This document shows, one piece after another, positions 1 to 59,668 of a stretch of 59,668 nucleotides of DNA; the first letter of the stretch is position 1; every line of letters begins with the position of its first letter. The position numbers were made by a program, and so were the translations under genes. The notes beneath the pieces are model-generated. The model ran no database searches. It was not told the DNA's origin and worked only from the letters and a program-made list of their open reading frames with translations. The stretch is from a virus: the IMG/VR virus record IMGVR_UViG_3300009163_000037, positions 1 through 59,668 of that record; one strand, given 5' to 3'.

Positions 1-77
1 GAACCCGCAAATACCTGACCTCCGATCAAGTTGATCGGCTTTAGCCCGTAAGGGGCGCTAATAACCGGATAAGCCAT
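1..77 (-). CDS. Capsid-associated/decoration-like protein, N-terminal part (split by the ends of the window)
   Basis: This is the first 25 codons plus 2 nt of a leftward gene that leaves the window at base 1. The product begins MAYPVISAPYGLKPINLIGG. The ATG at 77 has an AGGAG ribosome site a few bases upstream. The residual TC plus the G complementary to base 59668 makes a serine codon, after which the frame continues as QYWPAS... into the open frame at 59668-59101. I read both parts as one protein of about 214 residues in a circular genome. Its place between the scaffold-like and capsid genes suggests a head decoration or stabilising protein, but no catalytic or known motif is visible. Confidence 0.75.
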   Translation of the reverse strand, partial: MAYPVISAPYGLKPINLIGGQVFAG

Positions 78-93
78 AAAGGACTCCTAAAAA

Positions 94-543
94 TTAAATA
101 CCTTTTCCAAAGCTACTCGAAGACTTGCTCTCTTTAAAGAGCGGCATCCGCGCATCGCTTTGACGCATAAGGGTATTGTCTACAGCTTCCATCTGAGCTA
201 CTGTATGTCGATTAAAGTAAGCATTACGTTGTTCAACAAACTCTTCAGGAGTCTTGCAAAGCAATAACCCGCCAATCTCAATATTCTCTTTAAAGCGACT
301 ATTGGGGTCGGCTAACAGTCGGAATTTGGGTTGTTCATCAACTGTAACTGGCTCCCAATGCTCACGGAGTTTGGCCGAGAGATTACGGGGGTCAGCTGTA
401 TTCAAAGTTGAAACACGCACCCAACGATATTTGTACCCGGGCTGCTTGTCTGGTTCAGGAAGTAATTCTGCCGGAGCCCACTGCTTAGGGCGCTCAGCCA
501 TCAAACGATCCTCAAGCTCACGCGGTTTTCTGTTTTCAGCCAT
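94..543 (-). CDS. Conserved phage head-region protein, 149 aa, unknown function
   Basis: A soluble, charged protein with no membrane segment, encoded between the scaffold-like gene and the capsid-associated gene. The ATG at 543 follows GGAGG at a normal distance. The N-terminal half is basic and proline-rich, with a WVRVSTLNTADPRN stretch. The C-terminus is Ser/Lys-rich and ends in SFGKGI. Location in the head-assembly block suggests a minor head or assembly role, but no domain is recognised. Confidence 0.75.
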   Translation of the reverse strand: MAENRKPRELEDRLMAERPKQWAPAELLPEPDKQPGYKYRWVRVSTLNTADPRNLSAKLREHWEPVTVDEQPKFRLLADPNSRFKENIEIGGLLLCKTPEEFVEQRNAYFNRHTVAQMEAVDNTLMRQSDARMPLFKESKSSSSFGKGI

Positions 544-545
544 TT

Positions 546-1442
546 TTAGGCCTCCAATTTGATTTTCTCCACAGCAAATTGCTCTGGAGTTAGGTTAAAT
601 TTCTTTGCCAGATTGAGTTCACCAGTGGTTAACTTAACCCGTTTTGAGGACGTAGTCCTTGTAGCCGGTGCTACCACCGAGCTTCTCCGGCTAGGCCGGT
701 CATCTTGTTCCTCTGCTTCTCCAAATTTCTCTGGGAACCGCTGTCGGATTGTTCTATTGATCCTATCATAGTACTCTTGTGATGAAACTCTAACACCCTC
801 GCGCTGGAGCTTAGTGTGAAGCCCTAAAGCCAGACTTGTCATCTCTTCATCATCCCCAAACCAGGGATTATCCTGTTGCCAGGCTACCGCTGATGGATCC
901 TCACGAGGTCTTTCGATCCGTGGTTGAGGCGTTTGTACCACATTTTGTTCACGTTCGGCAGGGGCTGGACGGAAGTTTTTGACCTTATCAGCCTTAAGTG
1001 TTGCGGCTGTAAGACGTTCCTGGGCCTCCATTACCTTGTCGGTATCGCCTGAATCATAGGCTTCCCGATAGGCTTTTTTGGCCGCTTCCATCTCCATTTC
1101 CACTGCTCTGGTGACTGAAGTAAGGACGTTTTTCTCGCTATTTGACAGGGTGGATTTGAGCTTTTTGTTCTCTTCCATCAGTCGTTTAGCAAACTCAACA
1201 GTCTCGTTTTGCTCACGCAAAGCCGCTTCTTTCTCACGGCGCTCATCGTGCGCCAGCTTCTTCATTTGAACAAGCTTCTTCTTTACCTTTGTAGAGTAAT
1301 CTTCAAGCTCGTCGCTATAAAGCTCTTCTCTGATTTTCTCAGGCAAAGGGGGTTTATTGCGATCTTGTTCAGGCGTACTATCCTCTACCTCAACAATAAT
1401 CTTTTCTTCTTCCTGTTCATCAGGAAATTTAAATTCATCCAT
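546..1442 (-). CDS. Scaffolding-like head assembly protein
   Basis: A 298-residue, highly charged protein. The first 35 or so residues are very acidic. Residues about 45-160 are predicted long helix/coiled coil (Lys/Glu/Arg heptad-like). A Pro/Arg-rich linker follows, then a basic C-terminal tail that includes LTTGELNLAKKFNLTPEQ. This composition and the position between portal and major capsid are typical of phage internal scaffolds that nucleate procapsid assembly and are later expelled. The start is supported by AAGGAG upstream of 1442. No protease motif is seen in or near it. The assignment rests on composition and gene order. Confidence 0.7.
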   Translation of the reverse strand: MDEFKFPDEQEEEKIIVEVEDSTPEQDRNKPPLPEKIREELYSDELEDYSTKVKKKLVQMKKLAHDERREKEAALREQNETVEFAKRLMEENKKLKSTLSNSEKNVLTSVTRAVEMEMEAAKKAYREAYDSGDTDKVMEAQERLTAATLKADKVKNFRPAPAEREQNVVQTPQPRIERPREDPSAVAWQQDNPWFGDDEEMTSLALGLHTKLQREGVRVSSQEYYDRINRTIRQRFPEKFGEAEEQDDRPSRRSSVVAPATRTTSSKRVKLTTGELNLAKKFNLTPEQFAVEKIKLEA

Positions 1443-1451
1443 ATTCGCTCC

Positions 1452-1865
1452 TTATTTGCGGCGGATACCGCGTGGATCTTCAACTACACCCTCAACGGAG
1501 TCATCGTTAATTACACGAAACTCTTTGCCGTGGATTACTAGTCGGGTTCCTGCATGGGGTCTAACTAAAATAAAGTCACCAATCTTGCAGTAAGGGCCAG
1601 ATGGGAACCTGGTTTCATCCTTATAGCAATCCGGGCCTAAGTCCACTACGAACAAGACCGTTGTCAGTAACTCCTCGTTACGAATAGTTTCATCAGACTT
1701 AATAAGTCCAAGGTCACTGTCGTATTCTTTTTCCACTTCTGGAATTGCGCACAATATGCGGTAACCAGACGGCTTTGGTAGCAGTTTGGCTTTTTGTTCC
1801 GCAGACTTATCAAGTATGTTAGATAAATCCACAGCGTTTACGATATCCAAGTTAGTCATCGTCAT
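1452..1865 (-). CDS. GroES-like co-chaperonin
   Basis: A 137-residue protein whose central part matches the GroES fold pattern: PKPSGYRILCAIPE near residues 25-40, a mobile-loop-sized insert, VVDLGPDCY, then IGDFILVRPHAGTRLVIHG and an INDDSVEGVVEDP strand like the GroES C-terminal strand. It would cap host GroEL to enlarge or retarget the folding chamber, as T4 gp31 does for its capsid protein. I chose ATG 1865; ATG 1859 is also possible. The longer in-frame ORF upstream would overlap the 65-aa gene heavily, so I rejected it. The start lies inside the end of the preceding gene, implying translational coupling. Confidence 0.8.
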   Translation of the reverse strand: MTMTNLDIVNAVDLSNILDKSAEQKAKLLPKPSGYRILCAIPEVEKEYDSDLGLIKSDETIRNEELLTTVLFVVDLGPDCYKDETRFPSGPYCKIGDFILVRPHAGTRLVIHGKEFRVINDDSVEGVVEDPRGIRRK

Positions 1866-2049
1866 TAGTTTTGAGTCTTTCCTGTAGGTCTGAGATAAAT
1901 AGACGCGCAGTGAGCAGACCTTTAACCTCACCACACATCTTCTTGTACTCCGAATAATCGTTGGCGTTGCCATCCGCCAGGGCTACTTGGAGTTGGGATA
2001 CTTTGTCTTCTATCTTTGACATTAGAAGTTGTAAATATTTGTCGTTCAT
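1852..2049 (-). CDS. Small conserved protein between portal and co-chaperonin, 65 aa
   Basis: A small charged, mostly helical protein beginning MNDKYLQLLMSKIEDKVSQL and ending in acidic residues. Its start forms an ATGA overlap with the portal stop (2046-2049), and its end overlaps the co-chaperonin start. This is strong evidence for a translated, coupled gene. A similar small gene follows the portal in related phages I remember, but its function is unknown. Confidence 0.75.
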   Translation of the reverse strand: MNDKYLQLLMSKIEDKVSQLQVALADGNANDYSEYKKMCGEVKGLLTARLFISDLQERLKTNDDD

Positions 2050-4463
2050 TTAGTGTGTCCAACTAGGTTGGTTAATATGCGCTGGCGCTCTAAATCATTG
2101 TGAGCATCCAGCTCTTCTTTGGATTTAGTTGCATCAGCCTGTAGGCGCAACATATCTATATCCTTTTGGCTCTGGATACGCTCGCGTTCAATCTGTTGCT
2201 GGCTGGCTTTTAGCTGCGCATCCACTTGATCTTTTTGAGCTTTGCGTTGCTGATCTGCACCCTTGATCTGTAACTCTTGCTGTTGCATTTGGATAAGCGG
2301 ATCTTGAGCCAGTTGCTGAGCCTGGGCCTGTTGGGCCTGAGCCATATTGGTTTGCATGACCTGTGCGCTGGCCTGAGCAATAAGCCGAGACAGTTGAACT
2401 TCAACATCGTCTGGCAGCGGCTCATCCGGGGGAGGAAGAGGTACGCCCATCTGTTTCTCAACCAAGGTGCGGTAGTAGAAGCCAAGATGTTCAGCGATAT
2501 GTGCCTGGAGTGCAGCCATGATTGCGTTAGCCTGCGGGTTCTGGCCGATGGTCTTCATGATCATAGGATCTTGCATGAACATCTGGTGGGTCGCAATGTG
2601 AGCTTGCTGATCTTGAGTAATAAACGCTTTCATTGGCTTACCCTTGAGCGCGTTCATGTTCTCGCTTACTGGATCAATTGGCTTTTCATCATCAGGTAGC
2701 GGGACAAGCTTTTCTGCATTCTTAATACCCAGCACATCTAGCATCTGGCGGTGGAGCTGTGGTAGGTCATAAATCTGCGGAGCGCCGTTGGATAATTGAA
2801 TGACGGCCTGATACTGCACAATCTTCTGAGCCATCGTCGCCGCGTTGGGGTCAGAGACCGGAATAACTGTAACAAGGTCATAGTCGGACTGTTTAGCTTT
2901 GGGTGAGCCTTCAACTGGATCATAGTTATAGTCGGGCGGGGTAAAGTCGCGGATGATGTCGCGAAGAAGCCCCAGCTCCTGCTTAAACGAGTAGTGAATG
3001 CGCGCCTGAACGGCAGTCATTACTTTCAGGGTGCGCTCAAGGATAGCCAGGGTTGTACCAACGGGAGAATTGGCGGACATATCGGCTACTTGGATGTCGG
3101 CAGCAGAAGCAAACTTACGTCCTTCTTCTACGATCTTGTCCAGCAACAGTGCCAGCACCTGACTAGGTTCCTTGTAAGGAAGAGCCATGATGTTTTCAGC
3201 AATAGTCCCGCTAGGTACGTCAACATCGCGCCATTCTGCTGGGCCGATGGGTGTATCGTCACCCTTTACACGCAGACCACGGGTTTTAAAACCTCCAGGC
3301 AGGTTAGCAAGGGTTCCGGCGTCCACCAATTGGCGAAGAATGGATGTTCCAGACTTGGCAAACGCGCCAACAAGGTGAATCAGGCCAAAACAGTAGAAAC
3401 CAAAGCCAGGAACGTAGCCATAGTGGACGTAATGCTGGCGTTTTGTGTTCAGATCATCGTCTTTTTCCCAGTTACGGCGGATTGCAAGGCACTTCATGCT
3501 ACCTTTTTCAATCGTAACTATATAAGGGAGCGCAATTCCTGTAGGTTCGCCGTGTTTGTCGGTGTGTTCGTACCCTTCAAGGTCTAAATACACGTTCATT
3601 TCCAAGATTTTGTAGCGATCATCCGTTTGGGCGCGAAATCCCATCTTCTCGGCAATCTTTTTCTCTACTTCATCAAGGGTATTGCTTGGCTCACCCAAGT
3701 CAATGTCAGCATAAAACCCAGCTACTTGTAATTTTCTTAGTTCATTTTCCGTCTTACGCATCACATGGGTAATACGCGGAGAGGTTTGAAGGTCAGAAGC
3801 TCCGTAAGGCACAACCAAATCTTCAGCCGGAACAAAAATAGAGGTCTGGCGGTCAAGGCTGGGGTCAAAGTAGACCTTCTTAAAGGCATTACCGGAAAGA
3901 CCTAGACCCCACAACATACGCTCATGCTCAGGACGGAACTCAGTCATGACATCCGTCAGCTGATAGTTCATGTCATCAGCAACCCGGGTGGCGGCTTGTT
4001 TCTTTTCAGGGGTTTCTTTGCCGATGATCTGGGTCTTCACCGGGCCTGCTGCCGGGAAGGTGCTCATCATGACCTCTGCCTGGAACTTAACAACAGCCTC
4101 AGACAGGAGAGGATGGTAAACCCCGCACGCCCCAATCCAGGGGTCAGCGCGTTCTTCAATCTTCATTCCTAGAAGTTCAAGACCATCAGTGTAGGTCTGC
4201 ATCCAGTCTTTGCGTGAGTTAACGTCATCGTCAAAGTCAGCCATCAGGTCAGAAACAATACCTGTGACTACATCGTCAGGCAGGCTCTCAACCAGGTTGG
4301 CATCAAAGTCATCTTCAACACTACCTATCTTGATCTCAGTGTCGCCTACGTTAATAGTTACTGACTCAGGATCTACAATCTCAATTTCAATCGCGTCCTC
4401 TTGGTCAGGGGCTAAAGATTCAAGACCCATAGGGGCGGCGTATAGTGACTTTTCAATGGACAT
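2046..4463 (-). CDS. Portal protein
   Basis: An 805-residue protein directly downstream of the large terminase. The first 60 residues are acidic. A portal core follows (for example DWMQTYTDGLELLG, then a GACGVYHPLLSEAVVKFQAE region near residues 110-130), and residues beyond about 650 form a Gln/Ala/Met-rich helical tail like the barrel/crown helices of large P22-type portals. It would form the dodecameric ring through which DNA is packaged and ejected. The AAGGA site lies before ATG 4463. The gene ends in an ATGA overlap with the next gene. Size fits the large podovirus portal class. Confidence 0.85.
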   Translation of the reverse strand: MSIEKSLYAAPMGLESLAPDQEDAIEIEIVDPESVTINVGDTEIKIGSVEDDFDANLVESLPDDVVTGIVSDLMADFDDDVNSRKDWMQTYTDGLELLGMKIEERADPWIGACGVYHPLLSEAVVKFQAEVMMSTFPAAGPVKTQIIGKETPEKKQAATRVADDMNYQLTDVMTEFRPEHERMLWGLGLSGNAFKKVYFDPSLDRQTSIFVPAEDLVVPYGASDLQTSPRITHVMRKTENELRKLQVAGFYADIDLGEPSNTLDEVEKKIAEKMGFRAQTDDRYKILEMNVYLDLEGYEHTDKHGEPTGIALPYIVTIEKGSMKCLAIRRNWEKDDDLNTKRQHYVHYGYVPGFGFYCFGLIHLVGAFAKSGTSILRQLVDAGTLANLPGGFKTRGLRVKGDDTPIGPAEWRDVDVPSGTIAENIMALPYKEPSQVLALLLDKIVEEGRKFASAADIQVADMSANSPVGTTLAILERTLKVMTAVQARIHYSFKQELGLLRDIIRDFTPPDYNYDPVEGSPKAKQSDYDLVTVIPVSDPNAATMAQKIVQYQAVIQLSNGAPQIYDLPQLHRQMLDVLGIKNAEKLVPLPDDEKPIDPVSENMNALKGKPMKAFITQDQQAHIATHQMFMQDPMIMKTIGQNPQANAIMAALQAHIAEHLGFYYRTLVEKQMGVPLPPPDEPLPDDVEVQLSRLIAQASAQVMQTNMAQAQQAQAQQLAQDPLIQMQQQELQIKGADQQRKAQKDQVDAQLKASQQQIERERIQSQKDIDMLRLQADATKSKEELDAHNDLERQRILTNLVGHTK

Positions 4464-4471
4464 ACTAATCC

Positions 4472-5971
4472 TTAGTAATAAGATACCTTGCGCCTAAACG
4501 AACGAATCTCATCTTGCTCGTCCGTTTGTAGGCGTATAAAGCCGCCTTTTCTGAACCTGATTAATGCTTGGGTGGCGGAGTCAACCAAGTCATCATGGTC
4601 TGAGTTAGGGAAAGCGGCCATCTCTTCCATTAGCTCGTCAGCCCAGCGGGTAGAGGGAGCCCATACTTTTCCACTAGCAAACAGATCAGATACAGAGTTA
4701 ATCCTCACCATCTTATCATTACCCCTGCTCGGCGTAAACTCCTGGACGGGGATCCCCATCGCTCTTAATTCAAAGATCAACGGGGCTCCCGAAGCTTTGG
4801 CCTCGACAATAAAAGCATCTGGCTCCCATTCCTTGTAATGGTTAAAGGCTTTCTCCTTTAGCTCAGGGAACTCCATCCGGCGTTTAAAAGCGTCGAGCAA
4901 AATGATGTGGGCGTCGTTCTCGTTCTCATTTAAATAAAACACCCCCCAGGTCGTGCAGGCAGAATAGTCAGCCCGTTCCGATTTTAAAAATGCGGTATCC
5001 CAGCTTTGGATAATAAATTCACACCGGGGGGGTTTATCCTCTTTCCATTCCTTCCACCACTCCCGTTTAACAATAGCCCCCTCCTCAGAGGTCGGGCTTT
5101 GCTGATACTGGGCGTTCCATTTTGAGGCGGGTAGTTCTGACCTTAAAGCCTCCAGCTCCTCTAGCTTCCAAAACTCAGGCCATAGGGGTTTATCACTAGG
5201 AAGGATCGCAGGGAAGTCGATCACCTCCCAGTCGTCGTTTCCTTCTTTATCAATAGAGGACTGAAGGATTCTTCCGGTCAGGTCTCTTTTGGCCCAGCGG
5301 GTCATAACTACAACAATAGTCCCTCCAGGCTGTAGACGTTGTCGTGGGCCAGATGTGTACCACTCGTAGACTTTGTCAAAGACAGAAGGATCTCCGGCGG
5401 CCAGGGCGGCTTCTTGCTCTGAGTGAGGGTCGTCAATAATCAGTAGATCCGCACCTTTACCGGTTACAGTTCCTCCGACTCCGATAGCGAAATATTCCCC
5501 ATCCTTATTAGTAGACCAACGTCCGGCGGCTTTACTGTCTTGCCTTAAACTTACGTTAGGGAAGATCTTGGAGTACTGCTCACTGCCAACAAGGTTCCTT
5601 ACCTTACGTCCAAACCCCACCGCAAGGTCAGCCGTATTAGATGTCTGGATAATCTTCTTATCAGGGTATTTACCTAGAAACCAGGCCGGTAGCATATAAC
5701 TTGCAAACTCAGACTTGGTATGGCGGGGTGGCATATTGATGATCAGGCGTTTGATTTTCCCGTTCACAACGTCCTCAAACTTGCGCGCCATCACTTTATG
5801 GTGCCGGCCATTAATAAACCCCGGCCACATTGAATGAACAAATTTTAAAAAATCTACCTGGGCTTCCTCTCGTACCAAACTTGACCGGTACTCATCTAGC
5901 TCGTCAAAGAAAGCCTCCTGCTCATTCGAGGGCAGAAGGGCTATCGCTTTACTTATGGCGTCAATATTCAT
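4472..5971 (-). CDS. terL: Terminase large subunit (ATPase/nuclease)
   Basis: A 499-residue packaging motor. The ATPase motifs are a deviant Walker A, MPPRHTKSE at about residues 80-88; Walker B, LLIIDDPHSE, near 176-185; and a VVMTRW coupling segment near 221-226. The RNase-H-like nuclease domain shows SWDTA (Asp about 325), FIVEAK (Glu about 390) and SDHDDLVD (Asp about 460). All expected acidic residues are present, so the enzyme looks intact. It cleaves concatemers and drives ATP-dependent translocation through the portal. Start ATG 5971 overlaps the stop of the LexA-like gene (ATGA), linking their translation. Confidence 0.95.
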   Translation of the reverse strand: MNIDAISKAIALLPSNEQEAFFDELDEYRSSLVREEAQVDFLKFVHSMWPGFINGRHHKVMARKFEDVVNGKIKRLIINMPPRHTKSEFASYMLPAWFLGKYPDKKIIQTSNTADLAVGFGRKVRNLVGSEQYSKIFPNVSLRQDSKAAGRWSTNKDGEYFAIGVGGTVTGKGADLLIIDDPHSEQEAALAAGDPSVFDKVYEWYTSGPRQRLQPGGTIVVVMTRWAKRDLTGRILQSSIDKEGNDDWEVIDFPAILPSDKPLWPEFWKLEELEALRSELPASKWNAQYQQSPTSEEGAIVKREWWKEWKEDKPPRCEFIIQSWDTAFLKSERADYSACTTWGVFYLNENENDAHIILLDAFKRRMEFPELKEKAFNHYKEWEPDAFIVEAKASGAPLIFELRAMGIPVQEFTPSRGNDKMVRINSVSDLFASGKVWAPSTRWADELMEEMAAFPNSDHDDLVDSATQALIRFRKGGFIRLQTDEQDEIRSFRRKVSYY

Positions 5972-6189
5972 ATGTTGCGCATCGACAAATAACTAGGCCG
6001 GACACTGCGGGCGCTCCTGCTCATCCTTTTACATATCCCAAGATCACACAACTTCTTCACAATCCGATGAACATTCCCGCGCCCCTTATCCCCCGTCTGG
6101 TACATGATATCGTCTATCGACGGCCCATACCCAAAGTTCTTCCAGTACTCATCTATCACTAGGAAGACAGTCCTCTGTTTCTCAGTCAT
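5968..6189 (-). CDS. LexA-type winged-helix DNA-binding protein (no peptidase domain)
   Basis: A 73-residue protein starting MTEKQRTVFLVIDEYW. It follows the LexA N-terminal domain layout: helix 1, FGYGPSIDDIM as the SxxEI-like turn, a short GNVHRIVKKLCDLG recognition region and a basic C-terminal wing rich in Arg. The LexA serine/lysine peptidase domain is absent, so it should not respond to RecA cleavage. I chose ATG 6189 because GAAGGA precedes it; ATG 6237 would add 16 residues and place the start next to the operators. Two tandem 21-bp dyads lie just upstream (6238-6280), suggesting autoregulation. An alternative is an unusual second terminase-associated DNA-binding subunit. It is coupled to terL by ATGA. 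Confidence 0.75.
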   Translation of the reverse strand: MTEKQRTVFLVIDEYWKNFGYGPSIDDIMYQTGDKGRGNVHRIVKKLCDLGICKRMSRSARSVRPSYLSMRNI

Positions 6190-6237
6190 TTGATATTCCT
6201 TCTTCTTAACAAGGTAGGGGCTGGTAGGGTGCTTCAT

Positions 6238-6280
6238 AACTGTATCACTGATCTAGTTCAACTGTATCAATGATCAAGTT
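6238..6280. promoter_or_regulatory. Tandem 21-bp dyad operators upstream of the LexA-like gene
   Basis: Two adjacent dyads, 6238-6258 and 6260-6280, each read AACTGTATCA, one central base, then TGATCTAGTT or TGATCAAGTT. Symmetry is AACT-n2-ATCA-n-TGAT-n2-AGTT. Their starts are 22 bp apart, about two helical turns. They lie between the small terminase stop and the LexA-like gene, where a promoter for that gene and terL would sit. The left half contains CTGT, the half-site bound by LexA-type domains. Operator function is inferred. Confidence 0.7.
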
Positions 6281-6308
6281 GAAAAAAATATATACCCCCC
6301 ACCCTTTT

Positions 6309-7052
6309 TTACATGGACTCAAAGGGGGGGTCTGATTTTTGATGAGATTGTTTGAGTGGAATAGTATGTAATGACTCCCCTGTGCGCGGCTGGCCCAAAA
6401 GCGGGGCCCCCTCTCCGGTGGGGTCGCTGGGGGCTGGATCGTCGATGGGCTGGGGATCGCTGGCTGCAGCTGGAGCCTGGGCGCCCTTGATCTCTGCCAG
6501 TAGGTCTAAGGCATCATCGGCCACTATGTTGGCGTCAACTGTAACGGCCTGCAGCCTGGACAATAGGCGGGCGCGGATATCGTCGGATCGATTGACTGTG
6601 GTTATCTCTTTGCGCTCTACGAAGGCGCCTACCTCGAAGAGGGAGCCCAGTAGCTTCAAGCATTGGACGCGGGACGCTGGGGGAAAGTCATCATCGAGGG
6701 AGTGCTGCACCAGCTGCTGCACGAGCAGAGCCTTCAGCTGAGCCGGTGTTCGGTGTTTCTCAGCCTCTATCGCCAGCTTGTACGCCTCTATCTCCCGCGA
6801 CACGGCAGGGTTTGCGGCCAGCTCATACGGCGCAGTATGTAGCGTGGCTGGTGTAGCGTCTACCTTGTAGTTATCCCTGTACGCTTGTGCCTTACTGGCC
6901 CCTAGTGCTACTGCATGGGCAAAGCTTTTCTGTTTCGCAGTTAATGCGGGCTTTTTGCCTGTGCCACTACTTAGCAATGATTCAATCGGGATAGTGTCTA
7001 GCCCTTGCTTGATCTGCGCGCGCGTGAGCTTTTGAGTTTGTTGGTTTGCCAT
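6309..7052 (-). CDS. terS: Terminase small subunit
   Basis: A 247-residue protein with a basic helical N-terminal region (LTAKQKSFAHAVALGASKAQAYRD near residues 34-58) like the DNA-binding domain of small terminases. A helical oligomerisation segment follows (KHRTPAQLKALLVQQL), and the tail is Pro/Asp-rich. It would recognise the packaging site and recruit the large subunit. I chose ATG 7052 (MANQQTQKL) instead of an ATG at 7136, because the longer form would run through a regulatory repeat array and starts with an atypical sequence. A direct-repeat array begins right at the start codon. It is separated from terL only by the LexA-like gene. Confidence 0.75.
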   Translation of the reverse strand: MANQQTQKLTRAQIKQGLDTIPIESLLSSGTGKKPALTAKQKSFAHAVALGASKAQAYRDNYKVDATPATLHTAPYELAANPAVSREIEAYKLAIEAEKHRTPAQLKALLVQQLVQHSLDDDFPPASRVQCLKLLGSLFEVGAFVERKEITTVNRSDDIRARLLSRLQAVTVDANIVADDALDLLAEIKGAQAPAAASDPQPIDDPAPSDPTGEGAPLLGQPRTGESLHTIPLKQSHQKSDPPFESM

Positions 7053-7211
7053 TGTCTGAACCGCCCGTTTACTTTGTGACTGTGCAGTATAAATTAAGAA
7101 CGGCCCGACTGTATCACAACCGCTAAGCCCACACAATAGACCGCACGTTTACAAATTAGACCGCGATGCCTACGCATTAGACCAACCAGGCTAGATTGTG
7201 ACCGCCCGTAG
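7051..7211. repeat. Array of eight degenerate 20-21 bp direct repeats (iteron-like)
   Basis: Reading on the + strand, a core resembling GACCGC or GAACCGC recurs at 7058, 7078, 7098, 7118, 7139, 7159, 7180 and 7200, with spacings of 20, 20, 20, 21, 20, 21 and 20 bp. The best copies share TTAGACCGC (7156, 7136 region) or CCGCCCGTTTAC and CCGCACGTTTAC (7061 and 7141, exactly 80 bp apart). The copies at 7078, 7098 and 7180 are weak. Constant two-turn phasing suggests protein binding on one DNA face. Candidate roles are replication origin iterons, terminase pac/cos binding sites beside terS, or operators for the divergent promoters. Confidence 0.6.
7086..7117 (-). promoter_or_regulatory. Candidate leftward promoter of the late operon with a dyad half-site
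   Basis: On the minus strand a TATACT -10-like box lies at 7091-7086, about 34 nt before the terS start. A half-operator TGATACAGTC (complement of 7108-7117) sits where a -35 element would be, and no good -35 is seen. This may be an activator- or repressor-controlled promoter. Support is weak, since it rests on one hexamer and one half-site. Confidence 0.35.
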
Positions 7212-7247
7212 AAGTCAATTCTATAAATTGATACCGTATAAAACCCC

Positions 7248-7279
7248 TTGACAGGGTATATAGCACATGAGAGCATAAC
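7248..7279 (+). promoter_or_regulatory. Candidate rightward promoter for the 7323 operon
   Basis: A consensus TTGACA lies at 7248-7253. The nearest acceptable -10 is CATAAC at 7274-7279 with a long 20-bp spacer. It precedes the first rightward gene by about 45 bp. The perfect -35 makes a sigma-70-type promoter plausible; the -10 is poor. Confidence 0.4.
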
Positions 7280-7322
7280 TACTCGTCTGTTTTATTAACC
7301 CGCTTACTTAGGAGCTCTTACT

Positions 7323-7724
7323 GTGAAACCCCTCTATCTGATTGCCTGTAGTGCTGCGAAGCTTGATCACGCCGCGCCAGCTGCCCAGCTCTACACCGGC
7401 CAAGCTTTCAAGCTTGCAATGGCCGCAGCCGGCCGCGCTGGTGCTGATGTACTGATACTCAGCGGCCTGTATGGCGCCATATCTCCCGATGCCATCATTG
7501 AGCCCTATAACTGCGCACTCTCAAAGCTCGATAAACGCGGGCGCCTTATATGGGAAATCACAACCGCCGCAGAGCTGATGCAGCACCGAGACCGCACTAT
7601 CGTTGTGCTGGCCGGTAAACACTACGCCAAAGCCCTAGCGGGTTTTCCTAACGTTTCCTACCCCTTACGCGGCCAGGGTATCGGCCAGCAACTAGCAACA
7701 CTGAAAGGGCTTTCCAATGCTTAA
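7323..7724 (+). CDS. DUF6884-like protein
   Basis: A 133-residue protein starting MKPLYLIACSAAKLDHAAPA. Recognisable features are an IACSxxKL N-terminal motif, LYTGQAFKLA, a VLILSGLYGAISPDAIIEPYN block and a late IVVLAGKHYA segment. This pattern matches my memory of the DUF6884 family of small phage and bacterial proteins, whose biochemical role I do not know. It is the first gene of the rightward operon, after GGAGCTCTTACT. Codon use is G+C-rich, unlike the late genes. Confidence 0.65.
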   Translation: MKPLYLIACSAAKLDHAAPAAQLYTGQAFKLAMAAAGRAGADVLILSGLYGAISPDAIIEPYNCALSKLDKRGRLIWEITTAAELMQHRDRTIVVLAGKHYAKALAGFPNVSYPLRGQGIGQQLATLKGLSNA

Positions 7725-7989
7725 GACCATGACCGCGAAATTCTCCGGAACGTGCAGCCGCACCGGCCAGCGCATACAACGCGGGCAAACTATCGTGTAC
7801 GACACTGTCAAACGAACGGCCAGCCTTTTAAATTTCGACGGATTCGAGGGACGCGAGAACGCGGCCGGCGACTATATCCGCGACGATTATGTTAGCCATG
7901 TTATCGATTTTGGCATGGGGCGCCAGTACTACCGGAACAAAGCCGGACGCTGCGAGGATGCCCCTTGCTGCGGATGCTGCACGATATGA
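7717..7989 (+). CDS. Small Cys-containing protein, 90 aa, unknown
   Basis: The product has a CSRTGQRIQRGQTIVYD segment like a knuckle that binds a metal in small zinc-ribbon proteins, and its C-terminus carries a Cys-rich cluster (CEDAPCCGCC). A metal-binding role is possible. The start overlaps the end of the previous gene. ATG 7729 is an alternative start. The end overlaps the next small membrane gene by ATGA. Confidence 0.6.
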   Translation: MLKTMTAKFSGTCSRTGQRIQRGQTIVYDTVKRTASLLNFDGFEGRENAAGDYIRDDYVSHVIDFGMGRQYYRNKAGRCEDAPCCGCCTI

Positions 7990-8099
7990 GACAGCACTAT
8001 CAGATCCCCCGCCGCAACTGTATCAGTGATCTAGTTGGCGCCGTTATTTGCGCCATTGTCTGGGGCGCCGTTTTTTACTTGTTTTACTTTGGAGCTTAA
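7986..8099 (+). CDS. Small membrane protein, 37 aa
   Basis: A short gene in ATGA overlap with the previous stop. A basic N-terminus (RQHYQIPRRN) is followed by a single hydrophobic segment, DLVGAVICAIVWGAVFYLFY, giving a likely N-in single-pass membrane peptide. The coding sequence contains one of the 21-bp dyads (8016-8036). Its function is unknown; a holin-like or membrane-targeted host-takeover peptide would fit. Support comes from coupling, compactness and the clear TM segment. Confidence 0.6.
   Translation: MRQHYQIPRRNCISDLVGAVICAIVWGAVFYLFYFGA
8016..8036. promoter_or_regulatory. 21-bp dyad operator copy
   Basis: The left half AACTGTATCA, centre G and right half TGATCTAGTT are identical to the copy at 6238 except for the central base. 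It lies inside the 37-aa membrane gene and about 65 bp before the next start. It may act as a roadblock or an internal operator. Confidence 0.6.
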
Positions 8100-8102
8100 A
8101 TT

Positions 8103-8312
8103 ATGACCACACAAAAAGAAATTCGCGCCGCTTTTTGGGCCGCGCATCCCACCCTAATTCGCCGCCGCCACCGCTACGCCTGGAGCGCGAGCGATAAAAC
8201 CGGCGAGCTGATTCACCACATTGACGCCCGCATGAGTTTCGCTGATTACGTCGACCAGCTGGCGCGCGATGGCATTATCTCCAACGCACTAGCCCAAAGG
8301 GTGACGCTATGA
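8103..8312 (+). CDS. Conserved small phage protein, 69 aa
   Basis: The product begins MTTQKEIRAAFWAAHP and ends ARDGIISNALAQRVTL. This is a pattern I recognise from many small early phage genes of unknown function, with a helix ending in FADYVDQLARDG. The ribosome site GGAGC lies upstream of ATG 8103. The stop overlaps the next start (ATGA). Confidence 0.75.
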   Translation: MTTQKEIRAAFWAAHPTLIRRRHRYAWSASDKTGELIHHIDARMSFADYVDQLARDGIISNALAQRVTL

Positions 8313-8998
8313 GCTACACATTCATTCGCGCGAGCGCAAACCGCAAAACCGGCCCGATCCCCCAAACCTATAGCCTGCGCGCCACTTGCCCGCCCAGCTG
8401 CGCGCATTATGGCGCCGATTGCTATGGTGAAGACTATTTCACCCGTATGCAGTGGGATAAAGTACCCGCGCGCGGCGTGCCCATCGACCAGCTGGCCGGC
8501 CATATCCGAAGCCTGCCGCCGCGCCAGCTTTGGCGAATGAATGTCGCTGGCGACCTCCCGGGCATTGGGGAAAACGTCGACGCCTACGAGCTGGGGCAAA
8601 TAGTGGCCGCGAATATCGGCCGCCGAGGGTTTACCTATACCCACAAGCACAGCGCCCAGGCTATTAATTGGGCGCGCCACGCGACCGCATGGGGCTTTAC
8701 CATTAACCTAAGCGCCGATGATGCCGGCCACGCCGACCAGCTCAGCGGGCAGGGTTTGCCTGTGGTTTGTATTGTCCCCAGCGATACCCCCAAACTGTCT
8801 TACACGCCCGAGGGGCGCCGCATTGTGGTTTGCGAATCCCAAACCCGCGACGAATCGACGTGCGAGAACTGCGGCAATTGGGACGCATGGTGCGCACGCG
8901 CCGACCGCGATTTTATCGTTGGATTCCGAGCCCACGGAACCCGAGCAAAGCGCACCGACCAGCTGGCGCGCAAAGTAATACCTATTTTGAAAGGCTAA
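8309..8998 (+). CDS. Cys-rich phage protein (DUF7227/gp88-like)
   Basis: A 229-residue protein with an N-terminal CPPSCAHYGADCYGEDY cysteine motif, a central LWRMNVAGDLPG and GRRGFTYTHKH block, a VVCESQTRDESTCENCGNWDAWC cysteine cluster and a final FIVGFRAHGT. This matches a conserved phage family (DUF7227/gp88-type by memory) with no proven activity. The spaced cysteines suggest an Fe-S or zinc site. It is the largest protein of the early rightward cassette and is coupled to the gene before it. Confidence 0.7.
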   Translation: MSYTFIRASANRKTGPIPQTYSLRATCPPSCAHYGADCYGEDYFTRMQWDKVPARGVPIDQLAGHIRSLPPRQLWRMNVAGDLPGIGENVDAYELGQIVAANIGRRGFTYTHKHSAQAINWARHATAWGFTINLSADDAGHADQLSGQGLPVVCIVPSDTPKLSYTPEGRRIVVCESQTRDESTCENCGNWDAWCARADRDFIVGFRAHGTRAKRTDQLARKVIPILKG

Positions 8999-9000
8999 CC

Positions 9001-9192
9001 ATGTTAAACCCCGAAGCAAACTACACCGAAGCCGGACGCAAAGGCGCCGAAGCCCGCAACCAGCGCGACGAGGCACGCGCCCAGCATTGGGCCCGCTACT
9101 TCCAGGGTATGCGCAATCTAGAGCGCGCCGAAGACCGCCAGCGGGCGGAAACCCTCTACAGGAACGCATATTCAGAGGCGCGCCGCACATGA
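9001..9192 (+). CDS. Small charged protein, 63 aa (paralogue of the next gene)
   Basis: It begins MLNPEANYTEAGRKGAEARN and is almost entirely charged helix. AAAGG precedes the ATG at 9001. It shares its length and the M-x-x-PEA-x-Y start with the following gene, with which it overlaps by ATGA, so the pair looks like an old tandem duplication. No function is recognised. Confidence 0.65.
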   Translation: MLNPEANYTEAGRKGAEARNQRDEARAQHWARYFQGMRNLERAEDRQRAETLYRNAYSEARRT

Positions 9193-9380
9193 TCCACCCC
9201 GAAGCCCACTACATCGAAGAGGGTTACCGCTACGAGCGAATCAGCGTACCCGCAAACCGAATCAAGCGCGCCCAGCAGCTGCAAAACATGATCACCGCCG
9301 AAGCTCCCGAAGACCAGGCGCACGCCCGCCAGCTGATCCAACGAGGCCGGCAAGAATTCCAAACCAACGCAAAAGGCTAA
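9189..9380 (+). CDS. Small charged protein, 63 aa (paralogue of the previous gene)
   Basis: It begins MIHPEAHYIEEGYRYERISV and continues as charged helix with many Gln and Arg. It is the same length as its upstream neighbour and opens similarly, then diverges. ATGA overlap with the previous gene supports translation. Function unknown. Confidence 0.65.
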   Translation: MIHPEAHYIEEGYRYERISVPANRIKRAQQLQNMITAEAPEDQAHARQLIQRGRQEFQTNAKG

Positions 9381-9383
9381 AAA

Positions 9384-9539
9384 ATGCAAACATCCACACC
9401 GACCACCGAGCAATTAAGGGACGCCCTCCAAAGGGTGACGTATTGGGCAAGCTTAAACATAAAGCATATACCCGATGACGCCATTGCCGAGCTACTGATT
9501 GACGCCATAAGGGACGCAAAAGCGCTTTTGAGGCAGTGA
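9384..9539 (+). CDS. Small helical protein, 51 aa
   Basis: The product starts MQTSTPTTEQLRDALQRVTY and ends in a KALLRQ helix. AAAAGG from the end of the previous gene lies just before the ATG. It is followed by a 14-bp palindrome. No family is recognised. Confidence 0.55.
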   Translation: MQTSTPTTEQLRDALQRVTYWASLNIKHIPDDAIAELLIDAIRDAKALLRQ

Positions 9540-9550
9540 TCCCTTCAAGC

Positions 9551-9564
9551 CCTGCGCGCAGGGT
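9551..9564. terminator. 14-bp perfect palindrome in an intergenic gap
   Basis: CCCTGCGCGCAGGG lies between two rightward genes and is followed by TTTGGGGGG rather than a T-run. It could form a short hairpin that attenuates transcription or processes the mRNA. It is not a classic Rho-independent terminator. Confidence 0.3.
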
Positions 9565-9601
9565 TTGGGGGGCGCTATTGCCCTTAACAAGGAGCTAGAT
9601 T

Positions 9602-10051
9602 ATGGGATTAGATATGTATCTGACCGCGCGCAAGCACGTTAACGCATGGGATGCGGAAGACGCCGACCAAAAGGGACTGTCTGAGGTGCCGATAGCGGGC
9701 GCAAAGGGCCTCAAAGTGTCCGCAATTGAGTATCGCGCCGCTTACTGGCGCAAGGCTAACGCGATTCACAATTGGTTTGTGGAAAACGTGCAAGGGGGCG
9801 CCGATAACTGCGCGCAGTACGAGGTAACCGCCAATCAGCTGGAAGAGCTGCGCGACGAATGCCAGCGGGTTATAGACGATCCGAAGCTGGGCGCCGAGGC
9901 CCTACCTACCGCTAAAGGGTTCTTTTTTGGATCCACCGATTACGACGAGGGCTACATAGAAGACCTACAGTACACAATCGACGCGCTGAACGAGTTACTG
10001 GCTGCGCCGCGTGATTACAACTGGTCATATTTTTATCAATCCAGCTGGTAA
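9602..10051 (+). CDS. Conserved phage early protein, 149 aa
   Basis: The opening MGLDMYLTARK, the central YWRKANAIHNWFVENVQGG, GFFFGSTDYDEGYIEDL and the YFYQSSW end form a pattern common to a widespread phage family. Database entries of this type often carry misleading enzyme names; its real function is not known to me. AAGGAG precedes the ATG. Confidence 0.75.
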   Translation: MGLDMYLTARKHVNAWDAEDADQKGLSEVPIAGAKGLKVSAIEYRAAYWRKANAIHNWFVENVQGGADNCAQYEVTANQLEELRDECQRVIDDPKLGAEALPTAKGFFFGSTDYDEGYIEDLQYTIDALNELLAAPRDYNWSYFYQSSW

Positions 10052-10058
10052 AACCATC

Positions 10059-10280
10059 ATGATCATTCAAGACGATTACAAACTAATGCGCACCGATGGC
10101 AACCCCGCCAAAATCGGCCACATTTACATCACTAACCGGCTGGAAAGTTTCGAGCTGGTGGGCGGGCGACCGCCCCAGCACCCAGCCAGCACCGGCAGGG
10201 TTTGGGTAAAAGTGGCAAAAGACGCCGTGACGCTGGAATTCTTTCCTTCAGTCATTGGCCTACGCTGGGAGAAATTCTAA
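10059..10280 (+). CDS. Small hypothetical protein, 73 aa
   Basis: It begins MIIQDDYKLMRTDGNP and contains several short hydrophobic strands (IGHIYITN, VWVKVAK), suggesting a small beta protein. The start is uncertain because the ribosome site is weak. The end overlaps the start of the next gene by one base. Confidence 0.55.
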   Translation: MIIQDDYKLMRTDGNPAKIGHIYITNRLESFELVGGRPPQHPASTGRVWVKVAKDAVTLEFFPSVIGLRWEKF

Positions 10281-10456
10281 TGCGATGCGACCACACAATA
10301 GCCGATAGCTGGTGGGAAAGCGATGGCAGGGGGATTCCCCTTGCCAGGGTATGCGACAAGTGCTACGACCAAGTAATGGCCCGCTTTGACCCATCCATAT
10401 TCGAGTACTACGACCAATCCGACATAGACGAACCAATTGAGGGGGACGAATGGTAA
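10280..10456 (+). CDS. Small zinc-ribbon-like protein, 58 aa
   Basis: MRCDHTIADSWW, SDGRGIPLARVCDKCYD and a final acidic DEPIEGDEW match a small phage family with a C-x-H...C-x-x-C metal site. GGGAG lies 8 nt before ATG 10280. It overlaps the next gene by 7 nt. Function unknown. Confidence 0.7.
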   Translation: MRCDHTIADSWWESDGRGIPLARVCDKCYDQVMARFDPSIFEYYDQSDIDEPIEGDEW

Positions 10457-10647
10457 TCACAGAACCAAACCAAATAGAGCTATACCGGCTCTTGACGTTG
10501 CGCGCTGGGCTCCGGTTGGAGCTACGCGGGCTAAAGATCAGCAAAGGGCGCAGCTGCTACGCAATCATCAAGCAAGAGCTGGGATTCAAGGGCAGCAGGG
10601 CGCAAGTGCTGGAGCAATTTGAAGAATTTTTAGGAACCATCAAATGA
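10450..10647 (+). CDS. Small conserved basic protein, 65 aa
   Basis: An amphipathic helix-rich protein with LYRLLTLRAGLRLELRGLKI and ELGFKGSRAQVLEQFEEFL segments. The pattern is seen in other phages as a small gene of unknown role. It is coupled to both neighbours by short overlaps. Confidence 0.65.
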   Translation: MVITEPNQIELYRLLTLRAGLRLELRGLKISKGRSCYAIIKQELGFKGSRAQVLEQFEEFLGTIK

Positions 10648-10820
10648 CACAAGAACAGATACAAATTATCCTTTTCGACCTATACGATTTGCGGTACACG
10701 CTCACGCAGCAAACCAAAGACGAGCATATGGGTTTGGGTATGGGTGAAGGTGTGACCATTGGGGAACATCTCGACAACATAATTGAGTCCGTGGAAGCAT
10801 TAGAAGGGGACGACAAATGA
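10644..10820 (+). CDS. Small acidic protein, 58 aa
   Basis: It begins MTQEQIQIILFDLYDLRYTL and ends EALEGDDK. Short ATGA-type overlaps with both neighbours are its main support. A weak TAGGA lies upstream. No family is recognised. Confidence 0.6.
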   Translation: MTQEQIQIILFDLYDLRYTLTQQTKDEHMGLGMGEGVTIGEHLDNIIESVEALEGDDK

Positions 10821-10969
10821 AAGTTACATTCACTCATAGCCAAATGGAAGCATTCGCGATGGGTTACTACCATGCACGCACCGGCCAAGACGAGCAAAAC
10901 GACTACATGACGCCCCTAGAGATATGGACATACCATAGGGGCTACGACACCGGCAAACAGGCCGCTTAG
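10817..10969 (+). CDS. Small hypothetical protein, 50 aa, last gene of the rightward operon
   Basis: It contains AFAMGYYHARTG and YHRGYDTGKQAA, two GYxxxG-like helical segments of a type common in tiny phage genes. ATGA overlap with the previous gene supports it. Its TAG stop overlaps the stop of the convergent primase gene, leaving no intergenic terminator. Confidence 0.6.
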   Translation: MKVTFTHSQMEAFAMGYYHARTGQDEQNDYMTPLEIWTYHRGYDTGKQAA

Positions 10970-11751
10970 AAGAAAGGGCGCAGGGACTCGGCTGCGGCCT
11001 CTGTCCCTACCCTCTGCTCGAAATCGTTGAAATCCTCTCCAGCCTCGCCTACCCAGTAGCGCGGGGCTATTTTTTTGGCAGCTCCAAGACCTACTGGATC
11101 GTTATCGGCGACAACGAAAGGGGACTGTATCCGGCTCCCGACTTCTATCATGTTCCCAGCTGAAAAGCAAACGTGGATTGTGTACCGCTGGCGCAGCTGC
11201 TTTAGCGCTCGACGCACCGACATACCAGTAGCCAGCCCCTCGACTAGGATATTCGGCCCCTTGTTGTCAATCGTCAGGCTGGCGCCTTTCGTTCGCTGGC
11301 CGGCTAAGAATCTCTTTTGACCATCCTCTTGGATCAGCTGGCAGCCAACAAGATGCCCATCGATGCGCATTGGGACTGCAATTTGCCTGTGCCACACCTT
11401 CACTTTGTCAGAAAATCCCTTGCGGATCATGTAGGGGTGCTGCTCAACTGTAACGCTGTTACAGATGAATGCCGCCCGCTTTGCTGCATCGGCTTGTCGT
11501 TCCAGTCGCTCTTTGTCGGCCAGCTGGCGCCTGATTCCCTCCATCGGATCAGGGATGTAAGGCTCGTCAGACCGGTAGAGAATGTGCTTATCGTGCATGG
11601 CAAAGTTAATCACCGCGCCCTTATGCCCATCAAAGATATACGCGCCATTGCGCTTTGCTGGCCGGTCAACTGTACCAACCCGCATCCACTTACCCAGCGT
11701 CAATCGGTCAATCAATAACCCATTGTCGCGGGCGAATTCTTCAAACGTCAT
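10966..11751 (-). CDS. Toprim-domain DNA primase
   Basis: A 261-residue protein with an N-terminal region of about 100 residues lacking a recognisable zinc-binding motif, and a C-terminal Toprim fold. The motifs are NILVEGLATGMS (catalytic Glu about residue 170), VCFSAGN and VVADNDPVG (the DxD of Toprim, about 215), followed by AAKKIAPRYW. It would lay down RNA primers at the phage fork. Start ATG 11751 overlaps the helicase stop (ATGA), so the two are translated together. The length fits minimal phage/plasmid Toprim primases. A weak dyad lies at 11446-11466. Confidence 0.8.
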   Translation of the reverse strand: MTFEEFARDNGLLIDRLTLGKWMRVGTVDRPAKRNGAYIFDGHKGAVINFAMHDKHILYRSDEPYIPDPMEGIRRQLADKERLERQADAAKRAAFICNSVTVEQHPYMIRKGFSDKVKVWHRQIAVPMRIDGHLVGCQLIQEDGQKRFLAGQRTKGASLTIDNKGPNILVEGLATGMSVRRALKQLRQRYTIHVCFSAGNMIEVGSRIQSPFVVADNDPVGLGAAKKIAPRYWVGEAGEDFNDFEQRVGTEAAAESLRPFF

Positions 11752-13211
11752 GCTTTACCTCTCGCCCATGCAATGTTACGGCTCTTAATCCAATCCAGTG
11801 TCTTGTAGCTGGGCGTCTTGATGACCGTGTCCAGGCCCCTAGGAAATGCGCCAAACTTCTCTTTGTACTTGTGCGCTGCCCATCCATCCTTGTAGCCCCG
11901 CATCCGACTGTAGTAGAGCACCTCGGAGTAAAAGGTTTGGTTGGCATTCACAAATCCCTTTTGGTTTGTGTCCAGCTCAATCATGCGGCCTGGAACGTTC
12001 TGCACTTCTTTTGATGGGCGCGTCCAGCCGCACTCGCCACAGATTCGGTCAGGCCATATCCACAACGCGCCGCACTTGCCGCACTTGGCTTCTTTCTTGA
12101 CCTTCTCGGTGGGCTCTTTCTTGGCCGATTCGCTCTTGTCCTTCAGATCAGTCACGCCCTCGGAGAACAGGTTATCCCAATCCTTTCTGAACCTGAGATA
12201 GTTGCCCGAATGATCCAGCCACACGCCGTGCGTCTTGCCCTCGCAGGGGCGCATGATGCGGCCCATCTGCTGGACATGGCTAGAGAACGACTTGGAAAAC
12301 GGGCGGGCAGATACGCCTATCAAAACGTCAGGCACATCAAACCCTCGCGTCAGGATATCGGTGGCTATCAGGCCGGTGATCTTGGTATCAGGCCGGCTGA
12401 AGTCTTCAATAGTCTCGCGCTTGAAGTCATCCTCTTCTTTGTAGCTGATAGACACAAAGTTATAACCGCGTGAGTTGAACTGGCGAACCAGGTCTCGACC
12501 ATGCTCCACACCGGAGGCAAAGACCACAGTCTTTTTTGGCCCGCCGAATAGCTCATTAGTCTTGTTAATCCACTCGTCAACTATATCGCCGGTAATCTTC
12601 ATGCCCCGCTCGGACACTTCATCCTGAGACCACTCGCCGGCCACTTTCTTGGCGCCGGTCATGTCGATTTCTTTGGCGATAAACACTTTCAGCGGGACTA
12701 GCCACTTCTCTTCAATCAAATCACCGGTAGGTTTGGCGCCTACTACGTGGGTGTAGGTATCACCCAGCCCCGCCGTGAAGGGCGTGGCAGTCAACCCTAT
12801 CACCTTGATATCGGGGTTGTCTTGAATGAATTTGATTACTTGCTTGCGCTGGACATGGCACTCATCAATGATGAGAAGGCCGACATCAGGGAAGTCAGAC
12901 CTACGCTCCAGGGTTTGCGCGCTGCACACTTGTATGCGCTCGTGGGGCCGGTATCGCCAATGCCCCGACTGCATCACGCCGTGACCGATGCCGTACTTAG
13001 ATAGGCGCGTGCTGGTTTGGTTGACCAACACAATCCTATCCAAGACCATCGCTACTTTGATGCCCTTCTTGGCCTCTTCGACCATGATGTGCATCGCTAC
13101 TTCTGTTTTGCCAAACCCTGTAGGTGCGTACAAGAGTTGGCAGCGGTGTTGGGAAAAACCCTGCGCGAGTTTCTCCACCACATCCGCCTGATGTGGCCTT
13201 AGATTTATCAT
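11748..13211 (-). CDS. SF2 DNA helicase with zinc ribbon
   Basis: A 487-residue helicase. Walker A APTGFGKTE lies at residues 29-37, motif II DECH near 116, motif III TATP near 141, and motif VI QMGRIMRP near 320. A four-cysteine ribbon (CGKC...CGEC) sits around 377-395. This is the DEAD/RAD25-like type found in many phages, presumably unwinding DNA at origins, forks or recombination intermediates. All core motifs are present. It is followed directly by the primase and preceded by the ParB-like gene, giving a replication module. Confidence 0.88.
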   Translation of the reverse strand: MINLRPHQADVVEKLAQGFSQHRCQLLYAPTGFGKTEVAMHIMVEEAKKGIKVAMVLDRIVLVNQTSTRLSKYGIGHGVMQSGHWRYRPHERIQVCSAQTLERRSDFPDVGLLIIDECHVQRKQVIKFIQDNPDIKVIGLTATPFTAGLGDTYTHVVGAKPTGDLIEEKWLVPLKVFIAKEIDMTGAKKVAGEWSQDEVSERGMKITGDIVDEWINKTNELFGGPKKTVVFASGVEHGRDLVRQFNSRGYNFVSISYKEEDDFKRETIEDFSRPDTKITGLIATDILTRGFDVPDVLIGVSARPFSKSFSSHVQQMGRIMRPCEGKTHGVWLDHSGNYLRFRKDWDNLFSEGVTDLKDKSESAKKEPTEKVKKEAKCGKCGALWIWPDRICGECGWTRPSKEVQNVPGRMIELDTNQKGFVNANQTFYSEVLYYSRMRGYKDGWAAHKYKEKFGAFPRGLDTVIKTPSYKTLDWIKSRNIAWARGKA

Positions 13212-13247
13212 GCTTGCTCCTGCTGGGAAACCGCCCAGCTTCGGTGT

Positions 13248-14045
13248 TTACGCAGCTTTATCTGCTCTGCGTTTCCAGTAATTAATCTGCTTGATCATCT
13301 CTGAATTCTTAGACATGAATTCATCACGGCTTTGAGTTACAGAGGCAAGCTGTGCTTCCAGTTCCCGCACTTGCTCACGCAGCGATTCAATGGTCTCTTG
13401 AACCTCGGCCTGGGCCTCCTTGGAAACAGGCAGCGATCTTACTGCAAGAAGATCTTTGAGCTTGGTGTTTTCATCAGAAATTACAGAAAATTCTTTCTTG
13501 ATTTCTTCAAACTTATCTTCTTCTTCAAACTCTTGAACGGGCGCTACTTTACGACCAATGTTTGTTGTGTCCCTGCGTTTGCCATCCTTGCCAACAGTGC
13601 TGGACTTCTCAAGACCCAAAGCTTTGCGAACGCGACCAACTGTAGCTTTGCTCACCTTGCACACATCTCCGATTTGAGAGTCCGACAACTCACCTAGCTC
13701 TATGTCTTCAAGAGCCAGCCGGACTACATTGCGGGCCTCTTCTGCGCTGCGTGGCTTGCCGTGTTCAGCATTAGCTGCAAGGCTTGCGATAAATGCATCA
13801 CGTTTGGTGCCTTGCTGGACTATAGCGTTGACATCTTTGTATCCAGCGCGTTTGTGTGCGTGCCAGCGGTGGAATCCATCGGAGAGCCAGTAGTTCTTGC
13901 CGTCAAAGTGCAGGTCTACTGGTGGAAATTCTTTGCCCTCAAGCATTGCTTCTGTGTAGTGCTGGACTAGGCTATCGTCCAACTCTTTGCGTGGTTGTGT
14001 TCCGCCATCTAGGCGGATCTTTGTCAGCAGGATTTTCTCAGTCAT
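13248..14045 (-). CDS. ParB/Srx-like protein with C-terminal coiled coil
   Basis: A 265-residue protein. Residues 1-95 have the ParB-N pattern: a Q-P-R box, WLSDGFHRWHAHKRAG (DGFHR at 56-60) and GTKRDAFIASLAANAEHG. A helix-turn-helix-like region follows (LSDSQIGDVCKVSKATVGRVRKALG, about 118-142), then a long charged coiled coil to the C-terminus. ParB folds can bind or hydrolyse nucleotides. Here it may mark DNA for replication or transcription control. No ParA partner is seen, so plasmid-like partition is unlikely. Its start overlaps the 56-aa gene upstream. Confidence 0.8.
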   Translation of the reverse strand: MTEKILLTKIRLDGGTQPRKELDDSLVQHYTEAMLEGKEFPPVDLHFDGKNYWLSDGFHRWHAHKRAGYKDVNAIVQQGTKRDAFIASLAANAEHGKPRSAEEARNVVRLALEDIELGELSDSQIGDVCKVSKATVGRVRKALGLEKSSTVGKDGKRRDTTNIGRKVAPVQEFEEEDKFEEIKKEFSVISDENTKLKDLLAVRSLPVSKEAQAEVQETIESLREQVRELEAQLASVTQSRDEFMSKNSEMIKQINYWKRRADKAA

Positions 14046-14208
14046 TTTTTTCCTTAATTAAGCGGCGGATTTCCACCATTGCGTCTTTGAAGTCACCTTG
14101 CAGCTGCATGATGACTTCCTGTTGTGTTTGCATCCGGCTATACGCTTCGCTTGCAAACTTTGCCAAGTTTTCTAAACTCCAGGCTGCGAAATTTGGTTGA
14201 TCCATCAT
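14038..14208 (-). CDS. Small helical protein, 56 aa
   Basis: The product begins MMDQPNFAAWSLENLAKFAS and is a single charged helical stretch ending IKEKND. It overlaps the ParB-like start by 8 nt. The second in-frame ATG could be the real start. No family is recognised. Confidence 0.55.
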   Translation of the reverse strand: MMDQPNFAAWSLENLAKFASEAYSRMQTQQEVIMQLQGDFKDAMVEIRRLIKEKND

Positions 14209-14216
14209 TTACTCTC

Positions 14217-14456
14217 TTATTCTGGCTTGGGACAGTCCTCTGGTGGGGTAACCACACAATATACCGCGCTCCATTTTCCCGGCCCCTTGCCTACTTTTGG
14301 AGCCCACCTATCAATGTAAGCGTCCGGCATTTTGATGAGGCTGCGCCCCGCATTGGTATAGTTCATGTTTAAGTGCTGGGATATTTCCAACAGCGTTAAG
14401 CCATCAGGATACCTGCGGAGTAAACACCTAATCCTATCTTGTGGAGGTGTGTTCAA
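14217..14456 (-). CDS. Small winged-helix-like protein, 79 aa
   Basis: IRCLLRRYPDGLTLLEISQHLNM resembles a helix-turn-helix start, followed by a SLIKMPDAYIDRW wing-like region and a hydrophobic VYCVVTPPEDCP end. It is probably a DNA-binding protein of the early cassette, perhaps a regulator. It overlaps the upstream gene by 4 nt. Confidence 0.6.
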   Translation of the reverse strand: MNTPPQDRIRCLLRRYPDGLTLLEISQHLNMNYTNAGRSLIKMPDAYIDRWAPKVGKGPGKWSAVYCVVTPPEDCPKPE

Positions 14457-14635
14457 GCTTTATCCTTTGCGTGCTTGATAGCTTCGATCATGTTGGCAAT
14501 GTACGTTAGCGCAACAGTGCATTCATAAATTGCATCATCGTAATGATTACTCAGCATACATTGGTGTGCTTCCTTGAGTGCGTGTTCCGCTTGCATACAA
14601 GGCAGGGCGTAGTCTTTTATTACTTCAATTTTCAT
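14453..14635 (-). CDS. Small helical protein, 60 aa
   Basis: It begins MKIEVIKDYALPCMQAEHAL. All-helical, with alternating Ala/His/Lys, and no recognised family. ATGA overlaps with both neighbours support translation. Confidence 0.55.
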   Translation of the reverse strand: MKIEVIKDYALPCMQAEHALKEAHQCMLSNHYDDAIYECTVALTYIANMIEAIKHAKDKA

Positions 14636-14946
14636 TTTGTTTCCTTTGGTTTAAATAATCCCATTGCAAGAAACCCGTCTTGGAACACATCAGCAGGGCG
14701 GCATCCTAGGTATATGCCTCTGCTATCACGCGCCTTGGATATGGCGGCAACTATGTCTTTCCAATCGTCTTGGTTCATGCCGTAGTGCATGTCCGGTTGT
14801 GGCCCAAAATCAATGGGACGCTCAGGCCACTGCGCTACCACATCAGCACGCACCAGCAGGGCAAAGTTATATATCTCGGGCGTCATCTGCTTGATGCCAG
14901 CCTCCGCGCCAAGTCTGTCCAGCTTTGGTATTAGTCGTTCACCCAT
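14632..14946 (-). CDS. Hypothetical protein, 104 aa
   Basis: I place the start at ATG 14946 (MGERLIPKLDRL) because AAAGGAG lies at the right distance; the longer frame to 15030 would cover the previous gene. It contains PDMHYGMNQDDWKDIVAAI and GIYLGCRPADVF. No domain is recognised. Confidence 0.6.
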   Translation of the reverse strand: MGERLIPKLDRLGAEAGIKQMTPEIYNFALLVRADVVAQWPERPIDFGPQPDMHYGMNQDDWKDIVAAISKARDSRGIYLGCRPADVFQDGFLAMGLFKPKETK

Positions 14947-15154
14947 TTGCGTTCTCCTTTCGTGCGGCGTCCCACGCCTTGTGTTCTTCCCACCACCTAT
15001 GCAACTCAGGGTCTTTTGCGTGGAACCCAAGCTGCTCCAATGTACCCAGCGTTAGACACAACCAGTTTGCAAGTTGGTCAACGCGCCCCTGCATCTCGGC
15101 CTGCACTTCTTGGCGAACATAGTCGGGACTGCTTCTGTGGTCATAGCATGGCAT
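14939..15154 (-). CDS. Small protein with MPCYDHR start, 71 aa
   Basis: The MPCYDHRSSPDYV opening is one I have seen in small phage early proteins. The remainder is helical with WLCLTLGTLEQLG and a basic end. It overlaps both neighbours. The role is unknown. Confidence 0.6.
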   Translation of the reverse strand: MPCYDHRSSPDYVRQEVQAEMQGRVDQLANWLCLTLGTLEQLGFHAKDPELHRWWEEHKAWDAARKENANG

Positions 15155-15542
15155 TGTTCTTCTCCTTTGTTCTGGCTAAAAGGGCATTGGCATATTCGTA
15201 CAAATCCCAGTCACTCATCCACCCATTAATTCCTTGCGGCATTGAGTCAATGACTTCTGTGATGTGGTCATCCGTCAGCCCAACCCAAGGGCGCTGTGCT
15301 GCTTTCTTTCCGTCGTAGAAACCACTTTGGTATGCAATCGTCAGCGTATCGTCGTGGTGTTGCACCGCGACATGCTCCTGCGCTGGATGTGCCAAGGCTT
15401 TTTTAGTTTCTTCCAGTGCGTCTGCTACACCCCTGTCATAGCCTTCCATAAGCAGTTTGGTCAACTCTGTTTGGTATACCTGCGTATCGTCATCTTCCAG
15501 CTTGTCCCGCGCTGCTGCGCGTTTTGATTCGTAGCCTGTCAT
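15141..15542 (-). CDS. Hypothetical protein, 133 aa
   Basis: It starts MTGYESKRAAARDKLEDDD and is hydrophilic and mostly helical, with a YQSGFYDGKKAA segment and ALLARTKEKNN end. It resembles a conserved small phage family of unknown role. It overlaps both neighbours by a few bases. Confidence 0.65.
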   Translation of the reverse strand: MTGYESKRAAARDKLEDDDTQVYQTELTKLLMEGYDRGVADALEETKKALAHPAQEHVAVQHHDDTLTIAYQSGFYDGKKAAQRPWVGLTDDHITEVIDSMPQGINGWMSDWDLYEYANALLARTKEKNNAML

Positions 15543-15766
15543 GCTTCACCTCTTGCTTTGATTTCGTTTTCCAAAAATTCGATGTGGGACTCAGCCTTGT
15601 CCAGTGTCCGTACAAGATCATCACGTTGCTGGACAACGGTAGTTGCTAACTCTTGCATCACTTGCAACTGGTGTTGCAGATGATTCTGAGGCTTTGTGTT
15701 CACACCACGGACGCGCAAGCGCATGATGGCTAAGCGGTGTTGTGCTAGTTCGTCTTTGAGTTTCAT
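15539..15766 (-). CDS. Small coiled-coil protein, 75 aa
   Basis: It begins MKLKDELAQHRLAIMRLRVR. Residues about 30-75 have heptad-like leucines (LQVMQELATTVVQQ, HIEFLENEIKARG). ATGA overlaps flank it. It is probably a small oligomeric host-interaction or structural peptide; no family is known. Confidence 0.6.
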   Translation of the reverse strand: MKLKDELAQHRLAIMRLRVRGVNTKPQNHLQHQLQVMQELATTVVQQRDDLVRTLDKAESHIEFLENEIKARGEA

Positions 15767-15999
15767 GCTTCACCTCTTGTGTAAACGATCTGCCTAAAAT
15801 TTTCAATCCAAAAAGCAGCGGGTTTATTTTTCAGTAGGGGGTTGTCCTCTACTGGGCGCAGTTCTTCTATTGACTTCATAATGGCATCACGCTCATGCGT
15901 TGCTACCAAGGCGGCAAAGGCTTCAAGTTGATAAGCGGCGTGAACAACTCCAGCAGAGTCTGCAAATCCCGCTTGTTTTGCTAGTTCGATGATGTTCAT
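15763..15999 (-). CDS. Hypothetical protein, 78 aa
   Basis: It begins MNIIELAKQAGFADSAG and has a FAALVATHERDAIMKSIEEL helix of a type often repeated in small phage genes. The C-terminus is RQIVYTRGEA. ATGA overlaps both neighbours. Its start resembles that of the gene upstream (MNIIEMW), hinting at duplication of the initiation region. Confidence 0.6.
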   Translation of the reverse strand: MNIIELAKQAGFADSAGVVHAAYQLEAFAALVATHERDAIMKSIEELRPVEDNPLLKNKPAAFWIENFRQIVYTRGEA

Positions 16000-16262
16000 T
16001 CTGTTACTCCTATCATGTCAATAGTTTCTTTCGCCCGATTTTTAGCATAAGCAGCAGCATCAGCAGCAACAGCAGCACCATAAGCAGCATCAGCAGCAGC
16101 ACGACCAGCAGCACGACCAGCAGCAGCAGCAGCAGCATAAGCAGAATAAGCAGCAGCAGTATTTTTTTCTCTGCACATCCTTGCCCACGACTTGCCGTGT
16201 CCATCGGCATCGGCTTGGGGCTGGTAAGCAGCTAGTGCTTCCCACATTTCAATGATGTTCAT
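15996..16262 (-). CDS. Alanine-rich low-complexity protein, 88 aa
   Basis: It starts MNIIEMWEALAAYQPQADAD and then has a near-pure Ala run broken by Tyr, Arg, Gly and Asp (residues about 35-80) ending KNRAKETIDMI. The DNA there is almost all GCA/GCT codons (GCAGCA on the complement), a trinucleotide tract prone to slippage. An ATGA overlap lies upstream. It likely folds as a long helix; function unknown. Confidence 0.55.
   Translation of the reverse strand: MNIIEMWEALAAYQPQADADGHGKSWARMCREKNTAAAYSAYAAAAAAGRAAGRAAADAAYGAAVAADAAAYAKNRAKETIDMIGVTE
16040..16160. repeat. GCA/GCT-type trinucleotide tract
   Basis: On the + strand the run is dominated by (A)GCAGC repeats, in frame with the Ala-rich gene on the minus strand. 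It is imperfect, with interruptions from CATAAG, ACGACC and similar, but strongly biased. Length variation between relatives would be expected. Confidence 0.6.
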
Positions 16263-16390
16263 AGCCACCCCGCTGATATGCAAATAGAAACAAACAGAAA
16301 AGCAACGCCCGTGAATTGCGCTAACCATTTGGGTACATAAGGGGCAATCCAAATAGTCCCTAGTATTGTCAAAAATTGTGTGTGAGTCAT
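16259..16390 (-). CDS. Small membrane protein, 43 aa
   Basis: It begins MTHTQFLTILGTIW and carries two hydrophobic stretches, the second being VAFLFVSICISAGWL. It overlaps the next and previous genes by ATGA. A membrane peptide of unknown role. Confidence 0.55.
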   Translation of the reverse strand: MTHTQFLTILGTIWIAPYVPKWLAQFTGVAFLFVSICISAGWL

Positions 16391-16557
16391 TTGATTTCCT
16401 CCACCTGTGGGTGTTTCAATAGCACTGCGTAGTCTTTTGCACGTTCATAAGCGTTGTCGCCAGAAAACATATTTTCGTACTGCCAATCAAATTCATACCA
16501 GCGTTTGGTCTCAATAACCCAGTATTCTTTTGGGTGTAGTCTTATTCGTACTTTCAT
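16387..16557 (-). CDS. Small hypothetical protein, 56 aa
   Basis: It starts MKVRIRLHPKEYWVIETKRW and ends KHPQVEEIK. Strand-rich and Trp/Tyr-rich, it looks like a small phage early protein. I chose ATG 16557 because the longer frame lacks a ribosome site. ATGA overlaps flank it. Confidence 0.6.
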   Translation of the reverse strand: MKVRIRLHPKEYWVIETKRWYEFDWQYENMFSGDNAYERAKDYAVLLKHPQVEEIK

Positions 16558-16724
16558 TTGAACACCGCCGCTACAAGCATGGACGCACCCACTACAAAGA
16601 TCACCCACACGATCAAGCCTTTAATCTGTTTTACGAACATGGCGTAGTCGCTGGGCTCGGGCTCGTCGTACTCCCAGTCCTTCTGCGTCTTGCGCTCCAT
16701 GTATTTTTTGTCTGCTTCGTTCAT
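16554..16724 (-). CDS. Small single-pass membrane protein, 56 aa
   Basis: A charged N-terminal half (MNEADKKYMERKTQKDWEYD) is followed by the hydrophobic segment LIVWVIFVVGASMLVAAVF. It is likely an N-cytoplasmic TM peptide of unknown function. ATGA overlaps both neighbours. Confidence 0.6.
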   Translation of the reverse strand: MNEADKKYMERKTQKDWEYDEPEPSDYAMFVKQIKGLIVWVIFVVGASMLVAAVFK

Positions 16725-16900
16725 TTGGCGTTCTCCTTGAGCATTGCTTCAATATGTGTGTATGTGTCTGCGTACATCTTTGCTAGTTCGGTTGGCGGCA
16801 CACCTGCCTCAACACCTGCATTGACCACATCCATGAGTGCGCGAAAGAATTTAACCCGCTCTTCTTCGGGTAGTGCTTTAACTTGTTCTTGGAATGTCAT
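16721..16900 (-). CDS. Small helical protein, 59 aa
   Basis: It starts MTFQEQVKALPEEERVKFF and ends THIEAMLKENAK. An AAGGAG site precedes ATG 16900; the longer frame upstream covers the preceding gene and was rejected. No domain is recognised. Confidence 0.6.
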   Translation of the reverse strand: MTFQEQVKALPEEERVKFFRALMDVVNAGVEAGVPPTELAKMYADTYTHIEAMLKENAK

Positions 16901-17079
16901 TTGGTACGCTCCTTGAGTTGATCTTCCAGTGGGTGCTTGTACCATCCGCTTGTATCGTCTGCGCTCCTGTACTTCACACGCACGTAAACGCCTGTGATTT
17001 GAAAACGCTCTGGCTGGAGGTTGTCCTCTATGTCTCGAATGTCTTGGTTTGTCCACCCGCCTTTTGTTGTCAATATCAT
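16897..17079 (-). CDS. Small hypothetical protein, 60 aa
   Basis: It begins MILTTKGGWTNQDIRDIEDN and has a VYVRVKYRSAD strand and a LEDQLKERTK tail. ATGA overlaps flank it; the function is unknown. Confidence 0.6.
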   Translation of the reverse strand: MILTTKGGWTNQDIRDIEDNLQPERFQITGVYVRVKYRSADDTSGWYKHPLEDQLKERTK

Positions 17080-17288
17080 TTGCTGCGCTCCTCAAGCATT
17101 GCGTCTGCTGCTACAAAACTGCATTTCGCAATAGTTGATGCTTCACAGTTTGGGGCCATGCCATCTGCGAGGAATCCCTGCAATGCAAGCCCCGCAAAGT
17201 AATCGCGCAGCGTCATGTCCTTGGCGTAGCCGCCGGTCTTGACCAGCCAATCGGTGTAGTCTTCGGCGATTTCTCGTGTATCTTTCAT
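17076..17288 (-). CDS. Small conserved protein, 70 aa
   Basis: The TLRDYFAGLALQGFLADG segment followed by a helix ending ADAMLEERSK is a pattern common in phage and prophage small proteins of unknown function. It is coupled to both neighbours by ATGA overlaps. Confidence 0.7.
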   Translation of the reverse strand: MKDTREIAEDYTDWLVKTGGYAKDMTLRDYFAGLALQGFLADGMAPNCEASTIAKCSFVAADAMLEERSK

Positions 17289-17500
17289 TTCAATTCTCCT
17301 GCTTGGTAGCTCATGTGTTGGTCGTATAGTTTCATCATGGTATTGGGGTCAATGTAGTAGTTGCGTACCACCGCTAGTGATGCTAAATCGTTTATCAGAT
17401 TAGTTATTGCTTGCTTGTGGTGCTTATCGTCAATGTCGTACTCCTCTACTAGCTTGGCGCTCCACTTCTCAGGAGTGCCGTGTACGCGCAGGTGTCTCAT
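17285..17500 (-). CDS. Small hypothetical protein, 71 aa
   Basis: It starts MRHLRVHGTPEKWSAKLVEE. A helical segment AITNLINDLASLAVV is followed by a DPNTMMKLYDQH stretch. ATGA overlaps flank it. No family is recognised. Confidence 0.55.
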   Translation of the reverse strand: MRHLRVHGTPEKWSAKLVEEYDIDDKHHKQAITNLINDLASLAVVRNYYIDPNTMMKLYDQHMSYQAGELK

Positions 17501-17958
17501 TTCTTTATTCCTTTGGTGCGTGCGTAGTAAGCTCTTGCGTATGCGTTTTTCTTTTCACGCTGCGCCTTTATTTTTTGCTCTTCTTCTTTCTTGGCTTTTT
17601 TCCTTGCGTTCCACTCACGTTGATACTGACGTTTCTTTAACAGTTTTTCGTTTGCCTCAGTATTAACCTCAACCTGGGGAAAAACTGGCAAGCGGGGGTC
17701 AGGGGCAGCAATGGCTGGTTTTGGCTGGCGTGATTGCTTGTAAACCTCATGTTCCAGATTTTGTAATCTTTCGGCAAAATTCTCCTGCTTGCGAATCAAG
17801 GCTTGATTTGAATTTACTAAAAGCTGATTTGCGTTTTCCAGCTTATTCAGCCCCTCCTTCAACTGCAAAATCCATTGGCTGTGATCGCGGTTAAAGTCCG
17901 TCAAGTCTTTTAACTGCTGCTCAAGAACTGTAACTCTGCTATAGATGTTCCACTTCAT
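17497..17958 (-). CDS. Coiled-coil protein with basic C-terminus, 153 aa
   Basis: Residues about 5-75 form a predicted coiled coil (VTVLEQQLKDL, NKLENANQLLVNSNQ). A proline-rich linker follows, and the last 50 residues are strongly basic (REWNARKKAKKEEEQK) with YARAYYARTKG. The architecture suggests a dimer that binds nucleic acid. ATGA overlaps flank it. Confidence 0.65.
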   Translation of the reverse strand: MKWNIYSRVTVLEQQLKDLTDFNRDHSQWILQLKEGLNKLENANQLLVNSNQALIRKQENFAERLQNLEHEVYKQSRQPKPAIAAPDPRLPVFPQVEVNTEANEKLLKKRQYQREWNARKKAKKEEEQKIKAQREKKNAYARAYYARTKGIKK

Positions 17959-18158
17959 TTCTTTTCTCCTGAAAATTTGGCAATATGGTCATTGAGGCGT
18001 TCAATCCTTACCTTGTTGTACATGACTATGCTCTCAGCGTAATCCACTGCGGTTTCAGCCTGGAGCATCTCCAGCTGCGCCTCAGCGAGCTCTCTGCTTA
18101 CCACCTCCAACGGGGTGGGTTCTCTTAGTTTCTCTTGCATCAACTGTAACAATTTCAT
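17955..18158 (-). CDS. Small helical protein, 67 aa, first gene of the leftward operon
   Basis: It begins MKLLQLMQEKLREPTPLEVV and is helical throughout. The ATG at 18158 has AGGAGAAAGCT upstream. It lies about 20 nt after the predicted transcription start of the leftward promoter at 18206. No family is recognised. Confidence 0.6.
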   Translation of the reverse strand: MKLLQLMQEKLREPTPLEVVSRELAEAQLEMLQAETAVDYAESIVMYNKVRIERLNDHIAKFSGEKK

Positions 18159-18176
18159 AGCTTTCTCCTGTTTGTA

Positions 18177-18206
18177 AATGTAACTCATGAATCAGCATCG
18201 TGTCAA
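18177..18206 (-). promoter_or_regulatory. Leftward promoter for the 18158-10966 operon
   Basis: On the minus strand TTGACA (18206-18201) is followed after 18 bp by TACATT (18182-18177). The start codon lies about 20 nt past the -10. The exact consensus -35 box and the position make this a good sigma-70-type candidate. Confidence 0.55.
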
Positions 18207-18550
18207 CTGTTGCATCATCATGCCTAAGCCCTCTTACCCGTTGACCCTCCCTCCCCTGGACTTGGGCGCTGGATGGCTAACGACTCTTTATCAAGGTGCC
18301 ATGACTGGTTTTTATGCAGTCTTATCGGCCGGCCAAGCCGCCCTCCCCTGGAATCCCGATAAAGCCAGTTCTCACCGGCTTGTCGATCATCTCCCAGCGG
18401 ACTAGGGTATGTGTCATTACTGACAACCTTGTTTATTCCTTTTTGCTTACGCTACTTCGGAGGTGCGGGTCACACCGAGGTTCTGTCTTTTCTTCCACGC
18501 TGGCGATACAACCACTTGCTAACGGATGGAGTCCGGTCGCGGTCGCCAAC
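18207..18550. other. Non-coding stretch between divergent operons
   Basis: No convincing gene was found. The open frames on the + strand have no ribosome sites and unusual composition. It contains a 7-bp inverted repeat (TTATCGG at 18322-18328, CCGATAA at 18356-18362). Location between divergent early operons makes it a possible origin or regulatory region, but nothing in it proves this. Confidence 0.4.
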
Positions 18551-18646
18551 GAAAAAAGCCGTTACTACTGCACTGGGTCGCTCCCCCAAAAAAAGGGGCC
18601 AATGCATGAGTAACGGCTTTCAATCTGTTGTGAGCGACTACAACAG
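18551..18646 (-). ncRNA. Candidate small structured RNA with terminator
   Basis: A leftward transcript starting near 18646 would fold into two hairpins. The first is CTGTTG/CAACAG (18646-18625). The second is a perfect 12-bp stem AAAGCCGTTACT/AGTAACGGCTTT (arms 18620-18609 and 18566-18555), enclosing CCCC-T7-GGGG and ending in a T-run. A TATAGT -10 box lies at 18657-18652 with an AT-rich tract upstream. The second stem alone may simply be a terminator. No protein is encoded. Confidence 0.4.
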
Positions 18647-18651
18647 TTACA

Positions 18652-18700
18652 ACTATACACTATTTTTGGGTAGCGCAAGCTTTTTTTAAAAATATTTTTG
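18652..18700 (-). promoter_or_regulatory. Candidate leftward promoter with AT-rich upstream tract
   Basis: TATAGT at 18657-18652 and a poor TTGCGC at 18678-18673 (15-bp spacing) are preceded by an A/T-only tract at 18681-18699 that resembles an UP element. The dyad at 18703-18723 sits just upstream. It would transcribe the structured RNA candidate. Confidence 0.35.
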
Positions 18701-18702
18701 GA

Positions 18703-18723
18703 GACTGTATCAGCGATACAGTT
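18703..18723. promoter_or_regulatory. 21-bp dyad operator copy, most symmetrical
   Basis: ACTGTATC, a 3-bp centre AGC and GATACAGT form a perfect inverted repeat. Both half-sites are CTGT with nine bases between them (CTGT-n9-ACAG), one base more than the enterobacterial LexA box. It overlaps the tail of a leftward terminator and lies upstream of the candidate RNA promoter. Confidence 0.65.
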
Positions 18724-18751
18724 GAAAAGAACCCCCCAGAAGCCCGGGGGG
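18723..18751 (-). terminator. Rho-independent terminator after the 18791 gene
   Basis: On the minus strand a CCCCCC/GGGGGG stem (18751-18746 with 18737-18732) with an 8-nt loop is followed by TTCTTTT. It lies about 40 nt past the stop of the nuclease-like gene. Confidence 0.7.
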
Positions 18752-18790
18752 TAAAGACTCTGTAAAAGAGTCAAGGAGACAAGCAAGTCT

Positions 18791-19105
18791 TCATTCTACA
18801 TGGATTATTTTGACTTCCCAACGATTATTTTTCTTTTGCCAGCCGTGAACCTCTATCTTTATCCCTGAATCACGCACGATGTCCAGGTTCTCGTGAGCCA
18901 GGATCTTCTTCAGCCGGTCTGATGTGTGGCCCCAGCTGGTCGTTTGGACGCCGATCACCGCCCCCTGGCCCAGGCACAGGATGTCAATGAAGCCGGCAAA
19001 GTCGTTCTTGCGCTTGGTGAACGAGTTGTACCGCTCCACCACCTCTGCGTAGAAGCCGTTGTCCCTCATGTACTTGAGGCTGCGCTGCGTAGTTGTTACC
19101 GCCAT
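18791..19105 (-). CDS. Nuclease-fold-like small protein, 104 aa
   Basis: Residues about 30-65 read FAGFIDILCLGQGAVIGVQTTSWGHTSDRLKKI, close to the alpha-beta core of small PD-(D/E)XK-like proteins: an Asp on the first strand and Gln-Thr-Thr where E-x-K is usual. A catalytic role is therefore uncertain, and it may be a DNA-binding relative. ATG 19105 has AGGA upstream; the longer frame to 19213 crosses the rightward promoter and was rejected. It is transcribed away from the recombination operon and followed by a terminator. Confidence 0.6.
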   Translation of the reverse strand: MAVTTTQRSLKYMRDNGFYAEVVERYNSFTKRKNDFAGFIDILCLGQGAVIGVQTTSWGHTSDRLKKILAHENLDIVRDSGIKIEVHGWQKKNNRWEVKIIHVE

Positions 19106-19125
19106 AAATATTTTTCCTAGGGGGG

Positions 19126-19155
19126 TTGCAAGACATGATATACTATGGGTACAAT
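19126..19155 (+). promoter_or_regulatory. Rightward promoter for the recombination operon
   Basis: TTGCAA (19126-19131), an 18-bp spacer and TACAAT (19150-19155) lie 36 bp before the exonuclease start. The -10 matches 5/6. No dyad operator overlaps it. Confidence 0.5.
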
Positions 19156-19190
19156 GTGTGGCCCAACCACCTAATTCTACAGGATAAAGC

Positions 19191-20066
19191 ATGATCATCA
19201 CCAACAAGTACAACCTCCCGCAGACGTTTGTGAACGTCTTGAAGCGGCCAACTTACTCTAAGGGTAAGTCCAACATCTCTGCTACAGAGCTGATCTCTTC
19301 CCCTCGCATCGTCCAGCTGCGTAAGCTGCACTCTGAAGAGATTGAGCAAGACGTTAGCGAGATGGTCTGGTCTATCTTTGGCACGGCCATTCACGGCGTG
19401 CTGGAGCATGGCAGCGACGAGAACCACCTTGTTGAGGAGCGGCTGCACGCCACAGTCGATGGCTGGTCTATTTCCGGCGCCATTGACCTTCAGATCGTCA
19501 ACGAGGACGGAACTATCACAGTGAACGACTACAAGACTGTGGGTGCCTGGAGCGTAATGAACGAGAAGATCGACTGGGAGCTTCAGCTGAACATCTACGC
19601 ATGGCTGGTGCGCCACGTTAAGAAGAGCGATGTCAGCAAGCTGGAGATCGTAGCCATCATCCGTGATTGGAGCCGCCGTGACGCCGCCATCAAGGCATCC
19701 TACCCTGATGCCCCTGTCAAGGTCATCCCTGTCCAGCTGTGGTCTTTTGAGAAGCAGCAGGAGTTTATTGAGCAGCGCATTGAGATGCACTCTAACGCCC
19801 TGTTCGACTTTGAGACCGGCGACGAATTGCCGCACTGCACCCCTGATGAGATGTGGGAGAAGCAGACCACCTACGCGGTTAAAAAGATTGGTGGAGTCAA
19901 GGCACGCAATGTCTGCGACACCAATGAGGAAGCTCAGGCCAAGATGGCTGAGTATGGGAAAGAGTACGAGATAGAGGTGCGTCTGGGTGAGCGGACGCGC
20001 TGCGCTAACTTTTGCTCTGTGAGTAAATGGTGCAATCAGTACCAAGACTATTTAAAAAAGGAGTAA
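19191..20066 (+). CDS. RecB/Cas4-like PD-(D/E)XK exonuclease
   Basis: A 291-residue nuclease. GTAIHGVLEHG (His about 68), SGAIDLQ (Asp about 99), VNDYKT (D-x-K about 113-115) and QLNIYAWL (about 132) form the canonical PDDEXK_1 set. Three cysteines near the C-terminus (RCANFCSVSKWC) plus an earlier Cys in PHCTPDEM could hold an Fe-S cluster as in Cas4/AddB. It would resect phage DNA ends for the annealing protein two genes downstream. AGGA precedes the ATG. Confidence 0.85.
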   Translation: MIITNKYNLPQTFVNVLKRPTYSKGKSNISATELISSPRIVQLRKLHSEEIEQDVSEMVWSIFGTAIHGVLEHGSDENHLVEERLHATVDGWSISGAIDLQIVNEDGTITVNDYKTVGAWSVMNEKIDWELQLNIYAWLVRHVKKSDVSKLEIVAIIRDWSRRDAAIKASYPDAPVKVIPVQLWSFEKQQEFIEQRIEMHSNALFDFETGDELPHCTPDEMWEKQTTYAVKKIGGVKARNVCDTNEEAQAKMAEYGKEYEIEVRLGERTRCANFCSVSKWCNQYQDYLKKE

Positions 20067-20068
20067 GC

Positions 20069-20236
20069 ATGGAAGATTTGTTTGTAATTGCGTTGTTCGG
20101 CTGGATCATAGGATCATGGTTGACGCACGTTGTTGTTTGTCTGACGGCTGGTAAGTGGGGATTCCTCATTGCCGGCGCGATCATTTTCCCAATTGCATGG
20201 ATCCACGGAACCGGCATTTGGCTTGGGTTTTTTTAA
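20069..20236 (+). CDS. Small two-pass membrane protein, 55 aa
   Basis: Hydrophobic segments LFVIALFGWIIGSWLTHVVV and LIAGAIIFPIAWIHG are separated by a short TAGKWG loop. AAAAAGGAG precedes ATG 20069. It lies between the nuclease and annealing genes; a superinfection-exclusion or host-membrane role is possible but unproven. Confidence 0.65.
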   Translation: MEDLFVIALFGWIIGSWLTHVVVCLTAGKWGFLIAGAIIFPIAWIHGTGIWLGFF

Positions 20237-20245
20237 AGGAAGAGC

Positions 20246-20935
20246 ATGGTACATAAGAAACTGATGGAAGCGCGGGTAAAGCTTCTGCACACAAAGTTAA
20301 AGAAGAGCGGGCAGAACAAATTTGCTGGCTACTATTACTTTGAGCTTGGAGACTTCATCCCCGAGATCCAACTAATCTTTAATGAGCTGGGCCTGTGTGG
20401 TGTTGTGTCGTATGACGCAGCCTACGCAACCCTGACCATTACAGATATAAGCGATGGCACTTGCATCGTGATCACCAGCCCGATGGCCGGTGCTGAGCTG
20501 AAGGGCGCACACCCTATTCAGAACCTTGGTGCAGTTGAGACATACCAGCGCCGTTATCTGTGGATGACAGCGATGGAGATTGTCGAGAATGATGTAATTG
20601 ACGCATCCCCGCAAAAGGAGCCGGCCAAGGAAGTCAAAGCAGAGCCAAAGGTAGAGCCACCCAAGCGCGTTAAAGGCGATGTGCTGCCACCGCAGTACGT
20701 TGACAAAGACCCAGGCTGGACGATTCACATTACTGGTGAAGGCGAGCCCTACAAGAAAGTGCTAACTGAAGCTACAAAACTAAAGCTTTTCTTTGCAAAG
20801 AATGATGAGGACGTTCGCAAGATGTTCCAAATCAACCGCAAACTCTATGACGCAGCCAAAGCAGAAGACCCCGCCTTCTACGAGGAACTATTAGAGTTGT
20901 TTACTGAAACCAAGAAGAAATTTACACAGGACTGA
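20246..20935 (+). CDS. ERF-family single-strand annealing protein
   Basis: A 229-residue protein. The N-terminal 120 residues show the ERF pattern: KFAGYYYFELGDFIPEIQLIF, then strands and SPMAGAELKGAHPIQNLGAVETYQRRYLW, the GA/YxxRY signature. A proline/lysine-rich linker and a helical C-terminal domain follow. It would anneal complementary strands after resection by the RecB-like enzyme, giving recombination-dependent replication or end joining. AAAGGA lies before ATG 20246. Confidence 0.85.
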   Translation: MVHKKLMEARVKLLHTKLKKSGQNKFAGYYYFELGDFIPEIQLIFNELGLCGVVSYDAAYATLTITDISDGTCIVITSPMAGAELKGAHPIQNLGAVETYQRRYLWMTAMEIVENDVIDASPQKEPAKEVKAEPKVEPPKRVKGDVLPPQYVDKDPGWTIHITGEGEPYKKVLTEATKLKLFFAKNDEDVRKMFQINRKLYDAAKAEDPAFYEELLELFTETKKKFTQD

Positions 20936-20936
20936 T

Positions 20937-21200
20937 ATGGACGATTACACAAACACTGGGGCGCTGTTCACCTCAATTAACAAGCGCAATGACCGCGCCC
21001 CTGACATGAATGGGAACATCAAGTTTGACAAAGCCTATCTCATGGAAATGATTGACAAGGCCGAAGGTGAAGACACTGTCACCATCAAGCTGGATGGCTG
21101 GGTTAAGCGCGACAAGAACAACAATCGTATGGTTTCGATGAAGGTAAACACCTACGTCAAGCCTGTAGCAACACAACAAAAGGATCCTTGGGATGACTAA
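20937..21200 (+). CDS. Small acidic-tailed protein, 87 aa (possible ssDNA-binding accessory)
   Basis: It contains VTIKLDGWVKRDKNNNRMVSMKVN strands and ends QQKDPWDD, resembling the acidic C-terminal tip by which SSB proteins recruit partners. Position right after the annealing protein supports a DNA-metabolism role. Short size and the lack of a clear OB signature keep this tentative. Confidence 0.55.
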   Translation: MDDYTNTGALFTSINKRNDRAPDMNGNIKFDKAYLMEMIDKAEGEDTVTIKLDGWVKRDKNNNRMVSMKVNTYVKPVATQQKDPWDD

Positions 21201-21408
21201 AAAGAAACCAACCACAGTTAAAGAGTGGGAAAAGACTTGCGTTAATTTGAATAGCGCGCTGCAACTATCAATCAAGAATGAAATAAAGCTTGATAACGAG
21301 GTTCAAAAACTTGAAGCAAAAGCTGAGAAACTTGAGGAGCAGCTGACCATGTCCGTAGGCGTGATCAAGTACTTGGAGATGAAACTTGAGCGAACCAATC
21401 CAGTTTGA
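21193..21408 (+). CDS. Small coiled-coil protein, 71 aa
   Basis: It begins MTKKKPTTVKEWEKTCVNLN and has a long charged coiled coil with leucine heptads (LEAKAEKLEEQLTMSVG). It overlaps both neighbours by 8 to 23 nt. Function unknown. Confidence 0.65.
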   Translation: MTKKKPTTVKEWEKTCVNLNSALQLSIKNEIKLDNEVQKLEAKAEKLEEQLTMSVGVIKYLEMKLERTNPV

Positions 21409-21808
21409 GGGTATAAAGACTGGGCTCAAGCAGTCAAAGGACGGCTACGTTTTAACGATGGCCGTCCATCCTGATGATCTACCAGATAACCTGATGAGAG
21501 ACTTTGTTGGATCGCGTTATGTGGTGGTCATGGTACGGCTGGGTGACGATGAGCAGCCGATGAACCGCGAGAATGAGTTTCCAGGCGACCATGCTGTTAA
21601 GCTGGCTGGAATACTTTGCCGAGACCCTGAGTTTTGGGACTGGCTGCACAAGAAAGAATGGCTCATGGAGGCCAATGAAAAGGCTTGTGCCGCTTGGTTG
21701 ATCTCTTACTTGGACATTGAATCCCGCAAGGAGCTAAAGACCAACGAGGAAGCGCGACACCTATTTAACCAACTACGATCCAGCTTTGATGCATGGAGGA
21801 AACAATGA
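21386..21808 (+). CDS. Hypothetical protein, 140 aa, TTG start
   Basis: The start TTG at 21386 is supported by GGAG seven bases upstream and by continuous coding (SEPIQFEGIKTG). It shows VVVMVRLGDDEQP and LAGILCRDPEFWDWLHKKEW, a pattern found in other phages next to recombination genes. The role is unknown. Confidence 0.7.
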   Translation: MSEPIQFEGIKTGLKQSKDGYVLTMAVHPDDLPDNLMRDFVGSRYVVVMVRLGDDEQPMNRENEFPGDHAVKLAGILCRDPEFWDWLHKKEWLMEANEKACAAWLISYLDIESRKELKTNEEARHLFNQLRSSFDAWRKQ

Positions 21809-22077
21809 AGAAACTAATCCCCTACAGCGTCTATTTGCCTGTAGAGTATCACGACAAGATCAAGGTCTTGGCGGCGCAGCGCAAGGCATCAGCAATGGTG
21901 CGTGACGCTATCTGCATGATTCTTGATGGTAATGATGCCTACAAGGCCGGCTATAACAAGGCGTTGAAGGATTGCGTCCGGCAGGTTGATGATGTAAAAG
22001 AAATTGAACACATCGCAGTTAAGGGTAAATACCTTAACGACCTACTATCCCAAAAAATTAAAGATATGGAGATGTGA
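21805..22077 (+). CDS. Ribbon-helix-helix-like protein, 90 aa
   Basis: The first 45 residues, starting MKKLIPYSVYLPVEYHDKIK and reaching AMVRDAICMIL, match the beta-strand plus two-helix pattern of Arc/CopG DNA-binding proteins. A helical C-terminus follows. GGAGGA lies before ATG 21805, which overlaps the previous stop. It could regulate the operon. Confidence 0.65.
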   Translation: MKKLIPYSVYLPVEYHDKIKVLAAQRKASAMVRDAICMILDGNDAYKAGYNKALKDCVRQVDDVKEIEHIAVKGKYLNDLLSQKIKDMEM

Positions 22078-22292
22078 TGGATGATGAATTTGACAATATG
22101 CAAAAAGCCATTTATGTGGCTATAGCCAACACAGAGTGCAAAGAACCTCTTAACGCCATCATGGCGCTTTGTGCAACCATGTGCGACCTCTTAGTCCAAA
22201 CCAAGCTGGATGACGAGCGCTATGTGATTGACTCAGTTATACGAACCTTGCGCGTGACGAAAGAAATGCGTGGAAACATGGAGATTCATTAA
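22077..22292 (+). CDS. Small hypothetical protein, 71 aa
   Basis: It starts MDDEFDNMQKAIYVAIANTE and is all-helical with ALCATMCDLLVQTKL. One-base overlaps with both neighbours support translation. No family is recognised. Confidence 0.6.
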   Translation: MDDEFDNMQKAIYVAIANTECKEPLNAIMALCATMCDLLVQTKLDDERYVIDSVIRTLRVTKEMRGNMEIH

Positions 22293-22489
22293 TGACTGAG
22301 CATGAAGAAAACCTACGCGACTTGGCGGCAATGTTTGCTATGGCTGCACTATTGATTCGCAACAAAGGAGATGAGTATCCGCACGAAAAAGCTTTTAGGA
22401 TAGCTGACGCATTCATGGCCCATCGCAGGCCGGAAGAAGGCATTGCGGCAATTAAGAAACCCCGCAAACGTGATGTACAGGAATCGTAA
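22292..22489 (+). CDS. Small hypothetical protein, 65 aa
   Basis: It begins MTEHEENLRDLAAMFAMAAL and ends with a basic [11 protein letters not shown]. Helical, of unknown role. It overlaps the next gene by 17 nt. Confidence 0.6.
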   Translation: MTEHEENLRDLAAMFAMAALLIRNKGDEYPHEKAFRIADAFMAHRRPEEGIAAIKKPRKRDVQES

Positions 22490-22760
22490 GTTGTTAGACG
22501 CTGCGCGTGAGCTGCCCTGCCAGCACTGTCAAACCCAAGACGGTACGGTGGTGGCCGCTCACAGCAACCAGCTGCGTGACGGAAAGGGGCGGGGCCTCAA
22601 ATCCCACGACTACAGAATAGCGTCACTCTGTTACAGTTGCCATGCCGATCTTGACCAGGGAGCCCGCATGAGTAAGGCCGAAAGACTTGAGATGTGGGAG
22701 GAAGCACACCGCAAGACAATCGGCCTTATGTTTGAGCGAGGAATTATTGGGTTGCTCTGA
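22473..22760 (+). CDS. HNH-type nuclease (DUF1364/YbcO-like)
   Basis: A 95-residue protein with CQHC near residues 16-19, [21 protein letters not shown] and [12 protein letters not shown] near 52-63, the Cys/His arrangement of YbcO-type HNH proteins found in lambdoid nin regions. These are thought to cut or resolve DNA. I chose ATG 22473; the earlier in-frame TTG lacks a ribosome site. It is the last gene of the recombination operon, and its stop overlaps the convergent giant gene by 17 bp. Confidence 0.75.
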
Positions 22761-25700
22761 CTTTGTCGTTGAACTCTTTCATCCTTTCGGTCTTTCTTTC
22801 GTCAATTTTCTTAATCTCTTCTTTAGAAGCCTTGCGCTCAATTGCAAGACGTTTCTCTTTGTTGAGCTTGCTAACGTCCCTTTGGGCAGCGTTAGCTTCT
22901 TTCCACATAAAGGCGGTTGGATTAGCCTTCATGTATTTATCAGTGGGCTCTTTGTTTGTTTCCCGCTGTTTAATCTCATGCTCAAACGTATTCATTCTCT
23001 CTAGGTTGTCATAGAACCTGGACGAGATAGCGGCAGGAGTTTTTGTTTCGCCAAGGAACTTACCAGCAACTGGAACCCGATACATTGGCTGCTCTTCACC
23101 TGCGACTTTAGCCCTAACTGATTCACCAGCTTTAACCATTTCACGGAATACACCACCAAAGTACTGCTCAGCCAAGTAGTCCAGCTGGTCTGCTGTTGGG
23201 CTAATCTTTCCTTTTGTATGCAATGTTCCAGCCGGAGAGGATGACCAGTTAAGGAAATAAGCAATGCCTTTACTGATGGCGCTTGCGCTTTCCCGTGAAC
23301 GCTCATAGCCAGGGGTCTCCTCGCCTGGGCGGTCTTTCCTTGCAATTGGCCGGCCAAACGCATCTTGATTCATTAAAACGTTTGCAATTGGATCTACAGG
23401 GGTTGGCATAATCTGCTGCCAAGAGGCGCCAATACCCAGTGGGTTTACAGAATCCAGCATCATTGGAAGAATATCAAAGATCTTGTCGGAAGCGGTTTCA
23501 TTGCTCTTCATCATCTTTGTTTTGATCATGAATGCTTCTGTCAGCATACGACCAATTCCAGGCAGCATACTAAAGCCTGGGGGGTATGGCGGATACATAA
23601 CAAAGTACTTACCACCACCGGTTGGAACAACAAACGCTTTTGCTTTAACAAACTCCGGTGGATCATCATCATCAAAGCCAGCAGCCGCCAATACTAAGGC
23701 TTGCATAATGCCAAGCCCAATACCTGAAGCAATGATTGCTTTTCCTTTTGGCCCTGTCAAAACTTTTTTGACTGTTACCGCGCCTTGAATGCCAGGGTTA
23801 ATAAACGAGAACCACGTTTGAAGTTTGGGAACTACTGCTCCCTTTTTATCAAAATTAAGGGTTGCGTTCTTAGACAAGCTTGCGCCCTTGTCATCACTCA
23901 TGCCGTTGTCAATGACTGCAACCTTAAACACGGCTAAGCGCACGGCGCCTTCCATTGAATCGTTATAGTCAGACAAATATTCAAACAAGTAATGGAGGCC
24001 AGCATTAATTTTGCCGCGATCCATTTCTGCAAGTTTTTTATCAAGCAGACTGAGTTCATCAGTAGTTGCTCTAACGCTCAACAGTCCTTTGATTCCCCAG
24101 CCCTTTTCCAATTTCTCAAGCCTGGTTTTTTGCTGAATAAAGTTTGCAGTAATTCCAGTGCCGCCGCCAGCCAGCTTCCAGCGACGATGTAGATCACGCC
24201 ATTCTTGCGGGCTTAACTCACCCTTCTCAAATACTTCATTTCCTTCACTCTTATCCCAGCCACGTTGATTTTTATAGATTGCAGCCATTGCAGGAAGAAT
24301 GCTCTTTCTAACTTTATCTTGTTGACCAGCAAGCTCTGTTGTTGTGAGCTGAAGCATTCCAGTGCCAACGTCACGGCCAAAGTTAAAGAAACCAAAAATT
24401 GGGTTGTATTGCGTATTAATAGCGGATATCCAGCGCGTGATCATCCCAGCAGTGCCAAGAAAAATGCCCAGCTTTTCAACGTCTAGGTTTCTTAACGACT
24501 TGACCATCCGCAGCGCGCGCTCATCACTTGGGTTAAAGATGATGAACCAGTCCTGACCATTAATACGAACAGGGAATACGTTGTCCATGCTACGCATAGC
24601 GGGATTTACAGCATATTTAACAAGGCCGGTTTCTTTATCAATGGTTGGAGTCTTTGGCTCTTGAATCATGTTCTCTGCTTCATCCGCAGATATACCAAGA
24701 GACTGAACTTCTTCTTTAAACTTCTTAATGCTTTTTAATGCATTAGGATTAACTGGCAACCAGAAGTTTGGATTTGGGTTTGTCAGCACCAGCCCCATCA
24801 ATGATTTGCCAATACGGATTTTTTCTGCTCTATCAATAGCGCGTTTACGCTGCAACACAATGTTTTGCAAAATGTTTGCAACGTCTTTGGTTGAACCAAA
24901 AGCGCGTTTAGAGAATGATCCCCTGGTTCCAAACCCTCCACCAGTGCCTACACCATGATGGACAAAGTCCAGGTCTTCACGCTGCAATGGAACATAGTGC
25001 TCGTATGCAGTGTTCCATGAGTTAACAGTATCCTGAATTTCAGCGCCAGACTTAACCAAAATATCCTGAGTTCCATCAACAATGCCATCAAACATCTTGG
25101 CAATTTTGTTATAGATTTTTAGCTTGTCTTGTGGAAGCTCCGTCAAGTACTTGAGCGCGTCTTTTGTCGTGATGCCAGATCCGCCATCGGGTAATGATGG
25201 GTTGATTTTGGCTACTTGTATGTTGCGCTCTTCAGCATGACGGTTATGCATATATGCCTCAAGCTCAAGAATGCTGACTTTGTTGTCATACATTTCTTTA
25301 ACAATCGGCATGATCTCATCATCTATAAAAACTTCTTCACGCGCAGCTTTACGGCTAACATAGCTTTCGTTTTTAAGATAAGGATCAATCTGTTCGTTAA
25401 CCAGCTCGCCACGAACCTTTCGGATTTCCTGCATAACACTCTTAAGGTCATGCTGCTTATCAAGGAAGTTATAAGCAAAGGTATCCATTGCGTTTGGTAT
25501 TGGCGCCTCAAACACCGGCTCTGGAGCTTCGTTGCCCCTAAAGTTCTTGCGTTCAATGGAGAAGTAATCACCCTCACCCAGCATATTGTGGGTAATAAGC
25601 TTGCCGTCAGATTTTGCAAGACTATCCAAGGCGCGGATAATTGACGCATCTGAATTTAAACCAAATATTGACTTGATCTTCTGGCCTAATTCTTTAAGCC

Positions 25701-28700
25701 AGTTTTTTAAGCGCGCAAGTATGCCACCCTGTACAGCGTCATAACGGCCCTTAACAACATCAGAGCCATTTACAGCCCAAAATTCAGATGGGTTGAAGTA
25801 CTCATAATGCTCTTTTGGAACCATACCAAGAACAAGCATTTCTCTTGCAAAATCTGCACTAGATCCACCATTTTGCAAAGCCTCCAATGTGGCCTTTATT
25901 TGTTCGTAGATTTTTTCTGCACCTTTGGGAACCTCTATTGCGCCCATATGGTTATTTCCATAATGGGATTCCATTAGCGCAGCAAAGAAAAGCTTTTCAT
26001 TGGGCGTCTTGGCATTCTTATTAGCCTTTGCCAACTGGGATGCCCAGGCTTTGCGAATGGCCTGTTGAACCTTGGCTGGCATCATGCGCTCAAGGTGATG
26101 CAAGATCTCGTGTACTGTTGTTAAATTAGATCCGCCTTCTTTAATAAGAGTCATTATGCGTCTATAGGCGTTGTATTGCCCACCTACACCAGCCTTACTT
26201 TTACCAACAATACTAATACCCAGCCCCTCAACTAAGCTTTCGTTTTGCACCATAAACCAAGTAGCCAAATCACGAGCTTCACGGGTAATATCGCCAGACA
26301 AAACAGCTTCATTCAATCTCTTTTGAATGTGCAAGAAACCGCGTTTGCGTTCAGCAACATCTTTTTCAGATTGAAGTTCTTCATCCGCAAGAATAGCGGC
26401 ATCCGATCTTTCAACATATTGCTCATCGGTCATGCGACCATCTTTGCGCATTCGGTTGTAAGTCTTTAAAGTACGCTTTAAAGAGGTGGAGCGTTTTTTC
26501 TCTTCTTCTTTAACGTAACCATCAAGGCTATAAAAGTTTCTTTCTTTTGGCTCTTTTGGTTTTCCTGGAGCCTCTTCTTCAGTCTTAACCTCAAGCTTGG
26601 CTACCTCAGTCTCACGGCCAGCCACCTTGCGCTCAACCTTCAGCTGGGGCGCAGCTGGCTTTTCTGCTGGGCCTAGAACCTCAACTTCAGGATCGCGAAC
26701 CATAACCTTGTTAGAGTCTTCAGCAAAGTCAAACCCAAACTTCTTGTACAGGTCTTCCAGCTGCTGGCTATCAAGGCCAAAGTTCTTTTCCTTGACGTTT
26801 ACAAGGGGAACCGGCTCAATGTAGAGAGTAACTCCATACTGGTCAGCGGCATCAACGATGTTTTGGAGCGCCTCGTTGGCCTTCCCCTGGTTGCGCTTGG
26901 CCTGGTCTACCAGCAAAGCATTGATCACCAGGTCGGTGGACTCACCCTGACCTGTCAGGACGGCATTCTTGTTCTGGAATAGGACAAGCTGGGGCGTTAG
27001 CGAGATACGCACGCCGTCTTTCTCAAACGTACGATGGGGCTCGCCACCTTTGTCAACGTAGGTGCGCGGGTTATCAAGAGCCAACACCTCGTAACCGTCA
27101 TTGAACAGCACGGAGGCCATAGGGTAGCGTAGGTTGCGTCCCTCTGGCGTTTCTACGGGCTTAGCCTCCTCTTGTTTGCTTATGTATCCAAACTTTTCAG
27201 CATTTTTTATTGATTTTGCATCCATTGATAAAGGAATATTTTTAACCCCAGAATCACGCAGATATGCATATCTATGTCGCCCATCTCCAAAAACGATAGC
27301 TCCATTTTTATCTACGGAAACATTTGGTGCCTCTATAGATTTTGCATCTTTAATAAATTCTGCAAATTTTTTGTATCGGCCTTCTATCCCACCCTCTCCG
27401 CCTTCGCCAACATATTGCCATGTTGTTTTGGAAAAGGCTTTATCAAAAACATCAGTGTTAACTTCAACTAATTGATTTCCCTTTTCCAGTGGGTGCATTG
27501 TTACTGGAACATCTTTTCCATTAACTTGAATAACATCTTCAGTTTTTGCGGGAGTTTTTTCTTGCTCTTGCTGGAACGCTAAGTCAAACTTTTTCATGGC
27601 GGCATCGTAAACTTTACGGCCTGCCAAGAATTCATCATCACCAATCTCTTGAGCGCGATAAGCTTTTTGTATTTTTTCAAATTCTTTAATGGCTACATTG
27701 GATTCATCCAACGCTTTTTGGTACTCCTTTGATGGAGGCACTTCTTGTATTTCTTGTTTTCCATTAATTATGTAACGGGCGATAGTGGCTGCTTCCTCCA
27801 AGTCACCATCGTAGTACTTGTCTTGGAATTCAGAGCTGTCAATGGCTTTTTCATCAGCCTCTGTAGCGCCATCAAATGCATTGGGATCAACGCCGTAATA
27901 GGTGCGAGTCAAGCGCTCAGCTGGCGTCATGCTCTCAGCATTGTTAGCCATGAAGAATGCATAAGCAAATCCTTCAGGCGTCAACGAACGGGCGTACTTG
28001 TCCTTGCCGCTTAGTTTGACTATCTTTGAACCTTCAGTCGGCTCAACAGGGGCCATAGGCAGATCATTGTCAAAGTTACCCCACAGCAGGGTTTTCTTTG
28101 TGTATGGATCGCCGTAGTAGTTGGGATCAAATGTTAGGTGAGCTGGCGGCAGATTGTTCAGCTTTGCAATACGGCCAACAGGGTTCTCCATTGCCCAGAT
28201 CTTTGGCTGGAGAAACTCAACTGTACGCAGTACTTGTTTTACTAGCTCATTGCTAATCTCTGTCTGTCCTTTGGCATCTTTCTTGGCCCAGAACTGAGCG
28301 CCTGAAGAAGCAAAGTCTGTGCATGGAGGGGCTGCAAGAATGCCCCAGATTTCCATATCGCCAAATCCTTCGTTAAGAAGGTACTCTGCACCAAAGTCGT
28401 TAATGTCTTCGCCTGTTTGGATATCAAAGGTATAGACACTGTAGCCGGCTTCTTGCCAGGGCTTAGCCCACTCACCAGACGCATCAAACAGGCTCATGAT
28501 TGTCCTGTTGAAATTCTTGCTGGTCTTGCCTTGGCGCTTGGCTTCTGCTTTCCATTCTTCTAATTGAGCTTTGGCCTCTTCAGGCGTCAGCATTTCGGTT
28601 GGTTTAGGCTTTGCAGGATTTTCAGCCGCGTGCATCAATGCGTTATAACGAATGTCAAACGGATTTTCTTCATCCCGCGTTTTGCTTAACAGCTCACCAA

Positions 28701-31614
28701 CAGTGGAGGAGTCGGCTTCAAAAGGAACAATTTTAACGCCTTCTTCTTCAGGAGCCTCTTCAGCAAGAAGATCTTTCTGCCCACGCGCAGCCGCAACATC
28801 AGCAGCACGATCACTGCCTGTTAAAGTAAATTCACCAACCTCTTTGTCAGCCTTAGCCCTGTCTTCAGCCTCTTTATTAGCCTTAGCTTCAGCGGCCTCC
28901 GCTGCCTCTGCCTTGTTACGATACTCTTCTTTGGCCCTTAATCCTTCTGGGGTTGGTTTAGTAAGCGTTTCTCCTTCATCTGGCTCAGAAGGTGGAATCT
29001 TGCTTTCGGGCTCAACGCTGCGAGCATTGATTTCACCCTCTCTTTGTTCGTCTGCTGCTTTTTGAAGCTCAAGATTTTGCTCCTCAGTGGTTAGGTAATC
29101 GTTAACAAGTTCTTCTGCGTCTTTAACAGAACCAAATATTGTTTCAATCTCTACTTGTGCGTCATAAGGAATGTAGTCCGCTGAACGCATCTTGTCTTTG
29201 ATGTACTCTTCTGCGGCCTGACCGTCAAAGTTAGGGACATCTGTCCGCATTTTGTACGGCAAAAATTCATTTAGGTCTCCATCTGAAACCATGTCTGCAA
29301 TTGATTTGCCGCCTTGTTTAGCTTTAAGCTTCTTTTGATAAAGCTGTGGCTTTTTACCAAACAGCTCAGCCATATCGGAGTCACCTAGCTTGCCGGTCAA
29401 CGCTGACCACAAACTAAGTTTTGGACTACCTTTAATCTGGCTAATATCTCTTTCACCTTTTGCAACTCGCGTTTCAGCATCAGCAACTTCTTCTGGCTTG
29501 GGAACAGCGCGGCGAATTAATTGCTGGGCTTGTGCAGCAGAGTCGTTGGCACGCTTGATTGCAAGATTGAATTTTTCTGGATTAGCGCGTTTTTGATCGT
29601 TTTCCAGGGCGTAGTGGCCCGACAAAAGCTGCAAACCATCAGACAATAAATTGCTGTATTGGGTCTTTAAATTACCCAACCCTAAAGGAAACTTCTTATC
29701 GTTAACTTGATAGCCAAGATTATTAAGCGCTGTGGTTATATCTTGGATAGATGAGCTTACTTTTTCAAAAGCAGCTTTTGCTTCAGGTGATGCCGTCTTT
29801 TGAAATGTATCGTAATACTTTTGTTCATTAGGCTGCAAAAACTCAGACCATTTAAAGCCTTCTTCTTTAGCCTCAGTCTTGCCTTGCTTTGCCTGAAACT
29901 CTTGTAACTTTTCTTTGTAAAAGGGAAGGGAGTTTTCTTTCACCATTCCTTTTGAAAGGCTTCCGCGCATTGCATCCGCAAAACCCTTTTCACCAGCGGC
30001 CTCTATTTGATCCGCAATACCAGATACCTCTTGCTCAAATGGAGTCAAAGTCTTTTTGGGAGCTTTCTCTTTGTACTCTGCATCAATGCGCGCCTTCTCA
30101 GCTTCAAGCCTATCGTACTGCTCTTGCGTAATACGGCCTTCTCTGACGGCATCTGGGGCTTTAGCATATGCAGAGTCAATTAATTTCTTTTGCTCTTCAA
30201 TTGGGCGCTCACCCAGATTGCTTAGCGTTAGTCTTTCAGCAGGGGCTGCGGGCGCTTGTTGTCCTTGCGCTTCTGCTTCGACGGCTTTAGGGGCTTCAAC
30301 GGCACTTGGGATTCCTTCAATAGAAACAGGGGTTGGGGTAGTTGGAGCTTGCTCCTCCATTTGCTTGCGAACAAATGGGCCAGTCTCTGCAACTGTTGGT
30401 TGAATTTGAGCTTTAGGTTCTTTAACTGTCGCAGCTGATACAGTTGGTTTCTCTCCTAGCGCTTCACGCAGCATAGCCTCCGTATCCATAGACTCGGAAG
30501 GGGCAGCTGCAAGCGGGCCTTTGCTTGGAGCTACAGGCGGCACTCCAGGCGGCGGTGGAACTTCCGCTTCAGGGGCTCCAGGCGGGGCTTTCCTTCTACC
30601 GGCCAGGGCAGTAGCTCCAACACCCATAGCGCCACCAGTCACTATGCCCATACCACCGGCTTCAGCAGTTCCCTCCATTAGCGGTCTGCCTTGGGCGTAG
30701 TTCATCCACATCTGCTCTTGAACAGACTGTGGAAACTCCTCAAACAAACCTTCAGATACGCCCGCAGCGGAGGCTCTTAAGGCAAAGTCTTTAACTGATT
30801 TTGCTCCACCCATAGTGGAGCCACTAGCCAGCAATGTATCTATATCATCAAGTCCAAGCTTGTTAGCCAACTTGCCGCCAGCAATACCAAACGCAGCTGT
30901 ACCTAAGCCGGAACCTACAGCTGATGCAACCTGCTTACCACTTAGTAGTTGGTCTTTTGACTCTTGGCGCATTTGCTCTGCTGCACTACCAGCACCAACT
31001 ACACCCTCGCCCAATGCGCCTGCCAAGTAAGGCGCCAAAGCTGGGGCTGCTTTCATCAAGCCTTTAGCTACTCCTGCGCCGCCAAGCATTGATGCCAATG
31101 ACTCTATTCCTGCTTGAGCAACAACACTTGGGTTTTCAAGTGCGGCGCCTACTGTAGGAAGTAAACCTTTTGTTTCACTTACCCGGCGGCTGGCAGCTTG
31201 TTGGGCCTCGGAGTAATAACTGTCCAAAATTTCCTTAGCGTCTTTAGGCTTAAACCCAGCGTCTTGCAAAAGTTTGCCGGCGTAACCCATTGTTGGCAGG
31301 TCAGCCACACCAACAGCAAATTCAGGAACAGCAATTGCACTTTTAAGAAACGCAATCCCAAGATCTTTAGTTGTACCGGAAAGGGTGCGTTCTGGGATTT
31401 CTTGCTTTCTCTTTTCAACAGCAGCCAAATAAGCATCCCTGCCCATGCCAGTAATCTGGCCCTCAACATTTTTTGTGATGGCGCTGGCCCCTGGAGATGG
31501 CGCAGGGCTCCAGCTACTAGCAGCAATCTGCTGTAACTCTAAATCCGTAGCATCAGCTGGCCCTTCAATATTGAGAATGGAACCGTCAGGAGCTTGGACT
31601 TTAAAGATAGGCAT
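22744..31614 (-). CDS. Giant polyvalent virion protein (2956 aa)
   Basis: Approximate domain order: a virion-protein-like N-terminus ([18 protein letters not shown]) with hydrophobic patches at 90-110 and 185-245; a Pro/Ala-rich linker at 340-480; a long helical region; a C5-cytosine methyltransferase at about 1035-1210 ([23 protein letters not shown] near 1100, AMENPVGRI near 1143, YTKKTLLWG); a ParB/Srx-like segment with [13 protein letters not shown] near 1446; a GNAT-like segment with [13 protein letters not shown] near 1571; a zincin-like HEILHHLE near 1836; and an LPD38-like C-terminal region from about 2400 with a hydrophobic stretch near 2625. Such polyvalent proteins are thought to be injected with the DNA to modify it or block host defences (for example DarB of P1). 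It overlaps the convergent HNH gene and is the last late gene. Confidence 0.85.
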
Positions 31615-33308
31615 TATCGTAATACTTTAAATTGATTAGCGCGGGAAGCTGGCAATTGCGGAGCGGCCGGAGTCTCCGATCCCATAGATGATATGCTATT
31701 TCCTTCGCCGCTAAACCATTTTTCAAGAGCGCTTTTTTCTTCTTTGACGGGTGGCGGAGCAAAGTCCTCATACTTGGGAAGATCGCTTATCGGCGCTGGA
31801 GTTAAATTAAATTCTTTGTAAGCTCTTTCACGAATTTTGTCGCGGGAAGCCCTTAAAAATTTACCTTCTTGCGAGTCTAATTTATCAATAGGAAGGGCGG
31901 CAATACGCTTATTAATTTCAGCGTAATCGGAGTTAGTGCGCAATAAATTGCGTTCAATATTGTTAATTATTTTGTCTTCAGCCGTTAGCTTTGTACCTGC
32001 TAACTGATCCATTTGCTCTTTTCTAAGAGCTAGTTCAGCATTTTTTGTAGCCTCTTGCATCCTAAGCCGCGCTTTTTCAATCTCAGCTTGAGAAGCATTG
32101 TGGCGCACTCTTTCGTCGTAATCCAACTTTGCTTGTTTTTCAAGTGCTTTGTAATGCGCCAGCGTACCTTGCATTTGCTGCTCTTGCGTAGCTTGCGAAA
32201 GAACTTTCTCTCCAGCTTGAAGCTTAGCTGCATCAATCTTGGCTTGGCGTTCTGCAATGGATTTCTTAAGTTCCATAGCGTCATTAACACGGCCTTCAGC
32301 AAATGCGCGTTGCATTGCCTCTGTATCAGCTTGAAGCTTGGTAACCTCAATATCCTGAGCGCGCTCTAGTGCAGACTGGGCTTGCTTGCGCTTGATTTCG
32401 TCGGCTGTAGCTGCGTTATAAGACTTACCAAAGCCACCAAATGCTTCGCCCAAGCCCAATCCTTTTTGACCGCGTGTAGCTTCACCGGCTGAGATCAAAG
32501 CATTAGACAGCGCTGCAAGACCCATCTTTCCTTCGCCTTCTTGAAACTGTGACTTGGATGCTTCATTCTGAGCTTGAAGTTTTGATACCAAAGCCATTAA
32601 CGTATCGCCAGGAATCTTGTTTAAGATTGCTGCCATCTGAGGATTCTTTTTAATCAATTCCTCACGAACAGCTTCTTTGTCTACAGGAGCGGGAATATTA
32701 GATTCCCCCCTCAATGCAGCGCGCAATGCTTGCGTAGCATCGCCTACCAATGATGAAACCCCGCTAGGCTGAGTAACAGGTTTTTCCAAATTACCCATAT
32801 TGGCTCTAGCTTCCGCTTCACCAGCAGTGCCTTCACCCATTTCACCACCGCCACCAGGGACTAGCTCGCCTTCAGCAAACGCAACTATCCCACCAGGGGC
32901 GTATTTAAAGATATCCTTATTCATGGGGATGTTGGTCAACCCGCCAGCGGCCATGCGCGCAGGAGCCATTTGAGGCATTGCCTGCATGGGAGGACGCGGC
33001 ATCTGCTGCGGCATCTGCTGAGGCATAGGCGGACGCTGTGGAGGCATTCCAGCTGGCATTCCTTGAGGAGGCATTCCTTGGCTCACAGGAGGGGGCATAA
33101 CGGACGGAAGGCCGCTCATCTCAGACTCAAGCTGCTCTTTAACAGACTGAGTAGGCGCCTGTGTAGCGCGATTTTCCATTGCTTTACGGCGGTTTAATTC
33201 GCCCAATGCCATGTACGGAGGTACTTCAGGATTCTGCCCGTTGGCATAACCCATGATTGCCTGAATAGGTAGATCCTTCAGGTTTTCTTGAATTTCAATG
33301 AGGTTCAT
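31614..33308 (-). CDS. Virion structural protein, 564 aa, Pro/Met/Gln-rich N-terminus
   Basis: The N-terminus ([20 protein letters not shown]) is followed by a Pro/Gln/Met-rich segment (residues about 70-115), a glycine-rich [14 protein letters not shown] stretch and a long Ala/Gln coiled-coil middle (about 260-460). It is a recurrent type in uncultured phages next to polyvalent proteins, probably an internal or tail-tip virion protein. AAGGA precedes ATG 33308; the stop overlaps the next start (TAATG). Confidence 0.7.
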
Positions 33309-33317
33309 TTTGGTTCC

Positions 33318-34196
33318 TTAAGACCCTACGTCAAGGCCTAAGCCTTTAAGTAATTCGCCAACATCTTTGTAGCCGAAAGCTGATGCTGCTGCGGTGGCGC
33401 CGCCAAGTGAGCTTAACAGTGAGCCAATGCCGGTCAATGAACCAGGTTGGTTTGTTACTGAAGACACAGGCAGGCCAGACATCATGTCGCGCTGGAACTG
33501 TACCTGCTGATATGGGAACTGACGCTGGGTTTCAAATTCAGCTTTGTCAGCTGCAACGCCTTCAGCTGTAATGCCACGCTGCGTATTGCCTGCGGCTCCA
33601 AGCATATTTGAAAGCGTTTGGCCTTGAGTCTGCTCAGTATTGAACTGATTCATAGCCTTATCGTAGGCGTTAGCGTAGCCCTGACCAACAGTCTCGTTCT
33701 GTTTTTGCATCAAGTTACGTTGGTTTTCAGCATTCATAATGGCATTACGGCTACCACCAAACGCGCCTTGCGATGTCATCTTTGCGTTGTTGCCCATCTG
33801 TGTAATTTCAGATTGACGGCGTAATTCGTCAAGCTGAGGCGTTAAAACAGACTGCAAATATGGATTCATGTATTGCGCAGCTAACCCTGGCGTGCCTGTT
33901 TGGTCAGGTGTAACGCCGTTTTGTGGCAGCTGGTATGCACCGGTAGAGCTAAACGATTGGCCTAAGTTACTAGGGAATGTTAAGCTTGCAAGCCCTTGAA
34001 ATTGTTTGTTCTGAAGATCAGAAGGGCCAGCAGTGAGCGGGCCACCATATACCTGATAAGGTTGGTTGGACAGCGCTTGGGCTTGGCCTAGGTAATTGGT
34101 AATGTAAGGGGATGCCCAATCGGATATCCCTTGCATATTAGTTCCGCCAGTTGTCAGATTGTTATCCAATGTCGACGGTGATTGTGGTGTAGCCAT
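33318..34196 (-). CDS. Virion structural protein, 292 aa
   Basis: A Gln/Asn/Gly-rich protein with SQGAFGGSRNAIMNAENQRN, a QFPYQQVQFQRDMMSGLP segment and a hydrophobic Gly/Ala-rich C-terminal stretch (TGIGSLLSSLGGATAAASAFG). This pattern is common in short-tailed phages just upstream of large internal proteins. It may be an ejection-associated protein. AAGGAG is well placed. Confidence 0.7.
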   Translation of the reverse strand: MATPQSPSTLDNNLTTGGTNMQGISDWASPYITNYLGQAQALSNQPYQVYGGPLTAGPSDLQNKQFQGLASLTFPSNLGQSFSSTGAYQLPQNGVTPDQTGTPGLAAQYMNPYLQSVLTPQLDELRRQSEITQMGNNAKMTSQGAFGGSRNAIMNAENQRNLMQKQNETVGQGYANAYDKAMNQFNTEQTQGQTLSNMLGAAGNTQRGITAEGVAADKAEFETQRQFPYQQVQFQRDMMSGLPVSSVTNQPGSLTGIGSLLSSLGGATAAASAFGYKDVGELLKGLGLDVGS

Positions 34197-34205
34197 GATG
34201 GCTCC

Positions 34206-35891
34206 TTATGCAGGTAAATATTTTGCCGCTTTAGTATCAGCGGCAACGTTTTTGGTTTTACGGCGGGCGTGTTGGACGCGATCCATCATTTCGTAGAGGC
34301 GTTGTGCGCCCGAATCTGTAGAGCCATTTCCTAGCTCGGAGACAATTCTTGCTGGTACAACAAACTCACCTGTAGCTAGGCGGGCTGGTTGTTTGCCGCC
34401 TATTGTCGCAGGGATTGAGTCAGAAACGCCATCTCCAGGGCCACGCAAAAGGCGTCCGCCATCAGAATATCCACCTAGATGACCTCCGCCGTTAAGCGAC
34501 ATTAGGCCGCCTCCGGCTGCTTTAGTTGAGTAGGTTGTCGGGCTAAAGTAGTTAATTCCACCTTGGCCTGGACGTCCGCCACCACCGCCATAAGGGAGCT
34601 GCTTACGATCAGCAGATAACGATGGGATAGTTGCGCCACTGCTTCCGCTACCGCCACCTTTATTCATCATAGCCATCAAAGCCATGAGCATCATCATCAT
34701 GCCCATGTTGTTGCCGGATCCAGCTGTTGCGGCGCCCGGCTTTTTAGTGGTGTCAGTTGTTTTTTTGGTTGCGGTATCTACTAATTTCTTAATAACATCA
34801 TCTGTATTTTTTGTAACAGTGTCTTTAATTGTGTCAAGAGTTTTGTTATTAACATCAACTGTTTTGCCGGTATCTGTAATAACTCCATCTTTACTTGTAG
34901 TTAAGACTTTGCCATCAGTAGTAATGACGGTCTTTGTACCATCAGCATTTTCAATAGTTTTACCGCCGCCTGGAACGTATCCTTTACCGCCTGTGGTGTC
35001 AACGTAACCTGACGTTTTTGACTCAAGTAAACCCTTCTTATCCATGTTTGCAACTTGAGCAGCTGTCAAAGAATAAGATTCTCCGGTTTCGGTGTTAATG
35101 GCGTTGGCAGTACCGTCATCACGAACATTAACTAAGTCAGAGCCAACTTTTTGCCATCCGCTAGGCGTAGTATTTTTAGCCCATTGTGCTTGAGCTTCAT
35201 CAATATTGCTTTGAGAAATGCCCAACTCTTGAGGCTTATAAAGGCTTGCAAGTCCTGCATCCCTATCATCTCTGTCAGCGGGATCCATATTCTCAGCATC
35301 TTTTGCCCGCTGCTGCTCTTCAGCAAAACGCTGTGCAACAGTTTTTATCGACCCATCTGCATTGCGGCCAACTTCAAGATTTGGGTTATCGTCACTAGGC
35401 GGATTAAAGATTGATCGCGTGCTTCCAGACTCATCAGCCAAGTCGCCCATGCCAAGGTTTTCAGTTTTTGTAGAACTAGTTCCCATTAACTCTGCAAGTT
35501 GATCTTCTAGTGGAGCATAGTCCCCAGGAGCAATATTAAGATTTTGTCGCGCAACAGGAGCTTCGCTTGATAAAGACCTTGTAAGGCTTTCATCACCACC
35601 ACCAATATCTTTAAGAAAACTCTCAAGATCTAGGTTTTGCCCACCAACACGTTCTGTTTGGAGACCTTCAAGAATGCTATTAAGGTCAATGCCTTGGTCT
35701 CCAAGACTACCAAGATCCATGTTGCCAAGATCAAGATCGCCAACATTAAAATCACCAAGACTGCTAAGATCAAGATCACCAACATTAAAATCAGAAAGGC
35801 TGCCAAGATCAAGGCCGCCCATGTCAAAGTTGGACATATCGGTGTCGCCACCGCCAAACAGACTGCCAAAGTCAAACTCATCTTCACCCAT
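34206..35891 (-). CDS. Virion structural protein with Asp/Gly/Leu repeats, 561 aa
   Basis: Residues about 20-75 are short repeats of the type GDLDLSSLGDFNV. The middle is Thr/Lys-rich with TKTVITTDGKVLTTSKDG. The C-terminal 130 residues form the recognisable GGGLMSLNGGGHLGG, RGPGDGVSDSIPATI and ATGEFVVPARIVSELG module seen in tail-associated proteins of related phages. AAGGA supports the start. Exact role unknown. Confidence 0.7.
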   Translation of the reverse strand: MGEDEFDFGSLFGGGDTDMSNFDMGGLDLGSLSDFNVGDLDLSSLGDFNVGDLDLGNMDLGSLGDQGIDLNSILEGLQTERVGGQNLDLESFLKDIGGGDESLTRSLSSEAPVARQNLNIAPGDYAPLEDQLAELMGTSSTKTENLGMGDLADESGSTRSIFNPPSDDNPNLEVGRNADGSIKTVAQRFAEEQQRAKDAENMDPADRDDRDAGLASLYKPQELGISQSNIDEAQAQWAKNTTPSGWQKVGSDLVNVRDDGTANAINTETGESYSLTAAQVANMDKKGLLESKTSGYVDTTGGKGYVPGGGKTIENADGTKTVITTDGKVLTTSKDGVITDTGKTVDVNNKTLDTIKDTVTKNTDDVIKKLVDTATKKTTDTTKKPGAATAGSGNNMGMMMMLMALMAMMNKGGGSGSSGATIPSLSADRKQLPYGGGGGRPGQGGINYFSPTTYSTKAAGGGLMSLNGGGHLGGYSDGGRLLRGPGDGVSDSIPATIGGKQPARLATGEFVVPARIVSELGNGSTDSGAQRLYEMMDRVQHARRKTKNVAADTKAAKYLPA

Positions 35892-35893
35892 GA

Positions 35894-38041
35894 TTATTCC
35901 TTCTTAGTGGCTGCTTTTAAGGCATCTTTTGCTGTAGTTTTTGCATTTTCAATGATTGTATTCATAATCGCCTTTTGAAAATCTGGCGTTTGACCTTGTA
36001 AAAGGCTGGTCAAAAGCTGTCCACTTACCCCACTAAACGCCTTTTGTAGCTCTGGGGAGAGTGTATCTGGCATTGCCCCCTTGATCAAGGAGTTCGTAGC
36101 CATGCCTGTACCTGTGTTTATCAGGGAAGCCAAGCCAGTTTTACCCAAATCCTGGCCGGTTGCAAGCGCGCTAAGTTCCGCTCCAGATAGGTTTGGTAGC
36201 GCCTTTGTAAGGTACTGATCCAACATTGGAACGCCCGTGTTCATAGTGGGCATATAGTTTTGGGCAAGCTGGGTTCCGGCACTACCTAAAGCACCACCAA
36301 CAAATCCTTTGCCAAAGTCTCCTCCGCCAAGAGAAGACATACCGCCGCTTACCAATCCTGAACCTAGCGCCTGGGACAGTACAGTTCCCATTCCGGCTTG
36401 AGCCAGCGCGCCAGCTGCAAGAGATCCTAGCCCGCCAGTAGCAGCCATTAAAGCCAGTTGACCTATTGGCCCCATTTTTTGTATATCGTGAACCGCGCCG
36501 CCAAGTACGCCGTAATTGTGGGCATCAGTTGGAATTGGGCTGGCTTTACCTGATGCATCCCAGCTTGGGACATACTTAACGTCATTACTTGCCCATAAAT
36601 CCCTACCTGGCAATGAGTACCCAGTAAGTTTGCCATTTAAATCATAACTGGCAGTAACATTCCAATCGCCATTTACATCTCCAGGCATTTTTACTTCTTT
36701 GGTGTAGCCGGTTAATGTTTCTTTTCTTTCTCCAGAATTTCTATCTCTGGACGTTTGATAAGTCGGCGTTGCATCTTTAGGTTGAGCCGGAATTTGCTCT
36801 GTGATTGTTTGTGTCCTTGGCTTGCCATCTCGGCCTGTTCCAACTGTCACCTCCCTTTGCCGGGTAGTAGGTTCGCTAAACTCAAGCTGGGCCGGCGTAT
36901 TGGATACAGTGTTTTTATCCAAGCCCATAAATGTCGCAAACATCCACGGCTGGGTTTTGCCGCCATACGACTCATCAGCAGCGTGTTTGCTTACATCAAT
37001 GACTTTTTGAATGGCTGCAGCCTGGTCGCCGTACTGGGCTTTAAGCGCAGGATCTTCGTTTACAGCGGCCACAAAGTCGGTATAGCCCTTAGCTACATCC
37101 ATGCCTTTAGCGGTTCCGGCCACAGAATCTCGCAACTCCAGCAGCGGTACTTTCTTTTGAATATTGTCTAGCGCAGCGCCATACAGACCAGAAAGGCGGG
37201 GATCTTTCTTGGATTCATCAATAAACGCCTGGATATCAGCAGCAGTTTTATTGGTAACTACATCTGTAAACCCAGTGGAAAAGTTTCTAATAGGGTCAAG
37301 GTAAGCTTTAATTTCATCAGCAGACTTACCCATCGACTTGGCAAGCTGGTCATCTGTAACACCGTACTGGTTCTGCAACTGTAACAGTGATTTAGTTTTA
37401 TCTGTATCACTGACAGTCGGCTCAGATAGCTTTCCAACCAGGCTGGTGATGCCGGTGTTAAACGTGTCAAAGATTTTATTGACAGCGGTAGAATTTAACC
37501 CTGAATATTGGGCTATTTCGGCTGGCGTCATGTTGTTGGTGATCGCCGCCTTATTGATAAGTCCAAGCTTGTCAAAGTCAGACTTGCTTGTATCAGCCAA
37601 TGTAGTGGTAATAATGTTCTTTAAATTACCGCCAATCTCTGGCTTTGCAGCTTGCTGGAATTGGGCTTTTTCAGTGGCATCAATAGTCTCGCCAAACTTT
37701 GGTTGCCAATACGCCAAGTCAGCTGCGGTGGAAGTGCGTCCTAGATTTTGGTGGTAAAGCTCATCCACCCCGGCTTCTTGCCTAAATTGAGCTGCTTGTT
37801 CAGGGGTAAGAGTAGCTCCGCCAAACCGTTGCGTCCAGTAATCAAGCCCAGGCTGGTCAGCAGCACGACCTAGGTTTTGCTGGTATAGGTCTTGAATGGA
37901 TACAGTTTGTGGTTGTACAACAGGAGCAGCCGGAGCAACTGTAACAGGTGGTACAGTTGGTGTAAATGCAGTTACAGGCGCCTGCTGCAAAGACGCCAAT
38001 CCAGCTGGATCATCCGCATATTGGGTTAGTGTATCTATCAT
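35894..38041 (-). CDS. DUF4214-repeat virion protein, 715 aa
   Basis: The N-terminal third contains two repeats of the DUF4214 type (SIQDLYQQNLGRAADQPG then DELYHQNLGRTSTAAD), known from adhesins. The centre is helical. The C-terminal 300 residues are Gly/Ala/Leu-rich with hydrophobic stretches (PIGQLALMAATGGLG) that could insert in a membrane at ejection. ATG 38041 lies one base after the previous stop; the longer frame to 38062 would overlap it, so I start at MIDTLTQYADDP. A degenerate dyad copy occurs at 37377. Confidence 0.7.
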   Translation of the reverse strand: MIDTLTQYADDPAGLASLQQAPVTAFTPTVPPVTVAPAAPVVQPQTVSIQDLYQQNLGRAADQPGLDYWTQRFGGATLTPEQAAQFRQEAGVDELYHQNLGRTSTAADLAYWQPKFGETIDATEKAQFQQAAKPEIGGNLKNIITTTLADTSKSDFDKLGLINKAAITNNMTPAEIAQYSGLNSTAVNKIFDTFNTGITSLVGKLSEPTVSDTDKTKSLLQLQNQYGVTDDQLAKSMGKSADEIKAYLDPIRNFSTGFTDVVTNKTAADIQAFIDESKKDPRLSGLYGAALDNIQKKVPLLELRDSVAGTAKGMDVAKGYTDFVAAVNEDPALKAQYGDQAAAIQKVIDVSKHAADESYGGKTQPWMFATFMGLDKNTVSNTPAQLEFSEPTTRQREVTVGTGRDGKPRTQTITEQIPAQPKDATPTYQTSRDRNSGERKETLTGYTKEVKMPGDVNGDWNVTASYDLNGKLTGYSLPGRDLWASNDVKYVPSWDASGKASPIPTDAHNYGVLGGAVHDIQKMGPIGQLALMAATGGLGSLAAGALAQAGMGTVLSQALGSGLVSGGMSSLGGGDFGKGFVGGALGSAGTQLAQNYMPTMNTGVPMLDQYLTKALPNLSGAELSALATGQDLGKTGLASLINTGTGMATNSLIKGAMPDTLSPELQKAFSGVSGQLLTSLLQGQTPDFQKAIMNTIIENAKTTAKDALKAATKKE
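37377..37397. promoter_or_regulatory. Degenerate dyad copy inside the DUF4214-like gene
   Basis: AACTGTAACA, G and TGATTTAGTT differ from the canonical dyad at one symmetric position (ATCA to AACA). It is in coding sequence and may be chance. A further ATCTGTATCA half-site follows 23 bp later, echoing the tandem layout upstream of the LexA-like gene. Confidence 0.3.
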
Positions 38042-38042
38042 A

Positions 38043-38714
38043 TTAAGCCAATGCAGAAACAAACGACATTGTGGCTACCACAGACTGGGTAGAAGGTTTG
38101 GTTGGAGTGCCGGACGCGGCGTAATACTCAATAGTTACAGTAGCAATTGTGGGCGACCAGTAAATCTCAATGTAGTCATTTGCCGCCATAGACACAACGT
38201 AGTTCCACCCTTTAATATCATGGGATGGAACACCCGCGCTTTTGCGGGCTGGTATGCCAACTTTACCTGTAGAGCCAGTGATGTCTGTGCCGTTTTGTTT
38301 TAACCAGATAAAAAGGTCTTGCGGAGCGTTATCCAGATTTTGAACCTGCGCGCTGAATTGGAGGTTGTATATACCGGCTTTGGCTACTGTGATTTTAGAA
38401 CTTGCAATAGTGACACCGTTAGAAAAATCCGTGGTGTTTAGCGTCATTAGGGTAGCTGTATTGGCAGCCGTAGACTGGGATTGGTCGCTGGAAAAAGCAC
38501 CGTAAGGGAATCTAATCCCTGAGCCCTCAATTTTAAAAGTCCCGTCTGTCGCTGTTTTCATCTGCCCCAGTATGTTGTCTAACTGGTTGAAGTACAGGCG
38601 TAAGACGTTGTTAAGCTGGTTAATGTAGTTAACATCGTACTCTTGCGTAGCCGCAGGTAGGCGCGGCGCAACAGCCTGGTTTAGAGCAAAATCAGAGGTG
38701 ACGATATACGTCAT
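38043..38714 (-). CDS. Virion protein with C1q/jelly-roll-like C-terminus, 223 aa
   Basis: The N-terminal 60 residues are helical with INQLNNVLRLYFNQLDNILG, typical of trimerising fibre stems. The rest is beta-rich with KAGIYNLQFSAQVQN and DYIEIYWSPT, a pattern of C1q-like jelly rolls in tail fibres. Probably a receptor-binding or tail-tip part. AGGGGTGG precedes the start. Confidence 0.65.
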   Translation of the reverse strand: MTYIVTSDFALNQAVAPRLPAATQEYDVNYINQLNNVLRLYFNQLDNILGQMKTATDGTFKIEGSGIRFPYGAFSSDQSQSTAANTATLMTLNTTDFSNGVTIASSKITVAKAGIYNLQFSAQVQNLDNAPQDLFIWLKQNGTDITGSTGKVGIPARKSAGVPSHDIKGWNYVVSMAANDYIEIYWSPTIATVTIEYYAASGTPTKPSTQSVVATMSFVSALA

Positions 38715-40843
38715 GTGCCACCCCTGCGACCATCATTGCGCAAATCTATACGCGGGCTGCCAAGCTGCCACTGGGTGCCAATCTTGTTGGAGGTGATCCG
38801 CATGGACATCTGGCGTCCGCGAATCCGGATGTAGATCTGCCCGTTGTAGGTGTCCAAGTCGATTGGGTACGTTTGCGTAGCAGTTACCGTTTGGGATGCG
38901 TCTGTGCTTGTGCCGCCTACCGATTTGGGGTCGTTGTAGCCTGAGCCGGAGTTTTGCAAAGGAAGAAGCTGCATAGTCAGCGCAGGGGTTGTTCCGTCCG
39001 TAGAGCCTCGGAACGTCAGGTCAGGCAACATCCTCCAGACAAAGGCAAAGTTATTGCCATCACCAATATCAAACTGGGCGCTGGTAATTGTTGCTTCAAT
39101 TGCCGCTGGGGTTCCGCTGGTGTTATCGTCCACACCGGATTCGTGGTTTACAAGGTTGTAGGAGTAGGTTGCAGCCACGGGGTAGTTACGCAGGCCGGTA
39201 TCCAGCCATGCTGTGCGGCCCATAGTGCCATAGTACCAAGCATTCTCGATGTAGTTGTAGATGACGTACTTATCAATAACTTGGCTGTTTTCAGAGCAGT
39301 AAAACCACCAAGCCTCGTTAAAGCCTTCATTGGTGCTGCCAAATACCTGTACAGATTCTGTTAAGTTAATGTCACTGTAAATGTACTGGCGTAAGTCGCA
39401 GTTAAGCGTTTGTACCCGTCCGTCGTACTTATAGAACTTATCTACACCCATCCAATAGGTAACGCCAGAAGCTAGTACGGGGGCATTTTGGCTAATGAGG
39501 GATACGTTGTCTGCAAGCAGTTGGTTACCCCAAACAGAAGGCGGCCCAAGGTACTGGAGCGAGTAAAGCGTGGAGTCTGTCCACACCAAAATCTCTTGGC
39601 GACTTTGCAAAACAGATACGATTTTGGAGCCGTGAGATAGCCGCACACTACCCGCTTGGTTGGTCGCCGCCGGATACCATGTGGTCAATGATTCTTGATC
39701 CGACCAGCGAATAAGCATCGGGTCAAGAACGGTGCTGCCGTAGTCATTAGTACCAAACACCAGCACAAAACGGCTTGCGTCGGATACTGTAAACACGTTT
39801 TGGTACAGCGGGGTATAACCATCAGCGCCCGCCAAAGAAGAAAGCAAAACCCCGCGAGGTGAAATGCTCTGCGTTCCCGACTGAGAACCGGATGTATTAA
39901 TTAAAGCGCCGGTAGGGGTTGCCGACAGGTTAAAAGTTGTACCGGTCAAATATCGGACGTAATAAGTAATCCCCGGCAGTAATCCTGTTGGCAAAGCGCC
40001 AGTGGTAGAAAATGTAATCGGTGTGAGATCTACGAGTCCTAAGCTACATGTAACTACACACGGCGTAGCAATTGTCATTGTGATGGTAGTTGCGGAGTAT
40101 CCAATAGTGGCATCCCAGTAGTACAGTGGGCCTCCATTAACGCCGTAAAGCAGGTTCTGCCCCCAATTGTTTTGGTTCCAAATACGCAGGGGCGCTACAG
40201 CAGTAGGGGTGCTATTTCCAATCCCCCAATATCCGCCGCCCCAAGATCCAGCACCCCAACCTACTGATGGCGTGTAAACAGCACCACCGGGATTAAGCTG
40301 GTAAACGGCATAAACAGTGCCGCCGCCAGTCGTGGAGGATGATGCAGTACCAGATACACGGATGGTGTAAGTAGAGGAATCAACAAAAGTAAGGGAGTAT
40401 TCGCCTGATACCGTAACCCCACCCACTGCCGTGCCGCCGTAAAAAGTTACATAAGCGCCATCTGTTGCACCATGAGAAACATCTGTAACTGTAACAGTGG
40501 TGTAGCCGCCGGAGTTAGTGGATGTGCTTGTAGCAAATGGGTTAGTAAGCGTATGTTCCGCGCGGATTGGGGTAATGTCATAGTAAACCCCACCATTTTC
40601 AATATACATTTTGGACGTAGTGCCAACGCCCATTAAGTTTTGACCAGCCAGCGTTACCCAATTCCAAAGGGAGCGGCAAACACCAATAAATGTGTTGGCT
40701 GAAATACGCGCCCAACCGCCTATTTTTTCTGGCGTACCTTGGCGAAACCGAATTTTGTCGGACTCATACCAGCCGTTCTCGTTGGTGTACCGAGTGTTTT
40801 CCCGGTTAACCCCCGGTTTAAGCGTCAGTTTTTGTAACGGCAT
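38711..40843 (-). CDS. Tail/head-closure protein (P22 gp10-like), 710 aa
   Basis: It begins MPLQKLTLKPGVNRENTRYT, followed by WYESDKIRFRQGTPEKIGGW and repeated beta-sheet blocks with aromatic motifs (GAGSWGGGYWGIGN; WYYGTMGRTAW). This is the layout of large beta-propeller-like tail proteins such as the P22 gp10 stabilisation family, which seal the portal and hold tail fibres. A fibronectin/Ig-like insertion rich in Thr and Ser lies at about 105-180. AAGGA at the start. Confidence 0.75.
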   Translation of the reverse strand: MPLQKLTLKPGVNRENTRYTNENGWYESDKIRFRQGTPEKIGGWARISANTFIGVCRSLWNWVTLAGQNLMGVGTTSKMYIENGGVYYDITPIRAEHTLTNPFATSTSTNSGGYTTVTVTDVSHGATDGAYVTFYGGTAVGGVTVSGEYSLTFVDSSTYTIRVSGTASSSTTGGGTVYAVYQLNPGGAVYTPSVGWGAGSWGGGYWGIGNSTPTAVAPLRIWNQNNWGQNLLYGVNGGPLYYWDATIGYSATTITMTIATPCVVTCSLGLVDLTPITFSTTGALPTGLLPGITYYVRYLTGTTFNLSATPTGALINTSGSQSGTQSISPRGVLLSSLAGADGYTPLYQNVFTVSDASRFVLVFGTNDYGSTVLDPMLIRWSDQESLTTWYPAATNQAGSVRLSHGSKIVSVLQSRQEILVWTDSTLYSLQYLGPPSVWGNQLLADNVSLISQNAPVLASGVTYWMGVDKFYKYDGRVQTLNCDLRQYIYSDINLTESVQVFGSTNEGFNEAWWFYCSENSQVIDKYVIYNYIENAWYYGTMGRTAWLDTGLRNYPVAATYSYNLVNHESGVDDNTSGTPAAIEATITSAQFDIGDGNNFAFVWRMLPDLTFRGSTDGTTPALTMQLLPLQNSGSGYNDPKSVGGTSTDASQTVTATQTYPIDLDTYNGQIYIRIRGRQMSMRITSNKIGTQWQLGSPRIDLRNDGRRGGT

Positions 40844-40852
40844 CGCGCGTCC

Positions 40853-41191
40853 TTACACGTTTCTTTCAAAATGCGGGCAATCGACCAACGATTTAAAGTT
40901 ACCGCCCCACCGGTTTTTGGGGTGCAGGCTTTCCCAATACGCGCCTAGGGGAGCCAAGATTCCCTTGTCCCATATTATCTTCCCATCCTTGAAGAAATTC
41001 AAGTCTATGGCGCAGCGTTTCAAGTGGATGGAGTTCATCGTTTTAGACCGCCCGGTCTTAAAGTAAATGGCTTGTTGCTCCGGTGTACGGGCTAGTTCAC
41101 CCCCAGTAACTACAAAACCTTGGTCTGTGGCGTACTGGATCAACTTGCACATATCCAACAGGAAGGCCGCTTGTTCTTGCGATAGGCTCAT
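40853..41191 (-). CDS. M15-type peptidoglycan peptidase (endolysin)
   Basis: A 112-residue protein. SIHLKRCAIDLNF supplies His about 56 and Asp about 63, and VDCPHFE supplies the third ligand, His about 107, as in D-Ala-D-Ala/L-Ala-D-Glu zinc peptidases. ELARTPEQQAIYFKTGRSKTMN precedes these. No signal peptide, so it needs the holin next to it. It would cleave peptide stems of the cell wall at lysis. Confidence 0.85.
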   Translation of the reverse strand: MSLSQEQAAFLLDMCKLIQYATDQGFVVTGGELARTPEQQAIYFKTGRSKTMNSIHLKRCAIDLNFFKDGKIIWDKGILAPLGAYWESLHPKNRWGGNFKSLVDCPHFERNV

Positions 41192-41700
41192 TTTCCACCC
41201 CTTATATCTGCCAGTTTTTCAATGGTTCTGCCACCAAAATAAGCGCCCATGATGAGCATACCCCAGTTTCCAAGAAGGGTGACGTAGCTTTGGTTGGCGT
41301 TTAACCCAAAGGCGGACATCATGGCAAACAGGAAATACCCCATAAAGATGGCTACAAGGCTCAAAGGGCGGATGTTTTTGGACAACCAAGAGTCAGACCC
41401 CATGTCTGATTTCCAGCGGTCAGAGACGTTGTTGTCCTCGTTTTGGGCGGCTTGGGCAAACACCTTGAGCGTATCCAGCTCCATTTGGGCCTTCTGGATG
41501 CCAAGTTCTATCAGGCGCTCCTCGTGGTCGTATTGGAGCTGGCGCAGCTTGGCAACGTCCTCTGGGGTAGGAGAGTCAGGGATTTTGATGCCAAAGGTGT
41601 TCTCAACAACTTCTTTACCCTTGGCTTGGAGGGCAGAGGACAGAAGGCTAAGCCCGTTTTCGGCAAGTGTCCCCAGCAGGGAAGCAACTATAGGAATCAT
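41188..41700 (-). CDS. 3-TM holin (GTA-holin type)
   Basis: A 170-residue protein: a helical N-terminal region (MIPIVASLLGTLAENGLSLL), a long charged coiled coil (about 65-95), then WLSKNIRPLSLVAIFMGYFL and LGNWGMLIMGAYFGGRTIEK hydrophobic segments. This matches the gene-transfer-agent holin type. GGAG precedes ATG 41700; the longer frame to 41733 overlaps the preceding gene and was rejected. Overlaps with both neighbours give a compact lysis cassette. Confidence 0.8.
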   Translation of the reverse strand: MIPIVASLLGTLAENGLSLLSSALQAKGKEVVENTFGIKIPDSPTPEDVAKLRQLQYDHEERLIELGIQKAQMELDTLKVFAQAAQNEDNNVSDRWKSDMGSDSWLSKNIRPLSLVAIFMGYFLFAMMSAFGLNANQSYVTLLGNWGMLIMGAYFGGRTIEKLADIRGGK

Positions 41701-42173
41701 CAGTGTTTCTCCAACAACATAGTGAGCCACCAAAAAACAAGGCCCAAAACCAAAATAACAATTGCGCCGCCAAGCAGCCAGTTAATCAACTCGTCTAACT
41801 CTTTCTTCTTAGCCGCTGCGTTCTTCTCATCCAAAATTTCCTGCGCCTTGCGCTTCTGGATAATGTTGTTGCGCTCAATCAGGAGCTGCTGCCACAAGTC
41901 AGCGTGGCCTGACATCACCATCCAATTGTTCAGCTCCTTCTCAGCGTCATTGAGCATCTTGGCCTGCATGACGATCTCAAAAGCCTGCGCCGTGTCCGAC
42001 TTAGCAAACGTACCATTGGGCTGGGACGCAGCTCTCTGGACAACATCCTTGGCCTCGAAAAACTTCATTGCCTCGCCAGTGATGGCGTGGATATCTTTCC
42101 CTAACTTGATCGCTGCCTGAACGCCCTTAACAGCCGCTTGAGCCGTGGCGAAGGCCGTTATGGGATCTATCAT
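41700..42173 (-). CDS. Lysis-cassette membrane/coiled-coil protein, 157 aa
   Basis: A helical protein (MIDPITAFATAQAAVKGVQA; DTAQAFEIVMQAKMLNDAEKE) with a C-terminal hydrophobic anchor LLGGAIVILVLGLVFWWLTML. It precedes the holin with a one-base overlap. It could be a spanin-like or virion-associated membrane protein. No ribosome site is obvious, so it depends on translational coupling. Confidence 0.65.
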   Translation of the reverse strand: MIDPITAFATAQAAVKGVQAAIKLGKDIHAITGEAMKFFEAKDVVQRAASQPNGTFAKSDTAQAFEIVMQAKMLNDAEKELNNWMVMSGHADLWQQLLIERNNIIQKRKAQEILDEKNAAAKKKELDELINWLLGGAIVILVLGLVFWWLTMLLEKH

Positions 42174-42175
42174 AA

Positions 42176-42970
42176 TTAGAAAGTAATTGAGCCACTGCTA
42201 GTAAATTTATAGATTCGATATCCGCCTGAAACTGTATATGTATATGTACCTGTTACAGATATTGCTGGCGAATAAACATTTGAATAACGAACTATTACCA
42301 CTCCAGATCCGCCAATGTTTACACCGCCAGATCCGCTATACCGGTTTGCTCCACCACCACCGCCAGTGTTTGGGGTTCCGGGGGATAAACTGCCATCACC
42401 AAATGCCGTGCCGCGACCACCACCTCCGATACCGCCAGCTCCTTCATAGCCTGTAGATGATCCACCGCCTCCGCCTCCGTAATAAACCACAGAGCCTGTA
42501 ATCGACGAAGACGCACCTGCACCGCCTTGACCGCCTTCTCCATCTGCACCTACGGCCCCTGCGCCACCACCGCCGCCGCCGTTACTGCCGCCGTCATTTC
42601 CTTGACCGGATGTGCCAGAACCACCAGATGCGCCCATTGCGCCACCACCACCAGAGCCGCCATTTTTTCCTACTGCCCCACCACCTCCGCCGCCACCGCC
42701 TGTAGAGGTAATTGAAACAGCGCCGCCAATAAGACTTGAATTTCCACCGTTATTACCTGATCCAGTAGCAACCGCAGTTCCACCAGCGCCAATGGTTACA
42801 GTGTAAGTAACGCTAGGAGCGATAGATGTAGAGCCTGATTTAAATCCACCGGCTCCGCCGCCACCACCGTCACCACTACCGCCACCACCGCCACCGGCAA
42901 CTACTAGGTAATCAATGGATGAGGCTGAATTTCTCCCACCGGCAAATAAAAAGTTTGGTGCGGCAAACAT
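42176..42970 (-). CDS. Glycine-rich tail-fibre-like protein, 264 aa
   Basis: After an N-terminal stretch FAAPNFLFAGGRNSASSIDYLVVAGG the sequence is Gly/Ser/Thr-rich with GGGGAGGF and TVTIGAGG motifs, ending in VSGGYRIYKFTSSGSITF. It shares this architecture with the 556-aa protein and is probably a polyglycine-helix fibre part that binds host surface. The start overlaps the previous stop (TAATG). Confidence 0.65.
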   Translation of the reverse strand: MFAAPNFLFAGGRNSASSIDYLVVAGGGGGGSGDGGGGGAGGFKSGSTSIAPSVTYTVTIGAGGTAVATGSGNNGGNSSLIGGAVSITSTGGGGGGGGAVGKNGGSGGGGAMGASGGSGTSGQGNDGGSNGGGGGGAGAVGADGEGGQGGAGASSSITGSVVYYGGGGGGSSTGYEGAGGIGGGGRGTAFGDGSLSPGTPNTGGGGGANRYSGSGGVNIGGSGVVIVRYSNVYSPAISVTGTYTYTVSGGYRIYKFTSSGSITF

Positions 42971-43863
42971 TATGGTGTGTATCCTTGAACGTAAGAACCG
43001 TACCAGTTAGTCCCATCAGACACAAACGTCAAAATATCCATTTTGCCTGCCGTTGCAGTTATGGTTGGCGCTCCTAATGCGCTCCATTTAACGCCTGTAA
43101 ACGTAGCAGTTCCATTGCCCGTAGAAGCCGCTTGTTTAAGTAAAAGAACAAAAGACGTACCCGCTGTAGCGGTTGGCATTGTAAAAGTGCAAGCAGTAGA
43201 AGCCGTTAGAGTAGCTGTTTGTACAGTACCACTTGTTAAAGCTATTGTGTTTGTAGATGTAACTGTACCAATTGCAACTACGCTCTCTACATAACCAGTG
43301 ACTACCGGCGCAGTCAGCGTTTTGTTAGTAAGTGTCTGGGTATCAGATGTAGTGACAATCCCTGCGCCAGTTAAAGATGTACCGCCTGTGCCGCCATTAG
43401 CTTGCGGCAAAACTCCTGATGCTCCTATAGTTGCAACCGTAATAAAGTCAGACCCATTCCATGCAACGATGGCTCTGCTGTTATTGGCTACAGTTACACC
43501 GGTAGTTGACGCGCCTTTGACTGTGACGGTATATCCTGTGGTGTTGATAACAATGTAATGTCGGCTGGAGCTAGGGACAATCAAGTTCCACACAGCAGAG
43601 CGTGTGCCAGTGCAGTTAAGGATAAGGTACTGCGCCGATCCTGTGGATCCCGTCCCGGCTTGAACCAAGTTAGTGGCTGAGCTAGTTCCGTTAGCCAACG
43701 ACAAGGTTACATCGCCGCTGGTAGCTGCAATGGTTTGTGTCCCTGCAATTGCAACATCCAAGAATGCCGTCAGGCCATTGTTTACATCATCGCCCCATGT
43801 CCCGGACTCAGTGCCAGTAACCGGCTGGGCAAGCGCCAAGTTGGTTGTGTAGTTAACGGTCAT
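42970..43863 (-). CDS. Tail-fibre-like protein, 297 aa
   Basis: It begins MTVNYTTNLALAQPVTGTES and is Thr/Ser-rich and beta-rich, with VLPQANGGTGGTSLTGAG, a hinge motif typical of phage fibres (GGTGxTS), and TTSDTQTLTNKTLTAPVV. The C-terminus is a jelly-roll-like strand set. GGAG precedes the start. Confidence 0.7.
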   Translation of the reverse strand: MTVNYTTNLALAQPVTGTESGTWGDDVNNGLTAFLDVAIAGTQTIAATSGDVTLSLANGTSSATNLVQAGTGSTGSAQYLILNCTGTRSAVWNLIVPSSSRHYIVINTTGYTVTVKGASTTGVTVANNSRAIVAWNGSDFITVATIGASGVLPQANGGTGGTSLTGAGIVTTSDTQTLTNKTLTAPVVTGYVESVVAIGTVTSTNTIALTSGTVQTATLTASTACTFTMPTATAGTSFVLLLKQAASTGNGTATFTGVKWSALGAPTITATAGKMDILTFVSDGTNWYGSYVQGYTP

Positions 43864-43865
43864 AT

Positions 43866-44144
43866 TTATGCTCCAGTAGTACCGACTTGGATTGTGTCAG
43901 TGCTTGTAGTGTCAAATTGAATTGTATCGGTGATGGTGTTTTCTGTATATTCCACCCATTGTTCCGTGGATTGGCTCCAAGACCAATTACCCTCTGGCTT
44001 TACGGGCCGCACCACCCATCCCGGCGGGAACCACCAGACAACCTCTTGCCCTTCACCAGCAATAGGAGGATCAGATACCTCAATCCAGCCGTCAGTGCCG
44101 TCTGTATCCGTTTTAGGAATAGAACCAAGTTTAGAGTAAAGCAT
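43866..44144 (-). CDS. Small tail-fibre-region protein ending QVGTTGA, 92 aa
   Basis: It begins MLYSKLGSIPKTDTDGTDGW and contains the Trp-rich VVWWFPPGWVVRP. Its C-terminus DTIQVGTTGA is shared with the 46620 gene. The terminal GGAGC codons also supply the ribosome site of the next fibre gene. Function unknown; it may be an assembly or module-boundary protein. Confidence 0.6.
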   Translation of the reverse strand: MLYSKLGSIPKTDTDGTDGWIEVSDPPIAGEGQEVVWWFPPGWVVRPVKPEGNWSWSQSTEQWVEYTENTITDTIQFDTTSTDTIQVGTTGA

Positions 44145-44146
44145 GA

Positions 44147-46162
44147 TTATTGATTTGGGAATGCCGCTGTTGGCGGTGTAAATGTGGATGTATACCTAGC
44201 GTAACCTTTTGTGACACGCAAGTCATCAATATAACCAGTCATATAGTTAGTTGGGGTTGGAGTTGCTCCAACCAAAAAAGTAGTATCAGACCAGTTTGTG
44301 CTATTTGCAACTGTTGCATCTTGAACGCCATTAAGCCAAATTTTTAATGTCCCAGATGCTCTTGTTACGGCAATGTGATACCAAGTATTTGCGCTTAATG
44401 TTGTGGCTCCAATTAAAACTTGAGATGTTGTATATATTTGAACTTTTGCGGTAGACAATCCAAGATTAAATCCAGCCGTACTTGATGACGTTACTCTACT
44501 ATCTGTCAAAGTTGGAAAGTTTGCTACGCTTGTAAAGTAAGCCCAGCATTCCAATGTAAAGTCTCCAGAACCAAAAGACAAATTTACTGAGGCTGGTTGT
44601 TTTAAATAATCACCAGTTCCATCAAACGCCATTGAGCCAGAGCCAAACTTTTTAACACTTGTGCTTACCTGTGCATCTCCAACAGTTTCCAAGTCATTCA
44701 TCATGGCGTTGTCGTAGATGCCAGCGTTAGTGTAGTTGAGTAATAATGATGTGTTGGTAACAGCGGTAACTGGCGCAGTTGGCACAGTAATTGTTGTTTG
44801 AGAAGCATCGTAAGCACCAGTGCCTTGGATAAACCGAACATCTGATAAATATCCAGTTAAATAAGTGCTACCAGAATCTAAACCAAATCTAACAGTAGTT
44901 CTAGTTGTTGGTTTTGTAATGCCAGCAGTTGCAGTTACTACCCTTGTTCCATTTACATATAACGATAAAGTTGTGGCGTTTGTTGCTACAACAATGTGAT
45001 ACCACTGATTTAATGCTCGTCCTGTAGTTGGATCTGCTAGAGTTCCAGAAGTACCAGCTACGTTGTAATACATTAAAAACTGTTGCGAAACTAAAGCAAT
45101 TGTGTATTCAATACCATTTGTAATGCTATAACTAGCAACACCACCATATTTTGTAGCAATAACGCAAGTTGCAGCAGTAGGATATATCCAAGTTTCAAAC
45201 GATGCAGTTGCACCACCCAAATCCATCACATTACTTGTATCAGTGAAGTTTAAATAATCACTACCATCAAAATACCCTGACCCACCAATAACACTTGTAC
45301 TGTATGCAGCAAATGGGCTAAATGGGCTAAAGCGTTGGATGGATACAGTTCCATTGCGAGTAATGGTAAAAGCGTTTGTACTGTTGTCAACAAAACGATT
45401 TGATTGACAGGATAAAAGTGATGTTCCGCTAATAGCAGTAAGCGGTGTTGTGCTTGGCGTAAAAGCAGTCGTATAAACCGCTGTTCCCTTAACTACACGC
45501 AAATTTGAAATATATCCTGCTGTTGAATAACCAGCTAAATTAATGCCACCGATACTAGGTGCAGTTGTTACTGTCCAATTTTTAGAGTCAGTTCCTGTTC
45601 CAACAAGAGTTCCATTTGCATAAAGTTTTGTGCTGCTTGCTGAGGTGCTTGTACGAACAATAGCAAGATGATTCCATGAATTTAAAGCTACAGCACCTGC
45701 TGATGAATTAAATACTGTACCTACACCATATTCACCAAGACCCAAAGCACCTGTGCTAGTAATATATAAATCAAGCGCCCCTGACGCATTACCAGAGTCA
45801 AAAACAGAACCTTGTACGGAAGCATACGCAGTAAGAAAAACCCATGCTTCAATAGTGTAAGCACCTGTGCCAAATGCAAATCCAACATTGCTAGGCAAAC
45901 TCAAACTTGTTGCAGTAGCACCATCAAAGTAATTACTCCAATTAACACCATACGGCGTAAACGTACCCTGCGTTGTATTGCCGTTGCGGGTGATAGTGAA
46001 GTTGTTTGTGCTGCTATCGAGGAACGTATTGTTCTGAGCGCCGTTAGTCCCGTCACCATGCAATAGTAAGGTAACGTACTCAAAAAACGGATCAACAACT
46101 CTGCCTACAAAAAGCCCAAAACCTCTGGCTGCTGCTGATCCAATCCGGCTTAACAATGGCAT
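44147..46162 (-). CDS. Tail-fibre protein with three LamG-like domains, 671 aa
   Basis: Three similar blocks show the concanavalin/LamG pattern: YFDGATATSLSL...GAYTIEAWVF...NSWNHLAIVRTST; YFDGSDYLNFTD...ASFETWIYP...QWYHIVVATNAT; and AFDGTGDYLKQP...GDFTLECWAYF...TWYHIAVTRASG. These are carbohydrate-binding jelly rolls, so it likely recognises surface polysaccharide. AAGGA precedes the start. Confidence 0.8.
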   Translation of the reverse strand: MPLLSRIGSAAARGFGLFVGRVVDPFFEYVTLLLHGDGTNGAQNNTFLDSSTNNFTITRNGNTTQGTFTPYGVNWSNYFDGATATSLSLPSNVGFAFGTGAYTIEAWVFLTAYASVQGSVFDSGNASGALDLYITSTGALGLGEYGVGTVFNSSAGAVALNSWNHLAIVRTSTSASSTKLYANGTLVGTGTDSKNWTVTTAPSIGGINLAGYSTAGYISNLRVVKGTAVYTTAFTPSTTPLTAISGTSLLSCQSNRFVDNSTNAFTITRNGTVSIQRFSPFSPFAAYSTSVIGGSGYFDGSDYLNFTDTSNVMDLGGATASFETWIYPTAATCVIATKYGGVASYSITNGIEYTIALVSQQFLMYYNVAGTSGTLADPTTGRALNQWYHIVVATNATTLSLYVNGTRVVTATAGITKPTTRTTVRFGLDSGSTYLTGYLSDVRFIQGTGAYDASQTTITVPTAPVTAVTNTSLLLNYTNAGIYDNAMMNDLETVGDAQVSTSVKKFGSGSMAFDGTGDYLKQPASVNLSFGSGDFTLECWAYFTSVANFPTLTDSRVTSSSTAGFNLGLSTAKVQIYTTSQVLIGATTLSANTWYHIAVTRASGTLKIWLNGVQDATVANSTNWSDTTFLVGATPTPTNYMTGYIDDLRVTKGYARYTSTFTPPTAAFPNQ

Positions 46163-46170
46163 ATCAGTCC

Positions 46171-46617
46171 TTACTTGAATTGGGTTTGCGCTGCAAGCAC
46201 AGTAAACGTAGCTGATGCGGTCTTAATAATTGTATAGGTGTAAGCGTCAATACCAGAGGCATTTCCAGAGGTATAAGCCGTACCGCCCTGATATTTCGGG
46301 GTTACAGAGGTTCCGTCAATCGTCAAGGCATTGTTGTAATACGCCGTTGTACCCTGAGTAACCAAGAACGCAATAGTCAGACTCTGCCCTGTAGTCATTA
46401 CAGAATTCAACGTAGTAGTGCTATTACCCCTGATATTAAGAGTCCAGTTAGCAGATGCGTTGGTTGTGTAATACAGCACTGCTTGGGTGACTGCATCGTA
46501 ATTAACAGTGCCTGTAGCTGCTGTGGCAGATGTTGTGGCAAGTTCTTGGATGCTTAACGTAGCACCTGTACTAGTTAGGTTTTCTGGCAAAAAAGATAGA
46601 TTTCGTGCGAGGCTCAT
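46171..46617 (-). CDS. Small tail-fibre-like protein, 148 aa
   Basis: A Thr/Ser/Ala-rich beta protein beginning MSLARNLSFLPENLTSTGAT, with GGTAYTSGNASGIDAYTYTIIK. It resembles other short fibre-region proteins. GGAG precedes it (from the previous gene's last codons). The role is unknown. Confidence 0.65.
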   Translation of the reverse strand: MSLARNLSFLPENLTSTGATLSIQELATTSATAATGTVNYDAVTQAVLYYTTNASANWTLNIRGNSTTTLNSVMTTGQSLTIAFLVTQGTTAYYNNALTIDGTSVTPKYQGGTAYTSGNASGIDAYTYTIIKTASATFTVLAAQTQFK

Positions 46618-46619
46618 GT

Positions 46620-46940
46620 TTAGGCTCCAGTAGTACCAACTTGGACAATATCATTATTTTCCCATTGGCAGGTAGTTTCGTTTAACGTCCAGTTGCCAGC
46701 GGGTTGGGGTGGAATAAACGCATCACGGGCTACATCGTAGGTGTAGCCAACTCCAGCGTAATTTTTACGGATGCGGGCATTGTAGGAAGTTTGCTTCCAA
46801 GTACCGCCTAACAATGATTCGCAAAATGCAGCACCAATGTACTCTTTTTCCGTTCCAAAAGCATCGGAACAGTCTTTGTTGTCCACAACAATAACTTGAG
46901 TAACGATCTGATTTCCATCAATCTGTGCAAAATGTGCCAT
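46620..46940 (-). CDS. Conserved cyanophage-type fibre-region protein, 106 aa
   Basis: It begins MAHFAQIDGNQIVTQVIVVD. The core FGTEKEYIGAAFCESLLGGTWKQTSYN, IRKNYAGVGYTYD and RDAFIPPQP is one I recognise from marine and freshwater phages (small structural/tail protein). The C-terminus IVQVGTTGA matches the 43866 gene. I use ATG 46940 with GGAG 6 bases upstream. Confidence 0.75.
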   Translation of the reverse strand: MAHFAQIDGNQIVTQVIVVDNKDCSDAFGTEKEYIGAAFCESLLGGTWKQTSYNARIRKNYAGVGYTYDVARDAFIPPQPAGNWTLNETTCQWENNDIVQVGTTGA

Positions 46941-46941
46941 T

Positions 46942-47196
46942 TCAAACTCCATTTATCGCTGCATCAATTACTTGACGCTCGCCAGTAATTTTTTCAATCT
47001 GCTCATCAGTAAATATGGTGTCGATGGAATCCTCAAACGCTTTGATTTTTTCCATTGTGTCCATGAGTTCTTTCCATGTTGGGCATGGGCGAGCGTCTTC
47101 CCACCGAGTGATTGACGTATTGCTGATCTCCCACTTAGCGCCGGGGCGTAACAAGTGCATCGCTGTGTCAATGCCGTAGAGTTGGTAGATTTTCAT
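46942..47196 (-). CDS. Small tail-assembly-region protein, 84 aa
   Basis: It begins MKIYQLYGIDTAMHLLRPGA and contains TRWEDARPCPTWKELMDTMEKIK. This soluble helical protein is recurrent in phages between fibre genes, where fibre chaperones also occur. Its stop lies 2 nt before the next start. It may help fold fibres; not proven. Confidence 0.65.
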   Translation of the reverse strand: MKIYQLYGIDTAMHLLRPGAKWEISNTSITRWEDARPCPTWKELMDTMEKIKAFEDSIDTIFTDEQIEKITGERQVIDAAINGV

Positions 47197-47197
47197 G

Positions 47198-48868
47198 TTA
47201 GTTAAGTTTCAAAATAACAATACCAGAGCCGCCTGTACCACCTGTACCACTTCCAGCAGCACCACCGCCAGCACCGCCGCCTGTATTTGCAGTTCCATTT
47301 ACTCCTGCGCCTCCATTACCGCCACCGCCTGCGCCTCCTCCACCAGTACCCCCAGAACCAACTGTGCCTCCAGTATAAGTTCCTCCACCACCGCCTCCTG
47401 CGTAAGTTACAGATGAACCAGAAATAGTTGATGCAGTTCCATTACCGCCATTACCAGCAGCTCCAGATGTTCCATTTCCAGAACCACCTCCAGATGTTGC
47501 ACCGCCACCACCGCCACCACAATTAACAGCAACATATGTTCCACCATTGCCACCAGAATTACCTTGTGATGGTGATGTTGATGGAGTATTTCCAGCGGCT
47601 CCAGCAGAATAATTTGTATTTGGTGATTGATAACTAGAACCACCACCTCCAGAACCACCAGAAGCTGCAGCAGCAGTGTTAAATGATGACCCTTTTCCAC
47701 CAGCTGTTGATGTAATTGTGCTAAATACAGAATTATTACCATTAGTAGCAACTGAACCACCACTACCAACAGTAATAGTGTATGTTGTGCCTGAAGTTAC
47801 AGAAAATGCGGTTCCAGTTCTAAACCCACCAGCACCACCTCCACCAGCGGCATTTGAACCGCCGCCACCGCCACCAGCAACAACAAGATAATCAACAGAA
47901 CTAACATTTGCTGGGCATACCCAACTTGCTGTTCCTTTGAAAGTAATAATTGATTGTGCTGGAGCAGAATAAGAAATAATTACAATACCAGAACCGCCAG
48001 AACCGCCGTTTACAAAACCAGAAGAGTATCCAGAACCTCCCCCGCCGCCGCCAGTATTGACGGTTGCAGCCGTTGGAACCGCAGAAGTTGATGTTCCATT
48101 TGCGCCACCACCAGAACCACCTGTTCCCGCCGAGCCTGAATAAACATTAGTTTGCACACCCCCACCGCCACCGCCAGCGTAAGTTACGCTGCTGCCAGAA
48201 ATACTAGACGCTGTACCACTCCCGCCATTTCCTCCTGCAACATTAGGCGCTCCGACTCCAGAAGAGCCAGCATTGGTTGCACCGCCCCCACCACCACCAT
48301 TGCCCGCATTGGCTCCCGAAACAGAACTGCCCCCATTGTTTCCTTGAGATGGAGATGTGCTTGGTGTATTTCCGTTGCCAACAGCAAACCCTTGAGTACT
48401 ACCACCACCACAACCACCATCTTGACCGGCTTGATTTGAATCGCTTCCCCCTCCACCACCACCAGTAGATGTAATGGTGCTAAATACTGAGTCTGAACCT
48501 TTAGAACCTTTTGAACTTGTTGACGTTGAACCACTACCACCAGCACCAACTGTAATTGTGTAATCCGTTCCGGCAGTTACAGATAAAGAAGTACCAGTTC
48601 TAAATCCACCAGCGCCGCCGCCTCCAGCCAATCTTCCACCACCACCGCCACCACCAACTACAAGATAGTCAACAGCAGTTACACCCGTTGGACAAGTCCA
48701 TACGCTAGTAGCCGTAAATGTTTCAATAATAGTAACATTAGATAAAGGCCATGCAGCAGCTTTTAATGCCTGCATTACTTCATTGGAACGCCAAATACCA
48801 ATAGCACTACTTGACGTATTAACCGCAGCAGTAGATGAAAGGACTGAACCTTTGTAACGATCAGACAT
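47198..48868 (-). CDS. Glycine-rich tail-fibre protein, two-domain, 556 aa
   Basis: After a short head (MSDRYKGSVLSSTAAVNTSS) come two similar domains: VDYLVVGGGGGGG with GAGGFRTGTSLSVTAGTDYT, and again VDYLVVAGGGGGG with GAGGFRTGTAFSVTSGTTYT. Each ends in SGIVII. It appears to be an internal duplication of the fold seen alone in the 264-aa gene. Probably a receptor-binding fibre of polyglycine helices. Confidence 0.7.
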   Translation of the reverse strand: MSDRYKGSVLSSTAAVNTSSSAIGIWRSNEVMQALKAAAWPLSNVTIIETFTATSVWTCPTGVTAVDYLVVGGGGGGGRLAGGGGAGGFRTGTSLSVTAGTDYTITVGAGGSGSTSTSSKGSKGSDSVFSTITSTGGGGGGSDSNQAGQDGGCGGGSTQGFAVGNGNTPSTSPSQGNNGGSSVSGANAGNGGGGGGATNAGSSGVGAPNVAGGNGGSGTASSISGSSVTYAGGGGGGVQTNVYSGSAGTGGSGGGANGTSTSAVPTAATVNTGGGGGGSGYSSGFVNGGSGGSGIVIISYSAPAQSIITFKGTASWVCPANVSSVDYLVVAGGGGGGSNAAGGGGAGGFRTGTAFSVTSGTTYTITVGSGGSVATNGNNSVFSTITSTAGGKGSSFNTAAAASGGSGGGGSSYQSPNTNYSAGAAGNTPSTSPSQGNSGGNGGTYVAVNCGGGGGGATSGGGSGNGTSGAAGNGGNGTASTISGSSVTYAGGGGGGTYTGGTVGSGGTGGGGAGGGGNGGAGVNGTANTGGGAGGGAAGSGTGGTGGSGIVILKLN

Positions 48869-49239
48869 TAGGTTATCGCCTCATACGATGCTGTCAATTC
48901 AATCGCAGAGGCCGTTCCAACAGTTACAACAATGGATTGAGCCTCACCCAAATAAAACGCTGTACTTTTGTCCGCAATAACAATTGAAGCATTGATAGGA
49001 ACTGGCACTTGATAAATCAATCTATAAGCGGTTCCACCGCCGCTTACTGCGCTATTTATTGAAACAGTAACTGTTGCGACTGAGCCTGTCACATTAGACG
49101 CAACAATGTTGTCTATCTTGTTGACAGTACCCGATGCAGGCGTAAGCGCAGTCCAAGTCGTTGCAGCAGTAGTAGACGGAATTAAATAAGATGTATTGCC
49201 GTAAACTGACGTAACGTTAACTATGTTGGGATTTGCCAT
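48868..49239 (-). CDS. Small beta-rich virion protein, 123 aa
   Basis: It starts MANPNIVNVTSVYGNTSYLI and ends IELTASYEAIT. All-beta and Ser/Thr/Val-rich, likely a tail-surface or fibre-associated protein. AAGGA at the start; one-base overlap with the next gene (TAATG). Confidence 0.6.
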   Translation of the reverse strand: MANPNIVNVTSVYGNTSYLIPSTTAATTWTALTPASGTVNKIDNIVASNVTGSVATVTVSINSAVSGGGTAYRLIYQVPVPINASIVIADKSTAFYLGEAQSIVVTVGTASAIELTASYEAIT

Positions 49240-49248
49240 TTTTATTCC

Positions 49249-50034
49249 TTAATAACCAAAAATCATCGCCATTACGATAGATTTTCCTATTGTGACGCTA
49301 CCAGCAGCGGTGACAGTGACATTGATTGCGTCTACAGTATCACCAACACCAGCAGCAATACCTAACGTAATTGTTGTTCCATCTGTTGCTGTGTAGTCTG
49401 TAGTAGACAAGAACACGCCGTTTATATACATCTGCAAGTAACCGGGTGTATAGGCTGCTGAAAACACTGTTTGTCCAGCAGTCGCCGTAAATGATGTTCT
49501 TGTGTAAGCACCAGAGTTAAACGCAGCGGCCTCAACAATATCACCTACACCCGCTGCAACCGATAATGTAAATCCTGTTCCGCTTGTTGCTGTGTAATCA
49601 GATGTTGCCAACAATACGCCGTTAAGGAAAACCTGCAAAGCATCAACTGTGTAATTTACTGTGAAGGCTGTTTGCCCAGCAGTAGCGGTAAATGTGGTGC
49701 GGACATAAGTAGTATTCCCGCTGCTAAAAGCGGCAACTGCTGCTGGGTAAGTACAAAATACGTCTTTGGTTCCGGCGCTAAATGATACTAAAGAGCCGCT
49801 ATTGGAGGAAGACAATACCGTTGTGCGGGAGAGCGTTGTGCCTGATGCGGTGTAAGTGCCGGTGCCGACTTCCCACTCCGAGCCTGTCTGGCCTGCAATG
49901 GTGTAATAGGTAGAGTTGCCATCCCCAATTGCGGAGAATCCTTGGAATCCTGTACTCGCGCCAGCAAGGGTTACCGTCCCTGTACCAGTCGTTGTGGTAG
50001 TTTCCTTTACCCTGTCTTTTACTACAAGCGCCAT
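49249..50034 (-). CDS. Tail-fibre-like protein with repeats, 261 aa
   Basis: It begins MALVVKDRVKETTTTTGTGT, a start seen in fibre genes of related phages. SEWEVGTGTYTASGTTLSRTTV is followed by two similar copies of a block containing FTATAGQTAFTVNYT and FTATAGQTVFSAAYT. AAGGA precedes the start. Confidence 0.7.
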   Translation of the reverse strand: MALVVKDRVKETTTTTGTGTVTLAGASTGFQGFSAIGDGNSTYYTIAGQTGSEWEVGTGTYTASGTTLSRTTVLSSSNSGSLVSFSAGTKDVFCTYPAAVAAFSSGNTTYVRTTFTATAGQTAFTVNYTVDALQVFLNGVLLATSDYTATSGTGFTLSVAAGVGDIVEAAAFNSGAYTRTSFTATAGQTVFSAAYTPGYLQMYINGVFLSTTDYTATDGTTITLGIAAGVGDTVDAINVTVTAAGSVTIGKSIVMAMIFGY

Positions 50035-50043
50035 ATTTAGTCC

Positions 50044-50970
50044 TTAAACCGCCGTGTCAATTAGCTGCCAACCCGATGTTTGGTCGTCATCTATAAGCTG
50101 CCACCCAGACGATTGTGAATCATCTATATTTTGCCAGTTTGGAGTCTGGCTGTCATCTATTATCAACCAGTTAACCGGGACAACTGAGCCTACCGCCCCC
50201 ATTGCCTGACAGCCCGTCAGAGCTACCAACCGATCACCAACCGATATATTACCTACTGCCCCGGCGGCTGCAACGCCTGTAATGTTTGCGTTTACAAATC
50301 CGGCTACTTGAATTGTCCCAACATTGGCGGTTGCATTAACTCCTGTCAGGGCCGCGCTGCGTGTATAAACAACCGTACCAGCCTGACCTGCTGCGCTGAC
50401 TCCCGTCAATGCAACTGTAACACCACCGTTTGTAACTGATCCTACCGAGCCGGTCGCCGCATTGCCTGTCAGCGGTATGGTATTTACTGGAGAAACAGTG
50501 CCTACGATGCCTGCTGCCGCTACTCCGGTAATTGCAATGCTGCGCTCTGCAACCGAAACCGTTCCTACTGAACCATCGGCCTGTACACCTGTTAACGCAT
50601 TTGGCGTACTAAATACTACAGTGCCAACATCACCTGCCGCAGATACCCCGGACAGAGCGACTGACGTATTGGGTGTTGCTGTGCCAACCTGTCCCGCCGC
50701 TGATACACCTGTCAGGGCTAATTGATTGCTTGGGGTTACTGTCCCAACAGACCCCGAACTATCTACCCCGGTGATTGCCTGAGTAAGCGCGGGTGTAACT
50801 GCTCCAACTTGTCCGTCCGCCGATACCCCTGTTAACGCTATCGTTATGCTTGGGGTAGGTGTATCCACCGCTCCCGATGCCTGAACACCTGTAAGCGTTA
50901 TGCCCGCAGTCGCCTGCCCCGGAAGAGCGGAGAACGGCGCTTCGGAGAAGGCGGTTATGCCGTACAGCAT
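50044..50970 (-). CDS. Repeat-rich virion protein (TGVSAAGxVGTV type), 308 aa
   Basis: Residues about 20-260 are some 12 repeats of 20-22 residues with the core LTGVSAAGQVGTV. The last 40 residues are an 11-residue repeat, IDDSQTPNWQN/IDDSQSSGWQL/IDDDQTSGWQL. Such repeats form beta-strand stacks in fibres and can vary in number. The start at 50970 has only a weak ribosome site. Confidence 0.65.
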   Translation of the reverse strand: MLYGITAFSEAPFSALPGQATAGITLTGVQASGAVDTPTPSITIALTGVSADGQVGAVTPALTQAITGVDSSGSVGTVTPSNQLALTGVSAAGQVGTATPNTSVALSGVSAAGDVGTVVFSTPNALTGVQADGSVGTVSVAERSIAITGVAAAGIVGTVSPVNTIPLTGNAATGSVGSVTNGGVTVALTGVSAAGQAGTVVYTRSAALTGVNATANVGTIQVAGFVNANITGVAAAGAVGNISVGDRLVALTGCQAMGAVGSVVPVNWLIIDDSQTPNWQNIDDSQSSGWQLIDDDQTSGWQLIDTAV

Positions 50971-51001
50971 GGCTACACCAGCGGTTTACACCGCTTGGCC
51001 C

Positions 51002-51460
51002 TTATGTTGTAGCCAGACGCAGCAGGGCAGTCGTCGTAGTATTTGACGGCATAGTCAGCGTAAACGTACCGGCAGTTACAGTCTGTGAACCAAAGGTGTG
51101 GACGCTAACTGCTTTGTTGGATGCCGAAGAGTTATAAATCAAAACCGTGTCAAAAGCGGTAGACAACGTAACAGTTGTATATACAAGTGACGCCGATGGT
51201 GTCCAGTACCCGACGCCCGCCGTTGTGGACGAGTTAGTGGATGATGGCGATGTGCCATTGGTTACTGTAACGCCGCCTGCCGTGTAGTTTGTTCCTGTCA
51301 CTTCACCAGTTGCCGAATAAGCCGTGGTAGATGCATTGAGCGTTGCCGAAGCCAAATACAAAGCTGCTTTAAATGTATTGCCCGTACTGGTGGTGAAGTT
51401 GTGCGTAGCTGTCAGCAGTTCGCCCATGAACGAAGTGCACATTGCTTGAGTGTTTGCCAT
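51002..51460 (-). CDS. Virion protein, 152 aa (paralogue of the 51658 gene)
   Basis: It begins MANTQAMCTSFMGELLTATH and shows KAALYLASATLNASTTAYS, GEVTGTNYTAGG, then LTMPSNTTTTALLRL. The same blocks occur in the 138-aa gene two positions upstream, so these are paralogues. Likely a tail or fibre baseplate part. AAGGA at the start. Confidence 0.65.
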   Translation of the reverse strand: MANTQAMCTSFMGELLTATHNFTTSTGNTFKAALYLASATLNASTTAYSATGEVTGTNYTAGGVTVTNGTSPSSTNSSTTAGVGYWTPSASLVYTTVTLSTAFDTVLIYNSSASNKAVSVHTFGSQTVTAGTFTLTMPSNTTTTALLRLATT

Positions 51461-51469
51461 GATATTTCC

Positions 51470-51661
51470 TTATGCGAATTGTGCTGCTTCTGCAAACAGC
51501 GCGGGGGAGGTTTTTAATCGAACGTGCGCTGAGCGATGAACCAATTCACCATCTAACCAGTACTCTGTCCACGTTGTGTATTCAATGTCATTATCTAAGG
51601 AGCCTTCTCGCTTTTCAAGCAAGGAATCGTCCATATCGCCTTTGGTGGTGGTAACGATCAA
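51470..51661 (-). CDS. Small acidic protein, 63 aa, TTG start
   Basis: The start TTG 51661 follows AAGGAG at a good distance and overlaps the previous stop (TTGA). The product begins MIVTTTKGDMDDSLLEKREG and is acidic. It lies between two paralogous fibre-region genes, as fibre assembly factors often do. Function unknown. Confidence 0.6.
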   Translation of the reverse strand: MIVTTTKGDMDDSLLEKREGSLDNDIEYTTWTEYWLDGELVHRSAHVRLKTSPALFAEAAQFA

Positions 51662-52074
51662 TTTGAACTCCTTATGAGGGCAGTGGTAGAGGTATTACTG
51701 GGCATTGTGATTGTAAACGTGGTGGTCGATGTTTTGTCAGAGCCAAAGTCCAATACGGCAATAGACTTGTTGCCTTGGGTCACGTTGTAAATCAGAGCGC
51801 ACCGCGCCGTCAAAGCAGAAGTCCAAGACACGTTTGCCCAGTTGACGTAGGCGGTGTAGCCGTCCGTATTGATAGCTACCCCAGTCATAATCTTCCCGCC
51901 AGCCGTGTAACCGGTAGCTACAACTTCATTGGTGCTGGAGTAGATCGTAGTCGCTGCGTTTAAGTTAGCAGAAGCTGTGTACAAGGCAATATAGATTGTG
52001 TCCGTGGACAAATCGTGGACGCCTTGATATAGCTCCTTTTTGAAGCTGGTGGTCTGGGTCTGGACAATAGACAT
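51658..52074 (-). CDS. Virion protein, 138 aa (paralogue of the 51002 gene)
   Basis: It begins MSIVQTQTTSFKKELYQGVH, with YIALYTASANLNAATTIYS, NEVVATGYTAGG and ITMPSNTSTTALIR matching the 152-aa protein. GAGGT precedes the start. Probably a tail surface part; function unknown. Confidence 0.65.
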   Translation of the reverse strand: MSIVQTQTTSFKKELYQGVHDLSTDTIYIALYTASANLNAATTIYSSTNEVVATGYTAGGKIMTGVAINTDGYTAYVNWANVSWTSALTARCALIYNVTQGNKSIAVLDFGSDKTSTTTFTITMPSNTSTTALIRSSN

Positions 52075-52742
52075 TAACTGACCTCAACCCTAAGCTGGCC
52101 GCTGCGATAAGCATCCTGGCGCTCCAGGCCATCGCCCAGGCGTTTAGCAAGCGCAATAGCTTGTGTATATTTTTGGTTGTAAAGAGCCATCATGTCGGCT
52201 TCACCTTTCATGTAGGTGTAAGCTTCAACCAAAGATCCATACAACAAAACCGAATCAAAGTTATCGCCTAACCAAGTCTGACCACTGGAAACGGTAGTAA
52301 TGGACTCGGGGTAATAGTAGTAATGCAGCTCAGCTGAATACGTCGTATCTGGCGTGGGGCCAATGATAAATGTCAACTCATTGCTAATAGTGCTACCCGA
52401 AACTGCTGGGCCAAACAATCCGTAGTATTTAGGCGTGCCAGTAGACGTAGGGTTTGGATATGCTTCACGCATGAAGTTCACATCTTTGTTGAGCAAGTAT
52501 GTGTAACTTCCACCACCATAAGGAAAAATTGCCAATGAATATGGCGCAAGAAAATCGGTAGGGCAAGCCAAGTATTTATTGTTTGCCGTAAGATTTCCCG
52601 TCACGTTTTTACGCAACGATGGAAACTGTACCATGTTATAGATGCGCTGCTCTGCCTGTGTAATAAACAGGTTTACATCCACCGTTTGAAAGGTGTTCTC
52701 CGTGTAATCGGAAATCGCAACTACAAGTGCAGCGTAGTTCAT
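52074..52742 (-). CDS. Head-tail adaptor-like protein, 222 aa
   Basis: It starts MNYAALVVAISDYTENTFQT and has ITQAEQRIYNMVQFPSLRKN and a helical C-terminus KGEADMMALYNQKYTQAI. This is the fold pattern of adaptor proteins that dock under the portal. AGAGG is upstream. The tail-completion role is inferred from pattern and position. Confidence 0.65.
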   Translation of the reverse strand: MNYAALVVAISDYTENTFQTVDVNLFITQAEQRIYNMVQFPSLRKNVTGNLTANNKYLACPTDFLAPYSLAIFPYGGGSYTYLLNKDVNFMREAYPNPTSTGTPKYYGLFGPAVSGSTISNELTFIIGPTPDTTYSAELHYYYYPESITTVSSGQTWLGDNFDSVLLYGSLVEAYTYMKGEADMMALYNQKYTQAIALAKRLGDGLERQDAYRSGQLRVEVS

Positions 52743-53002
52743 GCCATCGGGCCTCTCGACATCACGCCTTTAGTGGCTGCACCAGCACCACGCATTTTGA
52801 TGCCGGTAGTTTTTGCAGGAGCAGCACGCTTATTGCTAAAGCTATTTACACTCATGTTTAAAGTGTCTGGGTTGCTCATGTTTGGGCCTTCACCAGGGTT
52901 ATCTTTAACCGTGACTGCTTTGCCTGACATAGTGTGGGGCTTGGCATAAGTTGACGCACTGCCAACTTCTTTGCCCATCATTTTTTTGCTAAACGTAGCC
53001 AT
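52739..53002 (-). CDS. Small basic virion-region protein, 87 aa
   Basis: It begins MATFSKKMMGKEVGSASTYA and ends TKGVMSRGPMA, with disordered basic composition. Small proteins of this type cluster between capsid and tail genes in related phages. ATGA overlap with the next gene. The role is unknown; it may be packaged with DNA. Confidence 0.6.
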   Translation of the reverse strand: MATFSKKMMGKEVGSASTYAKPHTMSGKAVTVKDNPGEGPNMSNPDTLNMSVNSFSNKRAAPAKTTGIKMRGAGAATKGVMSRGPMA

Positions 53003-53003
53003 A

Positions 53004-53201
53004 TTAACCTCGCGAAGATTTACGTTGGTTCATAACCTTAGCCATGCCGCGCCCAAGGGTGCGCATTTGCATATTAGTTTTGCCGCCTTTAGCCAACTTT
53101 AAAGCCGTTCCTTTGCCGCCTTTATGCTCTTGAGCATCGTGCTGCTTAAACGCTTTTTTGATCATAGCTTTGTCTTGGGCCAAATCAGATTTTTCCATCA
53201 T
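53004..53201 (-). CDS. Small basic virion-region protein, 65 aa
   Basis: It begins MMEKSDLAQDKAMIKKAFKQ and then becomes Lys/Gly/Arg-rich (GGKGTALKLAKGGK; LGRGMAKVMNQRK). AGGAG before the start. Probably a DNA- or head-associated protein; unproven. Confidence 0.6.
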   Translation of the reverse strand: MMEKSDLAQDKAMIKKAFKQHDAQEHKGGKGTALKLAKGGKTNMQMRTLGRGMAKVMNQRKSSRG

Positions 53202-53207
53202 TTACTC

Positions 53208-53615
53208 CTAAGTAACCGTAACTGTACCAACATTTGTCGTTGCCACCAAGTAATTTGGCGTTAAAGACGCATCAAAACTACTAGCTCCACCCACTGGGGC
53301 CCAGCCCCACTGAATATCTCGCGAACCACCCGTAGGATTGCCGCCATTTCCTGTAGCCGTCAACTGAAGCCCATTCAAACCAGCGGCCACATAAGTTGTG
53401 TCTGGCCGGGGCTGGTAAACAGCCTGGGGGTCATTCACAGGATACATACCCAACTGTAACTGGGGCTGGTCAGGATCCCAGCACGCTTCACAAACTTTTA
53501 GCTGATAGAGTTTAGTCTTGATGACCTCAATCTTCAGCTGCTTTAACTTAAAACGCTGTCCGCACCGGTCACATTCGGCAATTGAATATTTGCCTGATGC
53601 ATAGGGTGAAGTCAT
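53208..53615 (-). CDS. Zinc-ribbon virion protein, 135 aa
   Basis: CDRCGQRFKLKQL and VCEACWDPDQPQL supply four cysteines for a metal site at residues about 15-50. The C-terminal half is a beta-rich domain with ATGNGGNPTGGSRDIQWGW. The type is common in uncultured tailed phages. GGTGG lies before the start. Confidence 0.65.
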   Translation of the reverse strand: MTSPYASGKYSIAECDRCGQRFKLKQLKIEVIKTKLYQLKVCEACWDPDQPQLQLGMYPVNDPQAVYQPRPDTTYVAAGLNGLQLTATGNGGNPTGGSRDIQWGWAPVGGASSFDASLTPNYLVATTNVGTVTVT

Positions 53616-54547
53616 TACATACCACCTCCGCCAATAAACGACTGGCGCGGAACCAGACGCAAAGTGGCTTTCTCATGGTCTTCACCAGCGGCTAACTTAT
53701 ATTGCTCCTCATACACTGCTTTGAGCATATCCAGGCGCCCTTGCAGCTCTGGAACTTTCATGGCAATGTAGTAGGCTAAGCCAGCTGTAACGGCGGGCAA
53801 AAACCGGAAATTCATGTCGGCGGTCTCAACGCCAGAGCCGGCATTTTGAATACGGCGCAAACGGTAGTACACAAACTGGTAAGTCTGTGAGCCGTCAGGT
53901 GTAGGCCAAACTGTAACAGCGGGCAGCTGCGGCACATAAACAGCAACTCCGGATGTATGAGCTGCTGCTGTTGTATTGTTTTGACCCCTAAACACTCCAC
54001 CAAGGGTATTCCCTGATATGTAGGTGTAATAGATGTCTTCAGTATCCAAGCGAATAAATCCAGACCCGGCTAACCCAACCACCGTGTTAAGCGTGATCGT
54101 GTCGGACGTTGATGTAATTGTGGATGCAAGAGTGGAACTGGTAGGATTAGTTTCCCCTGAAAGCCTTTGTATCCAAACTTGAATAGGACGGCCCTGGGTA
54201 AGTTTATTGGGAATAGTCGCATAGGTAGAAACACTAATGCGAGTAATACTAAGATCAGACTGGGTAGAAGCAACATTGGGCTGAGTGCGAATAACGTGAT
54301 CAAGTAGGTCAATGGTGTCTGTAGGAAGTGCATAGGTGTTCAATCCTTGAGTCAAGGTGATAGTACCTGTCTCAATTGTCCACATATTGAGACCACGATT
54401 AGCCCACTCAATTGTCATTAGGTTAAGAGAGCGGCGGGCAGTGCGCAAATCGTAACCCGACCGCATCTCGCGGCCAGCCCTCTCCCACGCCTCTTCAGCG
54501 AGTTCCGTAAACTCAAGATTAAAAGACGTAGACCCAGTTGTTGTCAT
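53615..54547 (-). CDS. Virion tail-adaptor-like protein, 310 aa
   Basis: LEFTELAEEAWERAGREMRSG, then RSLNLMTIEWANRGLNMWTI, is the recognisable N-terminal helix pair of tail adaptors in phages of this type. A beta-rich middle (STSDTITLNTVVGLAGSGF) follows, then a helical C-terminus ending RLVPRQSFIGG. ATGA overlap with the upstream gene. Confidence 0.7.
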   Translation of the reverse strand: MTTTGSTSFNLEFTELAEEAWERAGREMRSGYDLRTARRSLNLMTIEWANRGLNMWTIETGTITLTQGLNTYALPTDTIDLLDHVIRTQPNVASTQSDLSITRISVSTYATIPNKLTQGRPIQVWIQRLSGETNPTSSTLASTITSTSDTITLNTVVGLAGSGFIRLDTEDIYYTYISGNTLGGVFRGQNNTTAAAHTSGVAVYVPQLPAVTVWPTPDGSQTYQFVYYRLRRIQNAGSGVETADMNFRFLPAVTAGLAYYIAMKVPELQGRLDMLKAVYEEQYKLAAGEDHEKATLRLVPRQSFIGGGGM

Positions 54548-55779
54548 GGCCGATTCCGTTGTTGAAGCATACTAATCAATGCATCTAATGAATTGGAATT
54601 TTGCGCATTACTTGGCGATGCTTTTGGAGAGCCTGGTAAACCTCCTGTAAGGCCGCCACCAAGACTTCCTCCAAAGCCTCCTGCACCCAATGAGCCACCA
54701 GTTGCTGCGGGGGCTTGTCCAAGACCGCCTAAAAGACTCATTAAATTAGAAGGCGTGCTATATCCTGCGTTATAGCCTTGATCGTAAGCCGGTTGTGGCA
54801 TTACTGAATATGGCTGTTGAGTTGCAGCAATAGGAACTGGTTCTGGATATTGCGGGGCAAGTGGATAAGGCGCATCCAAATCAGGAGTATTAAAATCACG
54901 CAAAGTGAATGCGGACTCAATGGTTGGTGGCGTTGGTAGCGGACGTACATCTGAATCCATAGGCTTACTTGGGCCTGTTTTTGCTCCAAGCACATTCCCA
55001 GATTTATCAACCATAGCGCCATCTTTAGCGCGCTGGTAAACGCCTGGCATCCCTGGAATTGGAGTTGCTATCAATACTTTTTTATATCCTTCACCGTTTC
55101 CTTGGAAAACGTAATCATATATAGGTTGATTAATGCCATAAGTTGCATCATTTATAGCTTTTTGTTCTGGCGTATAACTATCAATTGGTTCCCCGTTGTA
55201 ACCTATTTTTGTAATAGTGCCATCTGGATTAACGCGATTTGTATACCCCAAAGGCTCTGGGCGTTGGTCTACTTGAGGGGTTGGGCCATAATCAAAAGGG
55301 CCACGATCAAAATCTTCTTTATAGCGATAATCTTGAGGAACTGGAGGAACTGGGCGTGGATCTTCTTTATAGCGCATATCTTGAGGCTGCACTACCTGAG
55401 GGGTTGGGCGTGGTTCATTAGTTCCAGTAGGAACACCAGGCTGTCCTACTTGAGGAGTATCCATAGGCGTATATGTTCCATAAGGATCAGGTATTGCATA
55501 CCCCATGCCACTTGCCATTTGCGGAGGTGGTGGCGTTGTACCTTGAGGCTGGCTTTGTGCTTGAACCATACGCAAAATTTGTTCAATAGCACTTGGATCA
55601 ATACCTTGATTTTGCGACGCATCTTCCTGCGGATTGTATTGGTCGCTAATATTGCCGCCTTTTGCGTATTTTTTTACAGCATCACGCAAGCTCATAGGCT
55701 TTCGCGTCATTGGCGTCATGTTGGGATTAGGGCCGGCAACGGGAGCGTCGCGTTGGGTCAGGCGGTTGTAGATACTCAT
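54544..55779 (-). CDS. Pro/Gln-rich virion protein, 411 aa
   Basis: A low-complexity protein rich in Pro, Gln, Tyr and Asp (for example PPPPQMASGMGYAIPDPYGT) with a C-terminal Gly-rich stretch and a NSLDALISMLQQRNRP end. No domain is visible. Position among small basic head proteins suggests an internal or tail-tip protein. AAGGA precedes the start. Confidence 0.6.
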   Translation of the reverse strand: MSIYNRLTQRDAPVAGPNPNMTPMTRKPMSLRDAVKKYAKGGNISDQYNPQEDASQNQGIDPSAIEQILRMVQAQSQPQGTTPPPPQMASGMGYAIPDPYGTYTPMDTPQVGQPGVPTGTNEPRPTPQVVQPQDMRYKEDPRPVPPVPQDYRYKEDFDRGPFDYGPTPQVDQRPEPLGYTNRVNPDGTITKIGYNGEPIDSYTPEQKAINDATYGINQPIYDYVFQGNGEGYKKVLIATPIPGMPGVYQRAKDGAMVDKSGNVLGAKTGPSKPMDSDVRPLPTPPTIESAFTLRDFNTPDLDAPYPLAPQYPEPVPIAATQQPYSVMPQPAYDQGYNAGYSTPSNLMSLLGGLGQAPAATGGSLGAGGFGGSLGGGLTGGLPGSPKASPSNAQNSNSLDALISMLQQRNRP

Positions 55780-55781
55780 GA

Positions 55782-55952
55782 TTAATCCTTAAATTTAGAT
55801 TTTTTACGCTTGCGTTTAACTGTATCAGTGATCAAGTTGACTTCTCCACCGCCAGCGTATTGAGTAAAGTCAGTGTTGTCCCTACGCTTTTTCCTGACGC
55901 CTTTGGGCATCTTATCAGGACTAATAGCTCCCATGCCGCGACTTGCAATCAT
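55782..55952 (-). CDS. Small basic protein carrying an in-frame dyad, 56 aa
   Basis: It begins MIASRGMGAISPDKMPKGVR and ends with a basic KRKRKKSKFKD tail. The ATG overlaps the stop of the 52-aa gene (ATGA). The codons for VNLITDTVK contain the 21-bp dyad at 55818-55838. Probably one of the small basic virion proteins. Confidence 0.55.
   Translation of the reverse strand: MIASRGMGAISPDKMPKGVRKKRRDNTDFTQYAGGGEVNLITDTVKRKRKKSKFKD
55818..55838. promoter_or_regulatory. 21-bp dyad operator copy inside a late gene
   Basis: AACTGTATCA, G and TGATCAAGTT make a canonical copy. It lies in coding sequence of the 56-aa gene. If bound, it would act as a roadblock within the late operon. Confidence 0.55.
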
Positions 55953-56107
55953 TTTGCAGCTCTCATGTTGTCAACCAGGTTTGGGTACGGACGGCCGGCC
56001 GCTTTAGCCGCAGCTTTGGCTTTGGCTTTTTTAGCGGGAGTCAAAGCTTTAGGTTTACCAAGACTTTTTGGCCTTGGCTTGTCCCATACTTGCTTAGCCG
56101 CAGCCAT
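55949..56107 (-). CDS. Small Ala/Lys-rich protein, 52 aa
   Basis: It begins MAAAKQVWDKPRPKSLGKPK and ends GRPYPNLVDNMRAAK, a pattern I recall from related uncultured phages. The start is one base after the previous stop; ATGA overlap follows. A packaged basic protein is likely. Confidence 0.6.
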   Translation of the reverse strand: MAAAKQVWDKPRPKSLGKPKALTPAKKAKAKAAAKAAGRPYPNLVDNMRAAK

Positions 56108-56108
56108 G

Positions 56109-56303
56109 TCACACCATCTTTCCGCGAGTCAAGCCGCGAGTAGCGCAACCATCAGCCTTGCGAACATAACCACCCTTAGCAAATGCTTCAGTAGACTCAT
56201 CCATCATGGAATCATCCATAGCTTTTGGTTTAGGTTGCTTTTTAGGCTTCTTAACCGGCTCATCCACAGGGGTGTAGTCGGGGTATTTTGGATCTTTAGC
56301 CAT
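56109..56303 (-). CDS. Small basic protein with RxADG motif, 64 aa
   Basis: A Pro/Lys-rich N-terminal half and a C-terminal GGYVRKADGCATRGLTRGK, the ADGxAxRGxTxGK motif also found in the upstream 128-aa protein. AAGGA before the start. Recurrent in phages of this type; function unknown. Confidence 0.65.
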   Translation of the reverse strand: MAKDPKYPDYTPVDEPVKKPKKQPKPKAMDDSMMDESTEAFAKGGYVRKADGCATRGLTRGKMV

Positions 56304-56312
56304 GACAATTCC

Positions 56313-56699
56313 TTAGCAGGACATTCCGCCCTTGTTCATCTTAACAATGGTTCCCTTGGTTTTGCCACGGGATGCAATGCCATCAGCACGCTTAGAGGCA
56401 GAGCCGCCGCCGGCCATTTTTGTCATGCCGCCTTTTTTCATGCCCATCATTTGCATACGATCCATAGCCATATCCTTTTTGGAGCCTTCTTTCATGCCGC
56501 GTTTTTCAACGTCTTTGCCCATTTTTTCAAATTTGCCCATTTTTGTAGCCATATCACCACCTTTAGAGAATTTGCGGCCCTTGTCCGCGTTGGAAAAATC
56601 TTTGCCCACGGATTGCGGGACTCCAGCCTTCTTGGCAAACGATGGCGAGTGTGCTATCGCTTCCATGAAATTGTGTTGTTTTTTGCTAACCGATGGCAC
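56313..56699 (-). CDS. Basic Met/Lys/Gly-rich protein, 128 aa, GTG start
   Basis: It begins MPSVSKKQHNFMEAIAHSPS, a pattern common in phages of this type. The middle is very Lys/Met-rich, and KRADGIASRGKTKG near the end is the shared ADG motif. It ends GGMSC. The GTG at 56699 has GAAGGAG upstream. It overlaps the previous gene by 14 nt. Probably a virion or DNA-associated protein. Confidence 0.65.
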   Translation of the reverse strand: MPSVSKKQHNFMEAIAHSPSFAKKAGVPQSVGKDFSNADKGRKFSKGGDMATKMGKFEKMGKDVEKRGMKEGSKKDMAMDRMQMMGMKKGGMTKMAGGGSASKRADGIASRGKTKGTIVKMNKGGMSC

Positions 56700-56934
56700 T
56701 GCGTTGCTCCTTCATAAAAGCATCCAGCTTCTCATCCAGGCGGTCAAGCCTGGCTAAAACGCGGTTAATGTCAGCGTGCATATCATTCTTGTTGACAAAC
56801 TTTTCCGCGTGTTCTTCACGGGTTTTGCTAAGAAGAATGCTAATGCGTTTCACTTCATCGTGAGAAACTTTTACCCACAACAACAAAGCTGCTGATATAA
56901 AAGAAAGAATGGCATTCCAAACAGGCAAGTCCAT
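56686..56934 (-). CDS. Small membrane/coiled-coil protein, 82 aa
   Basis: An N-terminal hydrophobic segment (WNAILSFISAALLLWVKV) is followed by a charged coiled coil (residues about 40-80, RVLARLDRLDEKLDAFMKEQ). It resembles small spanin-like or tail-region membrane proteins. GGAAG precedes it. Confidence 0.65.
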   Translation of the reverse strand: MDLPVWNAILSFISAALLLWVKVSHDEVKRISILLSKTREEHAEKFVNKNDMHADINRVLARLDRLDEKLDAFMKEQRSAIG

Positions 56935-56935
56935 A

Positions 56936-57181
56936 TCAGCACTTCCAAGCTTTTAACGCCAAATTAATTCGGGACTTTGGATCTTTTGCAGTTTTCTCGC
57001 TCGTCAACTTCTTTTTGGCTCCAGTCATCCTTGCACAGAAAGAGTCGCGCCGTTTGCCGCCTTCCGGCTGGGGAGGTTTCAAATTCATGCCTTGCGCTTT
57101 GGCCGAGGCGCGTCCCTTGGCGTTCAGGCCACCATTGGGGTTCTTGCCTTCTTTGCGAGTCCATGCTGCTGACTTAGCCAT
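56936..57181 (-). CDS. DUF6321-like small basic protein, 81 aa
   Basis: It starts MAKSAAWTRKEGKNPNGGLN, then KPPQPEGGKRRDSFCARMTG, ending INLALKAWKC. This pattern matches my memory of DUF6321, a family frequent in uncultured tailed phages. Role unknown. Confidence 0.75.
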   Translation of the reverse strand: MAKSAAWTRKEGKNPNGGLNAKGRASAKAQGMNLKPPQPEGGKRRDSFCARMTGAKKKLTSEKTAKDPKSRINLALKAWKC

Positions 57182-57458
57182 AAAACACCGTGATAGAGGC
57201 GCTTGCTGGTAACACTACATAGAACCCATTTTGAAACAATACACCTTCACCGGGTATCAATGTCGCAATAACGGCTGTGTTAGTTGTAACGTGTAGAGTT
57301 AGCGAATTGTTGCCAGCATTGGTTGTGGCGTTATCATAAAATTGGATTTCCCCGGCAGTTCCACCCGGAGCAACTTGATAACCACGAACTCTGGTACGGC
57401 CTGCAAAACCCACACCACTTGCATCCAAATGGACGGCTTTAACGTCTGTTTGCATCAT
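57174..57458 (-). CDS. Small beta-rich virion protein, 94 aa
   Basis: It begins MMQTDVKAVHLDASGVGFAG and is all-beta with VRGYQVAPGGTAGEIQFYD. The ATG at 57458 has AGGAG upstream; the next ATG (57455) is also possible. It may be a head or tail decoration protein. Confidence 0.65.
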   Translation of the reverse strand: MMQTDVKAVHLDASGVGFAGRTRVRGYQVAPGGTAGEIQFYDNATTNAGNNSLTLHVTTNTAVIATLIPGEGVLFQNGFYVVLPASASITVFYG

Positions 57459-57501
57459 AATCAATCTCCTATGAATCAGGGGCCGAAACCCCCGAGATTA
57501 A

Positions 57502-57999
57502 TTAAGCAGACGTTGGGTTAGCCGAACCGTCAGAGTCACGAACGATGTACTCAACAGTAACAGTAATCGTACCAGCAGTAGCGTCAGCAGTAGCTGCGGT
57601 AAACGTACCAAAGATAATCGCATCAGTTGTGCCAATGCTGTCATAAACACCTGAAGTAGCCGCTGCAATCGTGGCTGGAGAAGTCTGAACCGCTGAAGTG
57701 CCAGTGTTGACCGTAGCCATGTACAAGTTGGCAGTGCCGCTGCTACCGATGGTAACGCCGCAGTTAGACGCGCCAGTCAGGGCAACATTAACTTCTAGGC
57801 CAAAGCGAAGAATCTTAGCGCCAGCAGGTAGCACAAACATCTGTTGTGCTGTAGGGCTTGCCAAAATAACAGAAGCAGGGGCCGTATAAGTTTGAGCAAC
57901 AGTAGTTGCGCCCATATTGCGGATAGTGCCAGCAGTGGTGCCGGTTGTATTTTTAACAGTGCCAAGCAGCCAAGGGCCTAGGTGAGTTGCGAATCCCAT
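57502..57999 (-). CDS. Virion protein, 165 aa, beta-rich
   Basis: It begins MGFATHLGPWLLGTVKNTTG and is Ser/Thr/Ala-rich with RNMGATTVAQTYTAP and a C-terminal IVRDSDGSANPTSA. The first gene after the capsid terminator-promoter unit. AAGGA before ATG 57999; the longer frame to 58068 would start inside the inverted repeat and was rejected. Possibly a head decoration protein. Confidence 0.7.
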   Translation of the reverse strand: MGFATHLGPWLLGTVKNTTGTTAGTIRNMGATTVAQTYTAPASVILASPTAQQMFVLPAGAKILRFGLEVNVALTGASNCGVTIGSSGTANLYMATVNTGTSAVQTSPATIAAATSGVYDSIGTTDAIIFGTFTAATADATAGTITVTVEYIVRDSDGSANPTSA

Positions 58000-58025
58000 G
58001 ATATGTGTCCTTACATACAAGTAAA

Positions 58026-58068
58026 GTGCATCAATCTGTATGTCGTCAGCCGGGACTGTTTGATGCAC
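58026..58068. repeat. 9-bp inverted repeat in the 5' leader after the capsid promoter
   Basis: GTGCATCAA (58026-58034) pairs perfectly with TTGATGCAC (58060-58068), with 25 nt between. It lies in the predicted leader of the 57999 gene and could form an RNA stem-loop that protects or regulates the mRNA. Confidence 0.45.
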
Positions 58069-58089
58069 CGGAAACCCCGGATTAGCTGC

Positions 58090-58118
58090 AATATATCATG
58101 GTTTTAGTTGGTTAGCAA
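58090..58118 (-). promoter_or_regulatory. Leftward promoter after the capsid gene
   Basis: TTGCTA (58118-58113), a 17-bp spacer and TATATT (58095-58090) on the minus strand, right after the terminator. It would restart transcription for the tail genes. It has the best spacing of any promoter candidate in the window. Confidence 0.55.
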
Positions 58119-58120
58119 CA

Positions 58121-58146
58121 AATAAAAAGGGCTCCCGAAGGAGCCC
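58121..58146 (-). terminator. Rho-independent terminator after the major capsid gene
   Basis: On the minus strand GGGCTCC, TTCG, GGAGCCC and TTTTTATTT form a 7-bp stem with a stable UUCG-type loop and a T-run. It lies 33 nt past the capsid stop. Confidence 0.85.
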
Positions 58147-58178
58147 TAGTGGGAGGATAGTTAACCCTCTCTTACTGA

Positions 58179-59087
58179 TTACGCTCCAGCGGAACCGTAC
58201 ATACCCAGGGGGTCAGACCAGCCGAACGAATAACGTTCGCGGGCCTTGTAACGGACGTTTCCGGTGTCAAAGTCACCGTCCATGCCAGTCGATAGCGGGC
58301 TACGCACAAAGTGCTTCATGCCGTTAGGAACGTCGGTGGTCAAATACCAGCCGTTGCTGTCGGTCAAGAAGTGGTTAATTGTGTAACCGCCAGGGATAGA
58401 ACCATTGTTCTTCAACGCATTGATATCGTTATCAGTGGTGCCGACGCGGAGTTCGGTTTCCAGCAAACGAGTAGCAACGAATTGCAGAGCAGGAGGAACA
58501 ATCAGCTTCTTGGGCTTAGCGGCAATCAACAGGCCACGCTCATCCGTCCACAGGGAGATCTGAATAACTGCGTTTTCCAACGAAGTCTCATTCAAGTCAG
58601 CTGCGGTCGCAGGAATGTTGCTGTTAGTACCACCAGACACCAGGGGGTGAGCGCTGTTGAACAGAGAAACGCCGTCACCGCCGACATAAGCCGAGGAGAA
58701 ACCGTTATTTAGAACAGCAGCAGCTTTAACCTGCTTGGTGTACGCCATAGCGCGAGCCAGACCTTTGGTATAGCGAGCCGACAAAGAGTCATAGAGGTTG
58801 TCCTCAATAGCCTCTTCAGTCAAGCTGAAGCCCAAAGCAATGGTTTCGTGGTTGTAGCGTGCAGTCCATGCCTCTTGAGCATTGTCATAAGCAAGAGCGG
58901 AGCCCTCGTTTTTGACAGGTGCAGCAGAGAAGCCAGACAGTTTAGTTTCCTCTTCAAAAGAACGCTCAGAGGTCTCTGTTTCGTAGATCTCGTCGTGTTC
59001 TTGATCGTAGGTCTTATATTGCAGACCGAACAAGGCGTTAAGCCCTGGAAGCAACTCTTTAAGTAGTTGTGCGCGTGAAATAGCCAT
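58179..59087 (-). CDS. Major capsid protein
   Basis: A 302-residue protein with RSFEEETKLSGFSAAPV, then YNHETIALGFSLTEEAIEDNLY, YTKGLARAMAYTKQVKAAAVLNNGF, and FNSAHPLVSGGTNSN, the arrangement of Mu gpT-like/HK97-fold major head subunits. It lies where expected, after scaffold and decoration-type genes. AAGGAG precedes the start. It has its own terminator, consistent with very high expression. No C-terminal fusion is seen. Confidence 0.85.
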   Translation of the reverse strand: MAISRAQLLKELLPGLNALFGLQYKTYDQEHDEIYETETSERSFEEETKLSGFSAAPVKNEGSALAYDNAQEAWTARYNHETIALGFSLTEEAIEDNLYDSLSARYTKGLARAMAYTKQVKAAAVLNNGFSSAYVGGDGVSLFNSAHPLVSGGTNSNIPATAADLNETSLENAVIQISLWTDERGLLIAAKPKKLIVPPALQFVATRLLETELRVGTTDNDINALKNNGSIPGGYTINHFLTDSNGWYLTTDVPNGMKHFVRSPLSTGMDGDFDTGNVRYKARERYSFGWSDPLGMYGSAGA

Positions 59088-59100
59088 TTTGAGTTACTCC

Positions 59101-59668
59101 TTAGGCAATGCTGGTGCCAGCGTAATACTGATGCTGACCAAAGTTGATCTTGACCAGAATCTCAGGATACTGCATCAACACAATAGTTGTGTTCAACGTA
59201 GCAACAGGAGCTTGATTCATGATAAACGATGTAGCACCGGCAGCAGCAGCGGTGTCAACAAACGAACCGGACGAAACGTATTGACCGTTTGAATCCAGCG
59301 AACCAACGTCAGTACCAACAGGCAACGCGAACGGCAGAGCCGAGCAAGTTACAGTAGCGGTAGAGATGCTGGTGTAGGTTACGGTTCCCAAACTAACAGC
59401 CGTATCATTCACCAAGCCAAGCACGCGAACGGGCAAGGACGAAGTGGTGGCGGGCGTATCGCTAGGGGCCAAGATTGCGTTCTTGGAGTTACCAGTTGCA
59501 GTGCTACCTGTGTTATTGATCATAGCCAAGTTTTGGCCGATCATTGCACGGGCGCCAGAAGCAACAGCGGTAGTAGCAGAACAAACAACACCCTTGAACA
59601 CTTGGTCAGGATCGTCAGCAACAATAGCTACTGCATCACCAGCCGCAGTAGATGCGGGCCAGTATTGC
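59101..59668 (-). CDS. Capsid-associated/decoration-like protein, C-terminal part (enters at the window end)
   Basis: The frame is open to base 59668 with QYWPASTAAGDAVAIVADDP before the GTG at 59601, so that GTG is internal and not the start. It joins in frame to the 25 codons at 77-1. The remainder is Ala/Thr/Ser-rich and ends MQYPEILVKINFGQHQYYAG. It lies just upstream of the major capsid gene; a head decoration role is inferred. Confidence 0.75.
   Translation of the reverse strand, partial: QYWPASTAAGDAVAIVADDPDQVFKGVVCSATTAVASGARAMIGQNLAMINNTGSTATGNSKNAILAPSDTPATTSSLPVRVLGLVNDTAVSLGTVTYTSISTATVTCSALPFALPVGTDVGSLDSNGQYVSSGSFVDTAAAAGATSFIMNQAPVATLNTTIVLMQYPEILVKINFGQHQYYAGTSIA

Follow-up and report, generated by a model that had tools for sequence, protein, structure and literature searches.

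Dispersed palindromic sites in a freshwater phage and its relatives are probably read by a ParB-like protein and vary with its recognition helix

A 21-bp palindrome recurs at widely separated places in a freshwater phage virus record, which raises the question of which protein reads it and for what function. The window, i.e. the whole stretch of 59,668 nucleotides that we analysed, contains genes for TerL, portal, GroES-like, primase, helicase, ParB-like, exonuclease, and Erf proteins. No near-identical cultured phage was found for the window, and its nearest TerL matches (55–59%) were Pelagibacter phage HTVC027P, phage DSL-LC04, and phage 023Pt_psg01.

We scanned the window for the pattern AACTnnATCAnTGATnnAGTT. 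Exact matches were found at 6238, 6260, 8016, and 55818, a match with one mismatch at 37377, and a match with two mismatches at 18703. The count with up to three mismatches was eight, compared with an expectation of 0.24, and eight was not attained in any of 100 shuffles. A half-site scan, which gave no matches in five Markov shuffles, added 11446, 30424, 37937, and 52624, bringing the total to about ten dyads. An earlier note on this DNA had reported the four exact copies, a tandem pair 22 bp apart (starts 6238 and 6260), and a recurrence beyond chance, and these observations were all reproduced. It had also described 18703 as a variant in both halves; each half is indeed one base off AACTGTATCA (GACTGTATCA and AACTGTATCG). 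Its statement that the dyads occur at early, late, and intergenic loci likewise held, with 8016 and 55818 lying within small ORFs. A window-wide excess of palindromes was not found (16 versus 7–13 in shuffles); thus, the signal is confined to the AACTnnATCAnTGATnnAGTT family. The four exact copies share the plus-strand orientation, and the adjoining genes run in both directions.

Dyads A1 (6238–6258, AACTGTATCA.C.TGATCTAGTT) and A2 (6260–6280, AACTGTATCA.A.TGATCAAGTT) are both exact matches; as for the other dyads, no strand is assigned to them. A1 is located 49 bp upstream of an internal ATG (6189) in the gene of a LexA-like protein (5968–6237, minus strand), and A2 lies directly after the T-run of a minus-strand terminator-like hairpin, read from the sequence as a C-run/G-run stem with a T-tract (6281–6330). 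The exact dyad at 8016–8036 (AACTGTATCA.G.TGATCTAGTT) is within a small plus-strand ORF (7986–8100), and its counterpart was not found in the aligned part of the sister contig L202. Dyad C (11446–11466, AACTGTAACG.C.TGTTACAGAT) was detected in the primase gene by the half-site scan. Thirteen genomes of the window's clade have a dyad at the same primase codons; as a dyad occurs at that codon position in this clade only, we no longer treat site C as strong evidence. Dyad D (18703–18723, GACTGTATCA.G.CGATACAGTT, two mismatches) is directly preceded by an intrinsic terminator on the minus strand (18731–18752). Dyad E (30424–30445, AACTGTCGCA.GC.TGATACAGTT, half-site scan) is in a giant gene, and about 14 relatives have a dyad nearby. 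The 2956-aa product of this gene (22744–31614) has an LPD38 domain and a segment resembling a C5-methylase. One structural gene contains both a hybrid dyad (37377–37397, AACTGTAACA.G.TGATTTAGTT, one mismatch) and a dyad from the half-site scan (37937–37958, AACTGTAACA.GG.TGGTACAGTT), and a weak dyad from the same scan is in a structural gene at 52624–52643 (AACTGTACCA..TGTTATAGAT). The last exact dyad (55818–55838, AACTGTATCA.G.TGATCAAGTT) lies towards the 3' end of a small ORF on the minus strand.

We compared the window with related contigs, 20 of which were analysed whole or nearly whole; all viral sequences are uncultivated, and we assigned the dialect labels manually on the basis of dyad searches. 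The LexA-like protein is encoded on 80 contigs with 84–100% identity, and most of them have an upstream palindrome, often of different sequence. A distinct set of dyads is dispersed over each well-sampled relative, e.g. AACTTTAACA-n-TGTTAAAGTT in G009, ATATTAACA-n-TGTTAATAT in G018, ATATTTTCA-n-TGAAAATAT in G017, ACTGTAACTAGTTACAGT in G016, and ACACTAACA-n-TGTTAGTGT in G011. The dialects across about 16 syntenic relatives include TAACA-n-TGTTA, TTTCA-n-TGAAA, and TTCCA-nn-TGGAA, and the spacer between the half-sites varies from 0 to 2 bp. G002, G019, and G020 had no clear dyad set, only weak or unclear dyads. Of the homologous places, A precedes the LexA-like start by about 47 bp and often has two dyads, C is inside the primase, D is 61–68 bp beyond gene 18791, and E is in the initial part of the giant gene; further dyads are in structural genes.

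In the 14 genomes having A, D, and E, the half-sites differed at 1.5 of 10 bases between places within a genome, versus 3.7 of 10 at the same place between genomes, and none of 1000 permutations reached the observed value. Between genomes, the dyads change symmetrically and in a compensatory manner. Positions that are kept while the sequence tracks the genome are what a single trans-acting reader that differs from genome to genome would be expected to produce. The earlier note had regarded the dyads as the sites of one regulator, and the agreement of sites within each of about 16 genomes that keep their positions supports this. It had also named lack of conservation in relatives as evidence against a shared site; the sequence is not conserved, whereas position, symmetry, and within-genome agreement are.

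Two minimal pairs illustrate the change. The tree of helicase and primase places G017 and G022 as close sisters. Their dyads at place E lie in the same coding sequence, with hardly any difference in the flanks; both read GATATT-core-AATATG, and the cores are TTTTCA/TGAAAA versus TTATCA/TGATAA. Both arms differ between these sisters at each orthologous dyad; place A behaves like E, and D differs in its flank too, so that two of the three sites have nearly identical flanks. Between the window and its sister L202, the ParB-like proteins are 91% identical, with A versus M at residue 134, and the A sites differ accordingly; site C in the primase is of the TAACA type in both. Within the window, A, D, 8016, and 55818 are of the TATCA type, 37377 is half-changed, and C, 37937, and 52624 are TAACA-like. 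This mixed set may reflect a specificity switch in progress, or could reflect sites of different strength.

Dyads of other sequence are found farther away. The distant relative MW202545.1 (L339) is a complete circular phage genome whose ParB-like protein is 45% identical over 135 aa. It has eight dispersed TACTAGTC-n-GACTAGTA dyads, a different dialect (at 65, 10175, 10202, 27596, 34032, 43565, 49118, and 49147), versus clusters of one to three in shuffles; two are in its own ParB-like gene, two are beside TerL, and one follows a terminator. In L309, whose ParB-like protein is 37% identical, two ACATGAAAG-nn-CTTTCATGT dyads at 8857 and 19229 possibly represent a further dialect.

Two conserved proteins of these phages have recognised DNA-binding domains, namely the LexA-like and the ParB-like protein; 20 further small or early ORFs gave no Pfam DNA-binding match. 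The ParB-like protein (13248–14045, minus strand, 265 aa) is our proposed dyad reader. Its AlphaFold model (mean pLDDT 81) has a ParB/Srx fold, a helix-turn-helix (HTH), and a long C-terminal coiled coil, and Foldseek matched it to ParB (7bnk, E = 5.6e-9), Noc (8.7e-8), and KorB (2.3e-6). By its modelled fold, a ParB_N (Srx-like) domain followed by an HTH, the protein is a member of the ParB superfamily, although its sequence scores are under the curated cut-offs (PF02195, 24.8 versus 26.3; TIGR00180, 24.4 versus 58.5). A palindromic site whose bases track residues of the recognition helix, as judged from the sequences, is a further feature shared with ParB, Noc, and KorB. The GERR motif of CTP binding is replaced by GFHR, and ParB-type sliding can therefore not be assumed; across 40 relatives, G57, H59, and R60 show no variation. 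No ParA family match was found among about 30 larger ORFs of the window in a PHROGs scan, and the window may be a fragment. In view of the altered GERR motif and the missing ParA match, we do not class the protein as part of a ParABS system. Integrase, plasmid replication, and lysogeny genes were not seen in the window. In bacterial genomes, the ParB-like matches were all remote (up to 52% over short stretches), and no host was indicated.

We then measured covariation between proteins and sites as the adjusted mutual information (AMI) of each half-site base with 846 variable columns of five phage proteins in 45 genomes with assigned dialects. For half-site base 3 (from the centre), residue 134 of the ParB-like protein ranked first of the 846 columns (AMI 0.86), and the top seven columns were all from this protein. 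Residue 134 was also first for base 4 (AMI 0.57), followed by residue 137; bases 6 and 7 were confounded with phylogeny. Residue 134 was M in 35 genomes, all with an AA core, and was not M in ten, all with another core (Fisher 3e-10, with rows that are not independent). On a tree of helicase and primase, residue 134 and the core changed seven times each; in all four supported independent pairs, they changed together. A sign test on as few as four pairs is unable to give 0.05; thus, the weight rests on the rank result and the minimal pairs.

The recognition helix (residues 133–143) is encoded at 13617–13649 on the minus strand, and residues 133, 134, and 137 vary with the dialect. Helices of the SxMT type accompany TAACA-type cores in 35 of 35 genomes, with a shifted centre in G016. 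SKAT, the helix of the window, goes with TATCA, SISTVG with TTATCA, SLATVS with TTTTCA, SVQT with ATTCCA, and SSKTVS with AGACA (L230/G021). In Caulobacter ParB, R173 contacts parS base 1, and Q173 of Noc prefers adenine there (PMC7383237). In our own alignment on the invariant Ser, as opposed to a solved complex, phage residues 133 and 134 would correspond to Caulobacter R173 and S174, and half-site base 6 to parS base 1. K at residue 133 is accompanied by G at the equivalent base in four of four genomes, and the G017 site TTTCA-GG-TGAAA has the core and spacing of parS. There were exceptions. TAACA dyads occur in L273 (place D) and L252 despite a VQT helix. L127 (SISTVGRVKK) has one TAACA dyad with the helix IST, and its CTGTCA-type dyads at A and beyond the primase keep T at base 3. 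Residue 134 was predicted in advance to be S or A in the TATATCA dialect, and a ParB-like gene was absent from all five contigs checked.

The positions of A and D relative to transcription units were compared among relatives. In 13 genomes compared, dyad D stands directly after a C-run/G-run terminator with a T-tract (11 of 13 by regular expression), and the terminator-then-dyad order was also found at A in most relatives. A consensus sigma-70 promoter was not found at A in the window, nor were convincing consensus promoters at A and D. A terminator followed by a bound dyad suggests either a protein-fenced terminator or the operator of the next unit. Several other features were observed. Beyond dyad D, neither 18189–18700 of the window nor the D region of G003, G004, G014, G015, and G017 contains a long ORF. 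In several relatives, this region begins ACACGCATGGGGATTG...CAGTCCCCAGCCGTGTTGGT, resembling a structured RNA; Rfam gave no significant match for the D region of the window. Hairpins of the form CAAACCCAGC-nn-GCTGGGCTTG recur in early regions (6129 and 8163 of G002, L042, L215, and other relatives) and are probably bidirectional terminators. The capsid gene has a palindrome, ACTTGTAACG-nn-CGTTACCnGT, at about nt 62 of the match, conserved in G003, G004, G012, G014, G016, G019, and others. As this major capsid palindrome is alike in all dialects, it probably reflects a coding constraint.

The earlier note had proposed a binding test of the LexA-like protein; as the regulator, this protein would read the dyads and autoregulate its own operon. 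This protein (PF01726, 26.5 bits), encoded just upstream of TerL, is among the most conserved of the group. It has a LexA-type winged helix, the two A dyads are just upstream of its gene, and the ideal dyad includes CTGT...ACAG, the SOS-box half-sites. However, LexA-like proteins with no differences are paired with four dialects, in G017, G022, L277, and L293, and the ParB-like recognition helix changes with each, giving four helices. As an unchanged protein accompanies four dialects, we rejected the LexA-like protein as the reader and regard this explanation as highly improbable. Moreover, CTGT and ACAG are separated by n9 in the ideal dyad, not by the n8 of the SOS box, and CTGT is absent altogether from the other dialects. 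The protein is a DNA-binding domain alone, unlike LexA with its C-terminal peptidase, and the best LexA column for half-site base 4 had an AMI of only 0.25. There is a similarly slight chance that the dyads are not protein sites and are mobile palindromes or were selected for hairpin formation in RNA or DNA, with symmetry kept by pairing. The symmetric, compensatory changes between genomes and the tolerance of a 0–2 bp spacer agree with pairing, but the stems in the window are imperfect (8 of 10 pairs), and covariation with helix residue 134 would be left without explanation. A and D also follow terminator T-runs and thus are outside the preceding transcript, which argues against hairpins.

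Based on these sequence comparisons, we consider with high confidence that the ParB-like protein reads the dyads, which are very probably parS- or KorB-operator-like sites of a ParB-family protein without a ParA seen. It is unlikely, in our estimation, that it does so as a partition or genome-organising system, serving to maintain a phage-plasmid or pseudolysogenic state or to compact the DNA prior to packaging. Its family is ParB/Noc, SopB of the N15 prophage-plasmid binds four inverted-repeat centromere sites (PMC7205306), and the intragenic dyads have no obvious promoter link, all of which would suit such a role. Against this, no ParA, integrase, or plasmid replication gene was seen, and sites A and D are at transcription-unit borders. 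Given a ParB-like reader, we hold it quite likely that the protein is mainly a transcription regulator, most likely KorB- or stoperator-like by analogy. The overall reading, in which the dyads are dispersed operator- or centromere-like sites of a ParB-like protein acting as a phage-wide transcription regulator, is probable.

As a regulator, the ParB-like protein would bind each dyad as a dimer, with one HTH per 10-bp half-site. Its place at A and D would be directly behind the intrinsic terminator, where it would fence adjacent transcription units apart; the TerL operon and the leftward operon containing its own gene would thus be silenced or insulated. The intragenic sites may serve for loading or as roadblocks. 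Co-infecting relatives with a common dialect would cross-regulate each other, which would favour new specificities, and the window is possibly in mid-switch between the TAACA and TATCA types. We tentatively extend this to a possible, somewhat doubtful, proposal that the ParA-less ParB-family protein is a phage-wide immunity-like regulator with a rapidly diversifying operator dialect, with mutually unreadable site sets in close relatives and with the sites of the window in the middle of replacement after a specificity switch.

How a regulator with many dispersed targets changes its DNA code with its network unbroken is a long-standing question. This phage group has at least six natural specificities (TAACA, TATCA, TTTCA, TTCCA, AGACA, and TGTCA) on otherwise similar backbones. 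The word and the residues that would read it changed together in dozens of relatives, which appears to be a natural record of a regulator switching its code. As one to three recognition-helix residues track the specificities, gel shifts could put the code to a direct test, and the pairs window/L202 and G017/G022 are practical starting points. The findings also suggest a role for a phage protein hitherto annotated only as a 'ParB-like partition protein' or 'nuclease', and point to a protein-fenced terminator.

Several known systems share features with these dyads. ParB–parS and Noc–NBS likewise have palindromic sites with specificity set by recognition-helix residues, and the TTTCA dialect with a 2-bp spacer matches the parS core TTTCA-CG-TGAAA. 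In contrast to them, no ParA or SMC role was seen here, the sites are spread over about 60 kb with a spacer of 0–2 bp, and one phage group has many specificities instead of two. Phage N15 also encodes a ParB-family protein, SopB, with several inverted-repeat sites (IR1-4; PMC7205306), but N15, a linear plasmid prophage, also possesses SopA, whereas no ParA was found here. The stoperators of Cluster A mycobacteriophages (L5 and Bxb1), whose motifs vary among relatives (PMC6550527), are similarly many genome-wide sites of one regulator, some at promoters and some in genes. However, stoperators are 13-bp, oriented sites bound by a monomeric immunity repressor (PMC9283540), asymmetric and mostly in one orientation to transcription, whereas the phage dyads are palindromic and ParB-type, with no lysogeny genes seen. 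KorB of plasmid RK2 with its OB operators, located near and distant from promoters (PMC11790492), has the same ParB-family fold with an HTH. It differs in that the present protein is from a tailed phage, has a C-terminal coiled coil, GFHR for GERR, and no identified KorA partner, and its site specificity varies among close relatives. The intragenic phage dyads recall both stoperators (PMC6550527) and distal KorB operators (PMC11790492).
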